Assembly: GCF_000172155.1 (NCBI RefSeq)
Contig: NZ_ABIZ01000001.1
Span: forward strand, 6,233,105-6,297,104
Direction: 5' to 3'
Source: Verrucomicrobium spinosum DSM 4136 = JCM 18804
GTDB lineage: Bacteria; Verrucomicrobiota; Verrucomicrobiia; Verrucomicrobiales; Verrucomicrobiaceae
Length of the DNA stretch: 64,000 nucleotides
In this document: positions 1-64,000 of the stretch, piece after piece
Layout: every line of letters begins with the position of its first letter
Position numbering within the stretch: position 1 is the first letter of the stretch
Notes under the pieces: model-generated
What the model was told of the DNA's origin: nothing
The model's database searches: none
Seen by the model: only the letters and a program-made list of their open reading frames with translations
Position numbers and translations under genes: made by a program

Positions 1-1
1 C

Positions 2-73
2 GCTCACATTGCGGCCAGCTTCACCCTGGAGCGGATGTTGTCCGCCTATCGCCGGGTGCTGCTGGGGGACTGA
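2..73 (+). CDS. C-terminal end of an unidentified protein (possibly a glycosyltransferase)
   Basis: Only the last 23 codons of a gene entering from the left are present, ending in TGA at 71-73. The peptide ends FTLERMLSAYRRVLLGD. A Phe/Ser-Leu-Glu-Arg-Met helix followed by a Tyr-Arg-x-Leu tail is common at the C-terminus of GT4-type glycosyltransferases, so that is the best guess, but the fragment is too short to assign. The next gene starts about 140 bases downstream on the same strand. Confidence 0.4.
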   Translation, partial: AHIAASFTLERMLSAYRRVLLGD

Positions 74-216
74 TGCAGAGAATCCACGGAACGCCCGCCT
101 TTCCTGTTGGCTGATTTCGGGCAAATCTGCTTAAAAAAAGTCAGTTTCCGCCCCCGAGTCCGTTTTCTGCCATCTCCCTTCCCCGAACCGTTCCCCGGCT
201 CCTCCCTCTCATCACC

Positions 217-1134
217 ATGCAACGTCGCGATTTCCTCTCCACCACCCTGGCCACGCTCGGTGCCAGCGCCCTCCCCGCTCTTGCCACCGGCCCCGTCAAC
301 CGGCCTGGAAAATCCCGCATGATGCTCGGCCTGGCCGCCTATTCCTTCCGTGAATACTTCAAGTGGATGCGGGGCAAGGAGCAGAAGCCCAAGGACGGCA
401 AGCCGCAGTGGGAGGTCTCCGATTTCATTGACTACTGCGCCGATCAGAACGTCCCCGGCGCAGAACTGACCAGCTACTTCTTCCCCCCTGATGCCACGGC
501 GGCCACCATGCTGGAGGTCAAGCGTCGTGCCTACCTCCGGGGCGTGAGCATCACCGGCACCGCTGTGGGCAACAACTTCGCCCTGGCCAAGGGCAAGGAA
601 CTGGATGACCAGATCGCCGACGTGAAGAAGTGGATCGACTTCGCCGCGATCCTCAACGCCCCGCACATCCGCGTCTTCGCTGGCAATCCGAAGAAGGACA
701 TGAACTTCGACGAGGCGCTGGCGAATTGCATCGCCGCCTACCAGGAGTGCCTCGACTACGCCGGCACCAAAGGTGTCTTCCTCGGCATCGAAAACCACCA
801 TGGCCTCGTGGCGGATCCGGCCAACCTCATTAAGATTATCGAGTCGGTGAAGAGCCCGTGGGCGGGGATCAACTTCGACAGCGGCAACTTCAACACCGAG
901 GACCCGTATGGCGACCTTGAAAAGATCGCCCCTTACGCCATCAATGTGCAGCTCAAGATGCGGGTGAAGCCCAAGGGCAATCCCGAGGGCACACCGAGCG
1001 ACATCCCCCGGGTGCTGAAGATGTTGCGCGATGCCAACTACCAAGGATGGTTCACCCTCGAGTTCGAAGAAAAGGAGGATCCCTTTGTGGCCGTGCCCAA
1101 GATTCTCAATGACCTCCGCCCCCGCCTGGGCTGA
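217..1134 (+). CDS. Exported sugar phosphate isomerase/epimerase-like TIM-barrel protein
   Basis: This 305-residue protein resembles the xylose isomerase-like TIM-barrel family (AP endonuclease 2 superfamily). It begins MQRRDFLSTTLATLG, a twin-arginine-like signal, so it probably acts outside the cytoplasm. Plausible metal ligands are the Glu in LGIENHHG (about 192), the Asp in NFDSGN (about 221) and the Glu in TLEFEEKE (about 282). Family members isomerise or epimerise sugars, but the substrate cannot be read here. It precedes an MFS transporter by 89 bases on the same strand, which suggests a small uptake and catabolic unit. The ATG at 217 has no good Shine-Dalgarno sequence, but the signal peptide supports this start. 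Confidence 0.85.
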   Translation: MQRRDFLSTTLATLGASALPALATGPVNRPGKSRMMLGLAAYSFREYFKWMRGKEQKPKDGKPQWEVSDFIDYCADQNVPGAELTSYFFPPDATAATMLEVKRRAYLRGVSITGTAVGNNFALAKGKELDDQIADVKKWIDFAAILNAPHIRVFAGNPKKDMNFDEALANCIAAYQECLDYAGTKGVFLGIENHHGLVADPANLIKIIESVKSPWAGINFDSGNFNTEDPYGDLEKIAPYAINVQLKMRVKPKGNPEGTPSDIPRVLKMLRDANYQGWFTLEFEEKEDPFVAVPKILNDLRPRLG

Positions 1135-1223
1135 GTGACTGGTAGTATGTCCATTTTGCTGCCTGGGTACGGTTAAACGAGACCCCGGCAGCCCCCTCCC
1201 CACCACAGATCAACCACCCCTCC

Positions 1224-2672
1224 ATGTCCACAGCTCCCAAGCTCACCACCACCCAATGGCTCATCTGCTTCATCGCAGCCTTGGGCTTTGCCTTCGATAT
1301 CTACGAACTGCTGATGCTGCCCCTCATCGTGGGCCCGGCATTGCAGGAGCTGATCGGGGCCGCTCCCGGCACCCCTTTGTTCAACGCCTGGGTGGGCAAG
1401 CTGTTCTACATTCCGGCCATTGCCGGCGGTATCTTCGGGCTGCTGGGAGGTTATCTGACGGACCGGCTCGGTCGGCGGCGGGTGCTCACATGGAGCATTC
1501 TTCTCTATGCGTTCTCGGCCTTTGCCGCGGGCTATTCCACCAGTGTGGAGATGCTGCTCGTGTTCCGCTGTCTGGTCTTCGTTGGTGTTTGCGTGGAGTT
1601 CGTCGCCGCGGTTGCGTGGCTGGCTGAACTCTTCCCGGATCCGAAGCAGCGTGAAAAAGTGCTCGGCTACACCCAGGCCTTCTCCTCCATCGGCGGCCTT
1701 CTCGTGGCCGTCGCCAACGGGCTCTGCATCAAGTACTCCGCCAGCTTTCCGGCCATTCATTTCCCAGATTTTCTCAGCAGCATTTCGGGTGGCAATGTCG
1801 TGGCAGACGAACACGCTGCCTGGCGCTACACCTTGATGTCAGGCCTGATTCCTGCCATTCCCCTGATCATCATCCGCCCCTTCCTGCCCGAATCCCCTGC
1901 CTGGGCGAAGAAGAAGGCTGAAGGCACGCTGAAGCGCCCGAGCATCGGCGAACTGTTCACCCCGGAACTCCGTCGCACCACCTTGGTCACCACCGCCATG
2001 TTCGCCATGGCTTATGGTGCCGCATTCGGTGCTATCCAACACATTCCCCGCATCATCCCCGGTCTTGCGGAAGTGAAGGCGGCCTCGAAAACAGCCTCCG
2101 AGGCAGCAGCCAAAGCCAATGAAGGCAAGCCGGCCGACGTGATCAAGAAAGCTTCGATTGGTGCCGGAAAGAAAGCAGAGCAGGCCATTGCTGCCAACAC
2201 CACCAAGGTTCAAGAGGTGGGTGGCCTTGTCGGCCGCTTCCTGCTCGCAGCCCTCGCCGTGGTCATCGTCAGTCGCCAGAAGCTGCTGCGATTGTTCATC
2301 GCCCCTGGTTTGCTGGTCATGCCCATCGTCTTCGCCTACTGCGCGGTGACGGGTTTGATACCGTTGCAGATCGGCATCTTCTTCGCCGGCCTGCTTACCG
2401 TCGGCCAGTTCAGCTTTTGGGGGAACTACCTGCCCCGCGTGTATCCGGTCCACCTTCGTGGCACGGGAGAGAGCTTCGCGGCCAACATCGGCGGTCGGTT
2501 GATCGGGACCTCCTTTGCCTGGGTCACCACCGCACTGGCCACCACCTCAGATGTGGCGATGGCTCCCACTAAGCTCGCCTACACGGCTGCTGCCGTGGGT
2601 CTTGGTGTCTATGTGGTAGGCTTTGCCCTCTCCTTCTTCCTTCCGGAACCAAAGGAGGAGCTGCCCGAGTAG
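1224..2672 (+). CDS. MFS transporter (sugar/metabolite:proton symporter type)
   Basis: This 482-residue integral membrane protein has about 12 hydrophobic segments. The first is preceded by a short cytosolic N-terminus (STAPKLTTTQW). The loop-2 signature GGYLTDRLGRRRVL at about residues 75-88 is diagnostic of the major facilitator superfamily, and LPESPAW closes the first half as in metabolite:H+ symporters. An unusual Ala/Lys-rich insert of about 55 residues (about 282-335, KAASKTASEAAAKAN and so on) lies in the second half, likely a helical cytoplasmic loop. It follows the isomerase gene and is closed by a clear terminator, so the two probably form one transcription unit. The substrate is unknown. 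Confidence 0.88.
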   Translation: MSTAPKLTTTQWLICFIAALGFAFDIYELLMLPLIVGPALQELIGAAPGTPLFNAWVGKLFYIPAIAGGIFGLLGGYLTDRLGRRRVLTWSILLYAFSAFAAGYSTSVEMLLVFRCLVFVGVCVEFVAAVAWLAELFPDPKQREKVLGYTQAFSSIGGLLVAVANGLCIKYSASFPAIHFPDFLSSISGGNVVADEHAAWRYTLMSGLIPAIPLIIIRPFLPESPAWAKKKAEGTLKRPSIGELFTPELRRTTLVTTAMFAMAYGAAFGAIQHIPRIIPGLAEVKAASKTASEAAAKANEGKPADVIKKASIGAGKKAEQAIAANTTKVQEVGGLVGRFLLAALAVVIVSRQKLLRLFIAPGLLVMPIVFAYCAVTGLIPLQIGIFFAGLLTVGQFSFWGNYLPRVYPVHLRGTGESFAANIGGRLIGTSFAWVTTALATTSDVAMAPTKLAYTAAAVGLGVYVVGFALSFFLPEPKEELPE

Positions 2673-2690
2673 CCTCACTTGTTTGAAGAG

Positions 2691-2725
2691 CGGCCGGATC
2701 CTTGACCGGGGTCCGGCCGTTTTTT
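2691..2725 (+). terminator. Rho-independent terminator after the MFS gene
   Basis: CGGCCGGATCC pairs with GGTCCGGCCG, with one bulged base, and is followed directly by six T residues. It lies 18 bases after the MFS stop codon. Confidence 0.85.
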
Positions 2726-2752
2726 GTGCCCCCCTAACCGGAGACAATTCGC

Positions 2753-3326
2753 TCAGTCCAGATTGTAGTTAAGCGGTTCGTACAGGTTCATCTCATGCAG
2801 GGCCAGGGCAGCGATCGTCCGTACCGGATAGTACTTCCCGGGGTGGATCCCACAGGCGTCGTTCCGCACGAACCGGGGGTCGCCCAACGCGTCAATAAAG
2901 AACTCGCCCGACTCCACGTCATGCAGGCGGCGCAAGACCCGGGCCGCACAGATGCGCACCGCAGGATACTCGGAAAGCACCATCAGTTCCCCCACGGGCC
3001 GGAGTGACCCGCGATCCCCCAGCCCCAGCATCAGCACCTGAAGCATTTCAGCATATTCGGTGGTATCACGCCGATCCAGACGCTGACGGATCGCCGACAG
3101 CACCGGCTCTTCATCCGCCAAGAGCGCCAGTTCATTCAGGATCTTCCCACGGGCCAGTTCCGTCGGCTGGGCGGTGGTGGAAAAAACATACTCATTGGTG
3201 ACGGAACGCGGATTGCATTCCGCCTTCAACCGTTCCAGCACCGCCAGGGTCTCCGCGGCGCAGGGGTGGGCCTGCGGACCAGCCTGAAAGCGCAGCATCA
3301 AGACGGGTGCAGAAGTCAGCACCGCA
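2753..3326 (-). pseudogene. 3' part of a secreted HEAT-like repeat protein split by IS66
   Basis: This is the distal part (about 190 residues) of a gene whose first 44 bases lie at 5853-5896, on the other side of the IS66 element. The open frame starts directly after the transposase stop and has no proper start, only an internal GTG at 3322. Removing the element and one copy of the 8-bp duplication gives a continuous 205-codon frame beginning MKSSVLRTWAAVFFGAVLTS, a classic signal peptide. The rest is helical, with Leu/Ala periodicity (RICAARVLRRLHDVESG, RTIAALALHEMN) resembling HEAT/Armadillo repeats. Function is unknown. Expression from a promoter inside the IS cannot be excluded, but export would be lost. 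Confidence 0.85.
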
Positions 3327-3350
3327 CCAAAGAAGTATGCAGTTCAGCAA
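3327..3350. repeat. Left end of IS66: target duplication and inverted repeat
   Basis: CCAAAGAA at 3327-3334 is the left copy of the 8-bp target duplication. The element begins at 3335 with GTATGCAGTTCAGCAA, which matches the other end at 14 of 16 bases. The tnpC stop codon lies inside this inverted repeat region (3344-3346). Confidence 0.9.
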
Positions 3351-5026
3351 TCCCGTGGCATAGCTTCAGGTTCGAGCCCTGACGCAGGTTTGGGCTTCCA
3401 GCGGCTGGGCAGCAGTTCCCCGATGCGCGTGATGTTGAACCCCTCACCGTCACACAGGGTCTCCAGCGCCTCCCCAAGATACTCCCGCACGTTGAGCCCC
3501 AGCCGCTGAGCACTGGCCAGCACCGTCAGGATCGCCGCTACTTTGGGCCCGCTCTCGTGGCTTCCTAGATGCAGCCAGTTCTTGCGCCCCAGCGCCACCG
3601 GCCTCATGGCATTCTCACACCAGTTGTTGTCTATCTCCACCTCCCCGTGGCTGGCATACACCTCCAGCTTCTCCCACTGGTTGAGCGCATAGTCACAGGC
3701 CTTGGCCAGCAGGCTCTGCGGCAGGAGGGCCTTGGCCCGCACCTCCAGGATCTGCGCCTTGAGGCTGGAGAGCTTTTGCGCCACACCCTGCTCCTGCCGG
3801 TAGTCCAGACGGGCCTGCCCCTTCAACTGCTTTTCCCGCGCCCGCTCTTCAACTCCATACAACGCGCCGATGCTGGCCACCACCGCCAGCCCCGGTTCGC
3901 ACGGCACTTCCTTGGGGGCGGCCTGGCACGCCTCCACGAACTTGCGTCGCACGTGGGCAAAACATCCCGCATGCCGCTGCACCTGCCCCTCCAGACAGTC
4001 ATAGACCACATAGCCGTCGCTTTGCAGGATGCCTCCGTAGTCCTTCAAATAGGCCCTCGCCCCCGCCTGGGCACGGTTGTCCTGGTACTCGAAGTACACC
4101 AGCCCTCCGGGGATGGAGTACTGCCACAACCACGCCACATCGTTGCGGCCTTTACCCAGATCTTGCAGCACCGGCAGCCTCGTCTCATCGGCCTGAATGA
4201 GCGGCCCCTGCCGCAGCTCCTGGCCGATGGCCCGCGCCAGAGGTTGCAGCAACGCTCCTGCGGCCATCACCGCCCGCGTCGCCGTGGCCTGACGCACGGT
4301 CACACTGTGATCGCGCTCCCACCCCTGTAGCTGACGGTACACCGGCAGATAATCGGCGTACTTGCGCACCACCAGCTCCACCACCGTCTCGTTGGCCAGC
4401 TGCCCTTTGTCGACGATGCGCCCAGGGGAGGCGGCTGTGGCCACCGTGCGACGGTCCCCCAGCTGGATGACTCGCTTCTCGCGCTTGAGCACCCGCACAA
4501 AGAACTCCGCAGGCTTGATGACGAGCTCTTCCTTGATCTCATAGCCCACCAGTTCGCCTTGCGCCGCTTCCAAGCATGGTAGGATGACTTCCACCCGCGG
4601 CAGATGCGCGGGCAGTTCGTGCCGCCCAGGATGCACTTGGGCGTAGCGCGGGGTGCCGGGCTTTTTCTTTTTGAGCCGGGCGGCCTGCTCCTGTTCCAGG
4701 CGTCCAGCCTCGGGCAGGGTCTTGTCCGCCAGGGCCAGGCCCACTTCAAGGGCCACCTCGGCCTCCTGCACGCCGGGCTCCAGATCCAGCAGCAGGGCCT
4801 GGTCTTTGCCGAGGCCCTCGCCTTTGGGACCGTACTTCTTGATGAGGGCCAGCCGCAACTGCTCCTCACGCAGGCGCACTTCCAGTTCCAGGGTGGCAAT
4901 ACGCTCATCGCGCTGACGCAGGATCTCCTCCAGGGCAAGACGCTCCCGGGGTCCCAAAGAAAGCAACAGGGCTTCAGGCAGATCCGGGGTGGCAGGAGTG
5001 GCGGGCATGAGCAGCGGGAGCTGCAT
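3344..5026 (-). CDS. tnpC: IS66 family transposase TnpC
   Basis: This 560-residue DDE transposase is the catalytic protein of the element. The N-terminus has a coiled coil (ILRQRDERIATLELEVRLREEQL, about 33-57). The catalytic triad is visible as Asp in IQADETRLPV (about 279), Asp in LQSDGYVVYD (about 335) and Glu in NNWCENAMRP (about 470). The C-terminus GRKNWLHLGSHESG followed by a helical tail matches the IS66 family, and the length is normal (about 500-560). It is the last gene of the tnpABC operon and its stop lies within the left inverted repeat. Confidence 0.96.
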   Translation of the reverse strand: MQLPLLMPATPATPDLPEALLLSLGPRERLALEEILRQRDERIATLELEVRLREEQLRLALIKKYGPKGEGLGKDQALLLDLEPGVQEAEVALEVGLALADKTLPEAGRLEQEQAARLKKKKPGTPRYAQVHPGRHELPAHLPRVEVILPCLEAAQGELVGYEIKEELVIKPAEFFVRVLKREKRVIQLGDRRTVATAASPGRIVDKGQLANETVVELVVRKYADYLPVYRQLQGWERDHSVTVRQATATRAVMAAGALLQPLARAIGQELRQGPLIQADETRLPVLQDLGKGRNDVAWLWQYSIPGGLVYFEYQDNRAQAGARAYLKDYGGILQSDGYVVYDCLEGQVQRHAGCFAHVRRKFVEACQAAPKEVPCEPGLAVVASIGALYGVEERAREKQLKGQARLDYRQEQGVAQKLSSLKAQILEVRAKALLPQSLLAKACDYALNQWEKLEVYASHGEVEIDNNWCENAMRPVALGRKNWLHLGSHESGPKVAAILTVLASAQRLGLNVREYLGEALETLCDGEGFNITRIGELLPSRWKPKPASGLEPEAMPRDC

Positions 5027-5096
5027 GATGCCCAGCAGCGGGCTCGTTGCAACAAGTTGTTACCGCGAACCCTAAAAAACACCTCTTCCCGCACCC

Positions 5097-5453
5097 TCAC
5101 CCGACCCGGTGCCAGGCCCTCCGTTGGGTGCCTTCCAGGTCAATGCCCGCCAGCAGCAAAGTGAGCTCCGCCTGGGTGAGCACCACCTTGCGTGAAGCTC
5201 CTTGCGCTGGGGGCTGCGGCCAGTGGAAGCGCCCCTTCTCCAGCCGCTTGGCGCACACCCACAAGCCCGAGCCGTCCCAGTAGAGGGCCTTGAGACGGGT
5301 GCGGTGCTTGTTGCAAAAGACAAAGAGGTGACCGCTCAAAGGATCCTCGCGCAACAGACCAGAAGCCAGGGCGAGCAGCCCCTCAAACCCAAGGCGCATG
5401 TCGGTGGCGCCTGCCAGCAAATGGACTTTGGTGGCAGGACCCAGGCTTAGCAT
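5097..5453 (-). CDS. tnpB: IS66 accessory protein TnpB (Orf2)
   Basis: This 118-residue protein has the signature of IS66 Orf2: TDMRLGFEGLLALASGLL, then DPLSGHLFVFCNK, LKALYWDGSGLWV and KRLEKGRFHWP. Family members are needed for transposition of IS66 elements with three genes, but their biochemical role is not settled. Its ATG overlaps the tnpA stop codon by seven bases (ATGCTAA), so translation is probably coupled. Confidence 0.95.
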   Translation of the reverse strand: MLSLGPATKVHLLAGATDMRLGFEGLLALASGLLREDPLSGHLFVFCNKHRTRLKALYWDGSGLWVCAKRLEKGRFHWPQPPAQGASRKVVLTQAELTLLLAGIDLEGTQRRAWHRVG

Positions 5454-5827
5454 GGGGCACCTCCCTGCCTGGCATGGAGAAGTTCAAGGAGGGCGGCCAC
5501 TTCATCGCGGCCAAAGCCTGAAGGGACGTGCAGACGCCAGAGACCCGCTTCGATGAGATAATCCAAGCCGGGAAGTCCCGCAGCAGTGCTCCCCGGAGGT
5601 GAGGAAACTTCCACCGGCAGCCATGGAGGCGGCGCAGGATCAGAGGAGCGCTTCTGAAGTTCAACATGGCGACGCCAGGCACAAAGGCTTGAGACACTCA
5701 AAGAATGAAGCCGGCAAAAAGTTGCCAGGGTCAGGCCGCTGGATTGAAACTGGCGCACTAGACGACGACGTTGCAGGGCTGTATATCGAGGCATACGCGC
5801 AAACTTGCCCGGCTGCGCTCCGCGCAC
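5447..5827 (-). CDS. tnpA: IS66 accessory protein TnpA (Orf1)
   Basis: This protein of up to 126 residues starts with a helix-turn-helix of the transposase IS3/IS911-like Orf1 type: RRRLVRQFQSSGLTLATFCRLHSLSVSSLCAWRRH. Such proteins bind the element ends or act as regulators. The longest frame begins at a GTG only 25 bases inside the right end; the ATG at 5794 (MPRYTALQRR) is equally possible, giving 115 residues. It is the first gene of the element's operon. Confidence 0.9.
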   Translation of the reverse strand: MRGAQPGKFARMPRYTALQRRRLVRQFQSSGLTLATFCRLHSLSVSSLCAWRRHVELQKRSSDPAPPPWLPVEVSSPPGSTAAGLPGLDYLIEAGLWRLHVPSGFGRDEVAALLELLHARQGGAPC

Positions 5828-5836
5828 CAGACGGCC

Positions 5837-5860
5837 TTGCTGATCTGCTTACCCAAAGAA
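5837..5860. repeat. Right end of IS66: inverted repeat and target duplication
   Basis: Read on the minus strand from 5852 the end is GTAAGCAGATCAGCAA, matching the left end at 14 of 16 positions. The 8 bases CCAAAGAA at 5853-5860 repeat those at 3327-3334 exactly. Confidence 0.9.
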
Positions 5861-5896
5861 GACTGCCGCCCAAGTCCGAAGAACACTGGATTTCAT
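5853..5896 (-). pseudogene. 5' fragment (15 codons) of the secreted protein gene broken by IS66
   Basis: ATG at 5896 follows TTAGGAGACTT, a good Shine-Dalgarno sequence with about 5 bases of spacing. The frame reads MKSSVLRTWAAVFFG and then meets TAA at the first codon contributed by the IS end. The last eight bases are the target duplication. Joined to 3326 it continues in frame as AVLTSAPVLMLRFQAG, completing a signal peptide and the 205-codon gene. The promoter and ribosome binding site of the original gene are therefore on this side. Confidence 0.85.
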
Positions 5897-6056
5897 AAGT
5901 CTCCTAACGTCCCCGCCAGCCATGTCTTAGACGGGGATCCCCCCTCCACAGCGTCCTCTGATGCCAGCCTCCGGCCGCCCATCCCATACTCCTGTCCGCC
6001 AATTCCATCTGAGCGCGAATCTCCCGCGAACCGGGACCAGCGAGATTATTGAGAGG

Positions 6057-9000
6057 CTATTTCGGGGTTTTCAGTTCCTCAGGCTTCGCAGTGAGCGCGT
6101 GATTGCGCTCTCGATAGTGTTTGTCGCCTGACCATTCATACACCCATTGCTCGTTCTGAATGACATGCTTCAACTGCCTTGCGCTGGCTTCCCAGGTGAG
6201 GAACGGGACATGCGCGCTGCTCGGCACCTGATTCTTCCGGAAGAGAGCAAGCCAACGCTCAATCGCCGCCGCCAATGCCTCCGGTTCCCGGCCTGCAAAA
6301 TAGGAAGCATAATCTCCCGCCACCTCACGAAATACTGGCAGGTCCCTACAAAGAATGGGTTTCCCATGATGAGCGGCCTCGATCAAACTTAGTCCAAAGC
6401 CCTCCCCCTCCGAAGCTGCTATCACACAAGTGGCTCGATCATAGCAATCAGCCAGCTCTGCATCAGAGGCCGACTCCAGCCAATGCAACCGCCGATTCCG
6501 CTCAGGATGCCGGTCCAGTCTTGCAAGCAGAGGCTCCACTCCCCAGCCACGCTTGCCCACAATCATCAAATGCACGGCCATGCCCTGCTTCCACAACAAT
6601 TCAAAGGCTGCCACGAGTTGTTTGTAGCCCTTCCGCACCTCAACGGTCGAAACACTGAGGAACGCAGGCTCACCTGATGGCAGCCTGATGAAGTCTGGCG
6701 AAGACCTGTCCCCGGTCTTTTCCACCACGGCCCGGTAGTCACTCCCAAGATGAAAATAGCCGATCTTCAAGGGTTGCAGGCGGTGACGCTTGAGCCCGCA
6801 TTGACCAAGCCAGGTATGGAGGCTGTCCGCCGTCGTTCGGGATATGCAAACCACACCGTCTCCATAGCCGACGACACCGGAAATCCAGCGATGAAAGTGC
6901 TCACACAGCGGTTCGTCGAACCACTCTGGATGCTCGAGGGGAAGCGTGTCGTAGAGGCAGAAATAACTTGCCGAGACATGCCGCAGGAATCCGTTCCACA
7001 GGGCAGCGAACGGCGTGCGAAGCGAGAGGTCAATACCCAGGTAAACATCCCCCGGATGAGGGATGATCGCACGATCCTGCCACTCCAAGGTTTGCGGAAC
7101 CAGATGCCTGCCAACATACCCGTGGGCATAACAAAGCCGGTCTCCATCCGCATCATCGGGCATGCTACAAACCAACTCGGTCGTCAAACCCTCCCATGGA
7201 TTCTTCAAATAACAGTTGGTGACATTCCTCACAACCCGGTGCACGCCGGTGCCGTAATCATGCGCCTGCATCTGGGTGATGTCACACAACAGCCGGGCCG
7301 GGCTGGCAAACTGCTTTTGGATGAACGCCATGGCCTTCGCCGCAGATGACCTCATGCTCTGCCGCTCTCTGGATGGCAGGCGTTGCAGCAACTGCGAAGT
7401 CCGGCTGACCGCAGGTGGGAGAAACTGACCCGCTGCTCTTTCATAAGAAGCTTCGATCCACTCGTGGTATTTCTGGGCACAGATCTCCGGGTCGTGGATG
7501 CTGGCAATGTAATCCACGCCCCGCTCTGCAAACCGTGCGCAGGCCCCAGTGTCGGCCATCAACGAAAGCACTGCATCAGCGAGTTCCTCGTTCGAAAAGT
7601 GATCAGGCACCTTGGTCACGACATCGTCTGGCAGTTCCGCCATGAATCCATGACGGTTTACCACGGTGGGAAGGCCGGCAGCCAGGGCATCCAGCACTGC
7701 CGCACTGGTTTCTCCACGGCTCGTTTTTCTCAGCTGGACCGCCATGTCTGCCGCAGCCAGATAACAAGCATACCGTTCATCAGAAACCCGCCCCGTCACG
7801 GTCGCACCAGGAAGATTCAACAGACAGGGCTGGAGCCCCTTGCCACCAGGCCAATATTGATCAGATCCCACAAACACCAGCTTCGCACCGGGATGAACTC
7901 GATTCACCAGCCTCCACGCTTCCGCCAGCCGGTCATTGCACTTGCTTGGCGCGACGATGCCGAAACAGGCGCATACAAACTCATCCTCGGACAGATTGAG
8001 GACTCTGCGAGCCTCCTGCTTCGAAGGCAGCTGACGACGCAGGCTGTTCAGGGGAATGACCTGCACCTTCCCTTGCAAGCTCCCGCTAAAATAGTTCTCC
8101 GCCAATGACCGGGCATGCCAGGAGTGCAGGATCACACCCGGCGCCACGTCGAAAACAAAGCGACTGCATGGGTAGTCACGGCAGACATCCCCCATCGTTG
8201 TTGCGCCGCTGAACACGCCCAGACCGTGCGAATCCCACGCTTCCTTCACCAACAGCTCCGGCTGCGCGCTCCGGTTGGCCAGATCAGAAAGCATGTCACC
8301 CAGATAGAGATCGTGCAGCGCCACCACTCCGGGATGCAGCCTCAGCAGCCCAAGCATGAAGTGATGAAAATGACTGTTGCCGAACTGATAAACAATCCTG
8401 TCGTACTCCTGCCCATGCTTCTTCAACCATGATGGTGGACGAATGGGAAGATTTCCTTGAATCCACTCATTGCTGCACCATTCACGCTCAGAAACCACCT
8501 CGATCTCATAATATCGGGAAAGGGCCTGCAACAGTTCGCAAGCATAGCTGGCGATGCCAGACTCATCCGGAGGCAAGGGACTGACGAACGCGAGTCGCGG
8601 CCGACGGGAAGCAACTTGACCAGCCCGCTGCGTGGCGACCTCGCCCTCATGGCTAAATGCGCAGCGTCTGTTAACCGCCTGTTCCATGGCTTCCAAAGCC
8701 ACCTTGGCCGTCGTTTGCCATGAAAAACGCTGGCTTTTCTTGACACTGCTGGCCACGAGGTGGCTCCAAAAATCATCATCCTCAAGCCCACGCGCCATCT
8801 TCACCGCCATGGCTTCTGCATCATGAGGATCAAACAGGGCTTCAGGCAATTGCACAATCTCCGGCAAACTGCTCTTGTCTGAAGCCAGCACGGCCGCGCC
8901 ACATTGCATGGCCTCCAGCACCGGAAGTCCGAACCCCTCGTGCCAGGAGGGGAAGACAAAAAGCCTGCAGGCGCTGTAAAGATGTCGCAGATCTTCGTCA

Positions 9001-9869
9001 GAGACCTTGCCAGTAAGAATCACGTCGTTTGCATTGAGCCCCAGAGACTGCTGCAACTTCTCAAGCCGTTTCCTCGTCCCACTCGTCACCTGGCATACAA
9101 CCACCAGTTGGTGCCTGTATCTGACATCTGGGGGCATCAAGCCATAGGCTTTGATCAAGCCGTCAAGATTCTTCCGGGGATCATCACCTCCCGTGTAGAG
9201 GACAAAGGAGCGGTCTATCTCCAGTTCAGCCAGCACGAGCGCACGTTCCGGGTCATCGGGCATCTGGCTGAAAAAACTCGATACAGCGGAAGAAACGTTC
9301 ACCACCCTCTCAGGGGGCAGTTGCAAGTGAAGCTGGGCTTCGTCACAGCTGGCCTGCGAAATGCCGAGGAGCAGGTCGGCCTGTTTGCTGCACGTCAAAC
9401 CCACACCGTAGAATCTTCTCCAGCCGGGATCTCCAAGGTACTCTTCAGGGTACAGGAGGGGGATCAGATCATAATGAATGACAGCCAGCACCCAGCGTGA
9501 ATCCGGTATTGGCGGCAGTGTCACGAAGGCTCCTCCAGGAAACGCCCCGGAGGCCAGGACAACATCGGGCTGGATGCTCGCTACCAGCACCCTCCATAAT
9601 TCTGACGACAACTCCCGCCGCCCGTCATTGGCAGGATCACGCCCGTCCACCGGCAGAATAGGGTGAAAGTAGAGAAGCCGTTGCGCAGGCAGCAATCCTT
9701 TGAACTCCTGCCGGTAGTACTCCACTGATTCAGCGAGACCGGTATTGAGCAGAAGCCAGTACTCATGTGTGGACCCCGCCAACAGGGTCTTTACAAACGA
9801 GAGCGACCATCGGCCAATGCCCCGATGCAGATTTTCCTGAGCAGCCTGAAAGTCGATGAGGATACGCAT
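6057..9869 (-). CDS. Giant multi-domain glycosyltransferase with three GT4-like modules
   Basis: The protein has 1270 residues and three GT-B fold modules. Module 1 (about 1-400) starts MRILIDFQAAQ and carries the GT4 donor-site motif WHEGFGLPVLEAM (about 310). Module 2 (about 425-830) starts RPRLAFVSPLPPDESGIASY and has a weaker motif, RGETSAAVLDALAAGLP (about 719). Module 3 (about 860-1255) starts RLLCDITQMQ and carries SEGEGFGLSLIEAA (about 1157). Such proteins build repeating units of cell-surface polysaccharide or O-antigen by adding successive sugars, probably at the cytoplasmic face. No membrane segment was seen. It lies 65 bases downstream of an FkbM-like gene on the same strand, and the sugars are unknown. 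The second module's Glu-x7-Asp in place of Glu-x7-Glu may lower or change its activity. Confidence 0.9.
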   Translation of the reverse strand: MRILIDFQAAQENLHRGIGRWSLSFVKTLLAGSTHEYWLLLNTGLAESVEYYRQEFKGLLPAQRLLYFHPILPVDGRDPANDGRRELSSELWRVLVASIQPDVVLASGAFPGGAFVTLPPIPDSRWVLAVIHYDLIPLLYPEEYLGDPGWRRFYGVGLTCSKQADLLLGISQASCDEAQLHLQLPPERVVNVSSAVSSFFSQMPDDPERALVLAELEIDRSFVLYTGGDDPRKNLDGLIKAYGLMPPDVRYRHQLVVVCQVTSGTRKRLEKLQQSLGLNANDVILTGKVSDEDLRHLYSACRLFVFPSWHEGFGLPVLEAMQCGAAVLASDKSSLPEIVQLPEALFDPHDAEAMAVKMARGLEDDDFWSHLVASSVKKSQRFSWQTTAKVALEAMEQAVNRRCAFSHEGEVATQRAGQVASRRPRLAFVSPLPPDESGIASYACELLQALSRYYEIEVVSEREWCSNEWIQGNLPIRPPSWLKKHGQEYDRIVYQFGNSHFHHFMLGLLRLHPGVVALHDLYLGDMLSDLANRSAQPELLVKEAWDSHGLGVFSGATTMGDVCRDYPCSRFVFDVAPGVILHSWHARSLAENYFSGSLQGKVQVIPLNSLRRQLPSKQEARRVLNLSEDEFVCACFGIVAPSKCNDRLAEAWRLVNRVHPGAKLVFVGSDQYWPGGKGLQPCLLNLPGATVTGRVSDERYACYLAAADMAVQLRKTSRGETSAAVLDALAAGLPTVVNRHGFMAELPDDVVTKVPDHFSNEELADAVLSLMADTGACARFAERGVDYIASIHDPEICAQKYHEWIEASYERAAGQFLPPAVSRTSQLLQRLPSRERQSMRSSAAKAMAFIQKQFASPARLLCDITQMQAHDYGTGVHRVVRNVTNCYLKNPWEGLTTELVCSMPDDADGDRLCYAHGYVGRHLVPQTLEWQDRAIIPHPGDVYLGIDLSLRTPFAALWNGFLRHVSASYFCLYDTLPLEHPEWFDEPLCEHFHRWISGVVGYGDGVVCISRTTADSLHTWLGQCGLKRHRLQPLKIGYFHLGSDYRAVVEKTGDRSSPDFIRLPSGEPAFLSVSTVEVRKGYKQLVAAFELLWKQGMAVHLMIVGKRGWGVEPLLARLDRHPERNRRLHWLESASDAELADCYDRATCVIAASEGEGFGLSLIEAAHHGKPILCRDLPVFREVAGDYASYFAGREPEALAAAIERWLALFRKNQVPSSAHVPFLTWEASARQLKHVIQNEQWVYEWSGDKHYRERNHALTAKPEELKTPK

Positions 9870-9934
9870 GTTTGATCTCTTTGCAATGAGCCTGATCTCT
9901 GTGCCTCGTCGGAGGAGTCTTCACCCCGTGCCAT

Positions 9935-11206
9935 TTATAACCTCATGGCTATATCTTCCTCCTCATAGGAGATTTTTTTCTGACCAGCGTCAAAGAAATG
10001 GGAGCGAGGTGGCAGGGGCAACAGCTGCTGCAAGTCACGAATCTCCCTGGCCAGTCGCTTCTGGCCGATTTCGATTCCTTCAAGACGCGCCTGCACTTCG
10101 TGCTGCCACAGCAAGTTTGCCCGAAGGGCCGCCAGAATGGCTTTGTTGACGGAGCCTTGCCGCCGGAATCCACTGCGATACAAACGGCTGAACACGCCAT
10201 AGCGAGGCTCTGGATCATCCATGCTCATCTTCGAGTTCCCGAAGTGCTTGCGCAGAGCGTCTGTAAGATGTCGCTTTCCTCGCCGGTGAAGCTTTTTCAT
10301 CCGGGGCGTGCTCAGTTTTCGAAGGCTTTTATGCGTGAAATTGAGCAGCGCACCAGCTTGCCGGCGGAAATAACCGATCACGTGCGCACTCCAGGAAAGA
10401 TGCTGCTCCAGCACATCTCCATACTCACGCAACGGTTCAATCTGTTCGTGCGCCCACTCGTCAAAGGCATCCGCCATTTGCTGCTGCTCGCGCTCCACCG
10501 CCCGACACCCAGTCACCAGCGCCTGCTCGCCAGCACAGATGAAAGAATCATCCCGGCAGGGGGCGTAGGAAAGACGCTCTTGCAACTCCGCCGCTTTTTC
10601 CGCAGACACGTAGAACTGATTGCGGCGGTCACCGTAGCATCTTTGGTATCCCGCCGCATGCAGCAGGCCGTCCATCTCTTGAGCAGACGGGCTCTGGATG
10701 TCGGCAGCCGCCAGAATGACCCATGGGCGGCACCGGTGCCAGTTCATGCCTCTGAGAAGGTCTGCCGCCATCGCTGAACATCCAAGCCTCAAAAAGTGAA
10801 CTTCGCTGCACGACACACGATCGAGCAATACATCAAGGGCAACCACCGGCACCATCATCTGACGGCTCTCGGGATCGTGATCGACTTGAACACCTGCCGG
10901 ATGCCCCTTGGAGGCAGCGGAGCTGCCCGACTTTCTGGAGTGCCACAGTGGACCATCTCCGCTTTTCACCACCACATGTGCATTAAGGTCTAGAACTCGC
11001 GAAGCACAGAATTTGCCATATACCTGAGGCGCCGAAATGGCATTCACTCCTCTCCAACCTCTTAAATAAAACCCCTGCGTCACAGAATCCACTTCGGGAT
11101 CGCCGGGTTCTACGTCCACGTAAAAACCTGCCGACACATGGGATAAAGCGCGCCACAACACGACATCCTCAAAATTGCGAGCGCAGGATACAAACGGATC
11201 TAACAT
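9935..11206 (-). CDS. FkbM-like methyltransferase-related protein with degenerate SAM site
   Basis: This 423-residue protein starts like FkbM family methyltransferases often found with surface-glycan glycosyltransferases: SCARNFEDVVLWRALSHV, GFYVDVEPGDPEVDSVT, FYLRGWRGVN. In the usual family these read SYAQNxEDV, YIDVGAxDP and GxNIEP. Here the glycine of the SAM-binding loop (DVG becomes DVE) and the acidic end of strand 2 (IEP becomes ISAPQ) are changed, so catalysis is doubtful. Residues about 215-420 are helical and Arg/Lys/Gln-rich, and may mediate binding to the neighbouring glycosyltransferase. Its context is a two-gene polysaccharide operon. It may be a non-catalytic scaffold. Confidence 0.7.
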   Translation of the reverse strand: MLDPFVSCARNFEDVVLWRALSHVSAGFYVDVEPGDPEVDSVTQGFYLRGWRGVNAISAPQVYGKFCASRVLDLNAHVVVKSGDGPLWHSRKSGSSAASKGHPAGVQVDHDPESRQMMVPVVALDVLLDRVSCSEVHFLRLGCSAMAADLLRGMNWHRCRPWVILAAADIQSPSAQEMDGLLHAAGYQRCYGDRRNQFYVSAEKAAELQERLSYAPCRDDSFICAGEQALVTGCRAVEREQQQMADAFDEWAHEQIEPLREYGDVLEQHLSWSAHVIGYFRRQAGALLNFTHKSLRKLSTPRMKKLHRRGKRHLTDALRKHFGNSKMSMDDPEPRYGVFSRLYRSGFRRQGSVNKAILAALRANLLWQHEVQARLEGIEIGQKRLAREIRDLQQLLPLPPRSHFFDAGQKKISYEEEDIAMRL

Positions 11207-11340
11207 ACAAGAAAAAACTGCACCGCCACGGCCTCACAAATTGGCCCCCAGCCCTTTCTCCTGCCACCTTTCAACATGGTCTAAAACCATGTCAACGCCT
11301 TTGTTTATTCCCGTCATTGCCACAAAAGGTTGGAGATTTC

Positions 11341-11812
11341 CTAGTCACTCCACTCCACCTCATGCGTGAGCATGGTGTCATCATCAAACGCAAAGCGGCC
11401 CCAGAAGTTCTCCTGTCCGACCAGCATGCGATGGAGCCAGTAGCGGTCGTCCGCCCACATTTCATCGAAGGGGATCTCGTCCACCGGGAACCACAGCGGG
11501 GCCGCCTCTTCAGTCTCGGTGGCCTCGCCTTCGAACTCACTGCTCATGAACACCGCCACATGCATGGCCAGACCATCCACGAACTGGAACCAGAGCTCAC
11601 CCCGCTTGCGCACGTCTCGCGCCCGGATGTGCAACTCCTCTTCCGTCTCGCGGATGGCACAAGCCAGCTCCGTCTCACCGGGGTCCAGCTTGCCGCCGGG
11701 ACCGTTGATCTTGCCTTTGCCAAAGCCACGCTTTTTGCGGATGAGCAGCACCTTGCCGCCCTTCGAGATGAAGAGCAGCGTGGCGCGGATCGTGGGCTGC
11801 CAGGACGCCCAG

Positions 11813-11823
<11 letters not shown>
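11341..11823 (-). CDS. Nudix hydrolase, MTH1/8-oxo-dGTPase-like
   Basis: This 160-residue protein carries a full Nudix box at about residues 43-65, [22 protein letters not shown] (Gly-x5-Glu-x7-Arg-Glu-x2-Glu-Glu). The preceding [11 protein letters not shown] resembles the MTH1 type, which hydrolyses oxidised purine nucleoside triphosphates. [16 protein letters not shown] in the second half also matches MTH1-like enzymes, where the Trp-Asp region binds the base. Its ATG lies inside the end of gcvP (11-base overlap), so translation is coupled to gcvP. The exact substrate is inferred, not shown. Confidence 0.9.
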
Positions 11824-14641
<2,818 letters not shown>

Positions 14642-14657
14642 TTCTTGTAAACTACAA

Positions 14658-15032
14658 TTACGCGATGTGCTGACGATAGGACGCGGCGTCCATGAGGGCG
14701 CCGGTCTCGGCGGGATCTGCCACCTTGATCTTGCAGATCCAGCCCTTGTCGTAGGGATCGGTGTTCAGCAGCGAAGGATCCCCGCTAAGGGCCTCATTGG
14801 CCTCCACGATCTCCCCGCTCACGGGCGAGTAGATGTCGCTCGCGGCCTTGACGGACTCCACCACCGCGATGTGGTCACCGGCCTTCACCACTGCGCCCAC
14901 CTTGGGCAACTCCACATAGACCACATCGGTCAGTTCGTGCTGGGCGTGGTCGGTGATGCCTACCAATCCGGTGGCTGTATCAACCCATTCGTGCGATTCA
15001 CGGTATAGCAACTGGTCTGGAACAAGGCTCAT
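14658..15032 (-). CDS. gcvH: Glycine cleavage system H protein
   Basis: This 124-residue lipoyl carrier shuttles the aminomethyl group between P, T and L proteins. The lipoylated lysine lies in [19 protein letters not shown] (Lys about 65), and HEWV near the start and [13 protein letters not shown] near the end are typical. It lies between gcvT (45-base gap) and gcvP (16-base gap). Confidence 0.98.
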
Positions 15033-15077
15033 AGGAAGAGGAAGAATGCGTTCGATTGATGGTGGAGTTGGGAGATT

Positions 15078-16193
15078 CTAGGAGGTAGCCTGAGGTTTGC
15101 GGTAGAACGGCTTCTTCACCGTCTCCGCAGCAAAACGCCTGCCACGGATTTCGATTTCGATGGGAATTCCGGGTTTGGTGATCGCGACCGGCAGGTAAGC
15201 CATGCCTATGCCCTGGTTAAGCGAGGGCGACAGACCCGCGCTACAGGTCTCTCCCACCACCTGCCCTTCATGCACCACCGGGTAATGGGACCGTGGCGGC
15301 GGGGAGGGCGCGGTCATGCGGAAGCCGGTCAACTTGGTCGGGATCCCCTGGGTCTTTTGTGAATCGAGGACGGATTTGCCAACGAAATCCTCCTTGGCGA
15401 GGTCCACGAAGAATCCGAGCCCCGCCTGGAGCGGCGTTTTGTCCGGGGAAAGATCGTTGCCATTCAGCGGATAGCCCATCTCCAGCCGAAGGGTATCGCG
15501 CGCACCCAGCCCCGCGGGTCCACCGCCCGCATCCCGGCAGGCCTGCACGATCTTGTCGAACCAGCCTTCGATGGTGGCTGCGGGAGCGAAGAATTCAAAC
15601 CCCTCCTCCCCAGTGTACCCGGTGCCGCAGAGGTAGAGCACCCCCTCGCCCGTGAGGCTGAAGAGGATCTTGTTGTGCTCTGGGAAAGCGGCGCCCGGGC
15701 CGAACACGGCGGCGAAAACTTCGCGGCTCTTGGGTCCCTGCACCGCCAGACCGCCTGTGGCGCTGCTGATATTGGCAAAAGACACCCCCTCGCCGAAGCC
15801 CAGACTGCGCAGGTGCGCCTCGTCCTCGGCGATCATGGAGGCATTCACCACCAGAAAATACTCCCGGTCACTCAGGCGATAGACGATCAGGTCATCAATC
15901 ACCCCGCCCTGGTCATTGAGCATCAGGGTGTACTGACCGTCGCCGATTCCCAACTTGCTCACATTGTTGGTCAGAGCCCGGTTGAGAAAGTTCTCAGCCC
16001 CGGCTCCTTCGATCAGGAACTGGCCCATGTGGGAGATGTCAAAGACCCCCACCTTCTCCCGCACCGTCTTGTGCTCATCCACGATGCCCGTGTACTGCAC
16101 CGGCATCTCCCATCCGGCAAAGGGCACCATGCGGGCGGCCAGCTTCAGATGGGCCTGATGGAGCGGGGAACGATTCAACGTGGATTCGGACAC
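15078..16193 (-). CDS. gcvT: Aminomethyltransferase, glycine cleavage T protein
   Basis: T protein releases ammonia and transfers the one-carbon unit to tetrahydrofolate. The frame stays open to 16355, but family similarity begins at SESTLNRSPLHQAHLKLAA, so the GTG at 16193 is the likely start (371 residues, the usual length). The longer version would run into the promoter region of the divergent gene. Family motifs are PFAGWEMPVQYTGI, FDISHMGQF, GEEGFEFF and RLEMGYPLNGNDL. It is first in the gcvTHP operon. Only 88 bases separate it from the divergent rhomboid-like gene, and no glycine riboswitch was seen there. Confidence 0.95.
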   Translation of the reverse strand: MSESTLNRSPLHQAHLKLAARMVPFAGWEMPVQYTGIVDEHKTVREKVGVFDISHMGQFLIEGAGAENFLNRALTNNVSKLGIGDGQYTLMLNDQGGVIDDLIVYRLSDREYFLVVNASMIAEDEAHLRSLGFGEGVSFANISSATGGLAVQGPKSREVFAAVFGPGAAFPEHNKILFSLTGEGVLYLCGTGYTGEEGFEFFAPAATIEGWFDKIVQACRDAGGGPAGLGARDTLRLEMGYPLNGNDLSPDKTPLQAGLGFFVDLAKEDFVGKSVLDSQKTQGIPTKLTGFRMTAPSPPPRSHYPVVHEGQVVGETCSAGLSPSLNQGIGMAYLPVAITKPGIPIEIEIRGRRFAAETVKKPFYRKPQATS

Positions 16194-16281
16194 AGGCGGC
16201 CAATTTGGCGGCCCACCCTCCCTTGTCAAACACTGCGAATCGGTTTGGCATCCCCCGTTTTGGGACGTACTTAGAGCTACA

Positions 16282-17067
16282 ATGTCGGTGCTTAATTCCA
16301 TGGAAAATCGGTTCGGGCGGTTTGCTGTCCCGGGGTTGGTGGCCATTCTCGCCACCCTTCAGGCGGCTGTCTGGATTCTGCTGCAGCTGAAGCCCACATT
16401 CATCGTCTCGCTGATGCTGTTGCCTCCGCTGGTCTGGGAAGGCGAAATCTGGCGGTTGGTTACTTGGGTCTTCATTCCTAATTCATTTACCAATCCGTTG
16501 TGGATGGTGATCGCGGTTTATTTCATGATGATCATCAGCGGCGTAATGGACCGCGCTTGGGGCGCATTTCGCACGAATTTGTACATTTTCGGCGGCATGC
16601 TCTCCATGATCATCGGGGCCATGGTTTTCGGCAGTCTGGCATTGGGTCTGATGCTGTACTCCAGCATTTTCATCGCATTTTGTTGTCTCGTTCCGAACTA
16701 CGAGATCATGCTGTTCTTCATTTTGCCCGTGAAGGTGAAGTACTTGGGCATGGTCAATGGTGCGATCTTATTGCTGCAATTCATCAGCAGCTCTGAAATG
16801 AGAGGACCGATTTTCTTCTCGATGTTGAACTTCCTGATCGCGTTCGGCCCTGGATTCATCAAGTCGATGAAGCACAAGGCGGTAGTGGCGGAACGCCGGT
16901 CACGCTTTGAATCCGCCAACCAGCGGGACACGCCGCATTTCCACAAATGCCATCAGTGCGGCAAGACGGATGTGGACGATCCGCATCTCGACTTCCGCGT
17001 CACCGAAGATGGTGAGGAGTACTGCACCGTCTGCCGTCCCCGCCAGCAAAGCGCCCCGGTCGCCTGA
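16282..17067 (+). CDS. Rhomboid-like membrane protein with C-terminal zinc ribbon
   Basis: ATG at 16282 gives 261 residues (MSVLNSMENRFGRFAVPG). About six hydrophobic segments run from residue 12 to about 190, arranged like a rhomboid or derlin-type fold (LVTWVFIP, then MLYSSIFIAFCCLVP). The Gly-x-Ser-Gly catalytic motif of active rhomboid proteases is absent. The C-terminal soluble part holds FHKCHQCGKTDVD and EEYCTVCRP, two Cys-x2-Cys pairs forming a probable zinc ribbon. Function is unknown. The best description is a non-proteolytic rhomboid-fold protein, but the fold assignment is inferred from topology only. Confidence 0.65.
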   Translation: MSVLNSMENRFGRFAVPGLVAILATLQAAVWILLQLKPTFIVSLMLLPPLVWEGEIWRLVTWVFIPNSFTNPLWMVIAVYFMMIISGVMDRAWGAFRTNLYIFGGMLSMIIGAMVFGSLALGLMLYSSIFIAFCCLVPNYEIMLFFILPVKVKYLGMVNGAILLLQFISSSEMRGPIFFSMLNFLIAFGPGFIKSMKHKAVVAERRSRFESANQRDTPHFHKCHQCGKTDVDDPHLDFRVTEDGEEYCTVCRPRQQSAPVA

Positions 17068-17081
17068 GAGCCAAACGGGTC

Positions 17082-17771
17082 TCAGGGCCCCTCGTAGCGG
17101 TAGCCGGCCCCATGCACGGTGCGAATGATGCAGGGGTGCGCGGCATCGAGCTCAATGCGCTTGCGCAGTTGGGAGATGTGCTGATCCAGAGCACGACTGC
17201 CGGGGTAGTAGTCTGCCCCCCAAACGTCATCCGCCATTTCATCCCGGTCCACCACCCGCCCACAGCGCCGTTTCAGCAGACGCAGCACCTTGAGGTCCCG
17301 CAGGCTGAGGCCGATCTCCAGATCGCCCCGATACGCCCGCAATTCCGACGGAACGATGCGCAGGTCTCCCATGCTGAATTCTCCCTCGAATCCCTGAGTC
17401 CGGCGGAGCAAGCCAGTCCGTCGGGTGATGGCACGGATGCGGGCCAGGATCTCACGTACGCCAAAGGGTTTGGCCATGTAGTCGTCAGCCCCTAGTTCGA
17501 GGCCCAGCACCGCATCGATCTCCTCTGACTTGGCGGTGAGAAAGAGAATGGGCACGGTGTCATCATCTCGTCGGATACGGCGGCACACCTCGTAGCCATC
17601 CAGGTGAGGCATCATCACATCCAGGCAGACGAAGTCTGGTCTCTGGCTCTTGAAGAGCTCCCAGGCCTCCCGGCCATCGGCCGCTGGCACCACTCCGAAT
17701 CCCTCGGCCGAGAGCACCTCACAGAGGGCCGCCCGCGTAAAGGAATCATCTTCTGCGATGAGGATTTTCAT
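17082..17771 (-). CDS. Response regulator, OmpR/PhoB family
   Basis: This 229-residue two-domain regulator has a receiver domain at 1-118 (ILIAEDDSF acidic pair, phospho-Asp in FVCLDVMMPHLDG at about 51, Lys in FLTAKSEE) and a winged-helix DNA-binding domain from about 130 to the end (LRDLKVLRLLKRR, DQHISQLRKRIELD, IRTVHGAGYRYEG). The ATG at 17771 overlaps the kinase stop codon (ATGA), so the pair is translationally coupled. The longer frame upstream is inside the kinase and is not used. Target genes are unknown; the adjacent VWA-protein gene upstream is a candidate. Confidence 0.95.
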   Translation of the reverse strand: MKILIAEDDSFTRAALCEVLSAEGFGVVPAADGREAWELFKSQRPDFVCLDVMMPHLDGYEVCRRIRRDDDTVPILFLTAKSEEIDAVLGLELGADDYMAKPFGVREILARIRAITRRTGLLRRTQGFEGEFSMGDLRIVPSELRAYRGDLEIGLSLRDLKVLRLLKRRCGRVVDRDEMADDVWGADYYPGSRALDQHISQLRKRIELDAAHPCIIRTVHGAGYRYEGP

Positions 17772-19444
17772 GACTGCTTGTTCGGGAGAGTGATGACAAA
17801 CCGTGCCCCGTCGCTCCAAGCATCATCCAGCGTCAGGCCACCGCCGTGCAGCTGGGCCAGCTCCCGGGAGATGGCCAGGCCGATGCCCGTGCCAGACGCT
17901 CCTTCCGCGAGGTCGTTGCGCAGGCGGACGAAGGGCTGGAAGATGACGTCTTTCTTCGCCTTGGGCACGCCCGGGCCGTGATCTTCCACCACGAGCCGCA
18001 CCATGCGGGGACCGGCCTCGGTCGCCAGCCTCAGCCAGCGTCCGGCACCGGCATACTTCTCCACGTTGGAAAGCAGGTTACCCAGGATCTGCTCCACCGC
18101 ATCCGGATCAAAGAGAAAGGGCTCCGGAGCATGAAGGTCTATTTTCACCTCGAATCCCTTGGCCTCCAGACCGGGCCGCCAGAGATCCAGCGCACGGGAG
18201 ACGAGATCATCCAGCACTGCCCGCTGCGGGTGCACTGCCAGTTGGTCCCTCTGGTGGCGGGCAAAGGTGAGCACATTGTGAATGAGCCTCCCGAGTCGAG
18301 AGGTCTCGGCCTCCACCACCGCGAGGTGACGCACGACCGATTCCTCTCCCGCCGCCTCGGCCTGCTGCTGGGCCATCTCGGCGTACAGGCGGATGTTGGT
18401 GAGCGGCGTCTTCAATTCATGCGAAACCTGATTCACAAACGAAACCCGCCGACGCGCCTCCCGCATTTCCCGGGTCCCCTCCCGGTACAGCATCCAGGCG
18501 AGCCCCAGCAGGGCCAGTCCAGCCGCCCCCGCCCCCATCAGCACGGGCAGGACATTCCCCCGTGGCACGCCGCGCCGCCCCGCGTAAGCCTCCAGATGCC
18601 ACATGCTCAGTGGCGCGGAGCAGGCCCGGCGCACGGCAGGTGGCACAGCCCCTGGCTTGCCAGCGGGAAGACTCCCCCACTGGTGAATCACCATGGCCCC
18701 ATCGGCATTGACCAGCCGCCAGAATTCATCGGATGGCGCTGAGGCCGCGGCCTGACCGAGCCGGTTCACCAGGAGAGAGAGCAGCGCGGCCATCTCCACC
18801 TCCACCCCCACGACTCGACCGTCATTGCGCTGCTGCCAGAAGAGCATCTGGGCCCCGTTCCCGTAGAACCAGACATGCCAGCCACTCTCCGCCGGCGCAG
18901 GCGCCTCCTTGTTGTAATCTCCTTTCACCAACGGCCTGCCCTCCTTGTTCCGGACATAGGTTGCCCAGCGGTTGCTGGAGCTTGCATTCAGATCCAGCGT
19001 CTGGTCATTCGCCACCGTCACAGGCGCCTCCTTGACCTGGGGGCCAAACCGCACCCCTGACTCCCACACCGGGGCCGTCCGCCTCAGGAAGGCCGCCACC
19101 TCCCCGGAAGCCTCGCCGGAGGATCGAGGAAACACCAACCGCGACCGGGCATCCAGCAGAAAGGCGTGGCGGATGAGCGGCTGTTCCCGTGGCAGGGCTC
19201 GCAGCGAGGCCTCATCCAGCCCGGCCCCCTGCAACAGCGCGTCGAAGTCACTCCCGAGGCGGTTCATCTCCTGCAACAACCCCGCGTCCACCAGATCGAT
19301 GCGACGGCTCAACCCGGCCACCCATGCCTCCCGAACGCTCGCTGCATCCTGCCGCGCCATCATGTAGCCCAGCCAGGCCAGCAGCCCCAACGGAACCGCC
19401 ACCATCAGTAAAAACAGAATCGTGAATCTCCAGCGCATGAGCAA
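17768..19444 (-). CDS. Sensor histidine kinase
   Basis: This 558-residue membrane kinase has one membrane segment at about 8-27 (FTILFLLMVAVPLGLLAWLG) and a second at about 301-321. These enclose a periplasmic sensor region of about 270 residues with no recognisable domain. After the second segment come the HisKA domain (VNQVSHELKTPLTNI, phospho-His about 342) and the HATPase_c domain (GNLLSNVEKYAG N-box, EDHGPGVPKAK G1, GTGIGLAISRELAQLHGG G2). It is the partner of the downstream overlapping response regulator. The ligand is unknown. Confidence 0.95.
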   Translation of the reverse strand: MLMRWRFTILFLLMVAVPLGLLAWLGYMMARQDAASVREAWVAGLSRRIDLVDAGLLQEMNRLGSDFDALLQGAGLDEASLRALPREQPLIRHAFLLDARSRLVFPRSSGEASGEVAAFLRRTAPVWESGVRFGPQVKEAPVTVANDQTLDLNASSSNRWATYVRNKEGRPLVKGDYNKEAPAPAESGWHVWFYGNGAQMLFWQQRNDGRVVGVEVEMAALLSLLVNRLGQAAASAPSDEFWRLVNADGAMVIHQWGSLPAGKPGAVPPAVRRACSAPLSMWHLEAYAGRRGVPRGNVLPVLMGAGAAGLALLGLAWMLYREGTREMREARRRVSFVNQVSHELKTPLTNIRLYAEMAQQQAEAAGEESVVRHLAVVEAETSRLGRLIHNVLTFARHQRDQLAVHPQRAVLDDLVSRALDLWRPGLEAKGFEVKIDLHAPEPFLFDPDAVEQILGNLLSNVEKYAGAGRWLRLATEAGPRMVRLVVEDHGPGVPKAKKDVIFQPFVRLRNDLAEGASGTGIGLAISRELAQLHGGGLTLDDAWSDGARFVITLPNKQS

Positions 19445-19526
19445 ACTCCGACCCTGCCATGAACACCCAAAACCGGGGGGCTGTCAGTCCCGAAGTGTCA
19501 TGACAGGGCGGAAAGGGGCATGAAAA

Positions 19527-20900
19527 CTACTTTTTGACCTCAGGCTTGGACGACAGGGTGTTCTGAGTCCGGTTGTACAGGTCTTCAGACTTTGACATCT
19601 TTCTCGCCGCATTGGCGCTTGCTCCGCCGGCATTGAACATCTGCAGCCGCTCCTGCTGGCTCAGCCCCAGCTTCTCCAGTTCCGGCGAAGCCAGGCGTTT
19701 GGCCTCGCTCAGCGACCAGGAGCAGGCGGCATTGTAGGCCTTGGTCGCCTCTTCATGCCGCCCTTCGTCGCTCAGCTTCACCGCCAGCGCTTCCTTCTCC
19801 GTCGAGATGGCGCGCGCCACCTCGACCAGCACGGCTTTGTTGACCGTGTTGGCGATGAGAGCCGGATCATTCACCCTGCGGGCTACAGAACGGGTCAGGC
19901 TGCGATTCTCGATACCCGTGAGTGCATTCACCGAGATCACCTCCGCGGTGGCCACAGGGGCATCGGTATCCGCCACACCCTCGGGAATCTCCACCTCCAG
20001 GAGGAGGTACTTGTGCTGCCGGGCGTAGATCTGGTTCATCTCCAGTTCCACGTCCTGGCCATGGATGTCAGCCTCGCGGCCCAGCACGCGCACGGGGCGC
20101 ACGCCCTCCGCACACTGCACGCGCACCCGGATCCGCTGCGCCACGACGGAGAGAATGTCACCGAACTCCGTCTGGAAGATGCCCGCGAGATTCTGACTGT
20201 TCTCAATGAAGGCATGGTTGCCATCGCTGCGCAGGGCCAGCTCGGTCATCAGGTCCTCATTGTAGCCCAGCCCCAGCCCCAACGTGGTGACGGTGATGCC
20301 CTCCTTGGCCAGAGATGCACCCAGTCGACCAAGATCCTGGGGTGAGGAGGGTCCCACATTGGCCATGCCATCTGAGAGCAGGACCACGCGGTTCACCTGA
20401 TTGGGCCGCTTGTTGCGCCGGAGTTCTTCGGCCCCTTTGCTGATGCCAGAAAACAAGGCAGTCGAGCCCCCGGCCTGAATGCGGTCAATCGCCGCCTTCA
20501 CACGATCACGATCCGTCAGATCCGTGGCCGGAGAGATGAGGGAGACGGCGTCGTCATAGGCGACCACGGAGACCATGTCCCCGGCTCCGAGCCGGTCGAG
20601 CGCTTGCTTCGCGGCCTCGCGAGCGTGGACCATCTTGTCACCGCCCATGGACCCCGACTTGTCGATCACGATGGTCACATTCACCGGTGCCCTTTTGGCC
20701 GAGGCCTCCAGCTCCTGCCCCGTCAGGCCCACCTTCAGGTAGGTGGTCATTTTGCGCCCCGCAAGAATCTGCGGGTGCGCCAGCTCCACGGAGAGATCCA
20801 TGGCCGGAGTCGGTGGCACCGCACCGGCGGCCGATGGCAACACACCAGTAAGCACGCCGAAAAGGGTCGCACATGCCGAAGCAAAGAAAGGTAGTTTCAT
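19527..20900 (-). CDS. Secreted von Willebrand factor type A domain protein
   Basis: ATG at 20900 gives 457 residues starting MKLPFFASACATLFGVLTG, a clear signal peptide ending near AAGA. The VWA domain (about 70-250) has an intact MIDAS site, VIDKSGSMGG (about 80), with GGSTALFSGI and LLSDGMANVG supplying the other metal contacts. A beta-rich region and a helical tail follow. This organisation resembles secreted YfbK/VWA proteins of the Verrucomicrobia-Planctomycetes group, which bind metal and partner proteins. It lies upstream of the kinase-regulator pair on the same strand (82-base gap) and may be part of its sensory system or its target. Confidence 0.88.
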   Translation of the reverse strand: MKLPFFASACATLFGVLTGVLPSAAGAVPPTPAMDLSVELAHPQILAGRKMTTYLKVGLTGQELEASAKRAPVNVTIVIDKSGSMGGDKMVHAREAAKQALDRLGAGDMVSVVAYDDAVSLISPATDLTDRDRVKAAIDRIQAGGSTALFSGISKGAEELRRNKRPNQVNRVVLLSDGMANVGPSSPQDLGRLGASLAKEGITVTTLGLGLGYNEDLMTELALRSDGNHAFIENSQNLAGIFQTEFGDILSVVAQRIRVRVQCAEGVRPVRVLGREADIHGQDVELEMNQIYARQHKYLLLEVEIPEGVADTDAPVATAEVISVNALTGIENRSLTRSVARRVNDPALIANTVNKAVLVEVARAISTEKEALAVKLSDEGRHEEATKAYNAACSWSLSEAKRLASPELEKLGLSQQERLQMFNAGGASANAARKMSKSEDLYNRTQNTLSSKPEVKK

Positions 20901-21048
20901 GACACAAAGTTGAGCAGGAGGTTCACCCCGCCCCGCCATAATTGATCATGGCTTCAGCGTGGTTCTCCACATCCTCCGCCATCTTACGGCACCGTGCGTC
21001 AGACTGCTGTCAGCACTGTGTAAGAAGTATGTAAGTGCCACTCCGCCT

Positions 21049-21729
21049 TCAAGGCCTGGCAGGCAGCGGACCGTGGTCCAGATACTGCGTGGGATCCGGC
21101 ACTCCCGCGTCTTGAAAGGCCTCCCGACGCTCCACGCAGGTGCCGCAGGTGCCGCAGTGAATGTCGCCCCCTTTGTAACAGGACCAAGTGTGGGAAAAAT
21201 CGACCCCATAGGCCGTGCCAAGCTTGGCGATGCCGGCCTTGTCTTGGGCGATGAAGGGGCGGAGCAACTCCACCTGCGCGTAGGTACCACACATCATGGC
21301 AGAGGCCATGCTCTGCATGAAAGGTTCGCGGCAGTCCGGGTAGATCGCATGATCACCACTGTGAGCCGCAATCACCACGCCCCCCGCCTCCTGGCTCTCG
21401 GCGAGGCCGCAGGCGATGGCGAGCATGATGCCATTGCGAAACGGCACCACCGTGCGCTTCATGCTCTGCTCCTCGTAGTGGCCGTCAGGGATGTCTCCCC
21501 CGCTCTTCAGCAAATCTGACGCAAAGAGCTGGTCCATAAAGTCCAGCCGGATGACATCATGCCGCACGCCCAGCTGCTGGGCATGCCAGGCCGCCATCGG
21601 GATCTCCTTCGCATTGTGCTTGGAGCCGTAGTCAAAGCTCACACAACCCGCGACCTCGGTCTCCCGTGCGGCCCAATACAGAGCCGTCACGGAATCCATG
21701 CCACCGCTGAGGAGGACGAGGGTCTTCAT
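21049..21729 (-). CDS. queC: 7-cyano-7-deazaguanine synthase QueC
   Basis: ATG at 21729 gives 226 residues. QueC converts 7-carboxy-7-deazaguanine to preQ0 with ATP and ammonia in queuosine synthesis. It shows the PP-loop LLSGGMDSVTALYWA at the start, VPFRNGIMLAIA, and a zinc site of four cysteines in CYKGGDIHCGTCGTC near the C-terminus. It lies 21 bases after queF, forming a two-gene unit for consecutive steps. QueD and QueE are not in this window. Confidence 0.97.
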   Translation of the reverse strand: MKTLVLLSGGMDSVTALYWAARETEVAGCVSFDYGSKHNAKEIPMAAWHAQQLGVRHDVIRLDFMDQLFASDLLKSGGDIPDGHYEEQSMKRTVVPFRNGIMLAIACGLAESQEAGGVVIAAHSGDHAIYPDCREPFMQSMASAMMCGTYAQVELLRPFIAQDKAGIAKLGTAYGVDFSHTWSCYKGGDIHCGTCGTCVERREAFQDAGVPDPTQYLDHGPLPARP

Positions 21730-21750
21730 GGCACCACAAACAAAGATCAA

Positions 21751-22212
21751 TCAGTGAGCGTGACCGCAACCACCGCCGCCACACTCCACAGCGTCCTCAT
21801 CTTCGAAGTCCGGGTAGCGGGCTTCGCAGCTGAGCTGGATGCCGCCACGGGCACCGAAATCACCCCGCACGGTCATCTGCTTGGGCGAGGTCGCCTTCAC
21901 CAGATCATCCAGAATGCGGTTCACAATAGCCTCGTTGAACGAAGGGAAATTCCGGTACGCAGCAAGGTAGAACTTCAGCGACTTGGTCTCCACACAAAGC
22001 TGGTCCGGCACATACACGATCTCCACATGCGCGCAGTCCGGCTGCCCGGTCACCGGACAAAGGGAGGAGAACTCCGGGCAGTTGAGCGTGATCCGGTAGT
22101 TGCGCCCCGGTGTGCGGTTGGGAAAGGTCTCCAGCTTGGCCTCATCCGGAGAAGCGGGCAGACGGGATTCAGAGCGCCCCAGAAGGGAGAGGGAGTCAGC
22201 GGCAACAGTCAT
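21751..22212 (-). CDS. queF: NADPH-dependent 7-cyano-7-deazaguanine reductase QueF
   Basis: This 153-residue unimodular QueF reduces preQ0 to preQ1. The catalytic Cys is in FSSLCPVTGQPD (Cys52, Asp59). The QueF motif ETKSLKFYLAAYRNFPSFNE is intact, and LILDD follows in the variant form ILDDLVKATSPKQM. The C-terminus ends in a Cys/Gly/His stretch (CGGGGCGHAH) that could bind metal and is not part of the core family. ATG at 22212 is preferred over an upstream in-frame GTG. It lies directly upstream of queC. Confidence 0.95.
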   Translation of the reverse strand: MTVAADSLSLLGRSESRLPASPDEAKLETFPNRTPGRNYRITLNCPEFSSLCPVTGQPDCAHVEIVYVPDQLCVETKSLKFYLAAYRNFPSFNEAIVNRILDDLVKATSPKQMTVRGDFGARGGIQLSCEARYPDFEDEDAVECGGGGCGHAH

Positions 22213-22242
22213 GGGATGGCTTACCCCGAGAGGGGTCAAACA

Positions 22243-22330
22243 TCAAATGCCAAACTTCAATCTTCAAATGCCAAACTCCAAGGAGGCACCTGATACCGGA
22301 ACTCCCCTTGAAGTTTGATCTTTGAAGTTT
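22243..22330. repeat. Intergenic direct and inverted repeat (TCAAATGCCAAACT units)
   Basis: Between pckG and queF the sequence TCAAATGCCAAACT occurs twice within 30 bases (from 22243 and from 22264). It is followed from about 22307 by the opposite-sense copies CTTGAAGTTTG and TTTGAAGTTTT. The AT-rich units differ sharply from the GC-rich surroundings and could fold into a hairpin between the two genes. It resembles a small REP-like or MITE-like palindromic element. Confidence 0.6.
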
Positions 22331-22339
22331 TGCGAGTCT

Positions 22340-24118
22340 CTAGAACCGCCCCGCGAGCAATTCACGCTGATACACCAGCTCCTTGGGCAGGTAGTCGTAC
22401 AGATCGAGATACAACTCCTCGGCATTGAGCAGTTCCTGACGCAGCTCTTTGTGGTCCACCTTCATGAGCGAGTCGAAGTGGGCTTCGTCCATGCCTTCCA
22501 GCCCTTCCATGTTGATCTCGTGGAAGTTGGGCATCCAGCCGAGTTGCGTCTCGTGGCCTCGGCTTTTGCCGCGACAGCGATTCACAATCCACTCCAGCAC
22601 GCGCATGTTCTCGCCAAAGCCGGGCCAGATGAACTTGCCCTCGGCGTCCTTGCGGAACCAGTTCACGTGGAAGATGCGGGGCAGATCAGCGATGCGGCGG
22701 CGCATGTGCAGCCAGTGCTTGAAGTAGTCGCCCATGTTGTAGCCGCAGAATGGCAGCATGGCCATGGGGTCGCGGCGCACTTTGCCAACAGTCCCGGCAG
22801 CGGCGGCGGTCATCTCGCTGCCCATGTTGGCACCGACGAAGACGCCATGGACCCAGTTGAAAGACTGGAACACGAGCGGCATGGTAGTGGCGCGCCGTCC
22901 GCCAAAGATGATGGCATCAATGGGCACCCCCTCCGGCTTCTCCCAGTCAGGGTCAATCGTGGGGCACTGGGAAGCAGGAGCGGTGAAGCGGGAGTTGGGA
23001 TGCGCCGCTTTTCGACCGCAGCCGGGGTTCCACTCCTGGCCCGTCCAGTCGATCAGGTGGTCCGGGGGAGCACTCAGACCTTCCCACCAGACATCATTAT
23101 CGTCCGTCAGCGCGACATTGGTGAAGATGGTGTTGGCCCGCATGGAGGCCATGGCGTTGGGATTGCTCTCCCACGAAGTTCCTGGTGCCACCCCAAAGTA
23201 ACCCGCTTCAGGATTGACCGCATGCAGCTTGCCATCGGCACCCGGCCGCAGCCAGGCGATGTCATCCCCCACCGTGGTGACCTTCCAGCCTTCATAGCTA
23301 GGCGGAGGCACCAGCATCGCGAAGTTGGTCTTGCCACAAGCGCTTGGGAAGGCGGCTGCCACGTAGCTCTTTTTGCCATCAGGTGATTCAACACCGCTGA
23401 TGAGCATGTGCTCGGCCATCCATCCTTCATCACGCCCCATCACGCTGGCGATGCGCAAGGCGAGGCACTTCTTGCCCAGCAGGGCATTGCCGCCATAACC
23501 ACTGCCATAGGACCAGATAGCGCGCTCGCCGGGGAAGTGCACAATGTACTTCTCGCTGTTGCACGGCCACGTGACGTCTTTTGCCCCGGCCTCAAGGGGC
23601 GCTCCGACGCTGTGAAGACAGGGCACAAATTCACCATCTTCATCGAGTTGCTCGATGACCGCACTGCCCATCCGGGTCATCAGCCTCATGTTCACCACCG
23701 CATAGGCGGAGTCGGTGAGCTGCACGCCGATGACACTGAACTTGGAGCCCAGCGGCCCCATGCAGAAAGGCACCACGTACATGGTGCGGCCCTTCATCGA
23801 ACCACGAAAAACCCGCTTCAGCGTGGCCTTCATCTCATTGGGCTCCACCCAGTTGTTGGTGGGACCCGCATCCTGCTTCCGCTTTGAGCAGATGAAAGTG
23901 CGGTCCTCCACACGGGCCACATCGTTCGGATCACTCCAGGCGAGAAAGCTGTTCGGACGCTTCACCGGATCCAAGCGGCGAAAGGTGCCTGCCTGGACCA
24001 GTTTTTCACAAAGCTGATTCCACTCTTCCTGCGATCCATCACACCATTGGATGTGATCCGGCTGGCACAGGGTGGCACACTCATCCACCCAAGTTTGAAG
24101 ACGCTGATGACGGGTCAT
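22340..24118 (-). CDS. pckG: Phosphoenolpyruvate carboxykinase (GTP)
   Basis: This 592-residue enzyme, starting [17 protein letters not shown], interconverts oxaloacetate and phosphoenolpyruvate using GTP, the gluconeogenic step. The GTP-type signature [15 protein letters not shown] with the catalytic Cys is intact. Other landmarks are [34 protein letters not shown] (here [14 protein letters not shown]) and [12 protein letters not shown]. The length is normal. ATG at 24118 is favoured over a longer frame. The 117-base upstream space probably contains its promoter. Confidence 0.97.
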
Positions 24119-24236
24119 GTTGGCAGTATCGTTCGGAAAACCCCATCTTCTCGGCAATGCTTGCAAAAGTGCAAGCAGCCATTGTCAGCACGTTTCCACC
24201 CACCTGCGCCGGGCTTTTTGCCAAAGCCACTCTCAA

Positions 24237-25094
24237 TCAACGATATGTGCCCACTCCCGGACGGCTGCCGGTCTGTTGAAAAAACAGCGGAGGGAGCGAT
24301 TCATCGCCATCCGTCGGCTGGCAGTTGGCGAGATGTGGATGAGCCCCCAACATGTGCGCCATGAGTGGGTCCAGCTCAGCGCTGATGGCTGATGGCAGTC
24401 TCATGGTATCCGCCGAGCCCAATCCAAATACTTGCTCCTTAAATCCATCAAAAATAAATGCCGCGTAGGGCATCTGAGGAATCAGCACAAACACCAATGA
24501 GGGCGTCATGGACCGGATCAGGGCCAAAGCAGCCAGGGGCAGCAACCGGATTGCAGGATGCCCGTGGTAAGCCGACGCCACAGCCAGACCGCTCACCTCC
24601 ACGACCCATCGCCCCTCACTGCGCCCTTCTGCCACCGCCGTATTGATGGTGCTGGTGTAGAGGACCCCTTGAGCGGGCGGCATACGCCTCACTGATTCAA
24701 ACAACTTGAGCCCCGAGGCCGTGGTGCCCGGCCGATAAAACCGAAAGCGCAGGCTGGCTGCCAGAGGTCCGTTTACCTCATTAAGTACAAGGTGAAAGTT
24801 CAGTGTATCACAGGCCAGGGTGTATCGCCTCCCTACGCGCATCGCATCCAGCGGAAGAGTCCCCTGCTCCTCATAGACACTGCCACGAAAACGCTGGATC
24901 CTCGCCATCGCTTCATCATGCACCCAGAGACTGGTGGCAGCCAACTGGCTCTGGACACTAGGTGGTAAAACCGTGAGCACCAGTCTCGCACCCTCAAGAA
25001 TGGCTGCGGCGGGGAAACCCTGCGCCCGTTCACCCGCCAAAGGCATGCCTGCCTCTGTACTGAAACTGGCCAGGGATTCGTTGCGAATGCTCAT
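24237..25094 (-). CDS. Hypothetical protein, 285 residues
   Basis: No family was recognised. ATG at 25094 is used; an in-frame TTG at 25121 would add nine residues. There is no signal peptide or convincing membrane segment, although residues about 185-215 are hydrophobic (AIRLLPLAALALIRSMTPSLVFVLIPQMPY). The N-terminal half contains LRFRFYRPGTTASGLKLFESVRRMPP and resembles a beta-rich domain; a distant PilZ-like or cupin-like fold is possible but unproven. It lies upstream of pckG on the same strand with a 118-base gap. Confidence 0.65.
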   Translation of the reverse strand: MSIRNESLASFSTEAGMPLAGERAQGFPAAAILEGARLVLTVLPPSVQSQLAATSLWVHDEAMARIQRFRGSVYEEQGTLPLDAMRVGRRYTLACDTLNFHLVLNEVNGPLAASLRFRFYRPGTTASGLKLFESVRRMPPAQGVLYTSTINTAVAEGRSEGRWVVEVSGLAVASAYHGHPAIRLLPLAALALIRSMTPSLVFVLIPQMPYAAFIFDGFKEQVFGLGSADTMRLPSAISAELDPLMAHMLGAHPHLANCQPTDGDESLPPLFFQQTGSRPGVGTYR

Positions 25095-25121
25095 GAAAAA
25101 GGGACGGATTTTTTTAGGCAA

Positions 25122-25505
25122 CTGTGGGGGAGAAAAGCAAACTCAGGGCCAGTACGGAAATTCAATGCGCAAGGATGGCGCACCGATTTGTTGTGAAAAA
25201 TTCACAGCCCGTGATGCCTTGATGAAGAATCCCGATGATCATTCTGACACACAGGTAAAAGGCTGATACGACGCTCACCGAGCATAGCGCAGGGTGTGCC
25301 GATGGGTATCCGTAGGATTACGTATTTTCCGATCTAAGTGGCTCGATCTCAATCCGATCAGCCATTTGCCAATCCCGTATCCTGCTAGGAGGGGATGCCT
25401 TGCACCTTCGGGTATAATCCATATCGGTCGTAAGGACGCGGCTTTAAATTCTCCTTCTCTGGCAAACTTGCAAGCTTTGTTAAGAACACGCAGTGTTCCC
25501 GCCCT
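25122..25505. other. Intergenic region upstream of the MFS efflux gene
   Basis: These 384 bases between divergent genes carry no convincing open frame or stable hairpin. They are more AT-rich than the neighbours and contain a TATAAT at about 25411, about 95 bases before the GTG start of the MFS gene. No matching -35 element at 16-18 bases was found, so no promoter is called. Confidence 0.5.
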
Positions 25506-26711
25506 GTGTCCGCCGCTTCCCGTAAAACTCAGTTCACGGTCATCTTCATCACGATCCTGCTCAGCACCATCGGTTTTGGCGTCTGCATTCCAGTGTTGCC
25601 GCTGTACGCCAAGACCTTTGGCGCGAGCGAGTTTCTCAATGGGTTGTTGATAGGCGTCTTCCCCATGATGGTGTTCCTGGCCTCCCCACTATGGGGAAAG
25701 CTTTCCGACCGGGTGGGTCGGCGTCCGGTCCTCATTTTCAGCGTGCTGGGGTCTGCGGCGGGATACTTCCTCATGGGGTTCGCCCATACCCTGCCCCTCC
25801 TCTTCCTCGCCCGGATCGTGGACGGCGCATCTGGCGGAAATGTGGCAGCGGCACAGGCGTACATTGCCGACATCACCAGCCCTCAGGAACGTTCGCGCGC
25901 CATGGGGATGATTGGCGCAGCATTCGGGATTGGCTTCATTATCGGACCCGCGCTGGGCGGCATCGCCGCTCAGATCTCCCCGAATGCCCCCTTCTTCCTG
26001 GTGGGCATACTTTGCCTGATCAATGCGGTGTTGATCTGGACATCGCTACCTGAAAGCCTGACTCAGGAAAGGCGTCACCTGCATGGCGCGCCCCAGCCTC
26101 TCACGGCACTGCCCCGCCACGCCGATGGTCCAGTGTACTTCACCGTGGCCGCGTCTTACCTCGTCTGCCTCGCCGCCTTCTCCATCATGACCACAGTGTT
26201 CTCGCTCTTCGCCCAGGAGCGCTTTGGAATGGATGAACAGCATGTTGGCTACGTCATGGCCGCCATTGGTTTCGTGGGTGTGATCATGCAAGGCGGGGTC
26301 ATGCGCAAGCTGCTGCCTGCTTACGGAGACATCCGGCTCGCACTCAGCGGCATGTCCATTCTGCTGGTCAGCTTCGTCCTGCTACCTCTGGATACTGGCT
26401 TGTACGGCCTCTATGCAGTGAGCTGTCTGATTGCCGTCGGGAACAGCTTGGTGCAACCCACCCTCAATGGGCTCGCCTCCCGCTGCGTGACGAACGCCTG
26501 GCAGGGCCGGGCGATGGGACTCCTCCAATCCTCCGCCAGCCTCGGCCGCACGGTAGGGCCTGTGCTGGGTGGCTGGTTGCTCGGTTTCGACCGGGGAGAT
26601 GCCCACTATGGTCGAACCCCGTTTTGGGTGGCCGCAGCCCTCATGGCCGTGACCTTGGCCATCGCTTCCCGCTTGCGGGACCCGCAATGCCCGCCAGAAC
26701 CAGGCACATAG
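25506..26711 (+). CDS. MFS efflux transporter, TetA/MdtG-like
   Basis: This 401-residue protein starts at GTG and has 12 predicted membrane segments. Motif A is GKLSDRVGRRPVLIFS (about 66-81), and motif C-like glycines are in GAAFGIGFIIGPALGG (about 139-154), typical of the 12-segment drug/H+ antiporters such as tetracycline pumps. ISPNAPFFLVGILCLINAVL follows as in TetA. The convergent gene is a LysR-type regulator, but it is transcribed toward this gene, so a direct regulatory pairing is not evident. The substrate is not known. Confidence 0.9.
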   Translation: MSAASRKTQFTVIFITILLSTIGFGVCIPVLPLYAKTFGASEFLNGLLIGVFPMMVFLASPLWGKLSDRVGRRPVLIFSVLGSAAGYFLMGFAHTLPLLFLARIVDGASGGNVAAAQAYIADITSPQERSRAMGMIGAAFGIGFIIGPALGGIAAQISPNAPFFLVGILCLINAVLIWTSLPESLTQERRHLHGAPQPLTALPRHADGPVYFTVAASYLVCLAAFSIMTTVFSLFAQERFGMDEQHVGYVMAAIGFVGVIMQGGVMRKLLPAYGDIRLALSGMSILLVSFVLLPLDTGLYGLYAVSCLIAVGNSLVQPTLNGLASRCVTNAWQGRAMGLLQSSASLGRTVGPVLGGWLLGFDRGDAHYGRTPFWVAAALMAVTLAIASRLRDPQCPPEPGT

Positions 26712-26761
26712 CATTCAGAAGGACCAATGGTCCGGCCTCATCAAGCCATGACCAGCGAACC

Positions 26762-27691
26762 TCAACCCGGCACCTTTTTCAGAGACTCCTTCAACTCTCG
26801 CGTCAGCCAATCTGCGGCCGCCCGAGCGTGGGGGCGGATGCGCAACAAACGGGGATGAAACACCAGCGCCAGCTTCCGGGCCACGGCAGAGAGAAACGGC
26901 GGCTTTAGGACCAGCACCTTCTGTCCGGAAAAATCCGGCCGCGCCGCCACGGGCAGGATGCCCGCAAAGGCTCCCGTCGCCACGGCACGAGCCGCCTGCG
27001 GGAAACTCTCGGCTTCCAGCAGCACTTCAAAGTTATGCCCGTGCCGGGCTGCGGCGTCTTTCACGCGCGGCAGGAAACTCGCATCGGTGGCCAGGGTCGC
27101 CCAAGGGAGATTGCCCAGCATCCAGGCCACATCTTCGCGACGAACCCTGGGCACCAGGGTTTCAGGAATAAACAATGCGTAAGGAAGCTGTCCTATCACG
27201 ACCTGCTTCAACGGCTCCACGGCGGTGCCGGCGCGCACAATGCCAAAATCCAGCCGCGCATGAAGCAACTGCTCCACGATGTGATCGGAGCGCAGATTCT
27301 TCAGACCCAGACGGCTCTGCGGCATGTTTTCCACCCAACCTCCCAAGGAGGGAAGCACCAGCCATTGCAGGATGCTGTCCCCCGCGCCAAGCGTGTAAAG
27401 CACAGGCTGGCTCTTGCACTCACATTTGAAGTCATGCAGCCCCGCAAGCTGCTCCCTCACCACTGCCGCGAGACGGCGGCCATGATCATTAAGTGCCAGA
27501 TGCTTTCCCCGACGTTCGGTGAGCGCCACCCCGAAGAACTGCTCCAGTTCTGAGATCTGGCGGCTGAACTGGCTCTGTCGCACCGCATCATCCTTGGCCG
27601 CGCGGGCTATCCCGCCCGCTTCCGCCACCTCCAGGAAGGTACGCAGCCGGTCCAATGACAGGCCACGCTCTGAAAACAGCTCATCAAACAT
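26762..27691 (-). CDS. LysR-family transcriptional regulator
   Basis: This 309-residue regulator has an N-terminal winged HTH (LDRLRTFLEVAEAGGIARAAKDDAVRQSQFSRQISELEQFFGV, about 13-55) and a periplasmic-binding-like effector domain (about 95-295; LGAGDSILQWLVLPSLG, FGIVRAGTA, LATDASFLPRVKDAAARHG). The AARHGHN and KVLVLKPP segments are typical. ATG at 27691 is chosen because the HTH starts just after it; the longer frame runs into the end of the YebC gene. Targets are unknown. Confidence 0.9.
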   Translation of the reverse strand: MFDELFSERGLSLDRLRTFLEVAEAGGIARAAKDDAVRQSQFSRQISELEQFFGVALTERRGKHLALNDHGRRLAAVVREQLAGLHDFKCECKSQPVLYTLGAGDSILQWLVLPSLGGWVENMPQSRLGLKNLRSDHIVEQLLHARLDFGIVRAGTAVEPLKQVVIGQLPYALFIPETLVPRVRREDVAWMLGNLPWATLATDASFLPRVKDAAARHGHNFEVLLEAESFPQAARAVATGAFAGILPVAARPDFSGQKVLVLKPPFLSAVARKLALVFHPRLLRIRPHARAAADWLTRELKESLKKVPG

Positions 27692-27725
27692 CTTCGCAGC
27701 GGCCCAGGTTCGAGGACATATCAGG

Positions 27726-28451
27726 TCACTTGACAGCCGCGTACACCCGGTGGACATCCGCATGTCCGTCCAGGGCCTGAAGGAACTTCGTCACCTCTTC
27801 GCGCTGAGCCTCCGTGAGTTCCGGATAGTCCTTGGGCTGGTAGTGCAGTTCTGATGTCGTCACCAGCCAGCCCTGCGCCTTGAGAGCCTTGGTCACAGAA
27901 TCAAGACTGGCCATGGGGCAGAAGAAACGCGCACCGACGTGACTGGCTATCTCCTCGTCATCCAGCTCCATGGGCTCCACGTTGTCCGCCTCCGCCTCCA
28001 GTGCTGCGATCTCGATGTCCGTGGTGGCCTCAGGATGGTGCGCCTCCACCAGGCCGCAATGGTCGAACATCCACGCCACAGAGCCTGGCGTGCCCAGCGT
28101 TCCGGCCTTGAAGATCATCTTGATCTCCGTGGAGGTGCGATTGTTGTTGTCCGTCAGGCAGTCCACAACCACCGGCACCCGGTGCGGTGTGAAGCCCTCA
28201 TAGATGACCGTCTGGTATTGCACGGCATCCGCCCCCGTGCCGGAGCCCTTGGCAATGGCCCGCTCAATGGTGTCACGGGTCACACTCTGCTTCTTCGCCA
28301 CCGCAATCGCGGCCGCCAGGCGGGCATTAAACTCGGGGTTTGGTCCGCCCAATTTCGTCGCCACCTGAATTTCCCGCGTCAGCTTGCCGACGATCTTGCC
28401 TTTTTGGTCAGCGGCCAGTTCCCGCCATTTCTGTTTCCATTGTGCACCCAT
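27726..28451 (-). CDS. YebC/PmpR family DNA-binding regulator
   Basis: This 241-residue protein shows the YebC signature: WKQKWRELAADQKGKIVGKLTREI at the N-terminus, GGPNPEFNARLAAAIAVAKKQSVTRDTIERAIAKG, YEGFTPHRVPVVVDCLTDNNNRT and GTLGTPGSVAWMFDHCG. Members bind DNA or assist ribosome progression on proline-rich stretches. The N-terminus varies from the common SGHSKWxxI form (here QWKQKW), as seen in the YeeN-like subgroup. It lies upstream of the LysR gene on the same strand. Confidence 0.93.
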   Translation of the reverse strand: MGAQWKQKWRELAADQKGKIVGKLTREIQVATKLGGPNPEFNARLAAAIAVAKKQSVTRDTIERAIAKGSGTGADAVQYQTVIYEGFTPHRVPVVVDCLTDNNNRTSTEIKMIFKAGTLGTPGSVAWMFDHCGLVEAHHPEATTDIEIAALEAEADNVEPMELDDEEIASHVGARFFCPMASLDSVTKALKAQGWLVTTSELHYQPKDYPELTEAQREEVTKFLQALDGHADVHRVYAAVK

Positions 28452-28493
28452 CCTCCGATGGTGGGCGGGATTGCCGCGGTTGCAAGACGATTG

Positions 28494-29486
28494 TCAGGAG
28501 CGCCCGCGCGGGGCACGAAGCCCGGGGATCACCGTTTTTTCAATCCATGCTTTCACGAGTGCCTTCTCGCTTTCGGGAAACTCATGCGCAATCCCTTCCA
28601 TCTCGTGTTCGGTGATTTCCAGCCGGGCATCCTTGGCCGCCTGCATCATCGCCCTCATGTAGTCCTTGGAACCGTTGCCGGTGTTACCCCAGGCAAAGTA
28701 GCCATACTTGTCCCGCAGCTTCTTCTTGGCGGAGTTGGTCTGAGCCCCGCCCTCGATCACGACAAAGGCATTGAAGAACTCCGTGTACTCTTTCCGCCCG
28801 AACGCCACCGCGCTGCCGATGGTGTGGGCCCCATTGCTGAAGCCTGCCACCACTTTCACCTGGGGATCGAGGTTGGGCAGAAGTTTGATCAACTCTGCCA
28901 GCATGGTCTGCTGATAGTCGAGGATCACATCCATCTTCCCCTCACCCATCGCCTTGTTGGGGGAAGGCGCCGTGTCAGGATAGGGCAGGCCCGCGATGAC
29001 GTATTGCGACTTGTCCACCAGGGGAAAGCCGCCTCCCGGTTGATTGCTCCCCTTGCCGCCGCCGATCCAGACCAGGAGGGGCACGGGTTTGGCAGGATCA
29101 AACGACTCTGGGATACGGACATTGCACGCAGCCGCCTCCCCGTTGTGATCCTTGGGCAAATCAGGAAAAGTCAGCGTGACCGTCGCGCCCGGCTTGAGGC
29201 GGGCATCCGTCGCCAGTGTCACCTTGGCCGCAACACCTCCAGCCAGCGCTCCCGGACTCTGCCAGGATTGCACAAACTGCTGGTCTTCCGGTGACAGGAG
29301 ATTCACGGCCAGCGTGAACTCGCGGCCATCTGCCCGGCGGATCCTCACCTGTTCCCCTTGTTTGGCCACAATCTCGGCCTCAATCACCCGCCCTGACTTG
29401 TCTTTAAAGGCTCTCGCATGACCACATGGCGTCAACAGCGCCAGAAGGATTCCAGCAAGGCCACCACGAAAAACGACGGTGTTCAT
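28494..29486 (-). CDS. Secreted SHD1-domain protein with alpha/beta-hydrolase-like domain
   Basis: This 330-residue protein starts MNTVVFRGGLAGILLALLTPCGHA, a signal peptide. Residues about 25-75 (FKDKSGRVIEAEIVAKQGEQVRIRRADGREFTLAVNLLS) match the SLA1 homology domain 1 common in exported verrucomicrobial and planctomycete proteins. The rest resembles an esterase-type alpha/beta hydrolase: VPLLVWIGGG for the oxyanion region, VVAGFSNGAHTIGSAVAFG as nucleophile elbow (Gly-x-Ser-x-Gly, Ser about 217), and the His in GIAHEFPESEKALV as the likely catalytic base. It lies upstream of yebC, with a 42-base gap on the same strand. Substrate unknown. Confidence 0.78.
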   Translation of the reverse strand: MNTVVFRGGLAGILLALLTPCGHARAFKDKSGRVIEAEIVAKQGEQVRIRRADGREFTLAVNLLSPEDQQFVQSWQSPGALAGGVAAKVTLATDARLKPGATVTLTFPDLPKDHNGEAAACNVRIPESFDPAKPVPLLVWIGGGKGSNQPGGGFPLVDKSQYVIAGLPYPDTAPSPNKAMGEGKMDVILDYQQTMLAELIKLLPNLDPQVKVVAGFSNGAHTIGSAVAFGRKEYTEFFNAFVVIEGGAQTNSAKKKLRDKYGYFAWGNTGNGSKDYMRAMMQAAKDARLEITEHEMEGIAHEFPESEKALVKAWIEKTVIPGLRAPRGRS

Positions 29487-29737
29487 GGCTGCTTCCTACC
29501 AGAAACTCACCCAATGGGAAGCAAAAAAACCTTTCCTACAGAGAGATGGAACGCGCCGCGTGATCGGACATTCGCTGGCATCCTTCAGGCTACATTCATG
29601 ATCCGGGTTTCCGGAGGCATCAGTCGCTATGCTCCCTCAACTGTCCGGCTACTGGCTGCGAGGCCTCCGGCAACAACTCACAGCACGAGAGCCCAAAGCC
29701 TCGCCTCGCAAACGAATCACCGCTTACCTCTTCCCGC

Positions 29738-30529
29738 TCACCATTTACCGGCCTGCCGAACTTCCGACTCCACCACAGCCCACGCATTGTGGTTGTGGAT
29801 GGACTCATAGTTTTCCGCTTCTACACGGAACCAGGTGATACGGGAATCCTCCTTGGCCTTCAAAGCCACGTTTCGAACGAGGTCTTCCACAAACACCGGA
29901 TTGTCATAAGCCCGTTCTGTGACGAGCTTTTCATCTGGACGCTTGAGCACGCTGTAGAGTTCACAGCTCGCACTGGATTCCACCAGCTCGATGAGATCCT
30001 CAATCCAGACCGGTTCGGTAAACCGGACCGAAAAAGTCACCATTCCGCGCTGGTTATGCGCCCCCCGTTCACTGATCGCCTTGGAGCAAGGGCAAAGAGT
30101 GGCCACTGGGACCTCTACCGTGGCCACGAAATCCACGTTCTGCCCTTGGGCATTCACCTGAAAATTCACCCCGTAGTCGAGCAAACCCTCTGCCCCGGTG
30201 GCAGGTGCCTTCTTGGTGCGGAAATACGGGAATTTGAACTCCACATGCGCCTTCTCTGCGTGAAGTTTTGCCAGAAGCTCTCTGGGCATCCCTGCAATGT
30301 CTGAGACGGTCAGCACGTGCCCGTGAGCGTGCAGCACCTCCACAAACCGACTCATGTGGGTACCCTTGAAATGGTGGGGCAGATCCACCGCCAGGGAGAC
30401 GACAGCCACTGTGCTCTGCTCCGCGTGATCACGGTCCCGAATCTTCAGTGGAAACCTGAGGTTCTTGACGCCGACACGATCAATGGGAATCCCCCGAACG
30501 TCGCGTTGGTTTTGGGTGTCGTGCAGCAT
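29738..30529 (-). CDS. folE2: GTP cyclohydrolase FolE2
   Basis: This 263-residue FolE2 (COG1469) converts GTP to 7,8-dihydroneopterin triphosphate, the first step of folate and of queuosine synthesis. Landmarks are DVRGIPIDRVGVKNLRFPL, GTHMSRFVEVL, the metal-site cysteine in PVATLCPCSKAIS (about 147), ERGAHNQRG and SRITWFRVEAENYESIHNHNAWA. ATG at 30529 is used; an upstream TTG adds four residues. The queC/queF pair in the same window would use its product through QueD, which is not seen here. Confidence 0.95.
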   Translation of the reverse strand: MLHDTQNQRDVRGIPIDRVGVKNLRFPLKIRDRDHAEQSTVAVVSLAVDLPHHFKGTHMSRFVEVLHAHGHVLTVSDIAGMPRELLAKLHAEKAHVEFKFPYFRTKKAPATGAEGLLDYGVNFQVNAQGQNVDFVATVEVPVATLCPCSKAISERGAHNQRGMVTFSVRFTEPVWIEDLIELVESSASCELYSVLKRPDEKLVTERAYDNPVFVEDLVRNVALKAKEDSRITWFRVEAENYESIHNHNAWAVVESEVRQAGKW

Positions 30530-30580
30530 GGTCAGAGGCAAGCGAGAGGAAACGACACCACGACCGTCGTGGCATCAGAA

Positions 30581-30617
30581 CAAAAAACGCTCCAGCCGCC
30601 AAGCCGGAACGTTTTTC
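30581..30617 (-). terminator. Bidirectional terminator between folE2 and rpsR
   Basis: AACGCTCCAGC (30586-30596) pairs imperfectly (9 of 11) with GCCGGAACGTT (30603-30613). A run of A on the left (T on the minus strand) and five T on the right follow the stem, so it can end transcription in both directions. It lies about 33 bases after the rpsR stop. Confidence 0.7.
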
Positions 30618-30649
30618 TTGAAAAAGAAACCGTGACGGGAAATTCCCGA

Positions 30650-30889
30650 TCAGGGCATGAGATTCAGGGAGCGGGCGCGCTTGATTTCGCGGGTGATGGT
30701 GCGGTGCACGTAGGCGGACACACCGGTCACACGACGAGGAAGGATTTTGCCGGTCTCAGTGGCGAACTTGGCAAGAATCTCAGGATGCTTGTAGTTCAGC
30801 TTGTCCATCGGGATGTCCATCCGGCGGCGCGGGAGCTTGCGGTTGGCGCGGCGGAAGGCGGAGAGACGTTCGCGGGTCTTGGGTTGCAT
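30650..30889 (-). CDS. rpsR: Small ribosomal subunit protein bS18
   Basis: This 79-residue basic protein carries the bS18 core: DYKxxxxL appears as MDKLNYKHPEILAKFATETGKILPRRVTGVSA, followed by HRTITREIKRARSLNLMP. It binds 16S rRNA with bS6 in the platform of the small subunit. It is last in the unit after the DksA-like gene and rpmG. Confidence 0.97.
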   Translation of the reverse strand: MQPKTRERLSAFRRANRKLPRRRMDIPMDKLNYKHPEILAKFATETGKILPRRVTGVSAYVHRTITREIKRARSLNLMP

Positions 30890-30919
30890 AGCAGTGGTCT
30901 GGGCAGAGCGGCGTTCAGC

Positions 30920-31093
30920 TTAGCGAATTTCGCGGTGAAGCGTCCTGCGCTTGAGGAAGTGGTTGAACTTGACCTTTTCCAAACGGCCAGGCGTGCGCAC
31001 GCTCTTTTTGTTGCGCGTGGTCACGTAGCGTGAGGTCGGCATTCCTGCCGCCTTGGCTTCGGTGCATTCGAGGATGATGATGTCGCGGGGCAT
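30920..31093 (-). CDS. rpmG: Large ribosomal subunit protein bL33
   Basis: This short gene of 57 codons encodes MPRDIIILECTEAKAAGMPT, then SRYVTTRNKKSVRTPGRLE and KVKFNHFLKRRTLHREIR. It matches bL33 by PRDII(I)LECTE, a TSRYxTTxNKK core and the KKFNP-like KFNHFLKRR end. Only one cysteine (Cys10) is present, so it is the zinc-free form. It starts 20 bases after the DksA-like gene and ends 30 bases before rpsR. Confidence 0.95.
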   Translation of the reverse strand: MPRDIIILECTEAKAAGMPTSRYVTTRNKKSVRTPGRLEKVKFNHFLKRRTLHREIR

Positions 31094-31113
31094 AAACGGG
31101 GCGCTAAATTGTC

Positions 31114-32208
31114 CTACTCCTTCATGAAGTCAAGCGAGGATTCGTTCTGATTGTTGTTTGCGGGACGATCTTCGTCCTCGCCGTCCTCACCTTCTTCCCC
31201 GTCTTCCTCAAGTCCGAAGACCGAGCGGACAGGCGCGCGACGGAGGCGGCCACCCATCTGGTCGCGCTCAATCTGCTCCTGCATCTCCCGGGTGTAGCGG
31301 GCGTATGGCAGGGCCTCAAGGCGCTCGTCGTTGATCTTCTCGCCGGAAAGTTCGCAGACGCCATAGACACCCTGGCCCACGCGGTCGAGCGCTTCGTTGA
31401 TTTCGTAAAGTGCGTCCTGTTCCTTGCTGAGCATGCTCAGGGCGAAGTCGCGGTCATAGGCATCACTGCCCGCATCGGCCATGTGCATGCCCCCCACGGA
31501 AGCCTCGCTACCCTCAGGGCGGTTCCGGAGGCTGTCCTTGGCCACGATGTCCATGGATTCCAGCAGAGCGCTGCGCAACTCGATGAGACGCTGCTGCTGT
31601 TTTTTGATGAAAGGAGGAAGCTTGGTTGGGTTGTAGGCCTGCTTGATCACCACTTCGGGAGCGGAGTCCAGGATGGGCTTTTTGATCTTCGGGGGGGGCA
31701 CAGGCTTGCTGGGCGGAGCAGGAGCCGTCAACGGAGTATTGGACTTCGTCGCGGTCTTCGGCTTGGCCGCCTTGGGGGCAGGTGAGGCTTCTTCCTTCGG
31801 AGCGGGAGCTTCAGCCTTGGCCTTCGTTGCTTTGGGGGCGGGAGCGGGCGCGTCTTCGGCAACGCCCTCTGCTTTCACTGCGGCTTTTTTCTCAGGGGCC
31901 TTGGCATCCTTGGCCTTAGAGGTTGTGGCGGTGGCTTTTTCGGTTGTAGGGGTCGCTGATTTTTTCACGCTGGAAGGAACTGGGGTGCCCGCTGCTGAAG
32001 GGGTCGGATTGGCCTTGGGGTCAGCGGGTTTCTTGGATGGTTGAGGGGCAGGAGTGCCCTTGGATGCAGCCGGTGCACTCTTCTTTTTCTCAGGCGGCGC
32101 TTTGACACCGGTTTCCTGCTTTTTGTTCGTTGCGACTTTGGGGGCAGGGGCTGACTTGGCCCCATTCTTGGCGTCCGCCGCGGTGTTTTTCGAAGGTTTC
32201 GTGGCCAT
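31114..32208 (-). CDS. DksA/TraR-like protein with degenerate zinc finger and long Lys/Ala/Pro tail
   Basis: ATG at 32208 gives 364 residues. The first about 190 residues are low complexity, built of Lys, Ala, Pro, Thr and Glu (KPSKNTAADAKNGAKSAPAP and similar), and very basic. From about residue 195 a coiled-coil hairpin (IKKQQQRLIELRSALLESMDIV, FALSMLSKEQDALYEINEALDRV) leads to YGVCELSGEKINDERLEALPYARYT, the DksA/TraR zinc-finger region. Only one of the four zinc cysteines (Cys-x2-Cys to Cys-x2-Ser; second pair lost) remains. The end is acidic and Asp/Glu/Asn-rich. DksA-type proteins tune RNA polymerase on rRNA promoters. Its place ahead of bL33 and bS18 fits growth control. It is probably DksA-like, but loss of the zinc site makes this uncertain. 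Confidence 0.82.
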   Translation of the reverse strand: MATKPSKNTAADAKNGAKSAPAPKVATNKKQETGVKAPPEKKKSAPAASKGTPAPQPSKKPADPKANPTPSAAGTPVPSSVKKSATPTTEKATATTSKAKDAKAPEKKAAVKAEGVAEDAPAPAPKATKAKAEAPAPKEEASPAPKAAKPKTATKSNTPLTAPAPPSKPVPPPKIKKPILDSAPEVVIKQAYNPTKLPPFIKKQQQRLIELRSALLESMDIVAKDSLRNRPEGSEASVGGMHMADAGSDAYDRDFALSMLSKEQDALYEINEALDRVGQGVYGVCELSGEKINDERLEALPYARYTREMQEQIERDQMGGRLRRAPVRSVFGLEEDGEEGEDGEDEDRPANNNQNESSLDFMKE

Positions 32209-32301
32209 GGCAGTGAGGAATGAAGTGCGCAAGCCGGGAGCCTGCACTCTCTCCAAACGACCTTTGTATCCAAACACGGGCCGCTGAAAAAAGTGGCGCG
32301 G

Positions 32302-32329
32302 ATTGTAACGGCTCTTGACGCCGGTGCAA
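32302..32329 (-). promoter_or_regulatory. Candidate sigma-70 promoter for the DksA-like/rpmG/rpsR unit
   Basis: On the minus strand TTGCAC (32324-32329) is 16 bases from TACAAT (32302-32307). The -10 to start-codon distance of about 95 bases leaves an untranslated leader of about 85 bases. Both hexamers match the sigma-70 consensus at four or five of six positions. Confidence 0.5.
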
Positions 32330-32662
32330 GCTATTTAAATTATACGCCCTCAGCGCCATGAGAGGTTTTGTTTTTTGCAATGCCGCCGCCCAACAGCCCC
32401 CTGAAGGGACTCCTGGAGTGTCCCAAAGCGCCTGATGCGGGCAAAATGAGGGACTGTCCGGCAGGATGGAAGCATGGAAACCGCTGCTGTGGGGTGCCCG
32501 GGTCCGCGTCTTTCATGTTGGCCGACCTGATCCGATCCACCTCCCCAAGCAGGACATGATAAACAGTCTCCATGTCGTCGCTCAAAGACTCCGCTCCTGC
32601 TCCCACTTGGCCACCTAGTTCTTTGTTGAAATCCGCCCATTCCCCTGCTTAACACTGCAAGT
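32330..32662. other. Intergenic region before the ArsR-type gene
   Basis: These 333 bases lie between the candidate DksA-like promoter and the ArsR-type gene. Short open frames on both strands have no ribosome binding site or family similarity. No hairpin, repeat or RNA gene was recognised. Confidence 0.5.
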
Positions 32663-32968
32663 GTGAAGATATTCGAATGCATCCACGCACTGAAGGCCCT
32701 GGGCGAGGAAACGCGCATTCGCATCGTGCAGATGCTGCTCGAGAAAGAACGCAGTGTGAACGAGATCGCTGAGACACTGGCCATCACGCAGTACAACGTC
32801 TCCAAGCATCTCCGCGTGCTGCGCGAAGCAGGCTTGCTGGAAATCAAGAAAGAGGGGCAGCAACGCTTCTACTCACTGGCGGAAGACTTCCAATCCCACC
32901 TCTCCAAAAACGACAACGTCCTGGATTTGGGTTGCTGCACCTTCCGCTTCGACAAAACAGCAAAATAA
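32663..32968 (+). CDS. ArsR-family winged-helix transcriptional regulator
   Basis: This 101-residue regulator starts at GTG. The winged HTH spans residues about 10-75: ALKALGEETRIRIVQMLLEKERSVNEIAETLAITQYNVSKHLRVLREAGLLEIKKEGQQRFYSL, an ArsR/SmtB fold. Residues CC near the C-terminus (LGCCTFRF) could bind a ligand, but the classic ELCVCD metal motif of ArsR is absent. It lies 78 bases upstream of pstS on the same strand. A palindrome between them is a plausible operator, so it may regulate the phosphate transport operon. It is presumably a repressor, but the signal is unknown. Confidence 0.88.
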   Translation: MKIFECIHALKALGEETRIRIVQMLLEKERSVNEIAETLAITQYNVSKHLRVLREAGLLEIKKEGQQRFYSLAEDFQSHLSKNDNVLDLGCCTFRFDKTAK

Positions 32969-33003
32969 TCTGCCAGCCACCGGATGGACGGAAGTTGCGC
33001 TAT

Positions 33004-33025
33004 TTCGCTTGCCACCAAAAGCGAA
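33004..33025. promoter_or_regulatory. Palindrome upstream of pstS, candidate operator
   Basis: TTCGCTT at 33004-33010 and AAGCGAA at 33019-33025 form a perfect 7-bp inverted repeat with an 8-base spacer, in the gap between the ArsR-type gene and pstS (ATG 33047). Its size and position suit an ArsR-type dimer, but binding has not been shown. Confidence 0.5.
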
Positions 33026-33046
33026 TATATGCTCAATTGCGCACTC

Positions 33047-33907
33047 ATGAAAATTTTCTCACTCCTGACTGCACTAGCCATTGCGGGATCTTTCGTCTCC
33101 ACGGCCGCGGCAGACACCCTCAAGATCAACGGCTCCACCACCGTGAATCCAGTGGTGGCAGAAGCCGCTGAGATTCTGCGCGCCGAGAACCAGCTGGACA
33201 TTCAAGTGGACACCCAGGGAGGCAGCGCAGGCGGCATTTCCATGCTGGCAGACGGCCTCGTGCAACTGGGGATGATTTCCAAACACATCAGTGACGACGA
33301 CAAGGCCAAGCATCCAAAGGTGAATTTCGTGGAGAACACCATCGGTGTGGACTCCGTGGCCATCATCGTCTCCAAAGACGTGTGGGACAACGGGGTGCGC
33401 GCCCTGTCCAAACAACAGCTCCAGGACATCTACGAAGGCAAGATCACGAACTGGAACCAGTTGGGTGGAGCCAAGTCCCAGCGCATCGCCTTCTTCAACA
33501 AAGAGCCAGGTCGCGGCACATGGGAGGTGTTTGTCCATTGGGTCTATGGCAGCCCCAAAGCGGCCCCGCAAGTGAGCTTCCCCGAAGTGGGCGGCAATGA
33601 AGAGACCCGCAACAAGGTTGCCAGCACTCGCGGCGCGATGTCGCAGCTTTCCGCCTCATGGGCTGACGGCCAGAAAGTCTTCGCCCTGGCCATGGTGCTG
33701 GAGGATGGCCGCAAGGTGGAGCCCACCAACGACAACATCGCCAACAAAACCTACCCGCTCAGCCGCCCGCTGACGGTTCTCTCCAACGGTCCGGTCACAG
33801 GTACTGCCAAGACCATGCTGGACTTCCTCCTGAGCGACCGCGGTCAGGCTCTCCTTCCCAAACACGGCTACATGAATCTCAAGGCAGTAGGCGGGCAGAA
33901 ATACTGA
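33047..33907 (+). CDS. pstS: Phosphate ABC transporter substrate-binding protein PstS
   Basis: ATG at 33047 gives 286 residues. The signal peptide MKIFSLLTALAIAGSFVSTAAA is followed by LKINGSTTVNPVVAEAAEIL, the PstS-type phosphate-binding start (Ser/Thr-rich loop). Other typical parts are DTQGGSAGGISMLADGLVQLGMISKHIS, FFNKEPGRGTWEVF and YPLSRPLTVLSNGPVTGTAK. It delivers phosphate to the PstCAB membrane complex. It is first of pstSCAB, with a 109-base gap before pstC. Confidence 0.94.
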   Translation: MKIFSLLTALAIAGSFVSTAAADTLKINGSTTVNPVVAEAAEILRAENQLDIQVDTQGGSAGGISMLADGLVQLGMISKHISDDDKAKHPKVNFVENTIGVDSVAIIVSKDVWDNGVRALSKQQLQDIYEGKITNWNQLGGAKSQRIAFFNKEPGRGTWEVFVHWVYGSPKAAPQVSFPEVGGNEETRNKVASTRGAMSQLSASWADGQKVFALAMVLEDGRKVEPTNDNIANKTYPLSRPLTVLSNGPVTGTAKTMLDFLLSDRGQALLPKHGYMNLKAVGGQKY

Positions 33908-34016
33908 ACCATCCGGCTGTAAGCTTCCAGGTCTCAGCCCGCCATCGCCCTTTCACATTCCCACGTCCGCCGTGAGACCCTCGTCGGACTTTGCGCAGAC
34001 ACGGATAGCACCACTC

Positions 34017-34886
34017 ATGACAAAAACGCTCAGCTGGATTTTCAGCCACCTGGCCATCGCCACCATGGGGCTGCTCCTGGGCATCTTCATCTGGCAGAGC
34101 GCGCCCGTCTGGAAGCATGAAGGATGGGGCTACGTGCTAGAGAAAAAGTGGTACTTCCGCCAGCACGAGTTCGGCGCGCTGCCCATGGTGTACGGCACCT
34201 TGGTCGTCTCGTTCATCGCCCTGGTCCTCGCCGTTCCGGTCGGCTGGGGAGCAGCGATCTTCATTTCAGAATACCTGCCCCGCCGCCTCCGCATGGCGGC
34301 AAAGGTCCTGATCGAACTCCTCGCCGGCGTTCCTGGAGTCATCTATGGTCTGCTTGGCATCCTGCTGCTGCGCGACTGGGTGTATGACAGCTTTGAAAAA
34401 TTTGAGCCTCTGAGCGGCGATACGTTGCTGACAGCTGGCATCCTCCTTGCCGTGATGATCCTGCCCACAGTGGTGACGCTCAGTGACGACGCCTTGAGGA
34501 GCATCCCCTCCACCCAGAGACTGGCGGCCCGGGGCCTGGGTCTGACGCGAGCCGAATCGATCCTTTTCATCGTCGTACCGCAAGCAAGACGTGGCCTCGG
34601 TGCCTCCGTGCTCTTGGCCTTGGGACGGGCCATGGGCGAAACCACCGCCGTCTTTCTCGTGGTGGGACGGCAGGACAACAACCTGCCGGACAACTGGCTC
34701 TCCCTCCGCGCCTGGCTGGACTCTGGCCAGACCATCACCAGCAAGCTGGTGAGCTCTGAGACCAACATTGCCTATGGCGACGCGATCCACTGGGGTGCCA
34801 TCGTGGGGCTGGGCCTCATCCTGCTGGTCATGACAGGTGCCGCCACCCTGGTGGGAACCGCCTTCGCCCGCAAACCTCATGCGTAA
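34017..34886 (+). CDS. pstC: Phosphate ABC transporter permease PstC
   Basis: ATG at 34017 gives 289 residues with a first membrane segment at about 7-25 (FSHLAIATMGLLLGIFIW) and several later ones. The family motif is VPVGWGAAIFISEYLPRRLRMAAKVLIELLAGVPGVIYGLLGILLL. The cytoplasmic EAA loop is AARGLGLTRAESILFIVVPQARRGLGASVLLALGRAMGETTAVFLVVG. It overlaps pstA by eight bases, so the two are co-translated. Confidence 0.95.
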   Translation: MTKTLSWIFSHLAIATMGLLLGIFIWQSAPVWKHEGWGYVLEKKWYFRQHEFGALPMVYGTLVVSFIALVLAVPVGWGAAIFISEYLPRRLRMAAKVLIELLAGVPGVIYGLLGILLLRDWVYDSFEKFEPLSGDTLLTAGILLAVMILPTVVTLSDDALRSIPSTQRLAARGLGLTRAESILFIVVPQARRGLGASVLLALGRAMGETTAVFLVVGRQDNNLPDNWLSLRAWLDSGQTITSKLVSSETNIAYGDAIHWGAIVGLGLILLVMTGAATLVGTAFARKPHA

Positions 34887-35730
34887 GCTCCTCGATGCTG
34901 CGACAGCCCTGGTCGCCTTTGCCTGCGCCCTGCTGGCCCTGGCCCTTTTGGGCGGACTGGTTTACCTGATCGTTCAGAAAGGTGGCCCCGCCATTTCCTG
35001 GGGCTTCTTCACCGAGCAGATCCGCCTCGTGGGCGCTGCGGGCGGCATCTTCTGGAACCTCATCGGCACCCTCATCCTCCTGCTGACCGCCTTCCTGGCC
35101 AGCGCCCCCATTGCCATTGCGCTGGCGTTGATGGAACGCGTCTGGCTGAACGGCGACACCAGCCGCCGCATCCTGACGACCGGGCTCTATGCCATCAATG
35201 GTGTGCCCAGCATCGTGTTCGGCATCTTTGGTTTTATCGTGCTGGTGCAGTGGTGTGGGTGGGGCAAGTCCTGGCTCGCCGGCGGACTCATCCTGGCCAT
35301 GGTCATTCTCCCCACCGTCACCGTGGCGCTGGTGGAGAGGCTCAAAGCCATCCCCATGAAGTATGTGGAGGCCGCCGCTGGCCTGGGGCTCTCCCGCGCT
35401 CAGATCGTCTGGGCGGTGCTCCTCCCTCAATCCTGGGGTGGCCTGATCACGGGCAGCTTGCTGGGCCTGGCCCGCGCTGCGGGGGAAGTCGCCCCCATCA
35501 TGTTCACGGCAACGATCTTCGCCGGAGCCACAATGCCCCAGGCGATCAAGGAAAGCCCGGTGCTCTCGCTCCCCTATCACATCTTCATCCTCGCTCAGGA
35601 CTCGTTTGACCCCGGCGTCGGCTCCAAGCTCTGGGGCTCTGCCCTCGTTCTCCTTGGCCTTGTATTTTCCCTCAGTCTCGCCGCCCTGCCCACCCGCTTG
35701 CGGATTCACGAAGAAGCCCATCATGGATAA
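34879..35730 (+). CDS. pstA: Phosphate ABC transporter permease PstA
   Basis: ATG at 34879 gives 283 residues. It overlaps pstC by eight bases and the following pstB by eight. Motifs are SAPIAIALALMERVWLN, TGLYAINGVPSIVFGIFGFI and the EAA loop AAAGLGLSRAQIVWAVLLPQSWGGLITGSLLGLARAAGEVAPIMFTATIF. It forms the membrane channel with PstC. Confidence 0.95.
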   Translation: MRKLLDAATALVAFACALLALALLGGLVYLIVQKGGPAISWGFFTEQIRLVGAAGGIFWNLIGTLILLLTAFLASAPIAIALALMERVWLNGDTSRRILTTGLYAINGVPSIVFGIFGFIVLVQWCGWGKSWLAGGLILAMVILPTVTVALVERLKAIPMKYVEAAAGLGLSRAQIVWAVLLPQSWGGLITGSLLGLARAAGEVAPIMFTATIFAGATMPQAIKESPVLSLPYHIFILAQDSFDPGVGSKLWGSALVLLGLVFSLSLAALPTRLRIHEEAHHG

Positions 35731-36493
35731 GCGCCCCCACATCCTCCAAACGTTCGCGCTCTCCGTCACTGCCAACCGCCGGGCGCTGGTTCGAGATGTT
35801 TCCATCAACATTGCGGAGCACCAGGCGTTCGGGCTCATCGGTCCCTCTGGCGCTGGCAAGAGCACCCTGCTGCGCGCGCTGAACCGGCTCACCGACCTTG
35901 TCCCCGGATTGAATGTCACGGGAGATGTCCAGCTGCACGGCCAGTCGATCTTCAACTCCAGCATGGATGCAAACGCCCTCCGCGCCCGCGTGGGCATGCT
36001 CTTCCAGCAGCCGGTCGTGTTCCCCGCATCCATCGTGGACAACGTCCTCTTTGGTGCGAGACGCCTACAGAGCCTCAGCAAATCTGCCAAGGCAGAGCTG
36101 GCAGAATCCGCGCTTCAAGAGGCTGCACTGTGGAGCGAGGTTAAAGATCGCCTCAAATCCCCGGCCTCACAACTCTCCGTGGGCCAGCAACAACGCCTCT
36201 GCCTGGCGCGCACGCTCGCCACCAAGCCAGAGGTGATCCTCATGGATGAACCCACCAGTGCCCTGGATCCCCGAAGCACCGAGGCCATTGAAACCCTCAT
36301 AAAAAGGCTCAAGTCCCGCCACACCATCGTGCTGGTGACGCACAACCTCCGCCAGGCGCGCAATGTCGCCGATCACCTCGCTTTCATCGGAGTCCGCGAT
36401 GGTGTTGGGCAGTTGTTGTGCTCCGGCAGCGTGGACTCCGTGCTGGGCCGCACGGATGTGGCCGAGATGGACGAATACGTGTGTTGCCAGTGA
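35723..36493 (+). CDS. pstB: Phosphate ABC transporter ATP-binding protein PstB
   Basis: ATG at 35723 gives 256 residues. Walker A is GPSGAGKSTLLRAL, the signature is LSVGQQQRLCLARTLATKPEVILMDEPTSALDP, and the H-loop is HTIVLVTHNLRQARNVADHLAFIGV. GLIGPSGAGKSTLLRALNRL matches PstB in particular. The gene overlaps pstA by eight bases. A phoU gene, usually after pstB, is not found: thiH follows on the opposite strand. Confidence 0.95.
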   Translation: MDKRPHILQTFALSVTANRRALVRDVSINIAEHQAFGLIGPSGAGKSTLLRALNRLTDLVPGLNVTGDVQLHGQSIFNSSMDANALRARVGMLFQQPVVFPASIVDNVLFGARRLQSLSKSAKAELAESALQEAALWSEVKDRLKSPASQLSVGQQQRLCLARTLATKPEVILMDEPTSALDPRSTEAIETLIKRLKSRHTIVLVTHNLRQARNVADHLAFIGVRDGVGQLLCSGSVDSVLGRTDVAEMDEYVCCQ

Positions 36494-36544
36494 GAGGGAG
36501 AGGGACGAGGGAAAAGCCAGGCTCCTGAGATCCCTCCTTCGTGG

Positions 36545-37666
36545 TCAGTTGCTGAGGATTGCTTCATCCCAGTCTTTCCAAACAGGATCAAATCCCCGCT
36601 TGGAGAGCACCGCAGCAATCTCCTCGGGGCTGCGATGGTCGGAGATGTCAAACTGTCCCGTGGCTTCGTCTTCGGGCTTGTGTTCGGCCAGCTCCACCCG
36701 TCGACCGCGCACGGTGAGGTGCAGATCTTCCCGCCCCTGACCGGTGTAACCGCCGGGCTCGGTATGACTGCCAGCGCTCATCGTGGTGATGCCGATGGGG
36801 ATCAAAGCGTCGCGCAAGGCCGCAGACTCCCGCGTGCTCATAACGATGCCCACCTGTGGGAAACACAAGCGGAAGGCGCAGAGCAGTTGGATGAAGCGGG
36901 CATCATCCACGGGATACTTCGGCTGGAATCCACCGGCGGCGGGACGCAATCTCGGAAACGCGATGGTGTACGAGGCCTTCCAACCGTGATTCTGCATGTA
37001 CTCCAGATGGGCGGCCAGCCCGAGAGCTTCCGTCTTCCAATCCGCCAGGCCCAACAAGGCTCCCAGGCCCATGCGGCGGAACCCGCCAGCGTAGCCGCGC
37101 TCCGGGCACTCCAGACGCCAGTCGAAATCCCGCTTGGGGCCCATCGTGTGGTACTCCTGATAAGCCGTACGGTCGTAGGTCTCCTGATACACCACGAGAC
37201 CTTCCGCCCCCTCATGCACCATGCGCGCATATTCAGGCTGTTCCATGGGACCTACTTCGATACCGATGGTCGGCACAAAGGGCTTCAGCACCCGGATGCA
37301 CTCCTCAAGATACCCGTTGGAAACAAACTTGGGATGCTCCCCTGCGACCAGCAGGATGTGGCGGAAGCCCAGCCCAGTGAGGTGTTTGGCCTCTTTGATC
37401 ACCTGGTCCATTGTGAGCGTGACCCGGAAGATCGGATTATCACGGGAGAACCCGCAATAGGCGCAGTTGTTGACGCACTCGTTGGAGAGATAGAGCGGCG
37501 CAAACAACCGCATCGTCCGGCCGAAATGCTGACGCGTCAGAGCAGCAGCCTCTGCCGCCATGGCCTCAAGCTGCCGGGGTGACTTGGGTTCCAGCAGGCT
37601 CAGCAACTTGCGCAGCAGCGGCGATTTCCGCTCAGGCAGCGCATTGAACGTTTCAACAAATGACAC
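36545..37666 (-). CDS. thiH: 2-iminoacetate synthase ThiH
   Basis: This 373-residue radical SAM enzyme cleaves tyrosine to 2-iminoacetate for thiamine thiazole synthesis. The [4Fe-4S] motif is SNECVNNCAYCGF (Cys-x3-Cys-x2-Cys). Family landmarks are GFRHILLVAGEHPKFVSN, VYQETYDRTAYQEYHTMGPKRDFDWRLECPERGYAGGFRRMGLGALLGL and AGSHTEPGGYTG. The length matches ThiH. Its thiazole synthase partner ThiG is not in the window. It lies 48 bases after pheA on the same strand. Confidence 0.95.
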   Translation of the reverse strand: MSFVETFNALPERKSPLLRKLLSLLEPKSPRQLEAMAAEAAALTRQHFGRTMRLFAPLYLSNECVNNCAYCGFSRDNPIFRVTLTMDQVIKEAKHLTGLGFRHILLVAGEHPKFVSNGYLEECIRVLKPFVPTIGIEVGPMEQPEYARMVHEGAEGLVVYQETYDRTAYQEYHTMGPKRDFDWRLECPERGYAGGFRRMGLGALLGLADWKTEALGLAAHLEYMQNHGWKASYTIAFPRLRPAAGGFQPKYPVDDARFIQLLCAFRLCFPQVGIVMSTRESAALRDALIPIGITTMSAGSHTEPGGYTGQGREDLHLTVRGRRVELAEHKPEDEATGQFDISDHRSPEEIAAVLSKRGFDPVWKDWDEAILSN

Positions 37667-37714
37667 AGGACGGGGAGATGGAGAAAGGATGAAAACTGGG
37701 GCGGGTAATGGCGC

Positions 37715-38800
37715 TCAGGCCGTTTCCGGCCAATTCATGTCATCGGGATAATAACGCCTGCGGAACAGCGTCTGATGCTCGGGAAGCTCCTTGAGCAGCT
37801 CAGTATTTGGGAAAGAGCCCAGCCACACGCAGGACGGTGGCCAGTCCGGACGCTGGGGAAATTTTTCGTTCAGCTTGTCGTGAATGCCCTTGATGGCGGC
37901 GTCCTGAAGATGGCCCTCCACCTCTACAAAGAACATGTACTCAAAGTCCCGCTCCACCCGCGGGAACGGGTAGATGATCGAAAGGAAGACCTTATGCTCA
38001 CTGATGACTCCCAGCGCATCATAGAGCGTGCCCGTTTCATTGGGCAGGCTCAGCAGAAAACACGTCTTGTTCAGGCTTTTCTCCACGTCCTTCACGTTGG
38101 CACTGTCCATCCGCTGGATGAGTTTCTTCTCGCCGAGAATCCAGAAGCGCGTGAAGCCGTTGGAATAGTCTGAAAGGCTGCGGGTTTGCTCCAGGCCGAG
38201 CTGATGATCGTGTTCCAGCTCCGCCAGATCCACTGCCCTCAGACTGCCGGAATACACTTCCAGAGCCTCACGGGAGGCGATCGCGGCCACAGAGGGATTG
38301 GCCACCGCTTCCAGCGTCGCGGCACCGGTGCTCTCCGTCTGCTCCACCCGGATTTCCAGATGGTCCTTGATCCGTTGGAGCGTCTTGGAGCACTGGCGCA
38401 AGGCGCTGGGATGGCTGCGAATGACATCGATGCCAATCAGGCCGCCACTCTGGCTCATCAGGAAGTGCTGGATGGGTAGCAACTCCTCCCACACCACAAA
38501 GGTGCGCCGCTGGCGGGGCGTCTCAAAGAGGCGCTCCAACTCCTTGACCGACTCGACGATGATGCCGTCGAGCGTGTTCTCGATCGCGATGACGCCAAAG
38601 TCGATGTCTCCCCTCGCCTGTGCGGCAATGATCTCCGGATGAGAAGAGAAAGCCACGGGTTCGAAGACCGTCCCCATGGCATCGACCCGGCCGCTATAGT
38701 GCGCCGCAAATCGCGCCGCCGCCGTGTAGCCGTTGGTAAGCCGGGCCGGCCGGAGGAAGCCGATGCGAGGGCGGCTGGGAGGAGAAACGACGTCACTCAT
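37715..38800 (-). CDS. pheA: Prephenate dehydratase with ACT domain
   Basis: ATG at 38800 gives 361 residues. Residues about 10-200 form the prephenate dehydratase domain: GFLRPARLTNGYTAAARFA (first strand), FGVIAIENTLDGIIVESV, the catalytic Thr in GFTRFWIL, and IRSHPSALRQCSKTL. It turns prephenate into phenylpyruvate. The ACT domain (about 255-330) keeps LSLPNETGTLYDALGVISEHKV and FEYMFFVEVEGH, but the phenylalanine-binding ESRP motif reads IYPFPR. No chorismate mutase domain is present. It starts ten bases after the tyrS stop codon, so it is probably co-transcribed with tyrS and thiH. Confidence 0.93.
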   Translation of the reverse strand: MSDVVSPPSRPRIGFLRPARLTNGYTAAARFAAHYSGRVDAMGTVFEPVAFSSHPEIIAAQARGDIDFGVIAIENTLDGIIVESVKELERLFETPRQRRTFVVWEELLPIQHFLMSQSGGLIGIDVIRSHPSALRQCSKTLQRIKDHLEIRVEQTESTGAATLEAVANPSVAAIASREALEVYSGSLRAVDLAELEHDHQLGLEQTRSLSDYSNGFTRFWILGEKKLIQRMDSANVKDVEKSLNKTCFLLSLPNETGTLYDALGVISEHKVFLSIIYPFPRVERDFEYMFFVEVEGHLQDAAIKGIHDKLNEKFPQRPDWPPSCVWLGSFPNTELLKELPEHQTLFRRRYYPDDMNWPETA

Positions 38801-38809
38801 GATGTGCAC

Positions 38810-40111
38810 TCAGGCCACCGACAACAGGGCATAGTTGCGCCTGCCCTTGCGCAGCAAGACGTAGCGACCGTGCAGCGTGCGGTCCACCGCGAGGCGGTCC
38901 GTCGCAGCGGTGGCGCGGTCTCCGTTCACGTACACCCCGCCCCCTTCCACGTCCTTCCGCGCCTGCCCCTTGCTCTGCGAGAGCCCGGAGAGCACCAGCG
39001 CTTCCACCAGCGGCAGACCTTCGCCGCCCAGCTGGTCCGCAGTCACCGTGGCATTGGGCACTTCTTCGCTCAAGGTCTGGAGCGTGGAGGCGGAGATGCC
39101 TTCGAGACTGCCTCCGAAGAGGATCTCGCTGGCTCGCACCGCATCGCTCGTGGCCTGCTCGCCATGGATGAGCGTGGTGATGGACCGGGCCAGAGCCTGG
39201 TGCGCCTTGCGCGCCCCTGGATTGGTCTCGTGCTCCGCCTCCAGGGCACGGATCTCGTCATGCGGCAGGAAGGTGAAGAACTTCAGGTACTTCACCACGT
39301 CGCGGTCGTCGCTGTTGATCCAGAACTGGTAGAACTTGTAGATGCTCGTCTTCTTGGGATCAAGCCAGATCGCCCCGCCCTCAGACTTACCAAACTTGGT
39401 GCCGTCCGACTTCGTGATGAGTGGCATCGTCAGGCCGTAGGCGTGACGCCCCAGCTTCTTCCGCACCAGATCAATGCCCGTAGTGATGTTGCCCCACTGG
39501 TCAGAGCCACCGATCTGCAGCTCGCAACCGGCCACCTGGGCCAGATGGAAGTAGTCGTAGGACTGGAGCAGCATGTAGCTGAACTCCGTGTAGCTGATGC
39601 CCACGTCGCGGTCTTCCATGCGGGCACGGACACTCTCCTTGGCCACCATCTGGTTGACCGTGAAGTGCTTGCCCACATCGCGGAGGAAGTCCAGGTAGGA
39701 GATGGGCCCAATCCAGTCCGCGTTGTCCATCAGGCGGGCCGGATTCACGGGCGAGTCAAAGTCCAGCAGCTTGGCCAACTGGGGGCGCACCGCCTCCACG
39801 TTGGCTTTGATCTGCTCCTGCGTGAGCAACTGGCGCTCAGCGGATTTCCCGCTGGGATCGCCAATGGAGCCGGTGGCCCCACCGGCCACAGCGATGGGGT
39901 GGTGCCCGGCAAGTTGGAAACGGCGCAAGGCCAGGAGCGGCACAATGTGCCCCACATGCAGGGAATCAGCCGTCGGGTCGAAGCCACAATACAGCGTGAT
40001 GGCCTTGGCCGCCAGCCGGTCAGGCAGCGGGAGCAAATCGGCACGCGACTCCGGAACACTGGTGAAATCTGCCACCAGGCCCCGGAACTGTAGGTCTTCG
40101 AAGATGTTCAT
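38810..40111 (-). CDS. tyrS: Tyrosyl-tRNA synthetase
   Basis: This 433-residue class I synthetase starts MNIFEDLQFRGLVADFTSVPE. The HIGH motif is SLHVGHIVPLLALRRFQLAGH. The KMSKS loop is SDGTKFGKSEGGAIWL, and the tyrosine and tRNA regions ESVRARMEDRDVGISYTEFSYMLLQSYDYFHL and GGSDQWGNITTGIDL are intact. A C-terminal S4 RNA-binding domain (LVLSGLSQSKGQARKDVEGGGVYVNGDRATAA) is present. ATG at 40111 matches the family start; the open frame is longer. Confidence 0.97.
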   Translation of the reverse strand: MNIFEDLQFRGLVADFTSVPESRADLLPLPDRLAAKAITLYCGFDPTADSLHVGHIVPLLALRRFQLAGHHPIAVAGGATGSIGDPSGKSAERQLLTQEQIKANVEAVRPQLAKLLDFDSPVNPARLMDNADWIGPISYLDFLRDVGKHFTVNQMVAKESVRARMEDRDVGISYTEFSYMLLQSYDYFHLAQVAGCELQIGGSDQWGNITTGIDLVRKKLGRHAYGLTMPLITKSDGTKFGKSEGGAIWLDPKKTSIYKFYQFWINSDDRDVVKYLKFFTFLPHDEIRALEAEHETNPGARKAHQALARSITTLIHGEQATSDAVRASEILFGGSLEGISASTLQTLSEEVPNATVTADQLGGEGLPLVEALVLSGLSQSKGQARKDVEGGGVYVNGDRATAATDRLAVDRTLHGRYVLLRKGRRNYALLSVA

Positions 40112-40208
40112 GGGCACAAAATAGACTGAGGGAGCCCGCAAGATGGGACGGGAGGCCAGAGGCGTCAAGCCGGGGCCAAGGCGTCTTTGCGAGGGAGACT
40201 GGCAGCGG

Positions 40209-41102
40209 CTATCTGCCCGCTTTCTCGCAGTACAGAGCAATCCCGTCCGCGCACATCGCGGCATTGTTGGCTGACTCAAAGAGGTGCCACTCGGCGATGC
40301 CAGCCCCGCTTTTGACCGCCACCTCATGCTCCGCCGCAGTGAAGGCCTCCCTCAGAGCATCCCCTCTCAGCCCTTGGTCCCGAAGGGCCTGGACGCACTC
40401 ATGCACCTGATGCACCCGCAGACTGTACTGGGAGAGATGTCTTGCGACATCCGTCACCTCGCCGAAGTGGGTGAGATAGAGCCTGGCAAAACCCATGGAG
40501 TGCAGGCGCTCCAGAGACTCGTCGTACGCCACGGGATCAAACTGCGGCGGCGCGGCCGTGACACTCAGGTACGGGCACCGTGGCAGCTTCATCCCCGCCA
40601 CATCCCCGGTGAAGCAACCATCCCCCAGCGCATACGCGAGGTGATGCCGGGCATGCCCCGGTGTGTCGAGCGCGATGAAGTGATCCCGGCGGCCCAGCTT
40701 TACCTTGTCTCCATCCTGAAGTGCAACCACACGCTCCGCTGGTGCCGGCAGGATCTCGCCCCACAGCGTGTGCATGCGGTCGCCATAGATCCTCTGGGCG
40801 CTGGAGATGAGTTTCTCTGGATCAATCAAATGAGGCGCTCCTCTGGGGTGCACATAGACCGTCACCCCCTGTTGCGCCCACCACCCGGCCGCACCGGAGT
40901 GATCCAGGTGTATATGCGTCACCAGCACCTTCTTCACATCCTTTGGCTGAAAACCAAGACGTCCGATGCCCTCCAATAACGCTGGCAAAGTGGATCCCGG
41001 CCCCGTTTCCACCAGCGCCAGCTCGCCATCAGATTCCACCAGATAGGCCGCAATGATCTCCGGCAGCCCCTGAAAGTGAAGGTCAATCGTGTGCACTTGC
41101 AT
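40209..41102 (-). CDS. Metallo-beta-lactamase fold hydrolase
   Basis: ATG at 41102 gives 297 residues beginning MQVHTIDLHFQGLPEIIAAYLVE. The metal motif is THIHLDHSGAAG (His-x-His-x-Asp-His), followed by His in GHARHHLAYAL and Asp in CFTGDVAGMKL, and by YLTHFGEV. This is the glyoxalase II-like/persulfide dioxygenase branch of the fold. The last 70 residues are helical. It lies about 97 bases upstream of tyrS on the same strand. Substrate unknown. Confidence 0.85.
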   Translation of the reverse strand: MQVHTIDLHFQGLPEIIAAYLVESDGELALVETGPGSTLPALLEGIGRLGFQPKDVKKVLVTHIHLDHSGAAGWWAQQGVTVYVHPRGAPHLIDPEKLISSAQRIYGDRMHTLWGEILPAPAERVVALQDGDKVKLGRRDHFIALDTPGHARHHLAYALGDGCFTGDVAGMKLPRCPYLSVTAAPPQFDPVAYDESLERLHSMGFARLYLTHFGEVTDVARHLSQYSLRVHQVHECVQALRDQGLRGDALREAFTAAEHEVAVKSGAGIAEWHLFESANNAAMCADGIALYCEKAGR

Positions 41103-41283
41103 CGTGCTCTGTCCCTTGCCTTCGATCACGCGAAGATGCAACCCCTGCTTGCCCCACTTCGATCGCCCCACTTCTATTACGCAAAAAAACGCCAGCATTC
41201 GTGGATGCTGGCACCATGTCATCCCCAACCAGAATCACCCTCTGTGCTCTCTGTGACTCTGTGGTTAATTCCTCAACCCCCGC

Positions 41284-42195
41284 TTACCTCATCGCCTCCA
41301 ACCGCTTCCGCAGCAGATCCTTCTGGCTCGCGCCGCCGATCTTCGCCTGGGTATCCGTGATCCACTTCTGCTCCAGCTCGTTCTTGGTGGGGCGCTGCAC
41401 CTGGTAGTACACGCCGAACTTCCCTGGGGCCAGGTTCTCGGCCAGCTTGAAGGCTGCGCCTTCGTCCGTCACATCGTGCTGGGTTTCGTCCACGGTCTCA
41501 AACGTGCCGCCCTTGCGGGGCGTGCTGTCGTCAAAGGCACCGGCGTAGAACATGACGCACTCGCTCAGGCACTCCACGACGCTGAACCCGTCGTGCAGGA
41601 TCGCCCGCTCAAACATCTGCTCCATGTGCTTCACCTGCGCCGCATGCGTGCGGGCGATAAAGGTGGCCCCGCTGGCCAGGAGCTGTTTCATCGGGTTGAT
41701 GGGCCGGTCCACGGAACCGGTCGGATCGGTCTTGGACTTGAAGCCGATGGGTGAGGTGGGGCTGGTCTGCTTCTTGGTCAGACCATAAACGAAGTTGTCC
41801 ATGATCACGTAAGTGAGCTTCACGTTCTTCCGGGCAGCATGGTTCAGGTGATTGCCTCCAATGGAGAAGCCGTCGCCATCGCCGCCGAAGACAAACACAT
41901 GCACATCCGGCCGGCTCAGCGAGATGCCGGTGGCCAGGGGCAGAGCCCGGCCATGGATGAAGTGGATGCCGTGCGTGTTCATGAAATACGGAAACCGGCT
42001 GGAACAGCCGATGCCCGCCACACAGACAATTTTCTCATGCGGATACTGCAGCTTCTCCAGCACCCGGTAGAAGATGTTGAGCACGGCGAAGTCCCCGCAG
42101 CCGGGACACCATGTCGGGTGGTCGGCGGTCAGGGCCTTTTTCGTGAGCCGGTCCTCGGGCTCGGTGACGGTGGCGGAAGGAAGGACGGTGGACAT
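41284..42195 (-). CDS. korB: 2-oxoacid:ferredoxin oxidoreductase beta subunit
   Basis: This 303-residue thiamine diphosphate-binding subunit has TPP motif GDGDGFSIGGNHLNHAARKNVKLTYVIMDNFVYGLTKKQTSPTS, and WCPGCGDFAVLNIFYRVLEKL near the start for the iron-sulfur or thiamine environment. It works with KorA to convert 2-oxoglutarate (or a related 2-oxoacid) plus CoA to the acyl-CoA with reduction of ferredoxin. It starts 54 bases after korA ends. Confidence 0.93.
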   Translation of the reverse strand: MSTVLPSATVTEPEDRLTKKALTADHPTWCPGCGDFAVLNIFYRVLEKLQYPHEKIVCVAGIGCSSRFPYFMNTHGIHFIHGRALPLATGISLSRPDVHVFVFGGDGDGFSIGGNHLNHAARKNVKLTYVIMDNFVYGLTKKQTSPTSPIGFKSKTDPTGSVDRPINPMKQLLASGATFIARTHAAQVKHMEQMFERAILHDGFSVVECLSECVMFYAGAFDDSTPRKGGTFETVDETQHDVTDEGAAFKLAENLAPGKFGVYYQVQRPTKNELEQKWITDTQAKIGGASQKDLLRKRLEAMR

Positions 42196-42249
42196 GGCAG
42201 TGAGGAAGTGGAAAGTGGTTTAAGGAAACATCGTTCATCAGGTCCCGGA

Positions 42250-44052
42250 TCAGCCGGCCCCGGCGAGGTGCTTCTCCACCCCGGTCACAATCTCGCGGAT
42301 GCGGAAGGCCAGACCATCCGTCTTGCAGAGGGACTTGATGGCGGGATTGCAGTAGCGCGCCCTCAGCAGCGTGGCCATCTGGCCGTAGCCGTAGGCACCG
42401 TAGTCATTCATCTCCACCACCACGATGTGCTCGTAGCGGTTGAAGATGGTTTCCAGCCCGTTGGGCAGCGGATGCAGGTGACGCAGGTGCAGCGCCCCCA
42501 CCTTGAAGCCCTCCGCCGGAAGGCGGTCGGCGCTCTCCTTGATAGGCCCGTAGGTGCTGCCCCAGCCTACGATCAGGACATCCCCCTCCTGATGCCCGTG
42601 CACCTTGGGCAGAGGAAACTCCGCCGCCGCATCAATGAGTTTCTGCCGGCGTTTTGCCGTCATCTGGCTGTGCATCTTGGGGCTGCCACTGGGATGGCCC
42701 CACTCATCATGCTCCAGCCCAGAGATGACTGGATACTTGCCGCTACTCATGCGCGAGCCGGGCGGAGCATGGTGCGTGGTGCGATCCAACGGGTAGGGAC
42801 GATAGTCTTCGCGTCGCGTGGAAAGATCAATATGGGGCTCCACCCAGTGGACATCCAGGTCTGGCTCGGCAAAGGCCTCAATGCGACTGCTCAACGCCTG
42901 GTCACTCAGAATGATCACCGGGCAGGAGTACTTGCGGGCCAGCCGCCCGGCCTCCAGCGCGATGTAGAAGCAATCTTCCACATCTTGCGGGGCGAGCACG
43001 ATGCGCGGACAATCCCCATGGCTGCCGTAGATGGCCTGCATGAGATCGCTCTGCTCCACGCTCGTGGGCAGGCCGGTGGAGGGCCCACCGCGCTGCACGT
43101 TGATCACGATGATCGGCAGCTCCGCCATGCTGGCATAACTCAACGCCTCCATCTTCAAACTCAACCCCGGTCCGGCACTGCCCGTCACCGCCAGATGACC
43201 GGCAAAGGCCGCGCCCAGCGTCATGCTCACAGCCGCGAGCTCATCCTCGGCCTGCACATAGATGCCACCGTACTTGGGCAGCTCTGTGCGAAGAGATTCC
43301 ATGATGGACGACCAGGGGGTGATGGGATAGGCCGCGCCGTATCGCACCCCGGCGGCGATGAGCCCCGCCGTCAGCATCTGATTGCCATCCGTGCTGATGC
43401 GATGGCCGTCACCTGCCTCTCCATGCTCAAAGGCAAATCTCTCCAGATCCCCCACTTCATAGGCAAAGCCCGCGTCAAAGGCGAGCATGGCGTTCCGCAG
43501 CACGCTCTCATCCTTCTTGCCGAACTGCCGGCTGACGATGCCGATGAGCTTCTCCTTGTCGAGGTTGAACACCGCACACACCAGGCCCAGGACAAACATG
43601 TTCTTTCCACGATCCCTCGTGGAGCCGCCGACCGCCTCCACCGTGGCAGCAGTGAACGGAATGCCGAGGTGTTTGATGCCGCGCTCATGGCGCACCTCCT
43701 TCACCTCGCCGCTGTCATAGAGACAGACGCCTCCATCACGCAACGCGCCCAGATGGCTGTCATAACTGTGCTGATAGAAGGCCACCAGCACGTCTGCCTC
43801 ATCGCCCGCATGCAACACCTCCCCGGAGCCTATGTGCACCTGAAAGATGGACGGCCCGCCACTGATCGTGGAAGGAATGGTCATGTAGGTCATGACCTCC
43901 TGGGCCGTTCGTCCGGCAAGCCGAGCCAGGAAGCCACCGATGGACTGGATGCCATCCTGTGAATTGCCCGCGAAGCGAATGACCGCGTTGCGGAGGGAAT
44001 GCGGGGCATGGAGGCCCGGCGACATCGGTGTGGATGCAGGTTTCGCTAACAT
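42250..44052 (-). CDS. korA: 2-oxoacid:ferredoxin oxidoreductase alpha subunit
   Basis: ATG at 44052 gives 600 residues (an in-frame start at 44085 would add 11). It is the fused gamma-alpha subunit: an N-terminal gamma domain (about 1-195; RFAGNSQDGIQSIGGFLARLAGR, FLARLAGRTAQEVMTYMTIPSTISGGPSIFQV) and an alpha domain from about 220 (GIRYGAAYPITPWSSIMESL-like YGAAYPITPWSSIMESL, EDELAAVSMTLGAAFAG, GPGLSLKMEALSYASMAELPIIVINVQRGGPSTG). This matches KorA of the two-subunit 2-oxoglutarate type. It has its own long upstream region with a palindrome. Confidence 0.93.
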   Translation of the reverse strand: MLAKPASTPMSPGLHAPHSLRNAVIRFAGNSQDGIQSIGGFLARLAGRTAQEVMTYMTIPSTISGGPSIFQVHIGSGEVLHAGDEADVLVAFYQHSYDSHLGALRDGGVCLYDSGEVKEVRHERGIKHLGIPFTAATVEAVGGSTRDRGKNMFVLGLVCAVFNLDKEKLIGIVSRQFGKKDESVLRNAMLAFDAGFAYEVGDLERFAFEHGEAGDGHRISTDGNQMLTAGLIAAGVRYGAAYPITPWSSIMESLRTELPKYGGIYVQAEDELAAVSMTLGAAFAGHLAVTGSAGPGLSLKMEALSYASMAELPIIVINVQRGGPSTGLPTSVEQSDLMQAIYGSHGDCPRIVLAPQDVEDCFYIALEAGRLARKYSCPVIILSDQALSSRIEAFAEPDLDVHWVEPHIDLSTRREDYRPYPLDRTTHHAPPGSRMSSGKYPVISGLEHDEWGHPSGSPKMHSQMTAKRRQKLIDAAAEFPLPKVHGHQEGDVLIVGWGSTYGPIKESADRLPAEGFKVGALHLRHLHPLPNGLETIFNRYEHIVVVEMNDYGAYGYGQMATLLRARYCNPAIKSLCKTDGLAFRIREIVTGVEKHLAGAG

Positions 44053-44064
44053 GTGGTTGTGGAA

Positions 44065-44084
44065 TGCGTGCGAATTCGCATGCA
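44065..44084. promoter_or_regulatory. 20-base near-palindrome upstream of korA
   Basis: TGCGTGCGAATTCGCATGCA reads almost the same on both strands (one mismatched pair). It ends 12 bases before the ATG at 44052 and overlaps the alternative start. It could be an operator that controls korAB, or a coincidence of a GC-rich genome. If it is an operator, the shorter korA start is favoured. Confidence 0.4.
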
Positions 44085-44092
44085 ATCTGATT

Positions 44093-44391
44093 AGAGATGG
44101 AAATGCAATACTGGAATTGCGGTGAGTCGCCTTTTGTATCTTTCAGGAAAGAATTGCGCCGCCTTGGGCGTTGCGACCTGCTCCACGCCTGTGTAAAGCC
44201 CAAAACCTCGCTTTCCCCCGACAGGCCGGGGCTGCCGCCTGCCCCCAAGACAGGCCAGGTAATTTCATTTATCCCCGCAACTCGCCGTCCATTTTTCCGG
44301 GCCATTTGAGGTCCTGTCTCAACATTTCTCCCTTTCTACAGACAAAAGTCCGCGCCCGTGCCGCTATCCCCGTGAATCACCTCACGCCTGC
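44093..44391. other. Divergent intergenic region between korA and the ECF sigma gene
   Basis: About 300 bases are shared by the divergent korA and ECF sigma gene promoters. Short open frames on the plus strand (44097-44309) have no ribosome binding site or family match. No consensus promoter or hairpin stood out. Confidence 0.45.
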
Positions 44392-44916
44392 GTGGACGCC
44401 ACCCCCTCAATCTCAACCACCTCCTGGAACTCGTGGCTTGGCCAACGCTCCCGCCAGTTCCTGCTCTTCGCCCGGTCTCAGACGCGGTGCGAGGCGGACG
44501 CGCACGACGTTCTTCAGGATTCCCTCGTGGAGACGTGGCGGCGAGCCGGACACAAGGCACCGGACGACGCCCTGGTGTACGCCACCATCCGCCGCCGGGC
44601 CATTGATCTCTTTCGCAGCACGGAACGGCGGCAACGCCGGGAACAGACTGCCTATGAAATCCTGTGGCTGGACCAGCCAGCGGACGGCTCCGGCATCGAC
44701 CCCGACCTGGACGAAGCCGTCCAGCGCCTGCCCAATCACCTGAGGGAGGTGCTCATCGTCCGGATCTGGGGCGGGCTGACCTTCCAGCAGATCGCCCTTT
44801 CTCTGGACATTCCCGCTGACACCGCCGCATCCCGCTACCGCTATGCCCTGGACCATCTGCGCAAGGCGATGAAACAAGCTGAGGGCAACCGGCCCGCCTC
44901 CCCCCATTTGACATGA
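44392..44916 (+). CDS. ECF-type RNA polymerase sigma factor
   Basis: This 174-residue protein starts at GTG and has the two-domain sigma-70 ECF plan. Region 2 is at about 20-75 (QFLLFARSQTRCEADAHDVLQDSLVETWRRA) and region 4 HTH at about 115-165 (LPNHLREVLIVRIWGGLTFQQIALSLDIPADTAASRYRYALDHLRKAM). Its stop overlaps the start of the next gene (ATGA), which encodes a membrane protein likely to be its anti-sigma factor, so the pair is translationally coupled. Regulon unknown. Confidence 0.9.
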   Translation: MDATPSISTTSWNSWLGQRSRQFLLFARSQTRCEADAHDVLQDSLVETWRRAGHKAPDDALVYATIRRRAIDLFRSTERRQRREQTAYEILWLDQPADGSGIDPDLDEAVQRLPNHLREVLIVRIWGGLTFQQIALSLDIPADTAASRYRYALDHLRKAMKQAEGNRPASPHLT

Positions 44917-45371
44917 ACATCGAAGATGACGAACTCGAGCGCCGCCTCCAGCCCCTCCAGCCTGCGGCGGTCCCTGAACCCCTGGCCGCACGGCTTCAGC
45001 AGGCCCAGCCGAAACGGCCTCACTGGTGGCACCTCACTGCGGCCATGGCTGGCGTGGCAGTGCTTTTTCTCGGATTTCTTCCTCCTGAAGAGGTCACCTC
45101 CCCCGCGCCCACTCTCGTTTCCCCTGTCACTGCCCAAGCCCCTGCTGAACCCCTCGAAGACCTGCGGGTCTTCCTCCCGATCGAGCAGACCAGCACTCTG
45201 GTGAAAGTGGAAAAGGTGGGCGTTCTCGAGACTGACCCCGAGCGACCCATCCAACTCATGCGCACCTTCTGGGTGGATGACGTGACTTACCGTGGTGACG
45301 ACGGCGTCAGCACCTTCCAGCGCCAGGAATCGCGCACAGAGATCATCCCCGTAGCCCTTCAGACCTACTAG
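44913..45371 (+). CDS. Membrane protein, probable anti-sigma factor
   Basis: This 152-residue protein has a basic amphipathic N-terminus (about 1-36), one membrane segment at about 41-57 (LTAAMAGVAVLFLGFL), a Pro/Ala linker and an exported beta-rich C-terminal domain (RVFLPIEQTSTLVKVEKVGV, FWVDDVTYRGDDG). No family was recognised. Position and overlap with the sigma gene, plus the topology, support an anti-sigma role. It is followed after 41 bases by the PDZ protein gene. Confidence 0.6.
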   Translation: MNIEDDELERRLQPLQPAAVPEPLAARLQQAQPKRPHWWHLTAAMAGVAVLFLGFLPPEEVTSPAPTLVSPVTAQAPAEPLEDLRVFLPIEQTSTLVKVEKVGVLETDPERPIQLMRTFWVDDVTYRGDDGVSTFQRQESRTEIIPVALQTY

Positions 45372-45412
45372 CCAGCCCTGACATTTCGCCATCCCCCGCC
45401 TTCCTCGATCCT

Positions 45413-46618
45413 ATGAAAACACCACGCTTTGTATTTGCCGGGCTGCTCGCCTGCTCCCTGCCGCTGCCGTTTGTCTCCGCTCAGGAGGAAACGATCTTCG
45501 TCCCCGACAATGCCGGGACGGTGCCCCCCTTCATCCACCAACCGGCGGACACCCAGCCGACTCTCCCGCCTGAACTGGAAAGAGAATTCCTCCCCGTGCT
45601 GGCCGCAGCGGGACCAGATTCACCCGAAGGCCCCGTGCCCACGAGAGGTGCCAGGGAGTTCTCCATCAAGATTTCCCCTCCCGAAGAAGGGCAGACAGAA
45701 GCCGAGGTTCATATCCACAGGGATGGCGAAGAAATCATCCGCCGCGTGAATGTGGGCAATGCCCGCAAAGTTTTGATCGGCGGGGGCAAGATGCTCGCCG
45801 AGCGACTGCCGGGGCCTCACGGGCTGGCGATCGCGGGCGTTCCCGCCCTTCCCGCTGCGCCAGCCACCCCTCCGGTGGCCACGACCTGGCTGGGAGTCGC
45901 CACCGATGAAGCACCAGAGGAGGTGCGAGCCCAGCTGCCGCCCCTGACCGCTGGCACTGGCATCCTCGTCCGCAGCGTGGTGCCAGACAGCCCCGCGGCC
46001 AAAGCTGGACTTCAGCGCTACGACATCCTCGCCAAGCTGGATGACCAGTTGCTGGTGAACCCTTCCCAACTGCGCGCTCTCGTCTCGGGGAAGAAGGAGC
46101 AGGACACCATCAAGCTGACCGTCTTCCGAAAGGGCATCGATCTGGTGCTGGAGGTGAAATTGGGCATCCGCCTGGGAGGAGACGATCCGTGGAGCGTGTC
46201 CTCCTTTGTGACGAACACCCCGAGCGTGGCCGGTGCCTATATGGACCCTCTCATTTTCCAGACCAGGGCCCTCGTGGTGGATTCCAAAGGCAACGTCATC
46301 ACCGCCACCACGGATGGGAGCCACGCTCCAGTGGAGCTTGAGCGGGTGCAGGAAGCCTTGAAGAAAGCCGGCGTTGGAGCCGACGTGATCAAGTCCGTGG
46401 AGAAGAATCTTGTGGACGTTCGCAAGCAGCTGGAGAAGTCCAAGACAGACCTGGAGCGCAACAAGTCCGAGACTCTGAAGAGACTGGAAGAGAGCGCCGA
46501 GAATCTCGCCAAAGCTCTGGAAAATGCCCGTGCCGCTGCGGAAAAGGCCCGGAAAGAGGCGGTCGAACGCCTCCATGATGACGCTGGGAAATCACCGGCA
46601 CAGGAAATAAGACCCTGA
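45413..46618 (+). CDS. Secreted PDZ-domain protein with C-terminal coiled coil
   Basis: This 401-residue protein has signal peptide MKTPRFVFAGLLACSLPLPFVSA. A PDZ domain spans about 160-255: TWLGVATDEAPEEVRAQLPPLT, GILVRSVVPDSPAAKAGLQRYDILAKLDDQLLVNPSQLRALVSGKKEQDTIKLTV. No trypsin-like catalytic triad precedes it, so it is not an HtrA protease. Residues about 320-395 are a Lys/Glu-rich coiled coil (EKSKTDLERNKSETLKRLEESAENLAKALENARAAAEKARKEAVERL). It probably binds exported peptides or misfolded proteins in the envelope. Its place after ECF sigma and anti-sigma genes suggests it is part of that stress response. Confidence 0.85.
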   Translation: MKTPRFVFAGLLACSLPLPFVSAQEETIFVPDNAGTVPPFIHQPADTQPTLPPELEREFLPVLAAAGPDSPEGPVPTRGAREFSIKISPPEEGQTEAEVHIHRDGEEIIRRVNVGNARKVLIGGGKMLAERLPGPHGLAIAGVPALPAAPATPPVATTWLGVATDEAPEEVRAQLPPLTAGTGILVRSVVPDSPAAKAGLQRYDILAKLDDQLLVNPSQLRALVSGKKEQDTIKLTVFRKGIDLVLEVKLGIRLGGDDPWSVSSFVTNTPSVAGAYMDPLIFQTRALVVDSKGNVITATTDGSHAPVELERVQEALKKAGVGADVIKSVEKNLVDVRKQLEKSKTDLERNKSETLKRLEESAENLAKALENARAAAEKARKEAVERLHDDAGKSPAQEIRP

Positions 46619-46643
46619 GCCCCTTCCCCGCAAGCCTCCCCGG

Positions 46644-46680
46644 CTCCAGCCTGCCCATGACGCGGAGGCTGGAGTTTTTT
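46644..46680. terminator. Rho-independent terminator
   Basis: CTCCAGCCT (46644-46652) pairs perfectly with AGGCTGGAG (46666-46674) and is followed by six T. It ends the sigma/PDZ operon. It also lies just before the stop of the convergent sulfatase gene. Confidence 0.85.
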
Positions 46681-46687
46681 GTCCACT

Positions 46688-48181
46688 CTATTCCGGCTGG
46701 GTTTGCGGTGCCCGCCAGGCTTCTTTCATATACCCCTCCAGCTCACTGACGATCCCGGGTTGGAGACTGGCGAGGTTGTTTTGCTCCCCCACATCTTCCT
46801 CAAGGTTGTACAGCTGCACTTCCAGAGACTTGGGCTGAACCGGCTGCGGTTTTCCACCTGCGTTTTGACCCATGCGAGCAGTCCCCGTGTTCAGATGAAT
46901 GAGCTTCCACGGCCACCTGAGCACGGCCCGTTTGCCCCCCTGTTCATCGAAGTTCCAGAAAAGGTATTTGTGCTGCTTTTGCTCCCCATCCTTGCCGGTC
47001 AGAGTGGGCACCAGAGAGAGTCCGTCCGTTTCCCCTTCCAGCTTGGCCCCTGCCAAGTCCGCCACGGTAGGCAGCAGGTCCTGGAATCCGGAGACATGTT
47101 CACTCTCCCCCCTGGCCTTGATGGCAGCGGGCCAGCGCGCCACGAGCGGCACCCGGATGCCGCCATCCGTCATGCTCCTCTTGATCCCACTGAACGCGCC
47201 GTTGGAGTCAAAGAAATCCGAACTGTGCCCACCCTCAGCGTGCGGGCCATTGTCAGAGGTGAACATCACCAGCGTGTTCTGATCCAGGCCCGCTTTTTTC
47301 AAAGCCGCAAGCACGGCCCCCACCTGGTCATCCACAAAGCGCATCGCACTCGCAAACCCCTTTTCAACATCCGGCCAGTCCTTGTTCGCATATTCACCAT
47401 AGGAGGGCACTTCCATGCCGTGCTTCAGCGGCGAATTCTTGCCCGCCTCATTGTTGGCGTGAGGCATGTTCAGGGCATAGTAAACAAAGAATGGCTGCTT
47501 GCCCGCAGCCCGGTCCCGCAGGTAGGTCTGGAGTTCATCGGCGATCAATTGCGGAGCAAACTGCCTCCGGCCATCCACGGTGGCGAAGCCAGTGTCTTCA
47601 TGCCCTGCCTTGCGGCTGCCAGGCTCGGTGACGTTGTTCAGGGCCACCCTCTGCCCGTTGCGGATCAAATAAGTAGGATAGAAATTGTGGGCGTGGCTGG
47701 TGTCCACGTAGCCGAAGAAGGTGTCGAACCCCTTGCGGTTGGGATCATCATCGGGGAGCGGTTTCCCCAGACCATATTTGCCGAAGCAGGCCGTGGCATA
47801 GCCCGCCTGCTTCAACAGATTGGGCACGGTGACGTCGCTGTCTGGCATGGTCCACAGCCCGTTGCCACGCACCCTGCAGTGCCCCGTGTGCAGCCCGGTC
47901 AAGAGAACGCAGCGGGAGGGAGCACACACGGTGCTTCCCGCGTAGTGACGGGTGAGTTTCATTCCCTCAGCCGCCATGCGGTCAATATGGGGAGTCGTGA
48001 ACGTCTTCTGGCCGAAACAGCCCAGATCACCATAACCCATGTCATCCACGAGGATGTAAATGATATTGGGCCGGTCAGCAGCAACCACCACCGAGGTGCC
48101 CGAAATCATCAGGAGCAGCCCCAGAATGCTGGATGCCCAGGACGCGAGTGTGGATCGAGGAGAGAGAAAGGCAAATGTCAT
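46688..48181 (-). CDS. Exported sulfatase (S1 family)
   Basis: This 497-residue enzyme has signal peptide MTFAFLSPRSTLASWASSILGLLLMISGTSVVVAA. The metal-binding DD is in NIIYILVDDMGYGDLGC (about 46-47). The nucleophile Cys (about 86) is in STVCAPSRCVLLTG (Cys-x-Pro-Ser-Arg), which must be oxidised to formylglycine. Other motifs are GKYGLGKPLPDD, PFFVYYALNMPH, MFTSDNGPHAEGG and SGIKRSMTDGGIRVPLVARWP. It removes sulfate from a carbohydrate or other ester; this group commonly carries many sulfatases for sulfated polysaccharides. The ATG shares its A with the stop of the preceding RNase III-like gene (TGATG), so it is coupled. Confidence 0.95.
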   Translation of the reverse strand: MTFAFLSPRSTLASWASSILGLLLMISGTSVVVAADRPNIIYILVDDMGYGDLGCFGQKTFTTPHIDRMAAEGMKLTRHYAGSTVCAPSRCVLLTGLHTGHCRVRGNGLWTMPDSDVTVPNLLKQAGYATACFGKYGLGKPLPDDDPNRKGFDTFFGYVDTSHAHNFYPTYLIRNGQRVALNNVTEPGSRKAGHEDTGFATVDGRRQFAPQLIADELQTYLRDRAAGKQPFFVYYALNMPHANNEAGKNSPLKHGMEVPSYGEYANKDWPDVEKGFASAMRFVDDQVGAVLAALKKAGLDQNTLVMFTSDNGPHAEGGHSSDFFDSNGAFSGIKRSMTDGGIRVPLVARWPAAIKARGESEHVSGFQDLLPTVADLAGAKLEGETDGLSLVPTLTGKDGEQKQHKYLFWNFDEQGGKRAVLRWPWKLIHLNTGTARMGQNAGGKPQPVQPKSLEVQLYNLEEDVGEQNNLASLQPGIVSELEGYMKEAWRAPQTQPE

Positions 48182-48483
48182 CAGCGTTGCGAACGCTGGC
48201 GCTTGCCCTCTTGTTTCACGAACAGGGGCTCGATCTTTGCCTGAATGTGCGCAAACGCGCCTTCCAGGCCCTGTTCCTTGTAAACCCGGCCCACCTCAGC
48301 CTCCACCATCGTGGGTTGCCCCAATGAGTTGAGAAACTGGTTGCTCGTGAAGCGGCTCTTCAAATCCGCATCCACCTTCCCGTACTGTCGCAAGATCCAC
48401 GACCGGGCATAGAGCTCCAGCACAGCATCGCCAAGCCAGGCGTCTTCCAGGTGGGGTTTGATGCGATCTTTCACTGCGGGCAT
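48181..48483 (-). CDS. RNase III-like mini-protein
   Basis: About 100 residues (ATG at 48483; an in-frame TTG at 48510 adds nine). The core PHLEDAWLGDAVLELYARSW resembles the RNase III and Mini-III catalytic helix (LGDAVLEL). The rest is helical (SRFTSNQFLNSLGQPTMVEAEVGRVYKEQGLEGAFAHIQAK). It has no double-stranded RNA-binding domain, and the usual RNase III Glu-rich partner motif is weak. Whether it cleaves RNA is open. It ends in an overlap with the sulfatase start. Confidence 0.65.
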   Translation of the reverse strand: MPAVKDRIKPHLEDAWLGDAVLELYARSWILRQYGKVDADLKSRFTSNQFLNSLGQPTMVEAEVGRVYKEQGLEGAFAHIQAKIEPLFVKQEGKRQRSQR

Positions 48484-48603
48484 GCCCCAGCATTCGCAAA
48501 AATTCCTCAAAACTCAAAAAACAAAATTCAGGTCCTTCCTGAAAACAGGGTTTTGGGCTCATCGCCATCTCTTCAATGGGGCAACACCAGCCACCGACAT
48601 CAA

Positions 48604-48633
48604 AAAACGTGCCAGCTTTCGCCGGCACGTTTT
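48604..48633 (-). terminator. Terminator downstream of the small lipoprotein gene
   Basis: AAAACGTGCC pairs with GGCACGTTTT around a 10-base loop. On the minus strand the stem runs into T residues (CGTTTTTTG), about 20 bases after the lipoprotein stop codon. Confidence 0.7.
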
Positions 48634-48653
48634 GGAGGAAGACATCCCGGCCG

Positions 48654-48836
48654 TCAGTAAGCCCGGACGGTCTGAGTCTCTGTGACCCCTACCGAGGGAC
48701 TGCGGTAGGTGGTCTGCTCTGTAGTGGTGGTGGTGGTGGTGCGAGTCGGGGGCGCACTCTCTTGCACGGTCTCACAGCTTGTCAGGCACAAAAGGGTTCC
48801 CAGAACCGCGGCGACAATCATCAAAATGGATTTCAT
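48654..48836 (-). CDS. Small Thr-rich lipoprotein
   Basis: This 60-residue protein starts MKSILMIVAAVLGTLLCLTSCETVQE, with a lipobox LTSC at about 18-21, then a run of Thr residues and YRSPSVGVTETQTVRAY. The DNA behind the Thr run is a GGT-type trinucleotide repeat (about 48725-48741) that could vary in length. AGGAG is placed 9 bases before ATG. Function unknown. It is second of two small lipoprotein genes behind the repeat-domain protein at 49011. Confidence 0.75.
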   Translation of the reverse strand: MKSILMIVAAVLGTLLCLTSCETVQESAPPTRTTTTTTTEQTTYRSPSVGVTETQTVRAY

Positions 48837-48854
48837 AAGTTTGGACTCCTGGGG

Positions 48855-48986
48855 TTACTTGGAGGAATGGGTGGTCATCGATGTCGTTTCCATCGATCTC
48901 GACGTTTGGGTTTGACGGGTGGAGCTGCAACTGGTGAGCCAAAGGCCTGCCAGGATCAGGGTCCAGATAAGGGAGGATCGTTTCAT
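48855..48986 (-). CDS. Very small lipoprotein (43 residues)
   Basis: ATG at 48986 reads MKRSSLIWTLILAGLWLTSC, then SSTRQTQTSRSMETTSMTTHSSK and stop. The lipobox LTSC is at 17-20, and the tail is Ser/Thr-rich like the next gene's. Its stop is 18 bases upstream of the next lipoprotein start. The upstream gene ends 24 bases before it. The three genes (49011-49688, this and 48654-48836) probably form one operon. Function unknown. Confidence 0.7.
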   Translation of the reverse strand: MKRSSLIWTLILAGLWLTSCSSTRQTQTSRSMETTSMTTHSSK

Positions 48987-49010
48987 CTTGTTTTTGTGGG
49001 CACGGACCGA

Positions 49011-49688
49011 TTAACGGTCTGTTGAGGTTTCCGTGGTGGTGGTTTTCTTTCGCTCAATTTCCTGAGTGGGAGCCAGCTTCCCCTTTCGTACCACTACTCG
49101 GGAGACTACCATGGAGTCACCCACCTTCGTGTAATAGACCGTGACAGGGACCCCAGTCTTCACCACCGACACATCCACGGGCTTGCCGTCTTCGTCTAGG
49201 TAGGTGGTTGTCTTGCCATAGGTGTAGCTGACAGGATCGGGACTGCCTTCCGACTTGATCAAGAACCTTGACTCTCCCCACTCGCTGACAATCCCCGCAG
49301 CGTTCATGGCAGACTCCGCAACGATTTGAGCGGCGGCGGAGGAATTCACCACCTGGGCTCTTCCCAGCACGACTTTTGTTGCCACCAGCGATTCTCCTGC
49401 CCGGGTGTAGTGGACGGTCACCGGCAGTCCGGATTTCATCATGGCAATTTCCACTGGACTCCCATCCGCATCCACATAGTGAGTTGTCTCACTGGACAGG
49501 TATTCCACTGGTGCCTCCCCGGCGGCCTTGGTGATGATAATGGATTGAGCCGAGACTTTGCTGACAATCCCTTCCGATGCTACAGGGGCAATGGTCACTT
49601 CCACCAGCTGGGCTTGAGCGTGACTGAACGAAAACAATGCTCCTGAGAACACGATGGTCACGAGGAACTTCCGAGTAATATTGTGCAT
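49011..49688 (-). CDS. Secreted protein with two tandem repeats
   Basis: This 225-residue protein has signal peptide MHNITRKFLVTIVFSGALFSFSHAQA. Two homologous repeats of about 70 residues follow: one starts GIVSKVSAQSIIITK and includes YVDADGSPVEIAMMKSGLPV and TVHYTRAGESLVATKVVL; the other starts GIVSEWGESRFLIKS and includes YLDEDGKPVDVSVVKTGVPV and TVYYTKVGDSMVVSRVVV. Each looks like a small beta-barrel (SH3/OB-like) domain. The tail is KKTTTTETSTDR. Family not recognised. The cluster element lies 34 bases before its ATG, so it likely heads a coregulated operon with the two lipoproteins. Confidence 0.75.
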   Translation of the reverse strand: MHNITRKFLVTIVFSGALFSFSHAQAQLVEVTIAPVASEGIVSKVSAQSIIITKAAGEAPVEYLSSETTHYVDADGSPVEIAMMKSGLPVTVHYTRAGESLVATKVVLGRAQVVNSSAAAQIVAESAMNAAGIVSEWGESRFLIKSEGSPDPVSYTYGKTTTYLDEDGKPVDVSVVKTGVPVTVYYTKVGDSMVVSRVVVRKGKLAPTQEIERKKTTTTETSTDR

Positions 49689-49722
49689 GGTCCCAACACT
49701 CGCTGATGCTCGCGCAGGTCGA

Positions 49723-49740
49723 TATGGGGTGTAACCCTAC
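49723..49740 (-). promoter_or_regulatory. Cluster regulatory element, copy 1
   Basis: Minus strand reads GTAGGGTTACACCCCATA. The core TACACCCCATA ends 34 bases before the ATG of the repeat protein (49688). The same core with 31-37 bases to a start codon occurs upstream of four further genes or candidates in this island. Confidence 0.55.
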
Positions 49741-49817
49741 CGGCTGGGTCACTCTTAACAAACTTCTGGAGACAACGAGAAATTTACGACAGTCTCCAGG
49801 TCCTCAATCGAAACCCA

Positions 49818-49835
49818 TGGGCACTTCACCCCATT
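49818..49835 (+). promoter_or_regulatory. Cluster regulatory element, copy 2 (degenerate)
   Basis: Plus strand reads TGGGCACTTCACCCCATT, with the core TTCACCCCATT ending 31 bases before the ATG at 49867. It has the same TGGGCA left half as the copy at 52785, with one extra base between the halves. Confidence 0.45.
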
Positions 49836-49866
49836 GGGCATTCCGGCATATCGCTTACATTTCTGG

Positions 49867-50118
49867 ATGAGCACCCACTTCCGTTCATCATCCCGACGGG
49901 GAAGCATCGTCATCTTCCTGCTTTTTCTAGCCATCGCCTACCTGTTCAGCTTTGGCCCGGTTCAGGCCCTGTACTCCAGCGGCCGCATTTCCGGTCCCAT
50001 GCCCAGAGATCTGGTGACGTTCTACAAACCTTTGCAATGGTTCTACTTAAACTCACCCATGGGCGCACCTATGGCCCGTCATGATGCATGGTGGGGTCGC
50101 CAGCTTAAGCGCTCCTAG
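49867..50118 (+). CDS. Small single-span membrane protein
   Basis: This 83-residue protein starts MSTHFRSSSRRGS. One hydrophobic segment at about 15-36 (IVIFLLFLAIAYLFSFGPVQAL) is followed by an external part with MPRDLVTFYKPLQWFYLNSP and a basic end. No family recognised. The regulatory element lies 31 bases upstream, and the two-component kinase gene follows 137 bases downstream. Confidence 0.65.
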   Translation: MSTHFRSSSRRGSIVIFLLFLAIAYLFSFGPVQALYSSGRISGPMPRDLVTFYKPLQWFYLNSPMGAPMARHDAWWGRQLKRS

Positions 50119-50255
50119 CTTTTTAAACGTTTGCCCGCCTGCCTCCTTCCGATGATGCCCCCCAGGCATTCACGATCTGGTGCAAATACCCAACGAAAAG
50201 GGAGAAAACTGGGTCCAATCAGGCAACCGCCTTGTCGTCGAATCAGGGAAAATGC

Positions 50256-51455
50256 ATGAACACAAAAAAATCTTCCCTGTCACAGACCTACCGGGCATCC
50301 CTCCGTGAGCATCTCGATCACCGCGGATCCGGTGAATCTGGCCTGAAGAACGCCCGACTCTTCGGCATCCAGGCTACAAAATCCGGCATGGAAACGCTGG
50401 CCCTTGCAAAGATCCATGAGGGGGCTCTGCGAAGCTTGCTGTCTGATGAAGCCTCACCGGCTCGCAAAAAAGCCAAAACGCTACGGGGAGCCGCCTTCTT
50501 CACAGAGGCCATTACCCCCATTGAAGAGACCCACAGGAGCATGCGGCAGGCCAACAGACGCCTGGAGAAACTTGTCAGCAGTCTGACCCGCCGGACTCAT
50601 CAGCTCGCTGCATCCAACGACAAACTGAAACACGAGATCATCCACCGCAAATCCGTGGAGGCGTCCCTCATCACCAGTGAGACGACCTCCAGCCAGTTGC
50701 TTGCAAAATCCCGCCACATGCAAGAGGACCTGCGCCACCTCTCCCGCCGGCTGCTTACCGTTCAGGAGGAGGAGCGCAAACGGATCAGTCGTGAACTGCA
50801 TGACGTCGTGGCCCAGGCCCTGACCAGCATCAATCTGCGGCTCATTACTCTGAAGACAGAAAGCAACTCAAACGCCAGAAACTTGCGTCGGCGAATCGCC
50901 ATGACCCAGCGAGTGATTGAACGTTCCGTTGAGATTGTTCATCGCTTTGCCCGTGACTTGCGCCCCACGCTTTTGGATGATCTGGGATTGATTCCCGCCC
51001 TCAAGTCTTATCTGACCGCCTACATGCAGCGAACCGGCATCAGGGTCAGCTTCTCGGTTTCTCCCAACATTGAAAGCATCGACAGCACCCGTCGCACCGT
51101 TCTCTATCGCGTCGCCCAGGAGGCTCTCACCAATGTCGCCCGCCATGCTAAAGCCAGCCAGGCAAATGTCTCGATCCGCCTGCATGCGAACAACGTCAAC
51201 ATGCAGATTCATGACAACGGTTGTGGATTTCAGGTGGAGGGCAACGCCTTCGCCAGAAGCAGCAAATGCCTTGGCCTGCTGGGCATGAAGGAACGGGTGG
51301 AAATGGTGGGTGGCACCTTCGTCGTGGCCTCCGCACCCGGCAAGGAAACGACCGTCCAGGTGGAGCTTCCTGGCAAGAAAGTCCCCTCTCGTCCCCGCCC
51401 CTCCAAACTCGCTGCGGTCAAAGAACTGCCTGACTCGGCCCATCACTCCCCATGA
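50256..51455 (+). CDS. Cytoplasmic sensor histidine kinase, NarX/DegS type
   Basis: ATG at 50256 gives 399 residues. No membrane segment was seen. A coiled coil (about 90-145; RQANRRLEKLVSSLTRRTHQLAASNDKLKHEII) leads to the HisKA_3 domain (EEERKRISRELHDVVAQALTS, phospho-His about 181). The HATPase_c domain (about 270-380) contains RVAQEALTNVARHAKASQ, DNGCGFQV and GLLGMKERVEMVGG. Its stop overlaps the response regulator start (ATGA). The input signal is not evident from sequence. Confidence 0.93.
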   Translation: MNTKKSSLSQTYRASLREHLDHRGSGESGLKNARLFGIQATKSGMETLALAKIHEGALRSLLSDEASPARKKAKTLRGAAFFTEAITPIEETHRSMRQANRRLEKLVSSLTRRTHQLAASNDKLKHEIIHRKSVEASLITSETTSSQLLAKSRHMQEDLRHLSRRLLTVQEEERKRISRELHDVVAQALTSINLRLITLKTESNSNARNLRRRIAMTQRVIERSVEIVHRFARDLRPTLLDDLGLIPALKSYLTAYMQRTGIRVSFSVSPNIESIDSTRRTVLYRVAQEALTNVARHAKASQANVSIRLHANNVNMQIHDNGCGFQVEGNAFARSSKCLGLLGMKERVEMVGGTFVVASAPGKETTVQVELPGKKVPSRPRPSKLAAVKELPDSAHHSP

Positions 51456-52162
51456 CCCCCATCACCGTACTCCTCGCAGAGGATCACACCATCGTCCGAG
51501 AGGGTCTGCGTGCTCTGTTGGAGCTTGAACCTGACATCGTCATTGTGGGACAGGCGGAGAACGGCCATCTAGCTGTGGAGTTCTGCCTCACCCTGTGTCC
51601 GGATGTGGTTGTGCTGGATATCGCGATGCCCCGCCTCAACGGACTGGAGGCCGCACGCCAGATCCTCAGGAGCGCAGCCCCTCCCAAGGTTCTCATCCTT
51701 TCCGCCCACAGTGATGATGCCTATGTCGAGCAGGTGATGGAGCTGGGCGCGTCCGGTTACCTGATCAAGCAAACCGCCGCCCATGCCCTCACCAAAGCCA
51801 TCCGGGAAGTCTATAAGGGCAATAGCTTCTTCAGCCCCACCATCTCCCGACGACGGAATCACCATGCCCAAAAGGCCTACAACCAGGGGGATCTCCCTTC
51901 AAGAAAAGCCCCCTCCCGGCTCAGTTCCCGGGAAACGGAGGTGCTGCAACTCATCGCGGAAGGCAAGGCCAACAAGGAAACAGCGGAGATCCTTCACATC
52001 AGTGTGAAAACGGTGGAAAAGCACCGCCAGAGCCTCATGGAAAAACTCAACATCCATGACACCGCCAGCCTCACCCGCCACGCCATCGCCACGGGCATCA
52101 TCGAGAGCAGCGTGCAAGTGACCATCCTGCAGGCCCTCCCTCTTCATCAGGGGCGCGAGTAA
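51452..52162 (+). CDS. Response regulator, NarL/LuxR family
   Basis: This 236-residue protein has a receiver at about 1-120 (VLLAEDHTIVREGLRALLEL, phospho-Asp in VVVLDIAMPRLNGLEAAR at about 55, LSAHSDDAYVEQVMELGASGYLIKQ) and a C-terminal LuxR HTH (LSSRETEVLQLIAEGKANKETAEILHISVKTVEKHRQSLMEKL, about 150-215). It is coupled to the kinase. It is the best candidate for the protein that binds the palindromic element of this island, since NarL-type proteins bind as dimers to inverted half-sites. This is inference from location. Confidence 0.94.
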   Translation: MTPITVLLAEDHTIVREGLRALLELEPDIVIVGQAENGHLAVEFCLTLCPDVVVLDIAMPRLNGLEAARQILRSAAPPKVLILSAHSDDAYVEQVMELGASGYLIKQTAAHALTKAIREVYKGNSFFSPTISRRRNHHAQKAYNQGDLPSRKAPSRLSSRETEVLQLIAEGKANKETAEILHISVKTVEKHRQSLMEKLNIHDTASLTRHAIATGIIESSVQVTILQALPLHQGRE

Positions 52163-52169
52163 TAACCTC

Positions 52170-52406
52170 CTAGTACCTTCTGGAAGACTGGCCCCCATAC
52201 ACGCTTCCACGCATCGTCCGTCCGTGGGAATCCCCGTGTTGTTCGAGATCGCTGTTGTTCCGTCCTGAATGGCGGCGGTCATGATTGCGATCGCCATCGT
52301 GATCATGACCGGCATGCCGGTCATTGTGATCATGGGTGTCCACGCAGCTCGCCAAGCTCAGAAGGATGGCTGTACCAGCCAGCTGTAGATAGGTTTTTGT
52401 TTTCAT
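52170..52406 (-). CDS. His/Asp-rich lipoprotein
   Basis: This 78-residue protein has signal peptide and lipobox MKTKTYLQLAGTAILLSLASC (LASC). The tail is rich in His and Asp (THDHNDRHAGHDHDGDRNHDRRH), which would be a good binding site for zinc, nickel or copper. The rest is Arg/Gly/Ser-rich (GRTMRGSVYGGQSSRRY). It converges with the response regulator (7-base gap). A degenerate element sits 37 bases before the ATG. Function: possibly metal storage or sensing at the outer membrane. Confidence 0.75.
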   Translation of the reverse strand: MKTKTYLQLAGTAILLSLASCVDTHDHNDRHAGHDHDGDRNHDRRHSGRNNSDLEQHGDSHGRTMRGSVYGGQSSRRY

Positions 52407-52443
52407 GGTCTATTTTCGGGAAGAGTTCGACAGGTCTTCCCAA

Positions 52444-52453
52444 TATGGGATGA
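52444..52453 (-). promoter_or_regulatory. Cluster regulatory element, copy 3 (degenerate half)
   Basis: Minus strand TCATCCCATA matches the core ACACCCCATA at 8 of 10 bases and ends 37 bases before the ATG at 52406. No convincing left half was seen, so this copy is the weakest. Confidence 0.35.
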
Positions 52454-52516
52454 CAAAGGACAACCCGGTTTCCCGGCTTTCACCTCGCACGAAGTTACCT
52501 GCAGTCGCCCGCACCC

Positions 52517-52540
52517 ACCATGGGGTGTACACCCCATGGT
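52517..52540. promoter_or_regulatory. Cluster regulatory element, copy 4: perfect 24-bp palindrome
   Basis: The half ACCATGGGGTGT is followed directly by its exact reverse complement, so the 24-base site is a perfect palindrome with no spacer. It contains the core TACACCCCAT. Its core ends 36 bases before the ATG of the small plus-strand frame at 52575 and about 110 bases before the His-rich lipoprotein ATG on the other strand. Confidence 0.65.
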
Positions 52541-52564
52541 CCGGCCTGCGTCGATGGGACTAAG

Positions 52565-52705
52565 TTAGGGCACAATGAGAGTTTTCCTGGTTCCATGGCT
52601 CCTGAGGCTTTGCCCGCCCGTCCGGGCAATTGGAACAAGGGTTGGGATTATCAACACGACAAGACTTGCGGTGATGGCGACCAGGACCGCTCCATCAGCA
52701 GGCAT
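52565..52705 (-). CDS. Candidate 46-residue membrane protein (alternative to 52575-52760)
   Basis: ATG at 52705 is preceded by AGGTGAG and reads MPADGAVLVAITASLVVLI, then IPTLVPIARTGGQSLRS and HGTRKTLIVP. The hydrophobic stretch and basic end resemble a single-span small membrane protein. It lies on the opposite strand to the 52575 frame; both cannot be equally real as drawn. A copy of the element lies 80 bases upstream, farther than in other copies. No family match was recognised. Confidence 0.35.
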   Translation of the reverse strand: MPADGAVLVAITASLVVLIIPTLVPIARTGGQSLRSHGTRKTLIVP

Positions 52706-52760
52706 CTCACCTATTCTCAAGAGTGGCACCCAGATCCTGTGCGCAAATAAGCACGCCTGA
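52575..52760 (+). CDS. Candidate 61-residue protein downstream of the palindrome
   Basis: ATG at 52575 follows TTAGGGCACA and reads MRVFLVPWLLRLCPPVRAIG, then TRVGIINTTRLAVMATRTAPSAG and so on. The start is hydrophobic with one basic residue. The perfect palindrome core is 36 bases upstream, as in the other element-linked genes. Codon use is less GC-rich at third positions than in the long genes, so confidence is low. It overlaps the minus-strand candidate at 52565. Confidence 0.3.
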   Translation: MRVFLVPWLLRLCPPVRAIGTRVGIINTTRLAVMATRTAPSAGISPILKSGTQILCANKHA

Positions 52761-52784
52761 AAACCAGGGCGGCACAGCTCACGG

Positions 52785-52802
52785 GTGGGCATACACCCCA
52801 TA
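52785..52802 (+). promoter_or_regulatory. Cluster regulatory element, copy 5
   Basis: Plus strand reads GTGGGCATACACCCCATA; the core TACACCCCATA is identical to copy 1. It ends 33 bases before the ATG at 52836. The following GCG and an AGCATCA farther downstream also match the sequence after copy 1. Confidence 0.55.
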
Positions 52803-52835
52803 GCGGCAAACGTCAGCATCAACGATCATCTCTCC

Positions 52836-53027
52836 ATGAAGATCACCATTCGACCACCGCACACCTTCAGACCACGTGGCTGGTCAGCATCGCATCCAAG
52901 CCCACCCCCTGCTGACGCCGAAACAGCAACCCCTGCAACGACGGATGCTGCGTGTGAGCCGGAAAAGCCAGCAGCGACGACCACGGGCTTCACATCCAAA
53001 TCCATCTCCGCAGTGTACGCGTCCTAA
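52836..53027 (+). CDS. Candidate 63-residue Ala/Thr/Pro-rich protein
   Basis: ATG at 52836 reads MKITIRPPHTFRPRGWSASH, then a Pro/Ala/Thr-rich stretch (PPPADAETATPATTDAACEPEKPAATTT) and ends SISAVYAS. There is no signal peptide. It is called because of the element 33 bases upstream and the open frame; no family is known. The 690 bases between 52407 and 53097 otherwise contain only this frame, the 52565/52575 candidates and three elements. Confidence 0.4.
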   Translation: MKITIRPPHTFRPRGWSASHPSPPPADAETATPATTDAACEPEKPAATTTGFTSKSISAVYAS

Positions 53028-53096
53028 ACACGAGCCCGCCCGCCGTCCCACTTGGCTGAGGCCAGGGTTCCGCCCCATTCTTTTAAGCTTCTTCGC

Positions 53097-54254
53097 ATGC
53101 ACACTGACGAATCCATCTCCTCCTCCAGCTTTGGCGCCCCCCACAAGCAGTCGGAGATGGACTGGGTACCTACAGAGTTTCTTCCAGGCTTTGACCACCC
53201 GCAGCCCCGGCACGCTCCCAGCCTGGAGATGGTCCAACCGAACCTCTCATGGCATGCCCCGGCTTGCCCCCTCCGGAATGACCAGGCAGTTTCATATAAC
53301 CATGCGAGTCTGGCAGCGGAGGCTGAAAGGAGGTCTCCCCAGGGGGGCCGTTGCCCGGGCTCCGCCATGAATGACGTCGTGCCCCCACGCATGCCGACAG
53401 TGATGGTGGGGGAGAGGTGTCGGGAGCTGGACTGTCTGGAGGCAAAACGCCAGAACAGCATCAAGGATCATTTTCTTGCCGTTCTCGCCCACGAGCTTCG
53501 CACCCCTCTCCAAGCCATCATGGCCTGGACGGAAGTCCTCGCCACAAGCTCTTCAGCCCCTGCTGAACTGGCTCAGGGTCTCGCGGTCATCAGGGAGAGT
53601 GCCAAAGGTCAATCCCGCCTGATTGAAGACCTTCTGGACGTGAGCAGGATGGTCTCTGGAAACATCCGGCTTGAGGTACAGCCCGTGGACCTTGCCGCGA
53701 TCATTCAGCTCTCCGTCGATATGCTCAAGCCCCTGGCATGCTCCAGAGAAGTCCTGGTTCAAACATCACTCTCCCGCAGCCTCGGGATGGCTCACGCCGA
53801 CCCCATTCGACTTCACCAGATCTTTGGGAATCTCCTGACCAACGCGATCAAGTTCACCCCACCAGGCGGTCACATCCATTTGCATCTGGATGGCACCCCA
53901 TCCCATTTCACCTTCAAAATTGCTGACAACGGCCAGGGAATCAATGCCGCCTTTCTCCCCTATGTATTCGATCGCTTCCTCCGCGGCGATACCGGCACCA
54001 CCCGGAGGCACGATGGTCTCGGGCTGGGCCTTTCAATTGTGAAACACCTCGTCGAACTGCATGGCGGCAGTATTCAGGCGGCCAGTGATGGATTGGGCAA
54101 GGGAGCCACCTTCACGGTATGGCTCCCCATCATCACCCCGCCCGCCCGCCCTGCCGCCAGTGCCAATATCCCCCTGCCGTTCAGCCAGCCACTCGAGATG
54201 GTCGTGGCGGCGGGCCAACATGCGGTGGCAGAGAGCAAATCGGCGGTCGCGTGA
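53097..54254 (+). CDS. Histidine kinase without a membrane sensor
   Basis: ATG at 53097 gives 385 residues. The first about 115 residues are Pro/Ser-rich with no recognised domain. HisKA follows: KDHFLAVLAHELRTPLQAIMAWTEVLAT (phospho-His about 132). The HATPase_c domain has GNLLTNAIKFTPPGG, DNGQGINAAFLPYVFDRFLRGD and GLGLGLSIVKHLVELHGGSIQAASDGLGKGATFTVWLP. This CheY-less, PAS-less kinase resembles the kinase part of hybrid kinases and may be an orphan. It lies at the end of the island, with no regulator next to it. Confidence 0.9.
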   Translation: MHTDESISSSSFGAPHKQSEMDWVPTEFLPGFDHPQPRHAPSLEMVQPNLSWHAPACPLRNDQAVSYNHASLAAEAERRSPQGGRCPGSAMNDVVPPRMPTVMVGERCRELDCLEAKRQNSIKDHFLAVLAHELRTPLQAIMAWTEVLATSSSAPAELAQGLAVIRESAKGQSRLIEDLLDVSRMVSGNIRLEVQPVDLAAIIQLSVDMLKPLACSREVLVQTSLSRSLGMAHADPIRLHQIFGNLLTNAIKFTPPGGHIHLHLDGTPSHFTFKIADNGQGINAAFLPYVFDRFLRGDTGTTRRHDGLGLGLSIVKHLVELHGGSIQAASDGLGKGATFTVWLPIITPPARPAASANIPLPFSQPLEMVVAAGQHAVAESKSAVA

Positions 54255-54290
54255 TCGCGAGCAAGCAAACAGGCCAACAGTTCTTCAGCC

Positions 54291-54337
54291 TGAAAAAGAA
54301 TCCCAATCCTGTCAGATTCACGACAAGATTGGGATTC
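54291..54337 (-). terminator. Rho-independent terminator after the first SOD gene
   Basis: GAATCCCAATC (54298-54308) and GATTGGGATTC (54327-54337) form a perfect 11-bp stem. On the minus strand the stem is followed by TTTTTC. It lies 37 bases after the stop of the SOD gene at 54374. Confidence 0.85.
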
Positions 54338-54373
54338 GTTCAGACTCAGACTGAGTATCAGTGCTTTTCACTG

Positions 54374-55096
54374 TCAGGCAGCCGCGGCGGCATAGCCCTT
54401 GGCCACCTCGGCCCAGTTTACCACATTCCACCAAGCGGTGATGTAGTCGGGCCGCTTGTTCTGATACTTGAGGTAGTAGGCGTGCTCCCAGACATCGAGC
54501 CCGAGGATTGGCGTGCCCAGATCGCCGTCCGGTACAATGCCCTTCATCCAAGGATTATCCTGGTTGGGCGTGCTCGTCACTGCCAGCTTGCCGTCCGCTT
54601 TCACCACCAACCAGGCCCAGCCAGAACCAAAGCGCTTGGTGGCCGCTTCACCGAAGAGTTTCTTGAAATCATCCACACTTGAGAAAGTGCTCTGGATCGC
54701 GGCACCCAACTTGCCATCCGGGCCCTTGGCAACGCTGCCGGCAGGGGCCATCCAGCTCCAGAAAAGCGTGTGATTCACGTGGCCGCCGCCATTGTTGCGC
54801 ACGGCGGTCTGGGAATCCGTCGGGAGGGCGGAAAGGTCCTTGATCAGTTCAAGTGCATCTTTGCCGCCCACTTTGGCAGCATCAAGCGCCTTGTTGAGAT
54901 TGGTCACGTATGCGGCGTGATGCTTGTCGTGGTGAATCGTCATTGTCTGGGCGTCGATGTACGGCTCAAGGGCCTCCGGCGCATACGGCAACTTGCCCAG
55001 CTCCAGCGGAAACGCCGCGGCGGCTTGCAGAGGGGACGGCAACACGGAGCCCGCGACGGCGGCTCCACCAGCAACAAGGAAACTGCGGCGGTTCAT
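54374..55096 (-). CDS. Exported Fe/Mn superoxide dismutase (copy 1)
   Basis: This 240-residue SOD has N-terminal signal [27 protein letters not shown], of twin-arginine type. Metal ligands are His55 (MTIHHDKHH), His109 ([11 protein letters not shown]), Asp201 and His205 ([11 protein letters not shown]). Gly103-105 and Gln179 (NQDNPWM) are the Mn-type pair at the second sphere. It removes superoxide outside the cytoplasm. It is next to a second exported SOD, and the two share [14 protein letters not shown]. Confidence 0.96.
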
Positions 55097-55239
55097 AATG
55101 GGGAAGGGTGTGAATGGATTATTTGCCCTGCGTTGCCGCAGAAGCGGGAGGGAACCTCCTCCTCGTGGATCGAGGAGGCTAAGGTCCCCTTCTATACGCA
55201 GAAAAGCGCCAGTTTGGACTTCTTATTTTTGCCAGGGTA

Positions 55240-55983
55240 TCATCGGGCAGTTGCCACGGCAAAACTCTGCTCCACCCGCGTCCAGTTGACGACGTTCCAC
55301 CATGCCGATACATAGTCCTGACGTCGGTTCTGATATTTCAGATAGTAGGCATGCTCCCACACATCGAGGCCCAGAATGGGCAGTCCGCACTCCTCGTCAG
55401 GGACCAGCCCACACATGGCTGGATTATCCTGATCAGGCGTCGAAGTCACGATCAATTTCCCGTCTTCTCTCACGCTCAACCAAGCCCAACCTGAGCCAAA
55501 CCGAGTCATGGCTGCCGCAGCAAAGACGGACTTAAATGCATCAAGGCTGCCATACTCTTTCTGAATCGCCTCCGCGAGACGCCCTTGGGGCCCCAGGGGA
55601 GACTTGCCCGGGGGCGTGAGGATCCGCCAGAAGATGGTGTGATTCACATGCCCGCCCCCATTCTGACGGAGGGCCATCTGCAATTCCGGAGTCACCCCGG
55701 CAGGTGGATGATTGAGCCCCCGAATCAACGAAAAGGCATTCGCGGCCCGGAGATTGCCCTTGCGAAGCGCCGCCTGCAGCCGGCTCAGGTAAGCGGCATG
55801 ATGCACCTGATAATGGAGGCGCATGGTCTGGGCATCAATGTAAGGCTCCAATGCCTCCGGCTCGAATGGCAGAGGTTCAAGGTGCAACGGCACCCCTTGT
55901 GCGATAGGCGGAGTGGCCCCTTCGGAATAGACTCCCCCCACCATGGATCCTCCAGCTAGGGCGAGAAATGCACGACGATTCAT
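55240..55983 (-). CDS. Exported Fe/Mn superoxide dismutase (copy 2)
   Basis: This 247-residue paralogue of the adjacent gene has Tat-like signal MNRRAFLALAGGSMVGGVYS. Ligands are His57 (RLHYQVHHAAYL), His115 ([11 protein letters not shown]), Asp207 and His211 ([11 protein letters not shown]), with Gln185 (DQDNPAM). The core is conserved but the central region (LRKGNLRAANAFSLIRGLNHPPAG) has drifted, so the duplication is not recent. It has an additional Cys (PAMCGLVPDEECG). Gap to the downstream copy is 143 bases. Confidence 0.95.
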   Translation of the reverse strand: MNRRAFLALAGGSMVGGVYSEGATPPIAQGVPLHLEPLPFEPEALEPYIDAQTMRLHYQVHHAAYLSRLQAALRKGNLRAANAFSLIRGLNHPPAGVTPELQMALRQNGGGHVNHTIFWRILTPPGKSPLGPQGRLAEAIQKEYGSLDAFKSVFAAAAMTRFGSGWAWLSVREDGKLIVTSTPDQDNPAMCGLVPDEECGLPILGLDVWEHAYYLKYQNRRQDYVSAWWNVVNWTRVEQSFAVATAR

Positions 55984-56204
55984 GTGGGCAAGCGCGAGTT
56001 ATTTTCGAATTTCGCAAAATTCTAGGGGGAGTAGCCTTCCCTCGACAAGGCTTTTTGAGACCCCGGCTGATTTCATTCTGCCCCCCAGACATCGCCAAGA
56101 GCTTATGGGATGAATTCGCAAACGATCGCGTCGGCAAAATTCCCGGGCCAGGGGGCCTTCAACCAGGGGTTTTTTTTCAACCCCCGCCGCACGGGAGGAG
56201 GGCC

Positions 56205-57626
56205 TTAGGCAAAGATCTCGCGCACCACGTGGCCGTACACGTCCGTCAACCGGAAGTCGCGGCCCGCGTAGCGGTAGGTCAGGCGCTCGTGATCAATGCC
56301 CATAAGATGCAGGAGTGTGGCATGCAGGTCATGCATGTGGACCTTGTCCTTCACTGCATAGTAGCCAAACTCGTCCGTCTCCCCGTGGGCATGACCGCTT
56401 TTCACGCCGCCGCCCGCAAGCCACATGGTGAAACCTTGTGGATTGTGATCCCGGCCATTCACCCCTTGCACGATGGGCGTGCGGCCGAACTCTCCGCCCC
56501 AAACCACCAATGTGTCTTCCAACAGGCCCCGTTGCTTGAGGTCCGCCAGCAGTCCGGCGATCGGACGATCCACCCGGGCACAGTTGCTCTCATGCCCTTT
56601 CAACAGCCCAGAATGCTGGTCCCAAGTGTAGCCCGTGGATACCTGAATGAAACGGACACCCGCTTCCGCAAAACGGCGCGCCAGCAGGCACTGCCGCCCG
56701 TAGTTGTCCGTGGGCTCCCTGCCGATGCCGTACAGATCCTTGATGTGATCAGGCTCACCCGCAAGGTTCATCACCTCCGGAGCCTCCTGCTGCATGCGAA
56801 ACGCCAGCTCCATGGACGCGATCATGCCCTCCACCGGGGCCAGCCGCGTGCGCTCCAGATTTTCACGGTTCATGGCCTGCAACAGTTCCAGCTTGCGGTG
56901 CTGGCGCTCCGGGGATGAAGCAGAATCGAGGAAGCGAAAAGTCGCCTCCTTGCCCAGTTTCCCACTTCGTCCCACCGTCGTACCCTGGTGTGCCGCCGGG
57001 AGGAAGGCGGAACCATAGTTCCGCGGTCCCCCGTGACCGGCCGGGGGGCTGATGCTGACAAAGGCCGGCAGGTTGGCGTTCTCCGTGCCCAGCCCGTAGC
57101 TCACCCAGGCGCCGAGCGAAGGGCGCACAAAGTTGTCCGCGCCGGTGTGCATCATGCACACCGCCTGCCCGTGCGACTGCCCCTTGCTCTGCATGGAGCG
57201 GATGACGCACAGGTCATCCATGTGCCGGGCGACATTAGGAAACAACTCACTGCACCACAGGCCGGACCCGCCATGCTGCTTGAACGCCCAGGGAGAACCC
57301 ATGAGTTTGGCCTGGCTGGCGGCCGCAGGATCCAGGTTGTCCGCGGGAGCAAAGGGCAGGCGTTTGCCGTCATCTGCCTGCAGCCGGGGTTTGTAGTCAA
57401 ACGTGTCCACCTGTGACGGCCCGCCATGCATGAACAGGAAGATCACCCGCCGGGCTCGCGGTGCATGATGCAGACCGATGGGCAGCGCGCCTGACGCGCC
57501 CCCCGCAGCGGCCGAGGCCAGGCTGGAGAAGGCCAGTGATCCAAACCCACAGGCAGCGGTCTTCAACGCCGTGCGACGGCTGAAGGTGGGGGCGTCAAAT
57601 CGATGGCAGGCAGAGACAGAGTTCAT
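56205..57626 (-). CDS. DUF1501 protein (secreted, sulfatase-like fold)
   Basis: ATG at 57626 gives 473 residues. The N-terminus carries a Tat-like signal ([28 protein letters not shown]). Family motifs are [115 protein letters not shown]1501 proteins are alkaline phosphatase-like in fold and almost always accompany PSD1 proteins. Their role is not established. It lies 20 bases after the PSD1 gene. Confidence 0.95.
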
Positions 57627-57646
57627 GGCAGGAAGGACGCAGGGTT

Positions 57647-60508
57647 TCAATCGAGGAAGAGAAATTCCGTGGAGGCGAGCAGGACATGGGCAAGGTCTGC
57701 CAGAGCCTGTTCGCGGTCCCTCCCTCCGTCACTCACGAAGCTGACGGCACGTTCCCGCTCCGCCGGATGAGGGGGGCGGCCGAGCACGCGCCGGTACAGA
57801 TGGGTTACCCCATCAGGATTGTCGAAGAGATAGGCACCGGCACCCAGTTCTCTTGCCTGGGCCTGGAGCACCTCGCTGTTCAACAGATAGAGCGCTTGCG
57901 TGGGCACGGTGGTGGGGGTGCGCTCGCCCACCGTCACCTCGGGGTTGGCCGCATCGAACACCTCCAGATCGGCGGCCAGATTGTTTCTCGCCATCGGCAG
58001 ATAGACACTGCGTACCGGGAGCTTGGCGGCATCGATCTTCCCGTCGAGGTCCTCGCCGTAGGAGCCTGCCGTGGCGTTGCCCCTTTCCAAGGTGAGCCGC
58101 CCTCCCAACAACAGAAGGCTGTCCCGGATCTCCTCCGCCGACAGACGTCGGGGCTGATGCCGACCGAACAAGCGGTTTTCCGGATCGACTGCGGCCAGCT
58201 TCGACTCTGGAGCTGCCGCGAGCCGGTAGGTACGGCTCAGCACCATCTCACGGATAAGTGCTTTCATGGAACCCCCACTTGCGCGAAACCGCTGGGCCAG
58301 ATGCTCCAGAAGTTCTGGATGAGTCGGGGTCTCCCCCTGGATGCCAAAATTGTCCACCGTCCCCACAATGCCCCGACGGAAGAGCTGCGCCCAGAGGCGG
58401 TTCACCATCACCCGGTCCAGCAGACCGTTCTGGGGTCCGGTGATCCAGTTGGCCAGCTCCAGCCGGCCGCTGGCACCGGAGGGAATGACGGGCGGAGGCC
58501 CGGAGTACAATACCTGCGGGAAGTTCCGCGCCACCAGCGGTCCGCGCTGCGCCACTTCCCCGCGGATGCGGAGGTGGCAGTCGCCCGCATCCTCGGCATC
58601 GCGGGGTGCCATGGCCAGCTCCGCGTCTTTGAGTTCGTCGATCTGCTTCGTCAGCGCCTTGGACAGCTCTCCGGCCGACATCTTGAAGATGGGATCCGCC
58701 CCCCCTCCGCTCATCGCCAGCACTTCCGCCTCCCTGGCAATGTCCTTCACGGCCACAAACTGCACCGCGTCCACCATCACATAGCCGCTGGTGCCCCGGT
58801 TGCTGAGGATCACGTTGGCACGGGCCCCTTTCTTGAACTCAAACCGTCCCACGGGCTGGAACAATCCGGCCACGGCGGGCTCCTTCGTCTGGTCAAGGAT
58901 GATTTCATGAACCCCATCGCCCGCTTCCACCGTGACCGGCACCGACTGGCTGCGGTTTCCACCCGGGCTGTAGGCCACCCGTACTTCATACACGCCGCTC
59001 TCCGGCAGGCTGCCGCGGAACAGCGCCTGTCTGCCGCCCTTCTCCTGGCGGTCGTCATGGATGTACGTTTCCCCGAACCGCTTGGGTGAGAGCGTTGAAC
59101 TCTTCCACGCTCCCGTGAGCTCTGCATCCGCCTCATCGTACACCACTCCCGCCAGTGGCAGGTCATCCAGCGTCTTCTTGCCACCAGATTTCTGTTTGAA
59201 GTCTTTCTCCACCTTCAGCCTCATGATCAGCTCCAGGCGGGACACCTGTTGTTCCAACTCACCCCGCTGGGGCTCGGGCACCGGCAGCGGACGCTCCACC
59301 CAGCTGGCCACATTGACACAACCGTTGCGGGTCCCCATCACCACCTGGGTGGAGCGGAAGATGCCGGCTAAAGCGTAGTAATCCTGCTGGCTCACTGGAT
59401 CAAACTTGTGATCATGACACCGGGCGCAGCCCAACGTCAGACCGAGGAAGGCCCGCCCCACCGTATCGATCTGCTCGTCCGCCACATCGAGCCGGATCTT
59501 CTCCTTGTCCCGCTCTGTGAGCATCTTGGGCCCCAGAGACAGAAAGGTGCTGGCAACGAGCTGCTCACGCCTCTGGGAATCAGTTTCCCAAGGCAACAGG
59601 TCCCCTGCGAGCTGCTCTTTGACGAAGGTGTAGAAGGGCTTGTCGGCATTGAAGGCACCAATGACATAGTTCCGGTACCGCCATGCCTGATAGTACGTGT
59701 AGTTGCGATCCCCGCCGTTGGAGTCGGCATACCGCGCCAGATCCAGCCAATGCCTGCCCCAAGTCTCGCCAAACGACGCATTCGCCAGCAACCGGTCCAC
59801 CAGAGTCGTCAGTGCGGCCTCTCCTTCACGGTTCATGGAATCAACAAAAGCGTCAGCCTCCTCGGGAGACGGGGGTAGGCCGGTGAGGTCATAATACAGC
59901 CGGCGCACCAGGGCCCGGGCCGGTGCATCTGCGGCAGGTTGATGCCCTGACGCCTCCAGGCGGGCCAGGATGAAGTGGTCCATTTCTTCCCGAGGCCAGT
60001 CCGCCTGTTTAACGGCAGGCACCGCCACCGGTGCCGCATGGTGCTCACGATAGGCCCACGTCTTGCGGGCGGCAGCGAAGTCGATCTGCTTCTTTTGCGT
60101 GGCGGCCTCGAGTGCAGCTTCTCGTGGATCCGGGGCCCCCATGGCCACCCACCGCTCCAGTACAGCCACCTCCCCCGCGTTGAGTCGCGACTTGGGAGGC
60201 ATCTGCAGATCGGGTTTCTCATAACGCACTGAGGCAATCAAGAGGCTCTCCGCCACCTTGCCCGGCACCACTGCCGGCCCCGCATCCCCGCCCATCGCCC
60301 AGCCTTCCCGTCGGTCCAGCAGAAGTCCGCCCTTGGCCTTGCCAGACTCCTGCGAGTGGCATTCGTAGCAGTACTTCACCAGCAGCGGGCGAACCTCATT
60401 TTCAAAGAAGGTGGTCCCTCCCACATCGTTGGCGACCGCCGATAGTGCGGATAGCAACGCCACCAGGATGCCTGGTCCAAGAACGCGAATGAAGCAATTC
60501 GAGCGCAT
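57647..60508 (-). CDS. PSD1 domain protein (planctomycete cytochrome C, PSCyt1/PSCyt2)
   Basis: This 953-residue protein has an N-terminal signal. A PSCyt1 heme site is [19 protein letters not shown] (about 47). The PSCyt2 domain (DUF1549) is about 165-375 ([74 protein letters not shown]). PSD1 (DUF1553) is about 690-935 ([34 protein letters not shown]-like). Between them (about 470-585) sits an inserted beta domain ([43 protein letters not shown]) resembling the golvesin C-terminal domain. It probably acts in the envelope with DUF1501; function is not experimentally known. Confidence 0.95.
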
Positions 60509-60639
60509 GATTTGCTGAAAAAGGCAAAACCACTACGCGTTGGACACCTCTTTTTCTTCTGGATGTCCCAACAGGATAAAAATCTGCCGTGTCCAATGAG
60601 GTCAAATCATGCCTTGTTCCAGTAGTTGCGCCCGCTGCC

Positions 60640-61200
60640 ATGAGCCCACCTTCCACTTTCACCCCACCTCCACCCGAGGACCGCACCGAGGCCTTCTTGC
60701 GGTTGCTGACCCAGCATGACCGTCAGCTCGCCCTGTACGTCACCGGCCTGGTACCAGCGGCTCAGGACGCCCAGGATATCCTGCAGGAGGGCAAGGTGGT
60801 GATGTGGCGTTGTTTTGACCGCTTCGAACTCGGCACCAATTTCCCCGCCTGGGCGCGGAAGATCCTTTTCCACCAGGTGATCGCGCACCGTCGGCGGGTG
60901 AAAAAAGAGAACACGGAGACCATAGGAGCACGCGCCCTGGAGCTGCTCAGTGATGAAGCAGAGTCAGCCATCACGGAAGGCCGCTGGGTGGCCCGCGAGC
61001 AGGCTCTGGCCCAGTGTCTGGCCAAGCTCAATGCCGATCATCGCAACATCATCCAAATGCGATATCGCGACGAAGCCTCGATCGACCGCATCGCCCGCGC
61101 CGTGGAAAGAACAGAGACTGCCGTGTACCGCCTGCTCAGCCGACTGCGACAGAACCTTTATCAATGCGTAGAACGCTCCAGCCAGACCCAGACCCCATGA
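60640..61200 (+). CDS. ECF-type RNA polymerase sigma factor
   Basis: ATG at 60640 gives 186 residues; a GTG at 60589 adds 17. Region 2 is RTEAFLRLLTQHDRQLALYVTGLVPAAQDAQDILQEGKVVMWRCFDRFELGTNFPAWARKILFHQVIAHRRR. Region 4 is LNADHRNIIQMRYRDEASIDRIARAVERTETAVYRLLSRLRQNL. It resembles the planctomycete/verrucomicrobial ECF groups with a FecR partner, and its stop overlaps that gene's start (ATGA). Confidence 0.92.
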   Translation: MSPPSTFTPPPPEDRTEAFLRLLTQHDRQLALYVTGLVPAAQDAQDILQEGKVVMWRCFDRFELGTNFPAWARKILFHQVIAHRRRVKKENTETIGARALELLSDEAESAITEGRWVAREQALAQCLAKLNADHRNIIQMRYRDEASIDRIARAVERTETAVYRLLSRLRQNLYQCVERSSQTQTP

Positions 61201-62657
61201 CCGACGCTGAACTCCAACAACTGGCGGACCTCGTGCATGCTCACATCGAGGGGCGGCTCACCCTCACCCAGCGCGAGGCCCTGGAAGTGGCCATCGAGGC
61301 TGGCGGAGCATCCCGTCGCATCATCGCGGATCTACTGCGAGATCACGCGGTGCTCCATTGGGACCACGTGGGACCGGAGGCGCAGGCCAATGGCATTGAA
61401 CAATTCAGAGAAGGAGTTCATCCGGCTCCGGAAAGCGCCACCAGACCAATCAAGCTGAAGCGTGCCCTGTGGTTGCCGCTGACTCTCGCCGCGAGCGTGG
61501 CCCTCCTGGCGCTGGCGGCAGGGATGTTGATTGGCAGGCAGGTAGCGGAGCCTGCCACCTTTGCCACGCTGGTGCATGCCGACGCCGCCACCTGGGGCGG
61601 AGGCAGTCTGCCCACCGCCGTGGGGTCCCGCCTCGCCAGGGGCAAGTTTCGACTTGAAGAGGGGCTGGCCACCGTGAAATTCGACTCCGGGGCCACCGTG
61701 ACCTTGGAGTCGCCCGCGGAGTTTGAAATCCAGGACGCCATGAACGCCAGCCTCGTGGCGGGCACCGCTGTCGCAGACGTGCCGGAGTCTGCGCACGGGT
61801 TTAGGATCGTGACCCCTTCCGCCCGCGTCGTCGATCATGGCACCCGCTTTGCCATCAACGTGGAATCGGACACCGGTGCCACACGCACGCACGTCTTTGA
61901 GGGACTGGTGGAGGTGGAGCACCCTACGACCGACAAGGTGGTACAACTACGCACCGGCCAAAAAAATCGTGTCGAAGGAGATCATCTGGACCCCGTGAGT
62001 CTGGGACCCGTGGAGGAACGGTGGTCCGCCCAACCCGCCACGGTGCTCCAACGGGGCAGGGAATGGAAGCTGATCTCTACCAGGGACGGCCGAGGCAAAG
62101 ACGGGTACACCGCATCCGTTATCAACGAGCATACCTCCACCACTCAACTGCTGGTGAAATCGTCTGAGCAGAAGAGTGGTCCTCGCCGCAAAGCCTACCT
62201 TGGTTTTGATCTCTCCACTATCCCTCGCCAGAACATCAACGCTGCGGAACTCATCCTAACCTTTGAACCCACAGGGTGGGGGCTGGCCTCCGCCGTCCCC
62301 GACTGTGAATTTGAAGTCTATGCCATCACCCGTGAGGAACTCGAAAACTGGGATCCTAACCACCTCCCGTGGGCTTCTGCACCTGCCAATGTGACAAAAG
62401 GAAATGCAGTGGACCTCGCTGCCGCCCGACTGCTGGGAAGCTTCACGGTCCCCCGCGGGGTCCAGAAAGGTGAGTTCACTCTCCAAAGTGAAGCCTTGCG
62501 AGATTTCCTCCGGGAAGACGCCAACGGTCAGGTGACGTTGATGATCTTCCGCAAGACAATAGAGATCAACGACAACGGCCTGGTGCACGGCATGGCATCC
62601 TCCAGGCATCCGTACCTGCCGCCCCCTACTCTGGCGCTCAAGCTGGCAGACCCCTGA
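61197..62657 (+). CDS. FecR-like anti-sigma protein fused to a CBM96/DNRLRE-like domain
   Basis: This 486-residue protein starts MTDAELQQLADLVHAHIEG. Residues about 1-75 form a helical cytosolic anti-sigma region, and a membrane segment lies at about 91-113 (LWLPLTLAASVALLALAAGML). The exported FecR domain (about 125-260) has SRLARGKFRLEEGLATVKFDSGATVTLESPAEFEI and RVVDHGTRFAINV. The C-terminus (about 290-486) starts QLLVKSSEQKSGPRRKAYLGFDLS and has SKAELILTF-like NAAELILTFEPTGWG and DGLVHGMASSRHPY-type strands, a DNRLRE/CBM96-like sugar-binding domain. It is coupled to the sigma gene. The fusion suggests carbohydrate sensing. Confidence 0.88.
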   Translation: MTDAELQQLADLVHAHIEGRLTLTQREALEVAIEAGGASRRIIADLLRDHAVLHWDHVGPEAQANGIEQFREGVHPAPESATRPIKLKRALWLPLTLAASVALLALAAGMLIGRQVAEPATFATLVHADAATWGGGSLPTAVGSRLARGKFRLEEGLATVKFDSGATVTLESPAEFEIQDAMNASLVAGTAVADVPESAHGFRIVTPSARVVDHGTRFAINVESDTGATRTHVFEGLVEVEHPTTDKVVQLRTGQKNRVEGDHLDPVSLGPVEERWSAQPATVLQRGREWKLISTRDGRGKDGYTASVINEHTSTTQLLVKSSEQKSGPRRKAYLGFDLSTIPRQNINAAELILTFEPTGWGLASAVPDCEFEVYAITREELENWDPNHLPWASAPANVTKGNAVDLAAARLLGSFTVPRGVQKGEFTLQSEALRDFLREDANGQVTLMIFRKTIEINDNGLVHGMASSRHPYLPPPTLALKLADP

Positions 62658-62777
62658 GAGCGCCTTGCCCATGAACCATCAGCTGCGTCATCTAAAGGTG
62701 GACAGTTTCTCCACCATCCCGTTGTATTTCCGACGGTTGTGTCAGTAGTGCCGCCGTTCCCGCGTTTGGGAGGACCC

Positions 62778-64000
62778 ATGAAACGCCGCCGCTTTCTTGC
62801 CAAAGCTTCAGCCACCGCTCTGAGCCCACTGGCGTTTCCTGCCGTCGTCCGGTGCGCGGCCCCCAACTCCAAACTGCAGGTGGCATCCATTGGCGTGGCC
62901 CGAATGGGGGGCAACACCATGCGCAGCGTCTCCACCCACGGGAAGGTTCAGATCGTGGCCTTGTGTGACGTGGACGAACGCCACCTCGCCCAAGGAGCCC
63001 GGGAGTTTCCCAAAGCGAGAAGATTTCGGGACTGGCGTGATCTGCTCGCCAACCACGCAGACCAGTTCGACGCAATCACGATTGGCACGCCAGACCACAT
63101 GCACGCGCCCATGGCCGTGCTGGCGCTGCGAGCCCGGAAGCATGTCTATCTCCAGAAGCCGATGGCCCCCACCGTGCACGAGTGCCGGGTGATCGCCCGG
63201 GAGGCGGCCAAAGCGGGCGTCGTCACTCAACTGGGCAATCAGGGGCGGTCCAGCATCGAGAGCCGCCTGATGATCGAATTGCTCCGCACCAAGGCGATCG
63301 GCCCTATCAAGGAAGTGATCCTGTGGGAGAATAAACCGCTCAACTGGTGGCCAGCCAACACGAACTTGCGCAAGCGGTCCGATCCCATCCCCACTGGACT
63401 GGACTGGGATGCCTGGTTGGGTGTTCGAGATGCCCGCCCCTATCATGACAGCACCTACCACCCCCAGTTTTGGCGGGCTTGGCGCGACTTCGGCGTCGGA
63501 GAATTGGGGGACATGGGCTGCCACCACTTTGACAGTACGGTGGACGGTCTCAATCTGGCCCCACCCTCCCGCGTCCGCCAGACCGCCACGGGCGAGTCCG
63601 GCGAAGGCCTCTGGGCGAAGCAGCGCCGGGTGGAGTTCGAATTCGGCGGACAAGCCGCCAACGACCTGATCGACGGGGACACTTTGAAGCTGTCCTGGAC
63701 GGATGGCGACCTGACGCCTGATCCTTCCCGAATCCCCTTGCCGCAGGGCATGACCAAATTCCCCGTTTCAGGTGGGATTTGGATTGGCACCAAAGGCTCC
63801 ATTTTAAAGCCCTACACCGTGCGCCCCTTCGTGATGCCGGAGAGCAGTTTCCCGGCGGAAAAGTATCCCAAGGGATTCGGCCGCCAAGATCACTACCATG
63901 ACTGGGTTGACGCCATTTTGCAGAACGGGAAGTCCTGCGCCGACTTCGCTCATGCCGCCCGGCTTACAGAAACCGTGCTGCTGGGCACCCTCGCCGAGCA
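62778..64000 (+). CDS. Exported Gfo/Idh/MocA oxidoreductase (runs off the window)
   Basis: ATG at 62778 follows GGAGGACCC and opens a frame to the end of the window (407 codons seen). The start MKRRRFLAKASATALSPLAFP is a Tat signal. The NAD-binding fold is LQVASIGVARMGGNTMRSVSTHGKVQIVALCDVDERHLA, with AITIGTPDHMHAPMAVLALRARKHVYLQKPMAPTVHECR (usual EKP, here QKP as in this subgroup). Later motifs are GNQGRSSIESRLMIE, and HHFDSTVDGLNLAPPSRV. It is likely a sugar or cyclitol oxidoreductase. It probably belongs to the ECF sigma/FecR region, with a 120-base gap after FecR. The C-terminus is missing. Confidence 0.95.
   Translation, partial: MKRRRFLAKASATALSPLAFPAVVRCAAPNSKLQVASIGVARMGGNTMRSVSTHGKVQIVALCDVDERHLAQGAREFPKARRFRDWRDLLANHADQFDAITIGTPDHMHAPMAVLALRARKHVYLQKPMAPTVHECRVIAREAAKAGVVTQLGNQGRSSIESRLMIELLRTKAIGPIKEVILWENKPLNWWPANTNLRKRSDPIPTGLDWDAWLGVRDARPYHDSTYHPQFWRAWRDFGVGELGDMGCHHFDSTVDGLNLAPPSRVRQTATGESGEGLWAKQRRVEFEFGGQAANDLIDGDTLKLSWTDGDLTPDPSRIPLPQGMTKFPVSGGIWIGTKGSILKPYTVRPFVMPESSFPAEKYPKGFGRQDHYHDWVDAILQNGKSCADFAHAARLTETVLLGTLAE

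Follow-up and report, generated by a model that had tools for sequence, protein, structure and literature searches.

NarL and DevR/DosR are response regulators of the NarL/FixJ family that activate transcription from a palindrome near -42, and the general stress regulons of bacteria include those of SigB, EcfG and RpoS. A locus of Verrucomicrobium spinosum DSM 4136, contained in a 64,000-nucleotide stretch of DNA (the window), shares features with each of these. As in the NarL and DevR/DosR systems, a regulator with a receiver and a GerE helix-turn-helix is accompanied by inverted-repeat operators, whose inferred position is that expected for an activator beside polymerase. Unlike in those systems, the operators consist of ACCCCAT half-sites with a spacer of 3 or 4, many of the targets are predicted to be leaderless, and the arrangement is spread through the Verrucomicrobiota. 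The adjacent kinase resembles RsbU-type proteins in its probable RsbU_N-like N-terminus and long coiled-coil-type helix followed by an output domain, but here a HisKA_3 kinase provides the output together with a NarL-type regulator, and unlike in the stressosome pathway no RsbR-RsbS-RsbT cluster is evident in the genome of V. spinosum. The target types overlap those of the SigB, EcfG and RpoS regulons (CsbD, Dps-like ferritin, OsmC, BON), which are here apparently served by a two-component activator and no dedicated sigma factor. We consider it very probable that the recurring word is the half-operator of a phylum-wide two-component regulon, in which the NarL-type regulator would activate the often leaderless promoters of stress genes.

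Four operators are present at the locus:

49724..49741, minus strand: operator 1, asymmetric class GGTAGGGT-TAC-ACCCCAT, with a position weight matrix (PWM) score of 31.1
49817..49834, plus strand: operator 2, ATGGGCA-CTTC-ACCCCAT with one arm degenerate, PWM score 14.1 (20.0 with the -10 included)
52520..52537, both directions: operator 3, palindrome ATGGGGT-GTAC-ACCCCAT, PWM scores 30.2 and 32.4
52784..52801, plus strand: operator 4, GGTGGGC-ATAC-ACCCCAT, PWM score 16.5

The word ACACCCCAT occurs exactly at 49724-49732 and 52520-52528 on the minus strand and at 52529-52537 and 52793-52801 on the plus strand, while operator 2 holds TCACCCCAT at 49826-49834 on the plus strand. With a PWM whose training set excluded this genus, the best matches in the whole window are the four operators in six orientations (17.1-38.3), followed by a score of 11.2. 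Both congeners that carry the locus have the operators at 49724, 49817 and 52520 unchanged, amid flanking DNA that has diverged; the operator at 52784 matches at 17 of 18 bp in congener G003, and that stretch is absent from the contig piece of congener G001. The preliminary description had listed five shared sites. Exact words, congener conservation and the PWM uphold four of them, among them the 24-base palindrome at 52517-52540, which is indeed perfect with its flanks and has promoters on both sides. The fifth, at 52444 (TCATCCCAT), is spurious: neither congener shares its sequence, the PWM matches do not include it and TAnnnT is missing where it would be required. For the gene starting at 52406, the minus side of the palindrome offers a better explanation. 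The AGCATCA that follows the copies at 49723 and 52785 lies outside the conserved motif.

A regular promoter architecture accompanies the operators. All four are followed at 21-23 nt by a -10 element (TAnnnT or close to it), and in four of the five promoters that they form an ATG lies 32-37 nt downstream:

49696..49701, minus strand: probable -10 of operator 1, GAGTGT, which agrees with TAnnnT in its A and final T and lies 22 nt after the operator
49011..49688, minus strand: 225-aa protein with an exported-type N-terminus, predicted target of operator 1
49856..49861, plus strand: -10 of operator 2, TACATT, 21 nt after the operator
49867..50118, plus strand: 83-aa membrane-type protein, encoded by the first gene downstream of operator 2, ahead of the kinase-regulator pair
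52492..52497, minus strand: minus-side -10 of the palindrome, TAACTT, 22 nt from it
52170..52406, minus strand: lipoprotein-like protein of 78 aa, the predicted target on the minus side of the palindrome
52561..52566, plus strand: plus-side -10 of the palindrome, TAAGTT, 23 nt after it (TATGAT in both congeners)
52575..52750, plus strand: relic of a DUF3300 gene whose counterpart in G003 has 469 aa
52824..52829, plus strand: probable -10 of operator 4, GATCAT, which agrees in its A and final T and lies 22 nt after the operator
52836..53027, plus strand: 63-aa ORF, its start kept in G003, doubtful as a gene
53052-54254: HisKA kinase ORF, after the 63-aa ORF

From CCCCAT to the following ATG there are 35, 32, 37 and 34 nt at operators 1, 2, 3 (plus side) and 4, so that the regular spacing to the start codon noted earlier stands for these four and fails for the minus side of the palindrome, where a leader of about 78 nt to the ATG at 52406 is predicted; the -10 of that side is TACCTT and TAACTT in the congeners, at the same offset. 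Two of the five promoters have an imperfect -10 (GAGTGT and GATCAT). Comparison with the congeners also removes the 61-aa ORF at 52575 as a gene, since it is a remnant of a DUF3300 gene that has decayed in V. spinosum itself. A Pfam scan placed none of the window's small proteins, the 225-aa and 83-aa proteins included, in a family above cut-off.

The 10-bp core first proposed is not a useful genome-wide marker, and the real element is about 18-24 bp long with two half-sites, separated by a spacer of 3 or 4. In a genome-wide scan, of the kind named in the preliminary description, the 9-mer ACACCCCAT alone marks little: the 8.22-Mb genome contains it 74 times, often within long frames, and the reversed word 47 times, and with one mismatch allowed the window is at chance level, holding 18 where 15.7 are expected. 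Yet four of the 74 exact copies (two being the arms of one palindrome) fall in 3 kb; a rough Poisson estimate for three or more copies per 3-kb window is P = 3.5e-6. Within this genome no regulon beyond the locus is established, as AGGGTNNNACCCCAT occurs once (operator 1; the reversed word also once) and GGGTNNNNACCCCAT seven times (reversed, five).

Across the phylum the signal is far from local, contrary to the operator confined to this neighbourhood that had been suggested. AGGGTTNCACCCCATNG has 74 occurrences in 31 of 387 sampled Verrucomicrobiota genomes and its reversed control none, AGGGTNNNACCCCAT has 94 in 57 genomes against 8 reversed, and the stretches with GTAGGGTTWCACCCCATRGC in the genome collection number at least 114, where uniform base composition would give about 1.9. 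The palindrome is not the sole form of the operator: the asymmetric class is commoner, at 92 of 158 sites in a set of loci fetched for holding the kinase or the motif, in which palindromes count once per direction.

The candidate reader of these sites and its partner lie between operators 2 and 3:

51452..52162, plus strand: NarL/FixJ-type response regulator, with a receiver (PF00072, 1.8e-26) and a C-terminal GerE/LuxR helix-turn-helix (PF00196, 2.5e-18)
50256..51455, plus strand: histidine kinase, with a probable RsbU_N-like domain, coiled coil, HisKA_3 and HATPase_c

D56 and K106 of the regulator, which we take to be the acceptor aspartate and the lysine of the receiver, are invariant in 17 of 17 aligned orthologs, and the recognition helix is conserved in orthologs and different in paralogs. 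An ortholog is present in 25 of the 31 AGGGTTNCACCCCATNG genomes versus 24 of the 356 others (Fisher p=2e-20, treating genomes as independent) and, by family, in 19 of 24 motif families versus 6 of 56 others (p=4e-9, treating families as independent), with ortholog cut-offs (>270 bits; 56% identity plus a shared helix) set after the gap had been seen. In ortholog-bearing genomes, the regulator gene is at most 10 kb away from 18 of 65 sites, a linkage for which the chance rate is a rough assumption. The 24 ortholog-bearing genomes without the strict motif offer a further comparison: of 22 regulator loci in genomes without a strict match (21 genomes), 10 carry a relaxed operator and 12 do not, and these loci are the only unbiased check because 18 of the 20 other loci come from genomes already known for motif and regulator.

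An operator that is real but read by another protein, LuxR-type or unrelated, travelling with the kinase-regulator pair seems unlikely to us, although it survives best among the alternatives. It would account for the 6 of 31 motif genomes lacking an ortholog by the cut-off, and for G029 and G035 (94-95% complete), in which sites are kept and, with all candidates scored, only regulator paralogs were detected. Among 57 genomes, the 38 that have no ortholog still carry 27 asymmetric sites, of which G016 accounts for 11. Against it stand the co-occurrence in 19 families and the placement of sites near the regulator gene (no more than 10 kb away) and upstream of kinase genes in relatives; moreover, several exceptions are fragmented drafts, and the G016 contig ends inside the kinase. 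Co-occurrence, gene linkage and footprint conservation favor the single factor, perhaps the NarL-type regulator, that was originally suspected.

Promoter geometry was assessed in the 158 sites and in a second set of 89, with duplicate contexts merged, that shares three sites with the first. In 52 of the 89, CCCCAT is followed by TANNNT after exactly 22 nt, and in 64 within 21-25 nt (shuffles, 4.7); without the three shared sites the counts are 51 and 62 of 86, with an ATG at 33-38 nt in 27. That ATG distance is found at 75 of 158 sites in the first set and 28 of 89 in the second, 8 of them on the opposite strand; one ORF selection took the ATG nearest 36 nt and favors that distance, while the ATG histograms select nothing. 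With the -10 at 22 nt, the predicted transcript start therefore falls at or beside the ATG, and at sites with an ATG at 33-38 nt Shine-Dalgarno-like words are not enriched (13 of 74 versus 10.0 shuffled in the first set, 0 of 28 in the second). Because 61 of the 89 sites have no ATG at 33-38 nt, the leaderless start is common and not universal. Leaderless promoters with an activator probably centred near -44 are the best reading of the regular spacing. This bears out the unusual promoter anticipated earlier, in which an operator, a gap of about 22 nt and a -10 precede a start codon that coincides with the predicted start of the transcript.

The position of the operator alone would be compatible with a repressor, the regulator sitting beside the promoter and blocking stress-gene transcription, yet the site ends near -35, CCCCAT is followed by a consensus of RGC and conservation reveals no TTGACA-like -35 element where one would be expected; the missing -35 therefore fits an activator-dependent promoter, and we regard repression as improbable. 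The usual -35 to -10 spacing is 16-18, and recognition of the motif by an alternative (ECF-type) sigma factor, attractive for the constant distances to the -10 and the ATG, is highly improbable given half-sites in inverted repeat, one class being a perfect palindrome that works both ways, a 22-nt gap beyond that spacing and a -10 (TAnnnT) of the housekeeping type.

Activation by the NarL-type regulator would proceed as follows. In its phosphorylated form the protein most likely occupies ATGGGGT-N4-ACCCCAT or GGTAGGGT-TWC-ACCCCAT as a dimer. Centred near -44, it would substitute for the -35 contact and activate RNA polymerase of the housekeeping type at a -10 that lies about 22 nt further on. 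Transcription would start at the ATG or a few bases from it, which would explain both the many leaderless target mRNAs and the fixed operator-to-ATG distance. The kinase-regulator pair, itself downstream of one operator, may be switched on by a partner protein or a cytoplasmic stress signal, as the RsbU_N-like domain and coiled coil of the kinase suggest.

The proteins encoded downstream of operators include CsbD, Dps-like, DUF4142, BON and OsmC among the family matches listed (25 of 31 families found, from 58 of 59 proteins scanned, one ortholog of the 225-aa protein being omitted). This list is suggestive of a regulon enriched in stress-protection genes, of which the small exported proteins first thought to be its members form only a part. 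We give roughly even chances to a broader picture of a widespread Verrucomicrobiota stress regulon combining a NarL-type activator in place of a sigma factor, an RsbU-type sensor kinase, a leaderless promoter of the form operator-22 nt-(-10)-ATG and, in some genera, tuning by a half-kinase paralog without the ATPase domain. No description of the operator or regulon was found in a search of open-licence papers, PMC12143880 and PMC10783764 among them. For a little-studied phylum the operator comes with an exact geometry, and candidate regulon members can therefore be read from the sequence of cultured and uncultured genomes alike; a stress activator is predicted to give rise commonly to leaderless mRNAs, and an RsbU-type sensor appears joined to a two-component output.

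A complete RsbR-RsbS-RsbT stressosome cluster was rejected, as STAS and HATPase_c_2 scans of the V. spinosum genome show a single HATPase_c_2-STAS pair. In a Foldseek search of the kinase N-terminus against the PDB the best match has E 0.53, the stressosome entry 3zta ranks second (E 0.56) and RsbU is absent among the best 50 matches listed. At the sequence level the N-terminus of the window protein scores 13.7 bits against RsbU_N (cut-off 25.5), nine of 13 kinase orthologs match RsbU_N at E up to 0.1 (best 1.5e-4), and the first PDB match of the N-terminal profile is RsbU itself (1w53, E 0.012).

The repeated word around the NarL-type two-component pair is part of a phylum-wide operator and predicted leaderless promoter, so that the preliminary description of a local element proved mostly right in its observation but too narrow in its scope. 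Four of the five core sites it claimed are present, whereas the fifth, at 52444, is altered in both congeners (G001 and G003). As a marker, the 9-mer itself was ruled out by its 74 copies against 47 for the reversed word in the 8.22-Mb genome (of which the window is G000:C1:6233105-6297104) and by the many copies lying inside long frames; the occurrence of 4 of the 74 within 3 kb is unusual.

Nineteen of 57 genomes, the own genome among them, carry a kinase homolog, and their loci were retrieved. G001 and G003 share the 18-bp operators 49724, 49817 and 52520 base for base with the window, set in intergenic DNA that has diverged, and the operator at 52784 matches that of G003 at 17 of 18 bp. 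Related sites also occur in the kinase loci of other genera, which allowed the two-half-site form of the element to be recognised. The 158 collected sites fall into a palindrome class, ATGGGGT-N4-ACCCCAT (66), and an asymmetric class, GGTAGGGT-TWC-ACCCCAT (92), both usually followed by RG and often then C. A position weight matrix trained without this genus placed the four window operators at the top of its ranking of the 64 kb (17.1-38.3 vs 11.2 for the next site), and its maximum was 14.9 in 232 kb of other own-genome stretches chosen for their 9-mer content.

Predicted operator-controlled promoters in the window
1. Operator 49724-49741 (-): 225-aa exported-type protein
2. Operator 49817-49834 (+): 83-aa protein and the kinase-regulator pair (50256-51455 and 51452-52162, both +)
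3. Palindrome 52520-52537, leftward, -10 TAACTT, leader of about 78 nt: lipoprotein-like gene at 52406
4. Same palindrome, rightward: DUF3300 gene, a relic here (52575-52750), 469 aa in G003
5. Operator 52784-52801 (+): 63-aa ORF, perhaps also the next kinase

The DUF3300 gene is decayed, yet the palindrome and -10 element before it are intact, as is the G003 copy of the gene. Two Fe/Mn superoxide dismutases are neighbours in the window (54377-55096 and 55243-55983, both minus strand); a weak TAT-signal match marks the first, and neither has a preceding operator of this class in the matrix scan of the window.

The motif is widely distributed and far commoner than its reversed-word control. Across the 57 genomes, AGGGTNNNACCCCAT has 94 copies vs 8 reversed and GGGTNNNNACCCCAT 184 vs 36, while AGGGTTNCACCCCATNG has 74 copies in 31 of 387 phylum genomes and none reversed. 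GTAGGGTTWCACCCCATRGC occurs in at least 114 stretches of a collection of 84,980 genomes, where about 1.9 would be expected under uniform composition. Among the matches listed, 80 loci comprise 58 titled Verrucomicrobiota or subgroups (some of these names we take to belong to the group), 8 Lentisphaerae, 6 Kiritimatiellae or similar, 1 PVC-group, 1 Phycisphaerae and 6 unnamed bacteria. The 20-bp motif on the contig titled Phycisphaerae (L297) possibly reflects transfer, misbinning or a wider spread of the system. Several operators lie within tens of kb on single contigs (G028:C61, G032:C67, G211:C8, G059:C7 and G150:C24), as if target genes were gathered in stress islands around the regulator.

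Promoter geometry was assessed in 89 sites from the GTAGGGTTWCACCCCATRGC collection scan, 3 of them common to the 158-site set. TANNNT starts exactly 22 nt past CCCCAT, the downstream end of the operator, in 52/89 sites and at 21-25 nt in 64/89 (4.7 in shuffled sequence); without the shared sites the counts are 51/86 and 62/86. The first set has the same, weaker peak (23/92 asymmetric sites at 22 nt; 14/66 palindrome directions at 21-23 nt). Counted from the -10 element, transcription is predicted to start some 34 nt past CCCCAT, at a place that favours a pyrimidine (0.77) and then A (0.42), and ATG distances peak at 34-36 nt (asymmetric) and 35-37 nt (palindromes). Shine-Dalgarno-like words are not enriched (13/74 vs 10.0 shuffled; 0/28 in the second set). 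Together, these features predict leaderless mRNAs from many operator-controlled genes, which accounts for the regular spacing to start codons noted earlier. ATG is absent at 33-38 nt in 61/89 sites, 39 of which keep TANNNT at 22 nt; for these, a leader or a different start codon would be expected.

Known general stress regulons provide the yardstick for the targets. Pfam scanning of the 58 proteins starting 33-38 nt past an operator, with 25 of 31 families shown, gave DUF4142 and CsbD (five each), ferritin-like and DUF2934 (three each), MCRA, DUF3300, BON and DUF5670 (two each), and single OsmC, Pmp3, YkuD, aldehyde dehydrogenase, alpha-amylase-type and polyketide-synthase-like proteins. By that comparison, the list is suggestive of a stress and envelope set. 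Chance may account for some of the sites, for example the one preceding the polyketide-synthase-like gene.

The adjacent NarL-type regulator, earlier hinted at as the possible single reader, most likely reads the operator as an activator. Orthologs, called with regulator profile A2 at an author-set cut-off in the same 387 genomes, occur in 49, comprising 25/31 motif genomes vs 24/356 others (p=2e-20; by family, 19/24 vs 6/56, p=4e-9). Within the closer set of 57 genomes, 67 asymmetric sites fall in the 19 that have the ortholog (18/19 have at least one) and 27 in 10 of the 38 that do not; 11 of the 27 are in G016, where a contig stops inside the kinase. In ortholog-bearing genomes the regulator gene is no more than 10 kb away from 18/65 sites and shares a contig with 32/65. 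The recognition helix is nearly invariant among orthologs and differs in paralogs. All 40 regulator loci, 18 of them picked with the motif known, hold 50 relaxed sites and none reversed. Of 22 loci from genomes that the strict pattern missed, 10 carry a relaxed operator (14 sites); its absence from the other 12 counts against the regulator as reader, as do G029 and G035, which have sites and regulator paralogs only.

The kinase N-terminus may be RsbU_N-like. The window protein scores 13.7 bits, below the cut-off of 25.5, 9/13 orthologs give matches with E-values of 0.1 or lower (the best 1.5e-4), and a PDB search with a profile of this region gave RsbU as first match (E 0.012). In the structural model a long helix accompanies three short ones (mean pLDDT 87.5); its best Foldseek match had E 0.53, and RsbU was not among the 50 matches listed. 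STAS and HATPase_c_2 scans of the own genome revealed no evident RsbR-RsbS-RsbT cluster. About 17 kb beyond the window (G000:C1:6314063-6314772), a gene for a HATPase_c_2 protein precedes one for a STAS protein, and this RsbW/RsbV-like pair might serve as partner to the RsbU_N-like domain. In relatives (L084-L089), and not seen in the window, open frames of 242-324 aa lie immediately before the kinase gene and encode a half-kinase that shares the N-terminal domain and dimerisation/phosphoacceptor region of the kinase and lacks the ATPase domain. Its acceptor histidine is kept in 3/6 and replaced in 3/6, and the half-kinase could be a heterodimer partner tuning the kinase.
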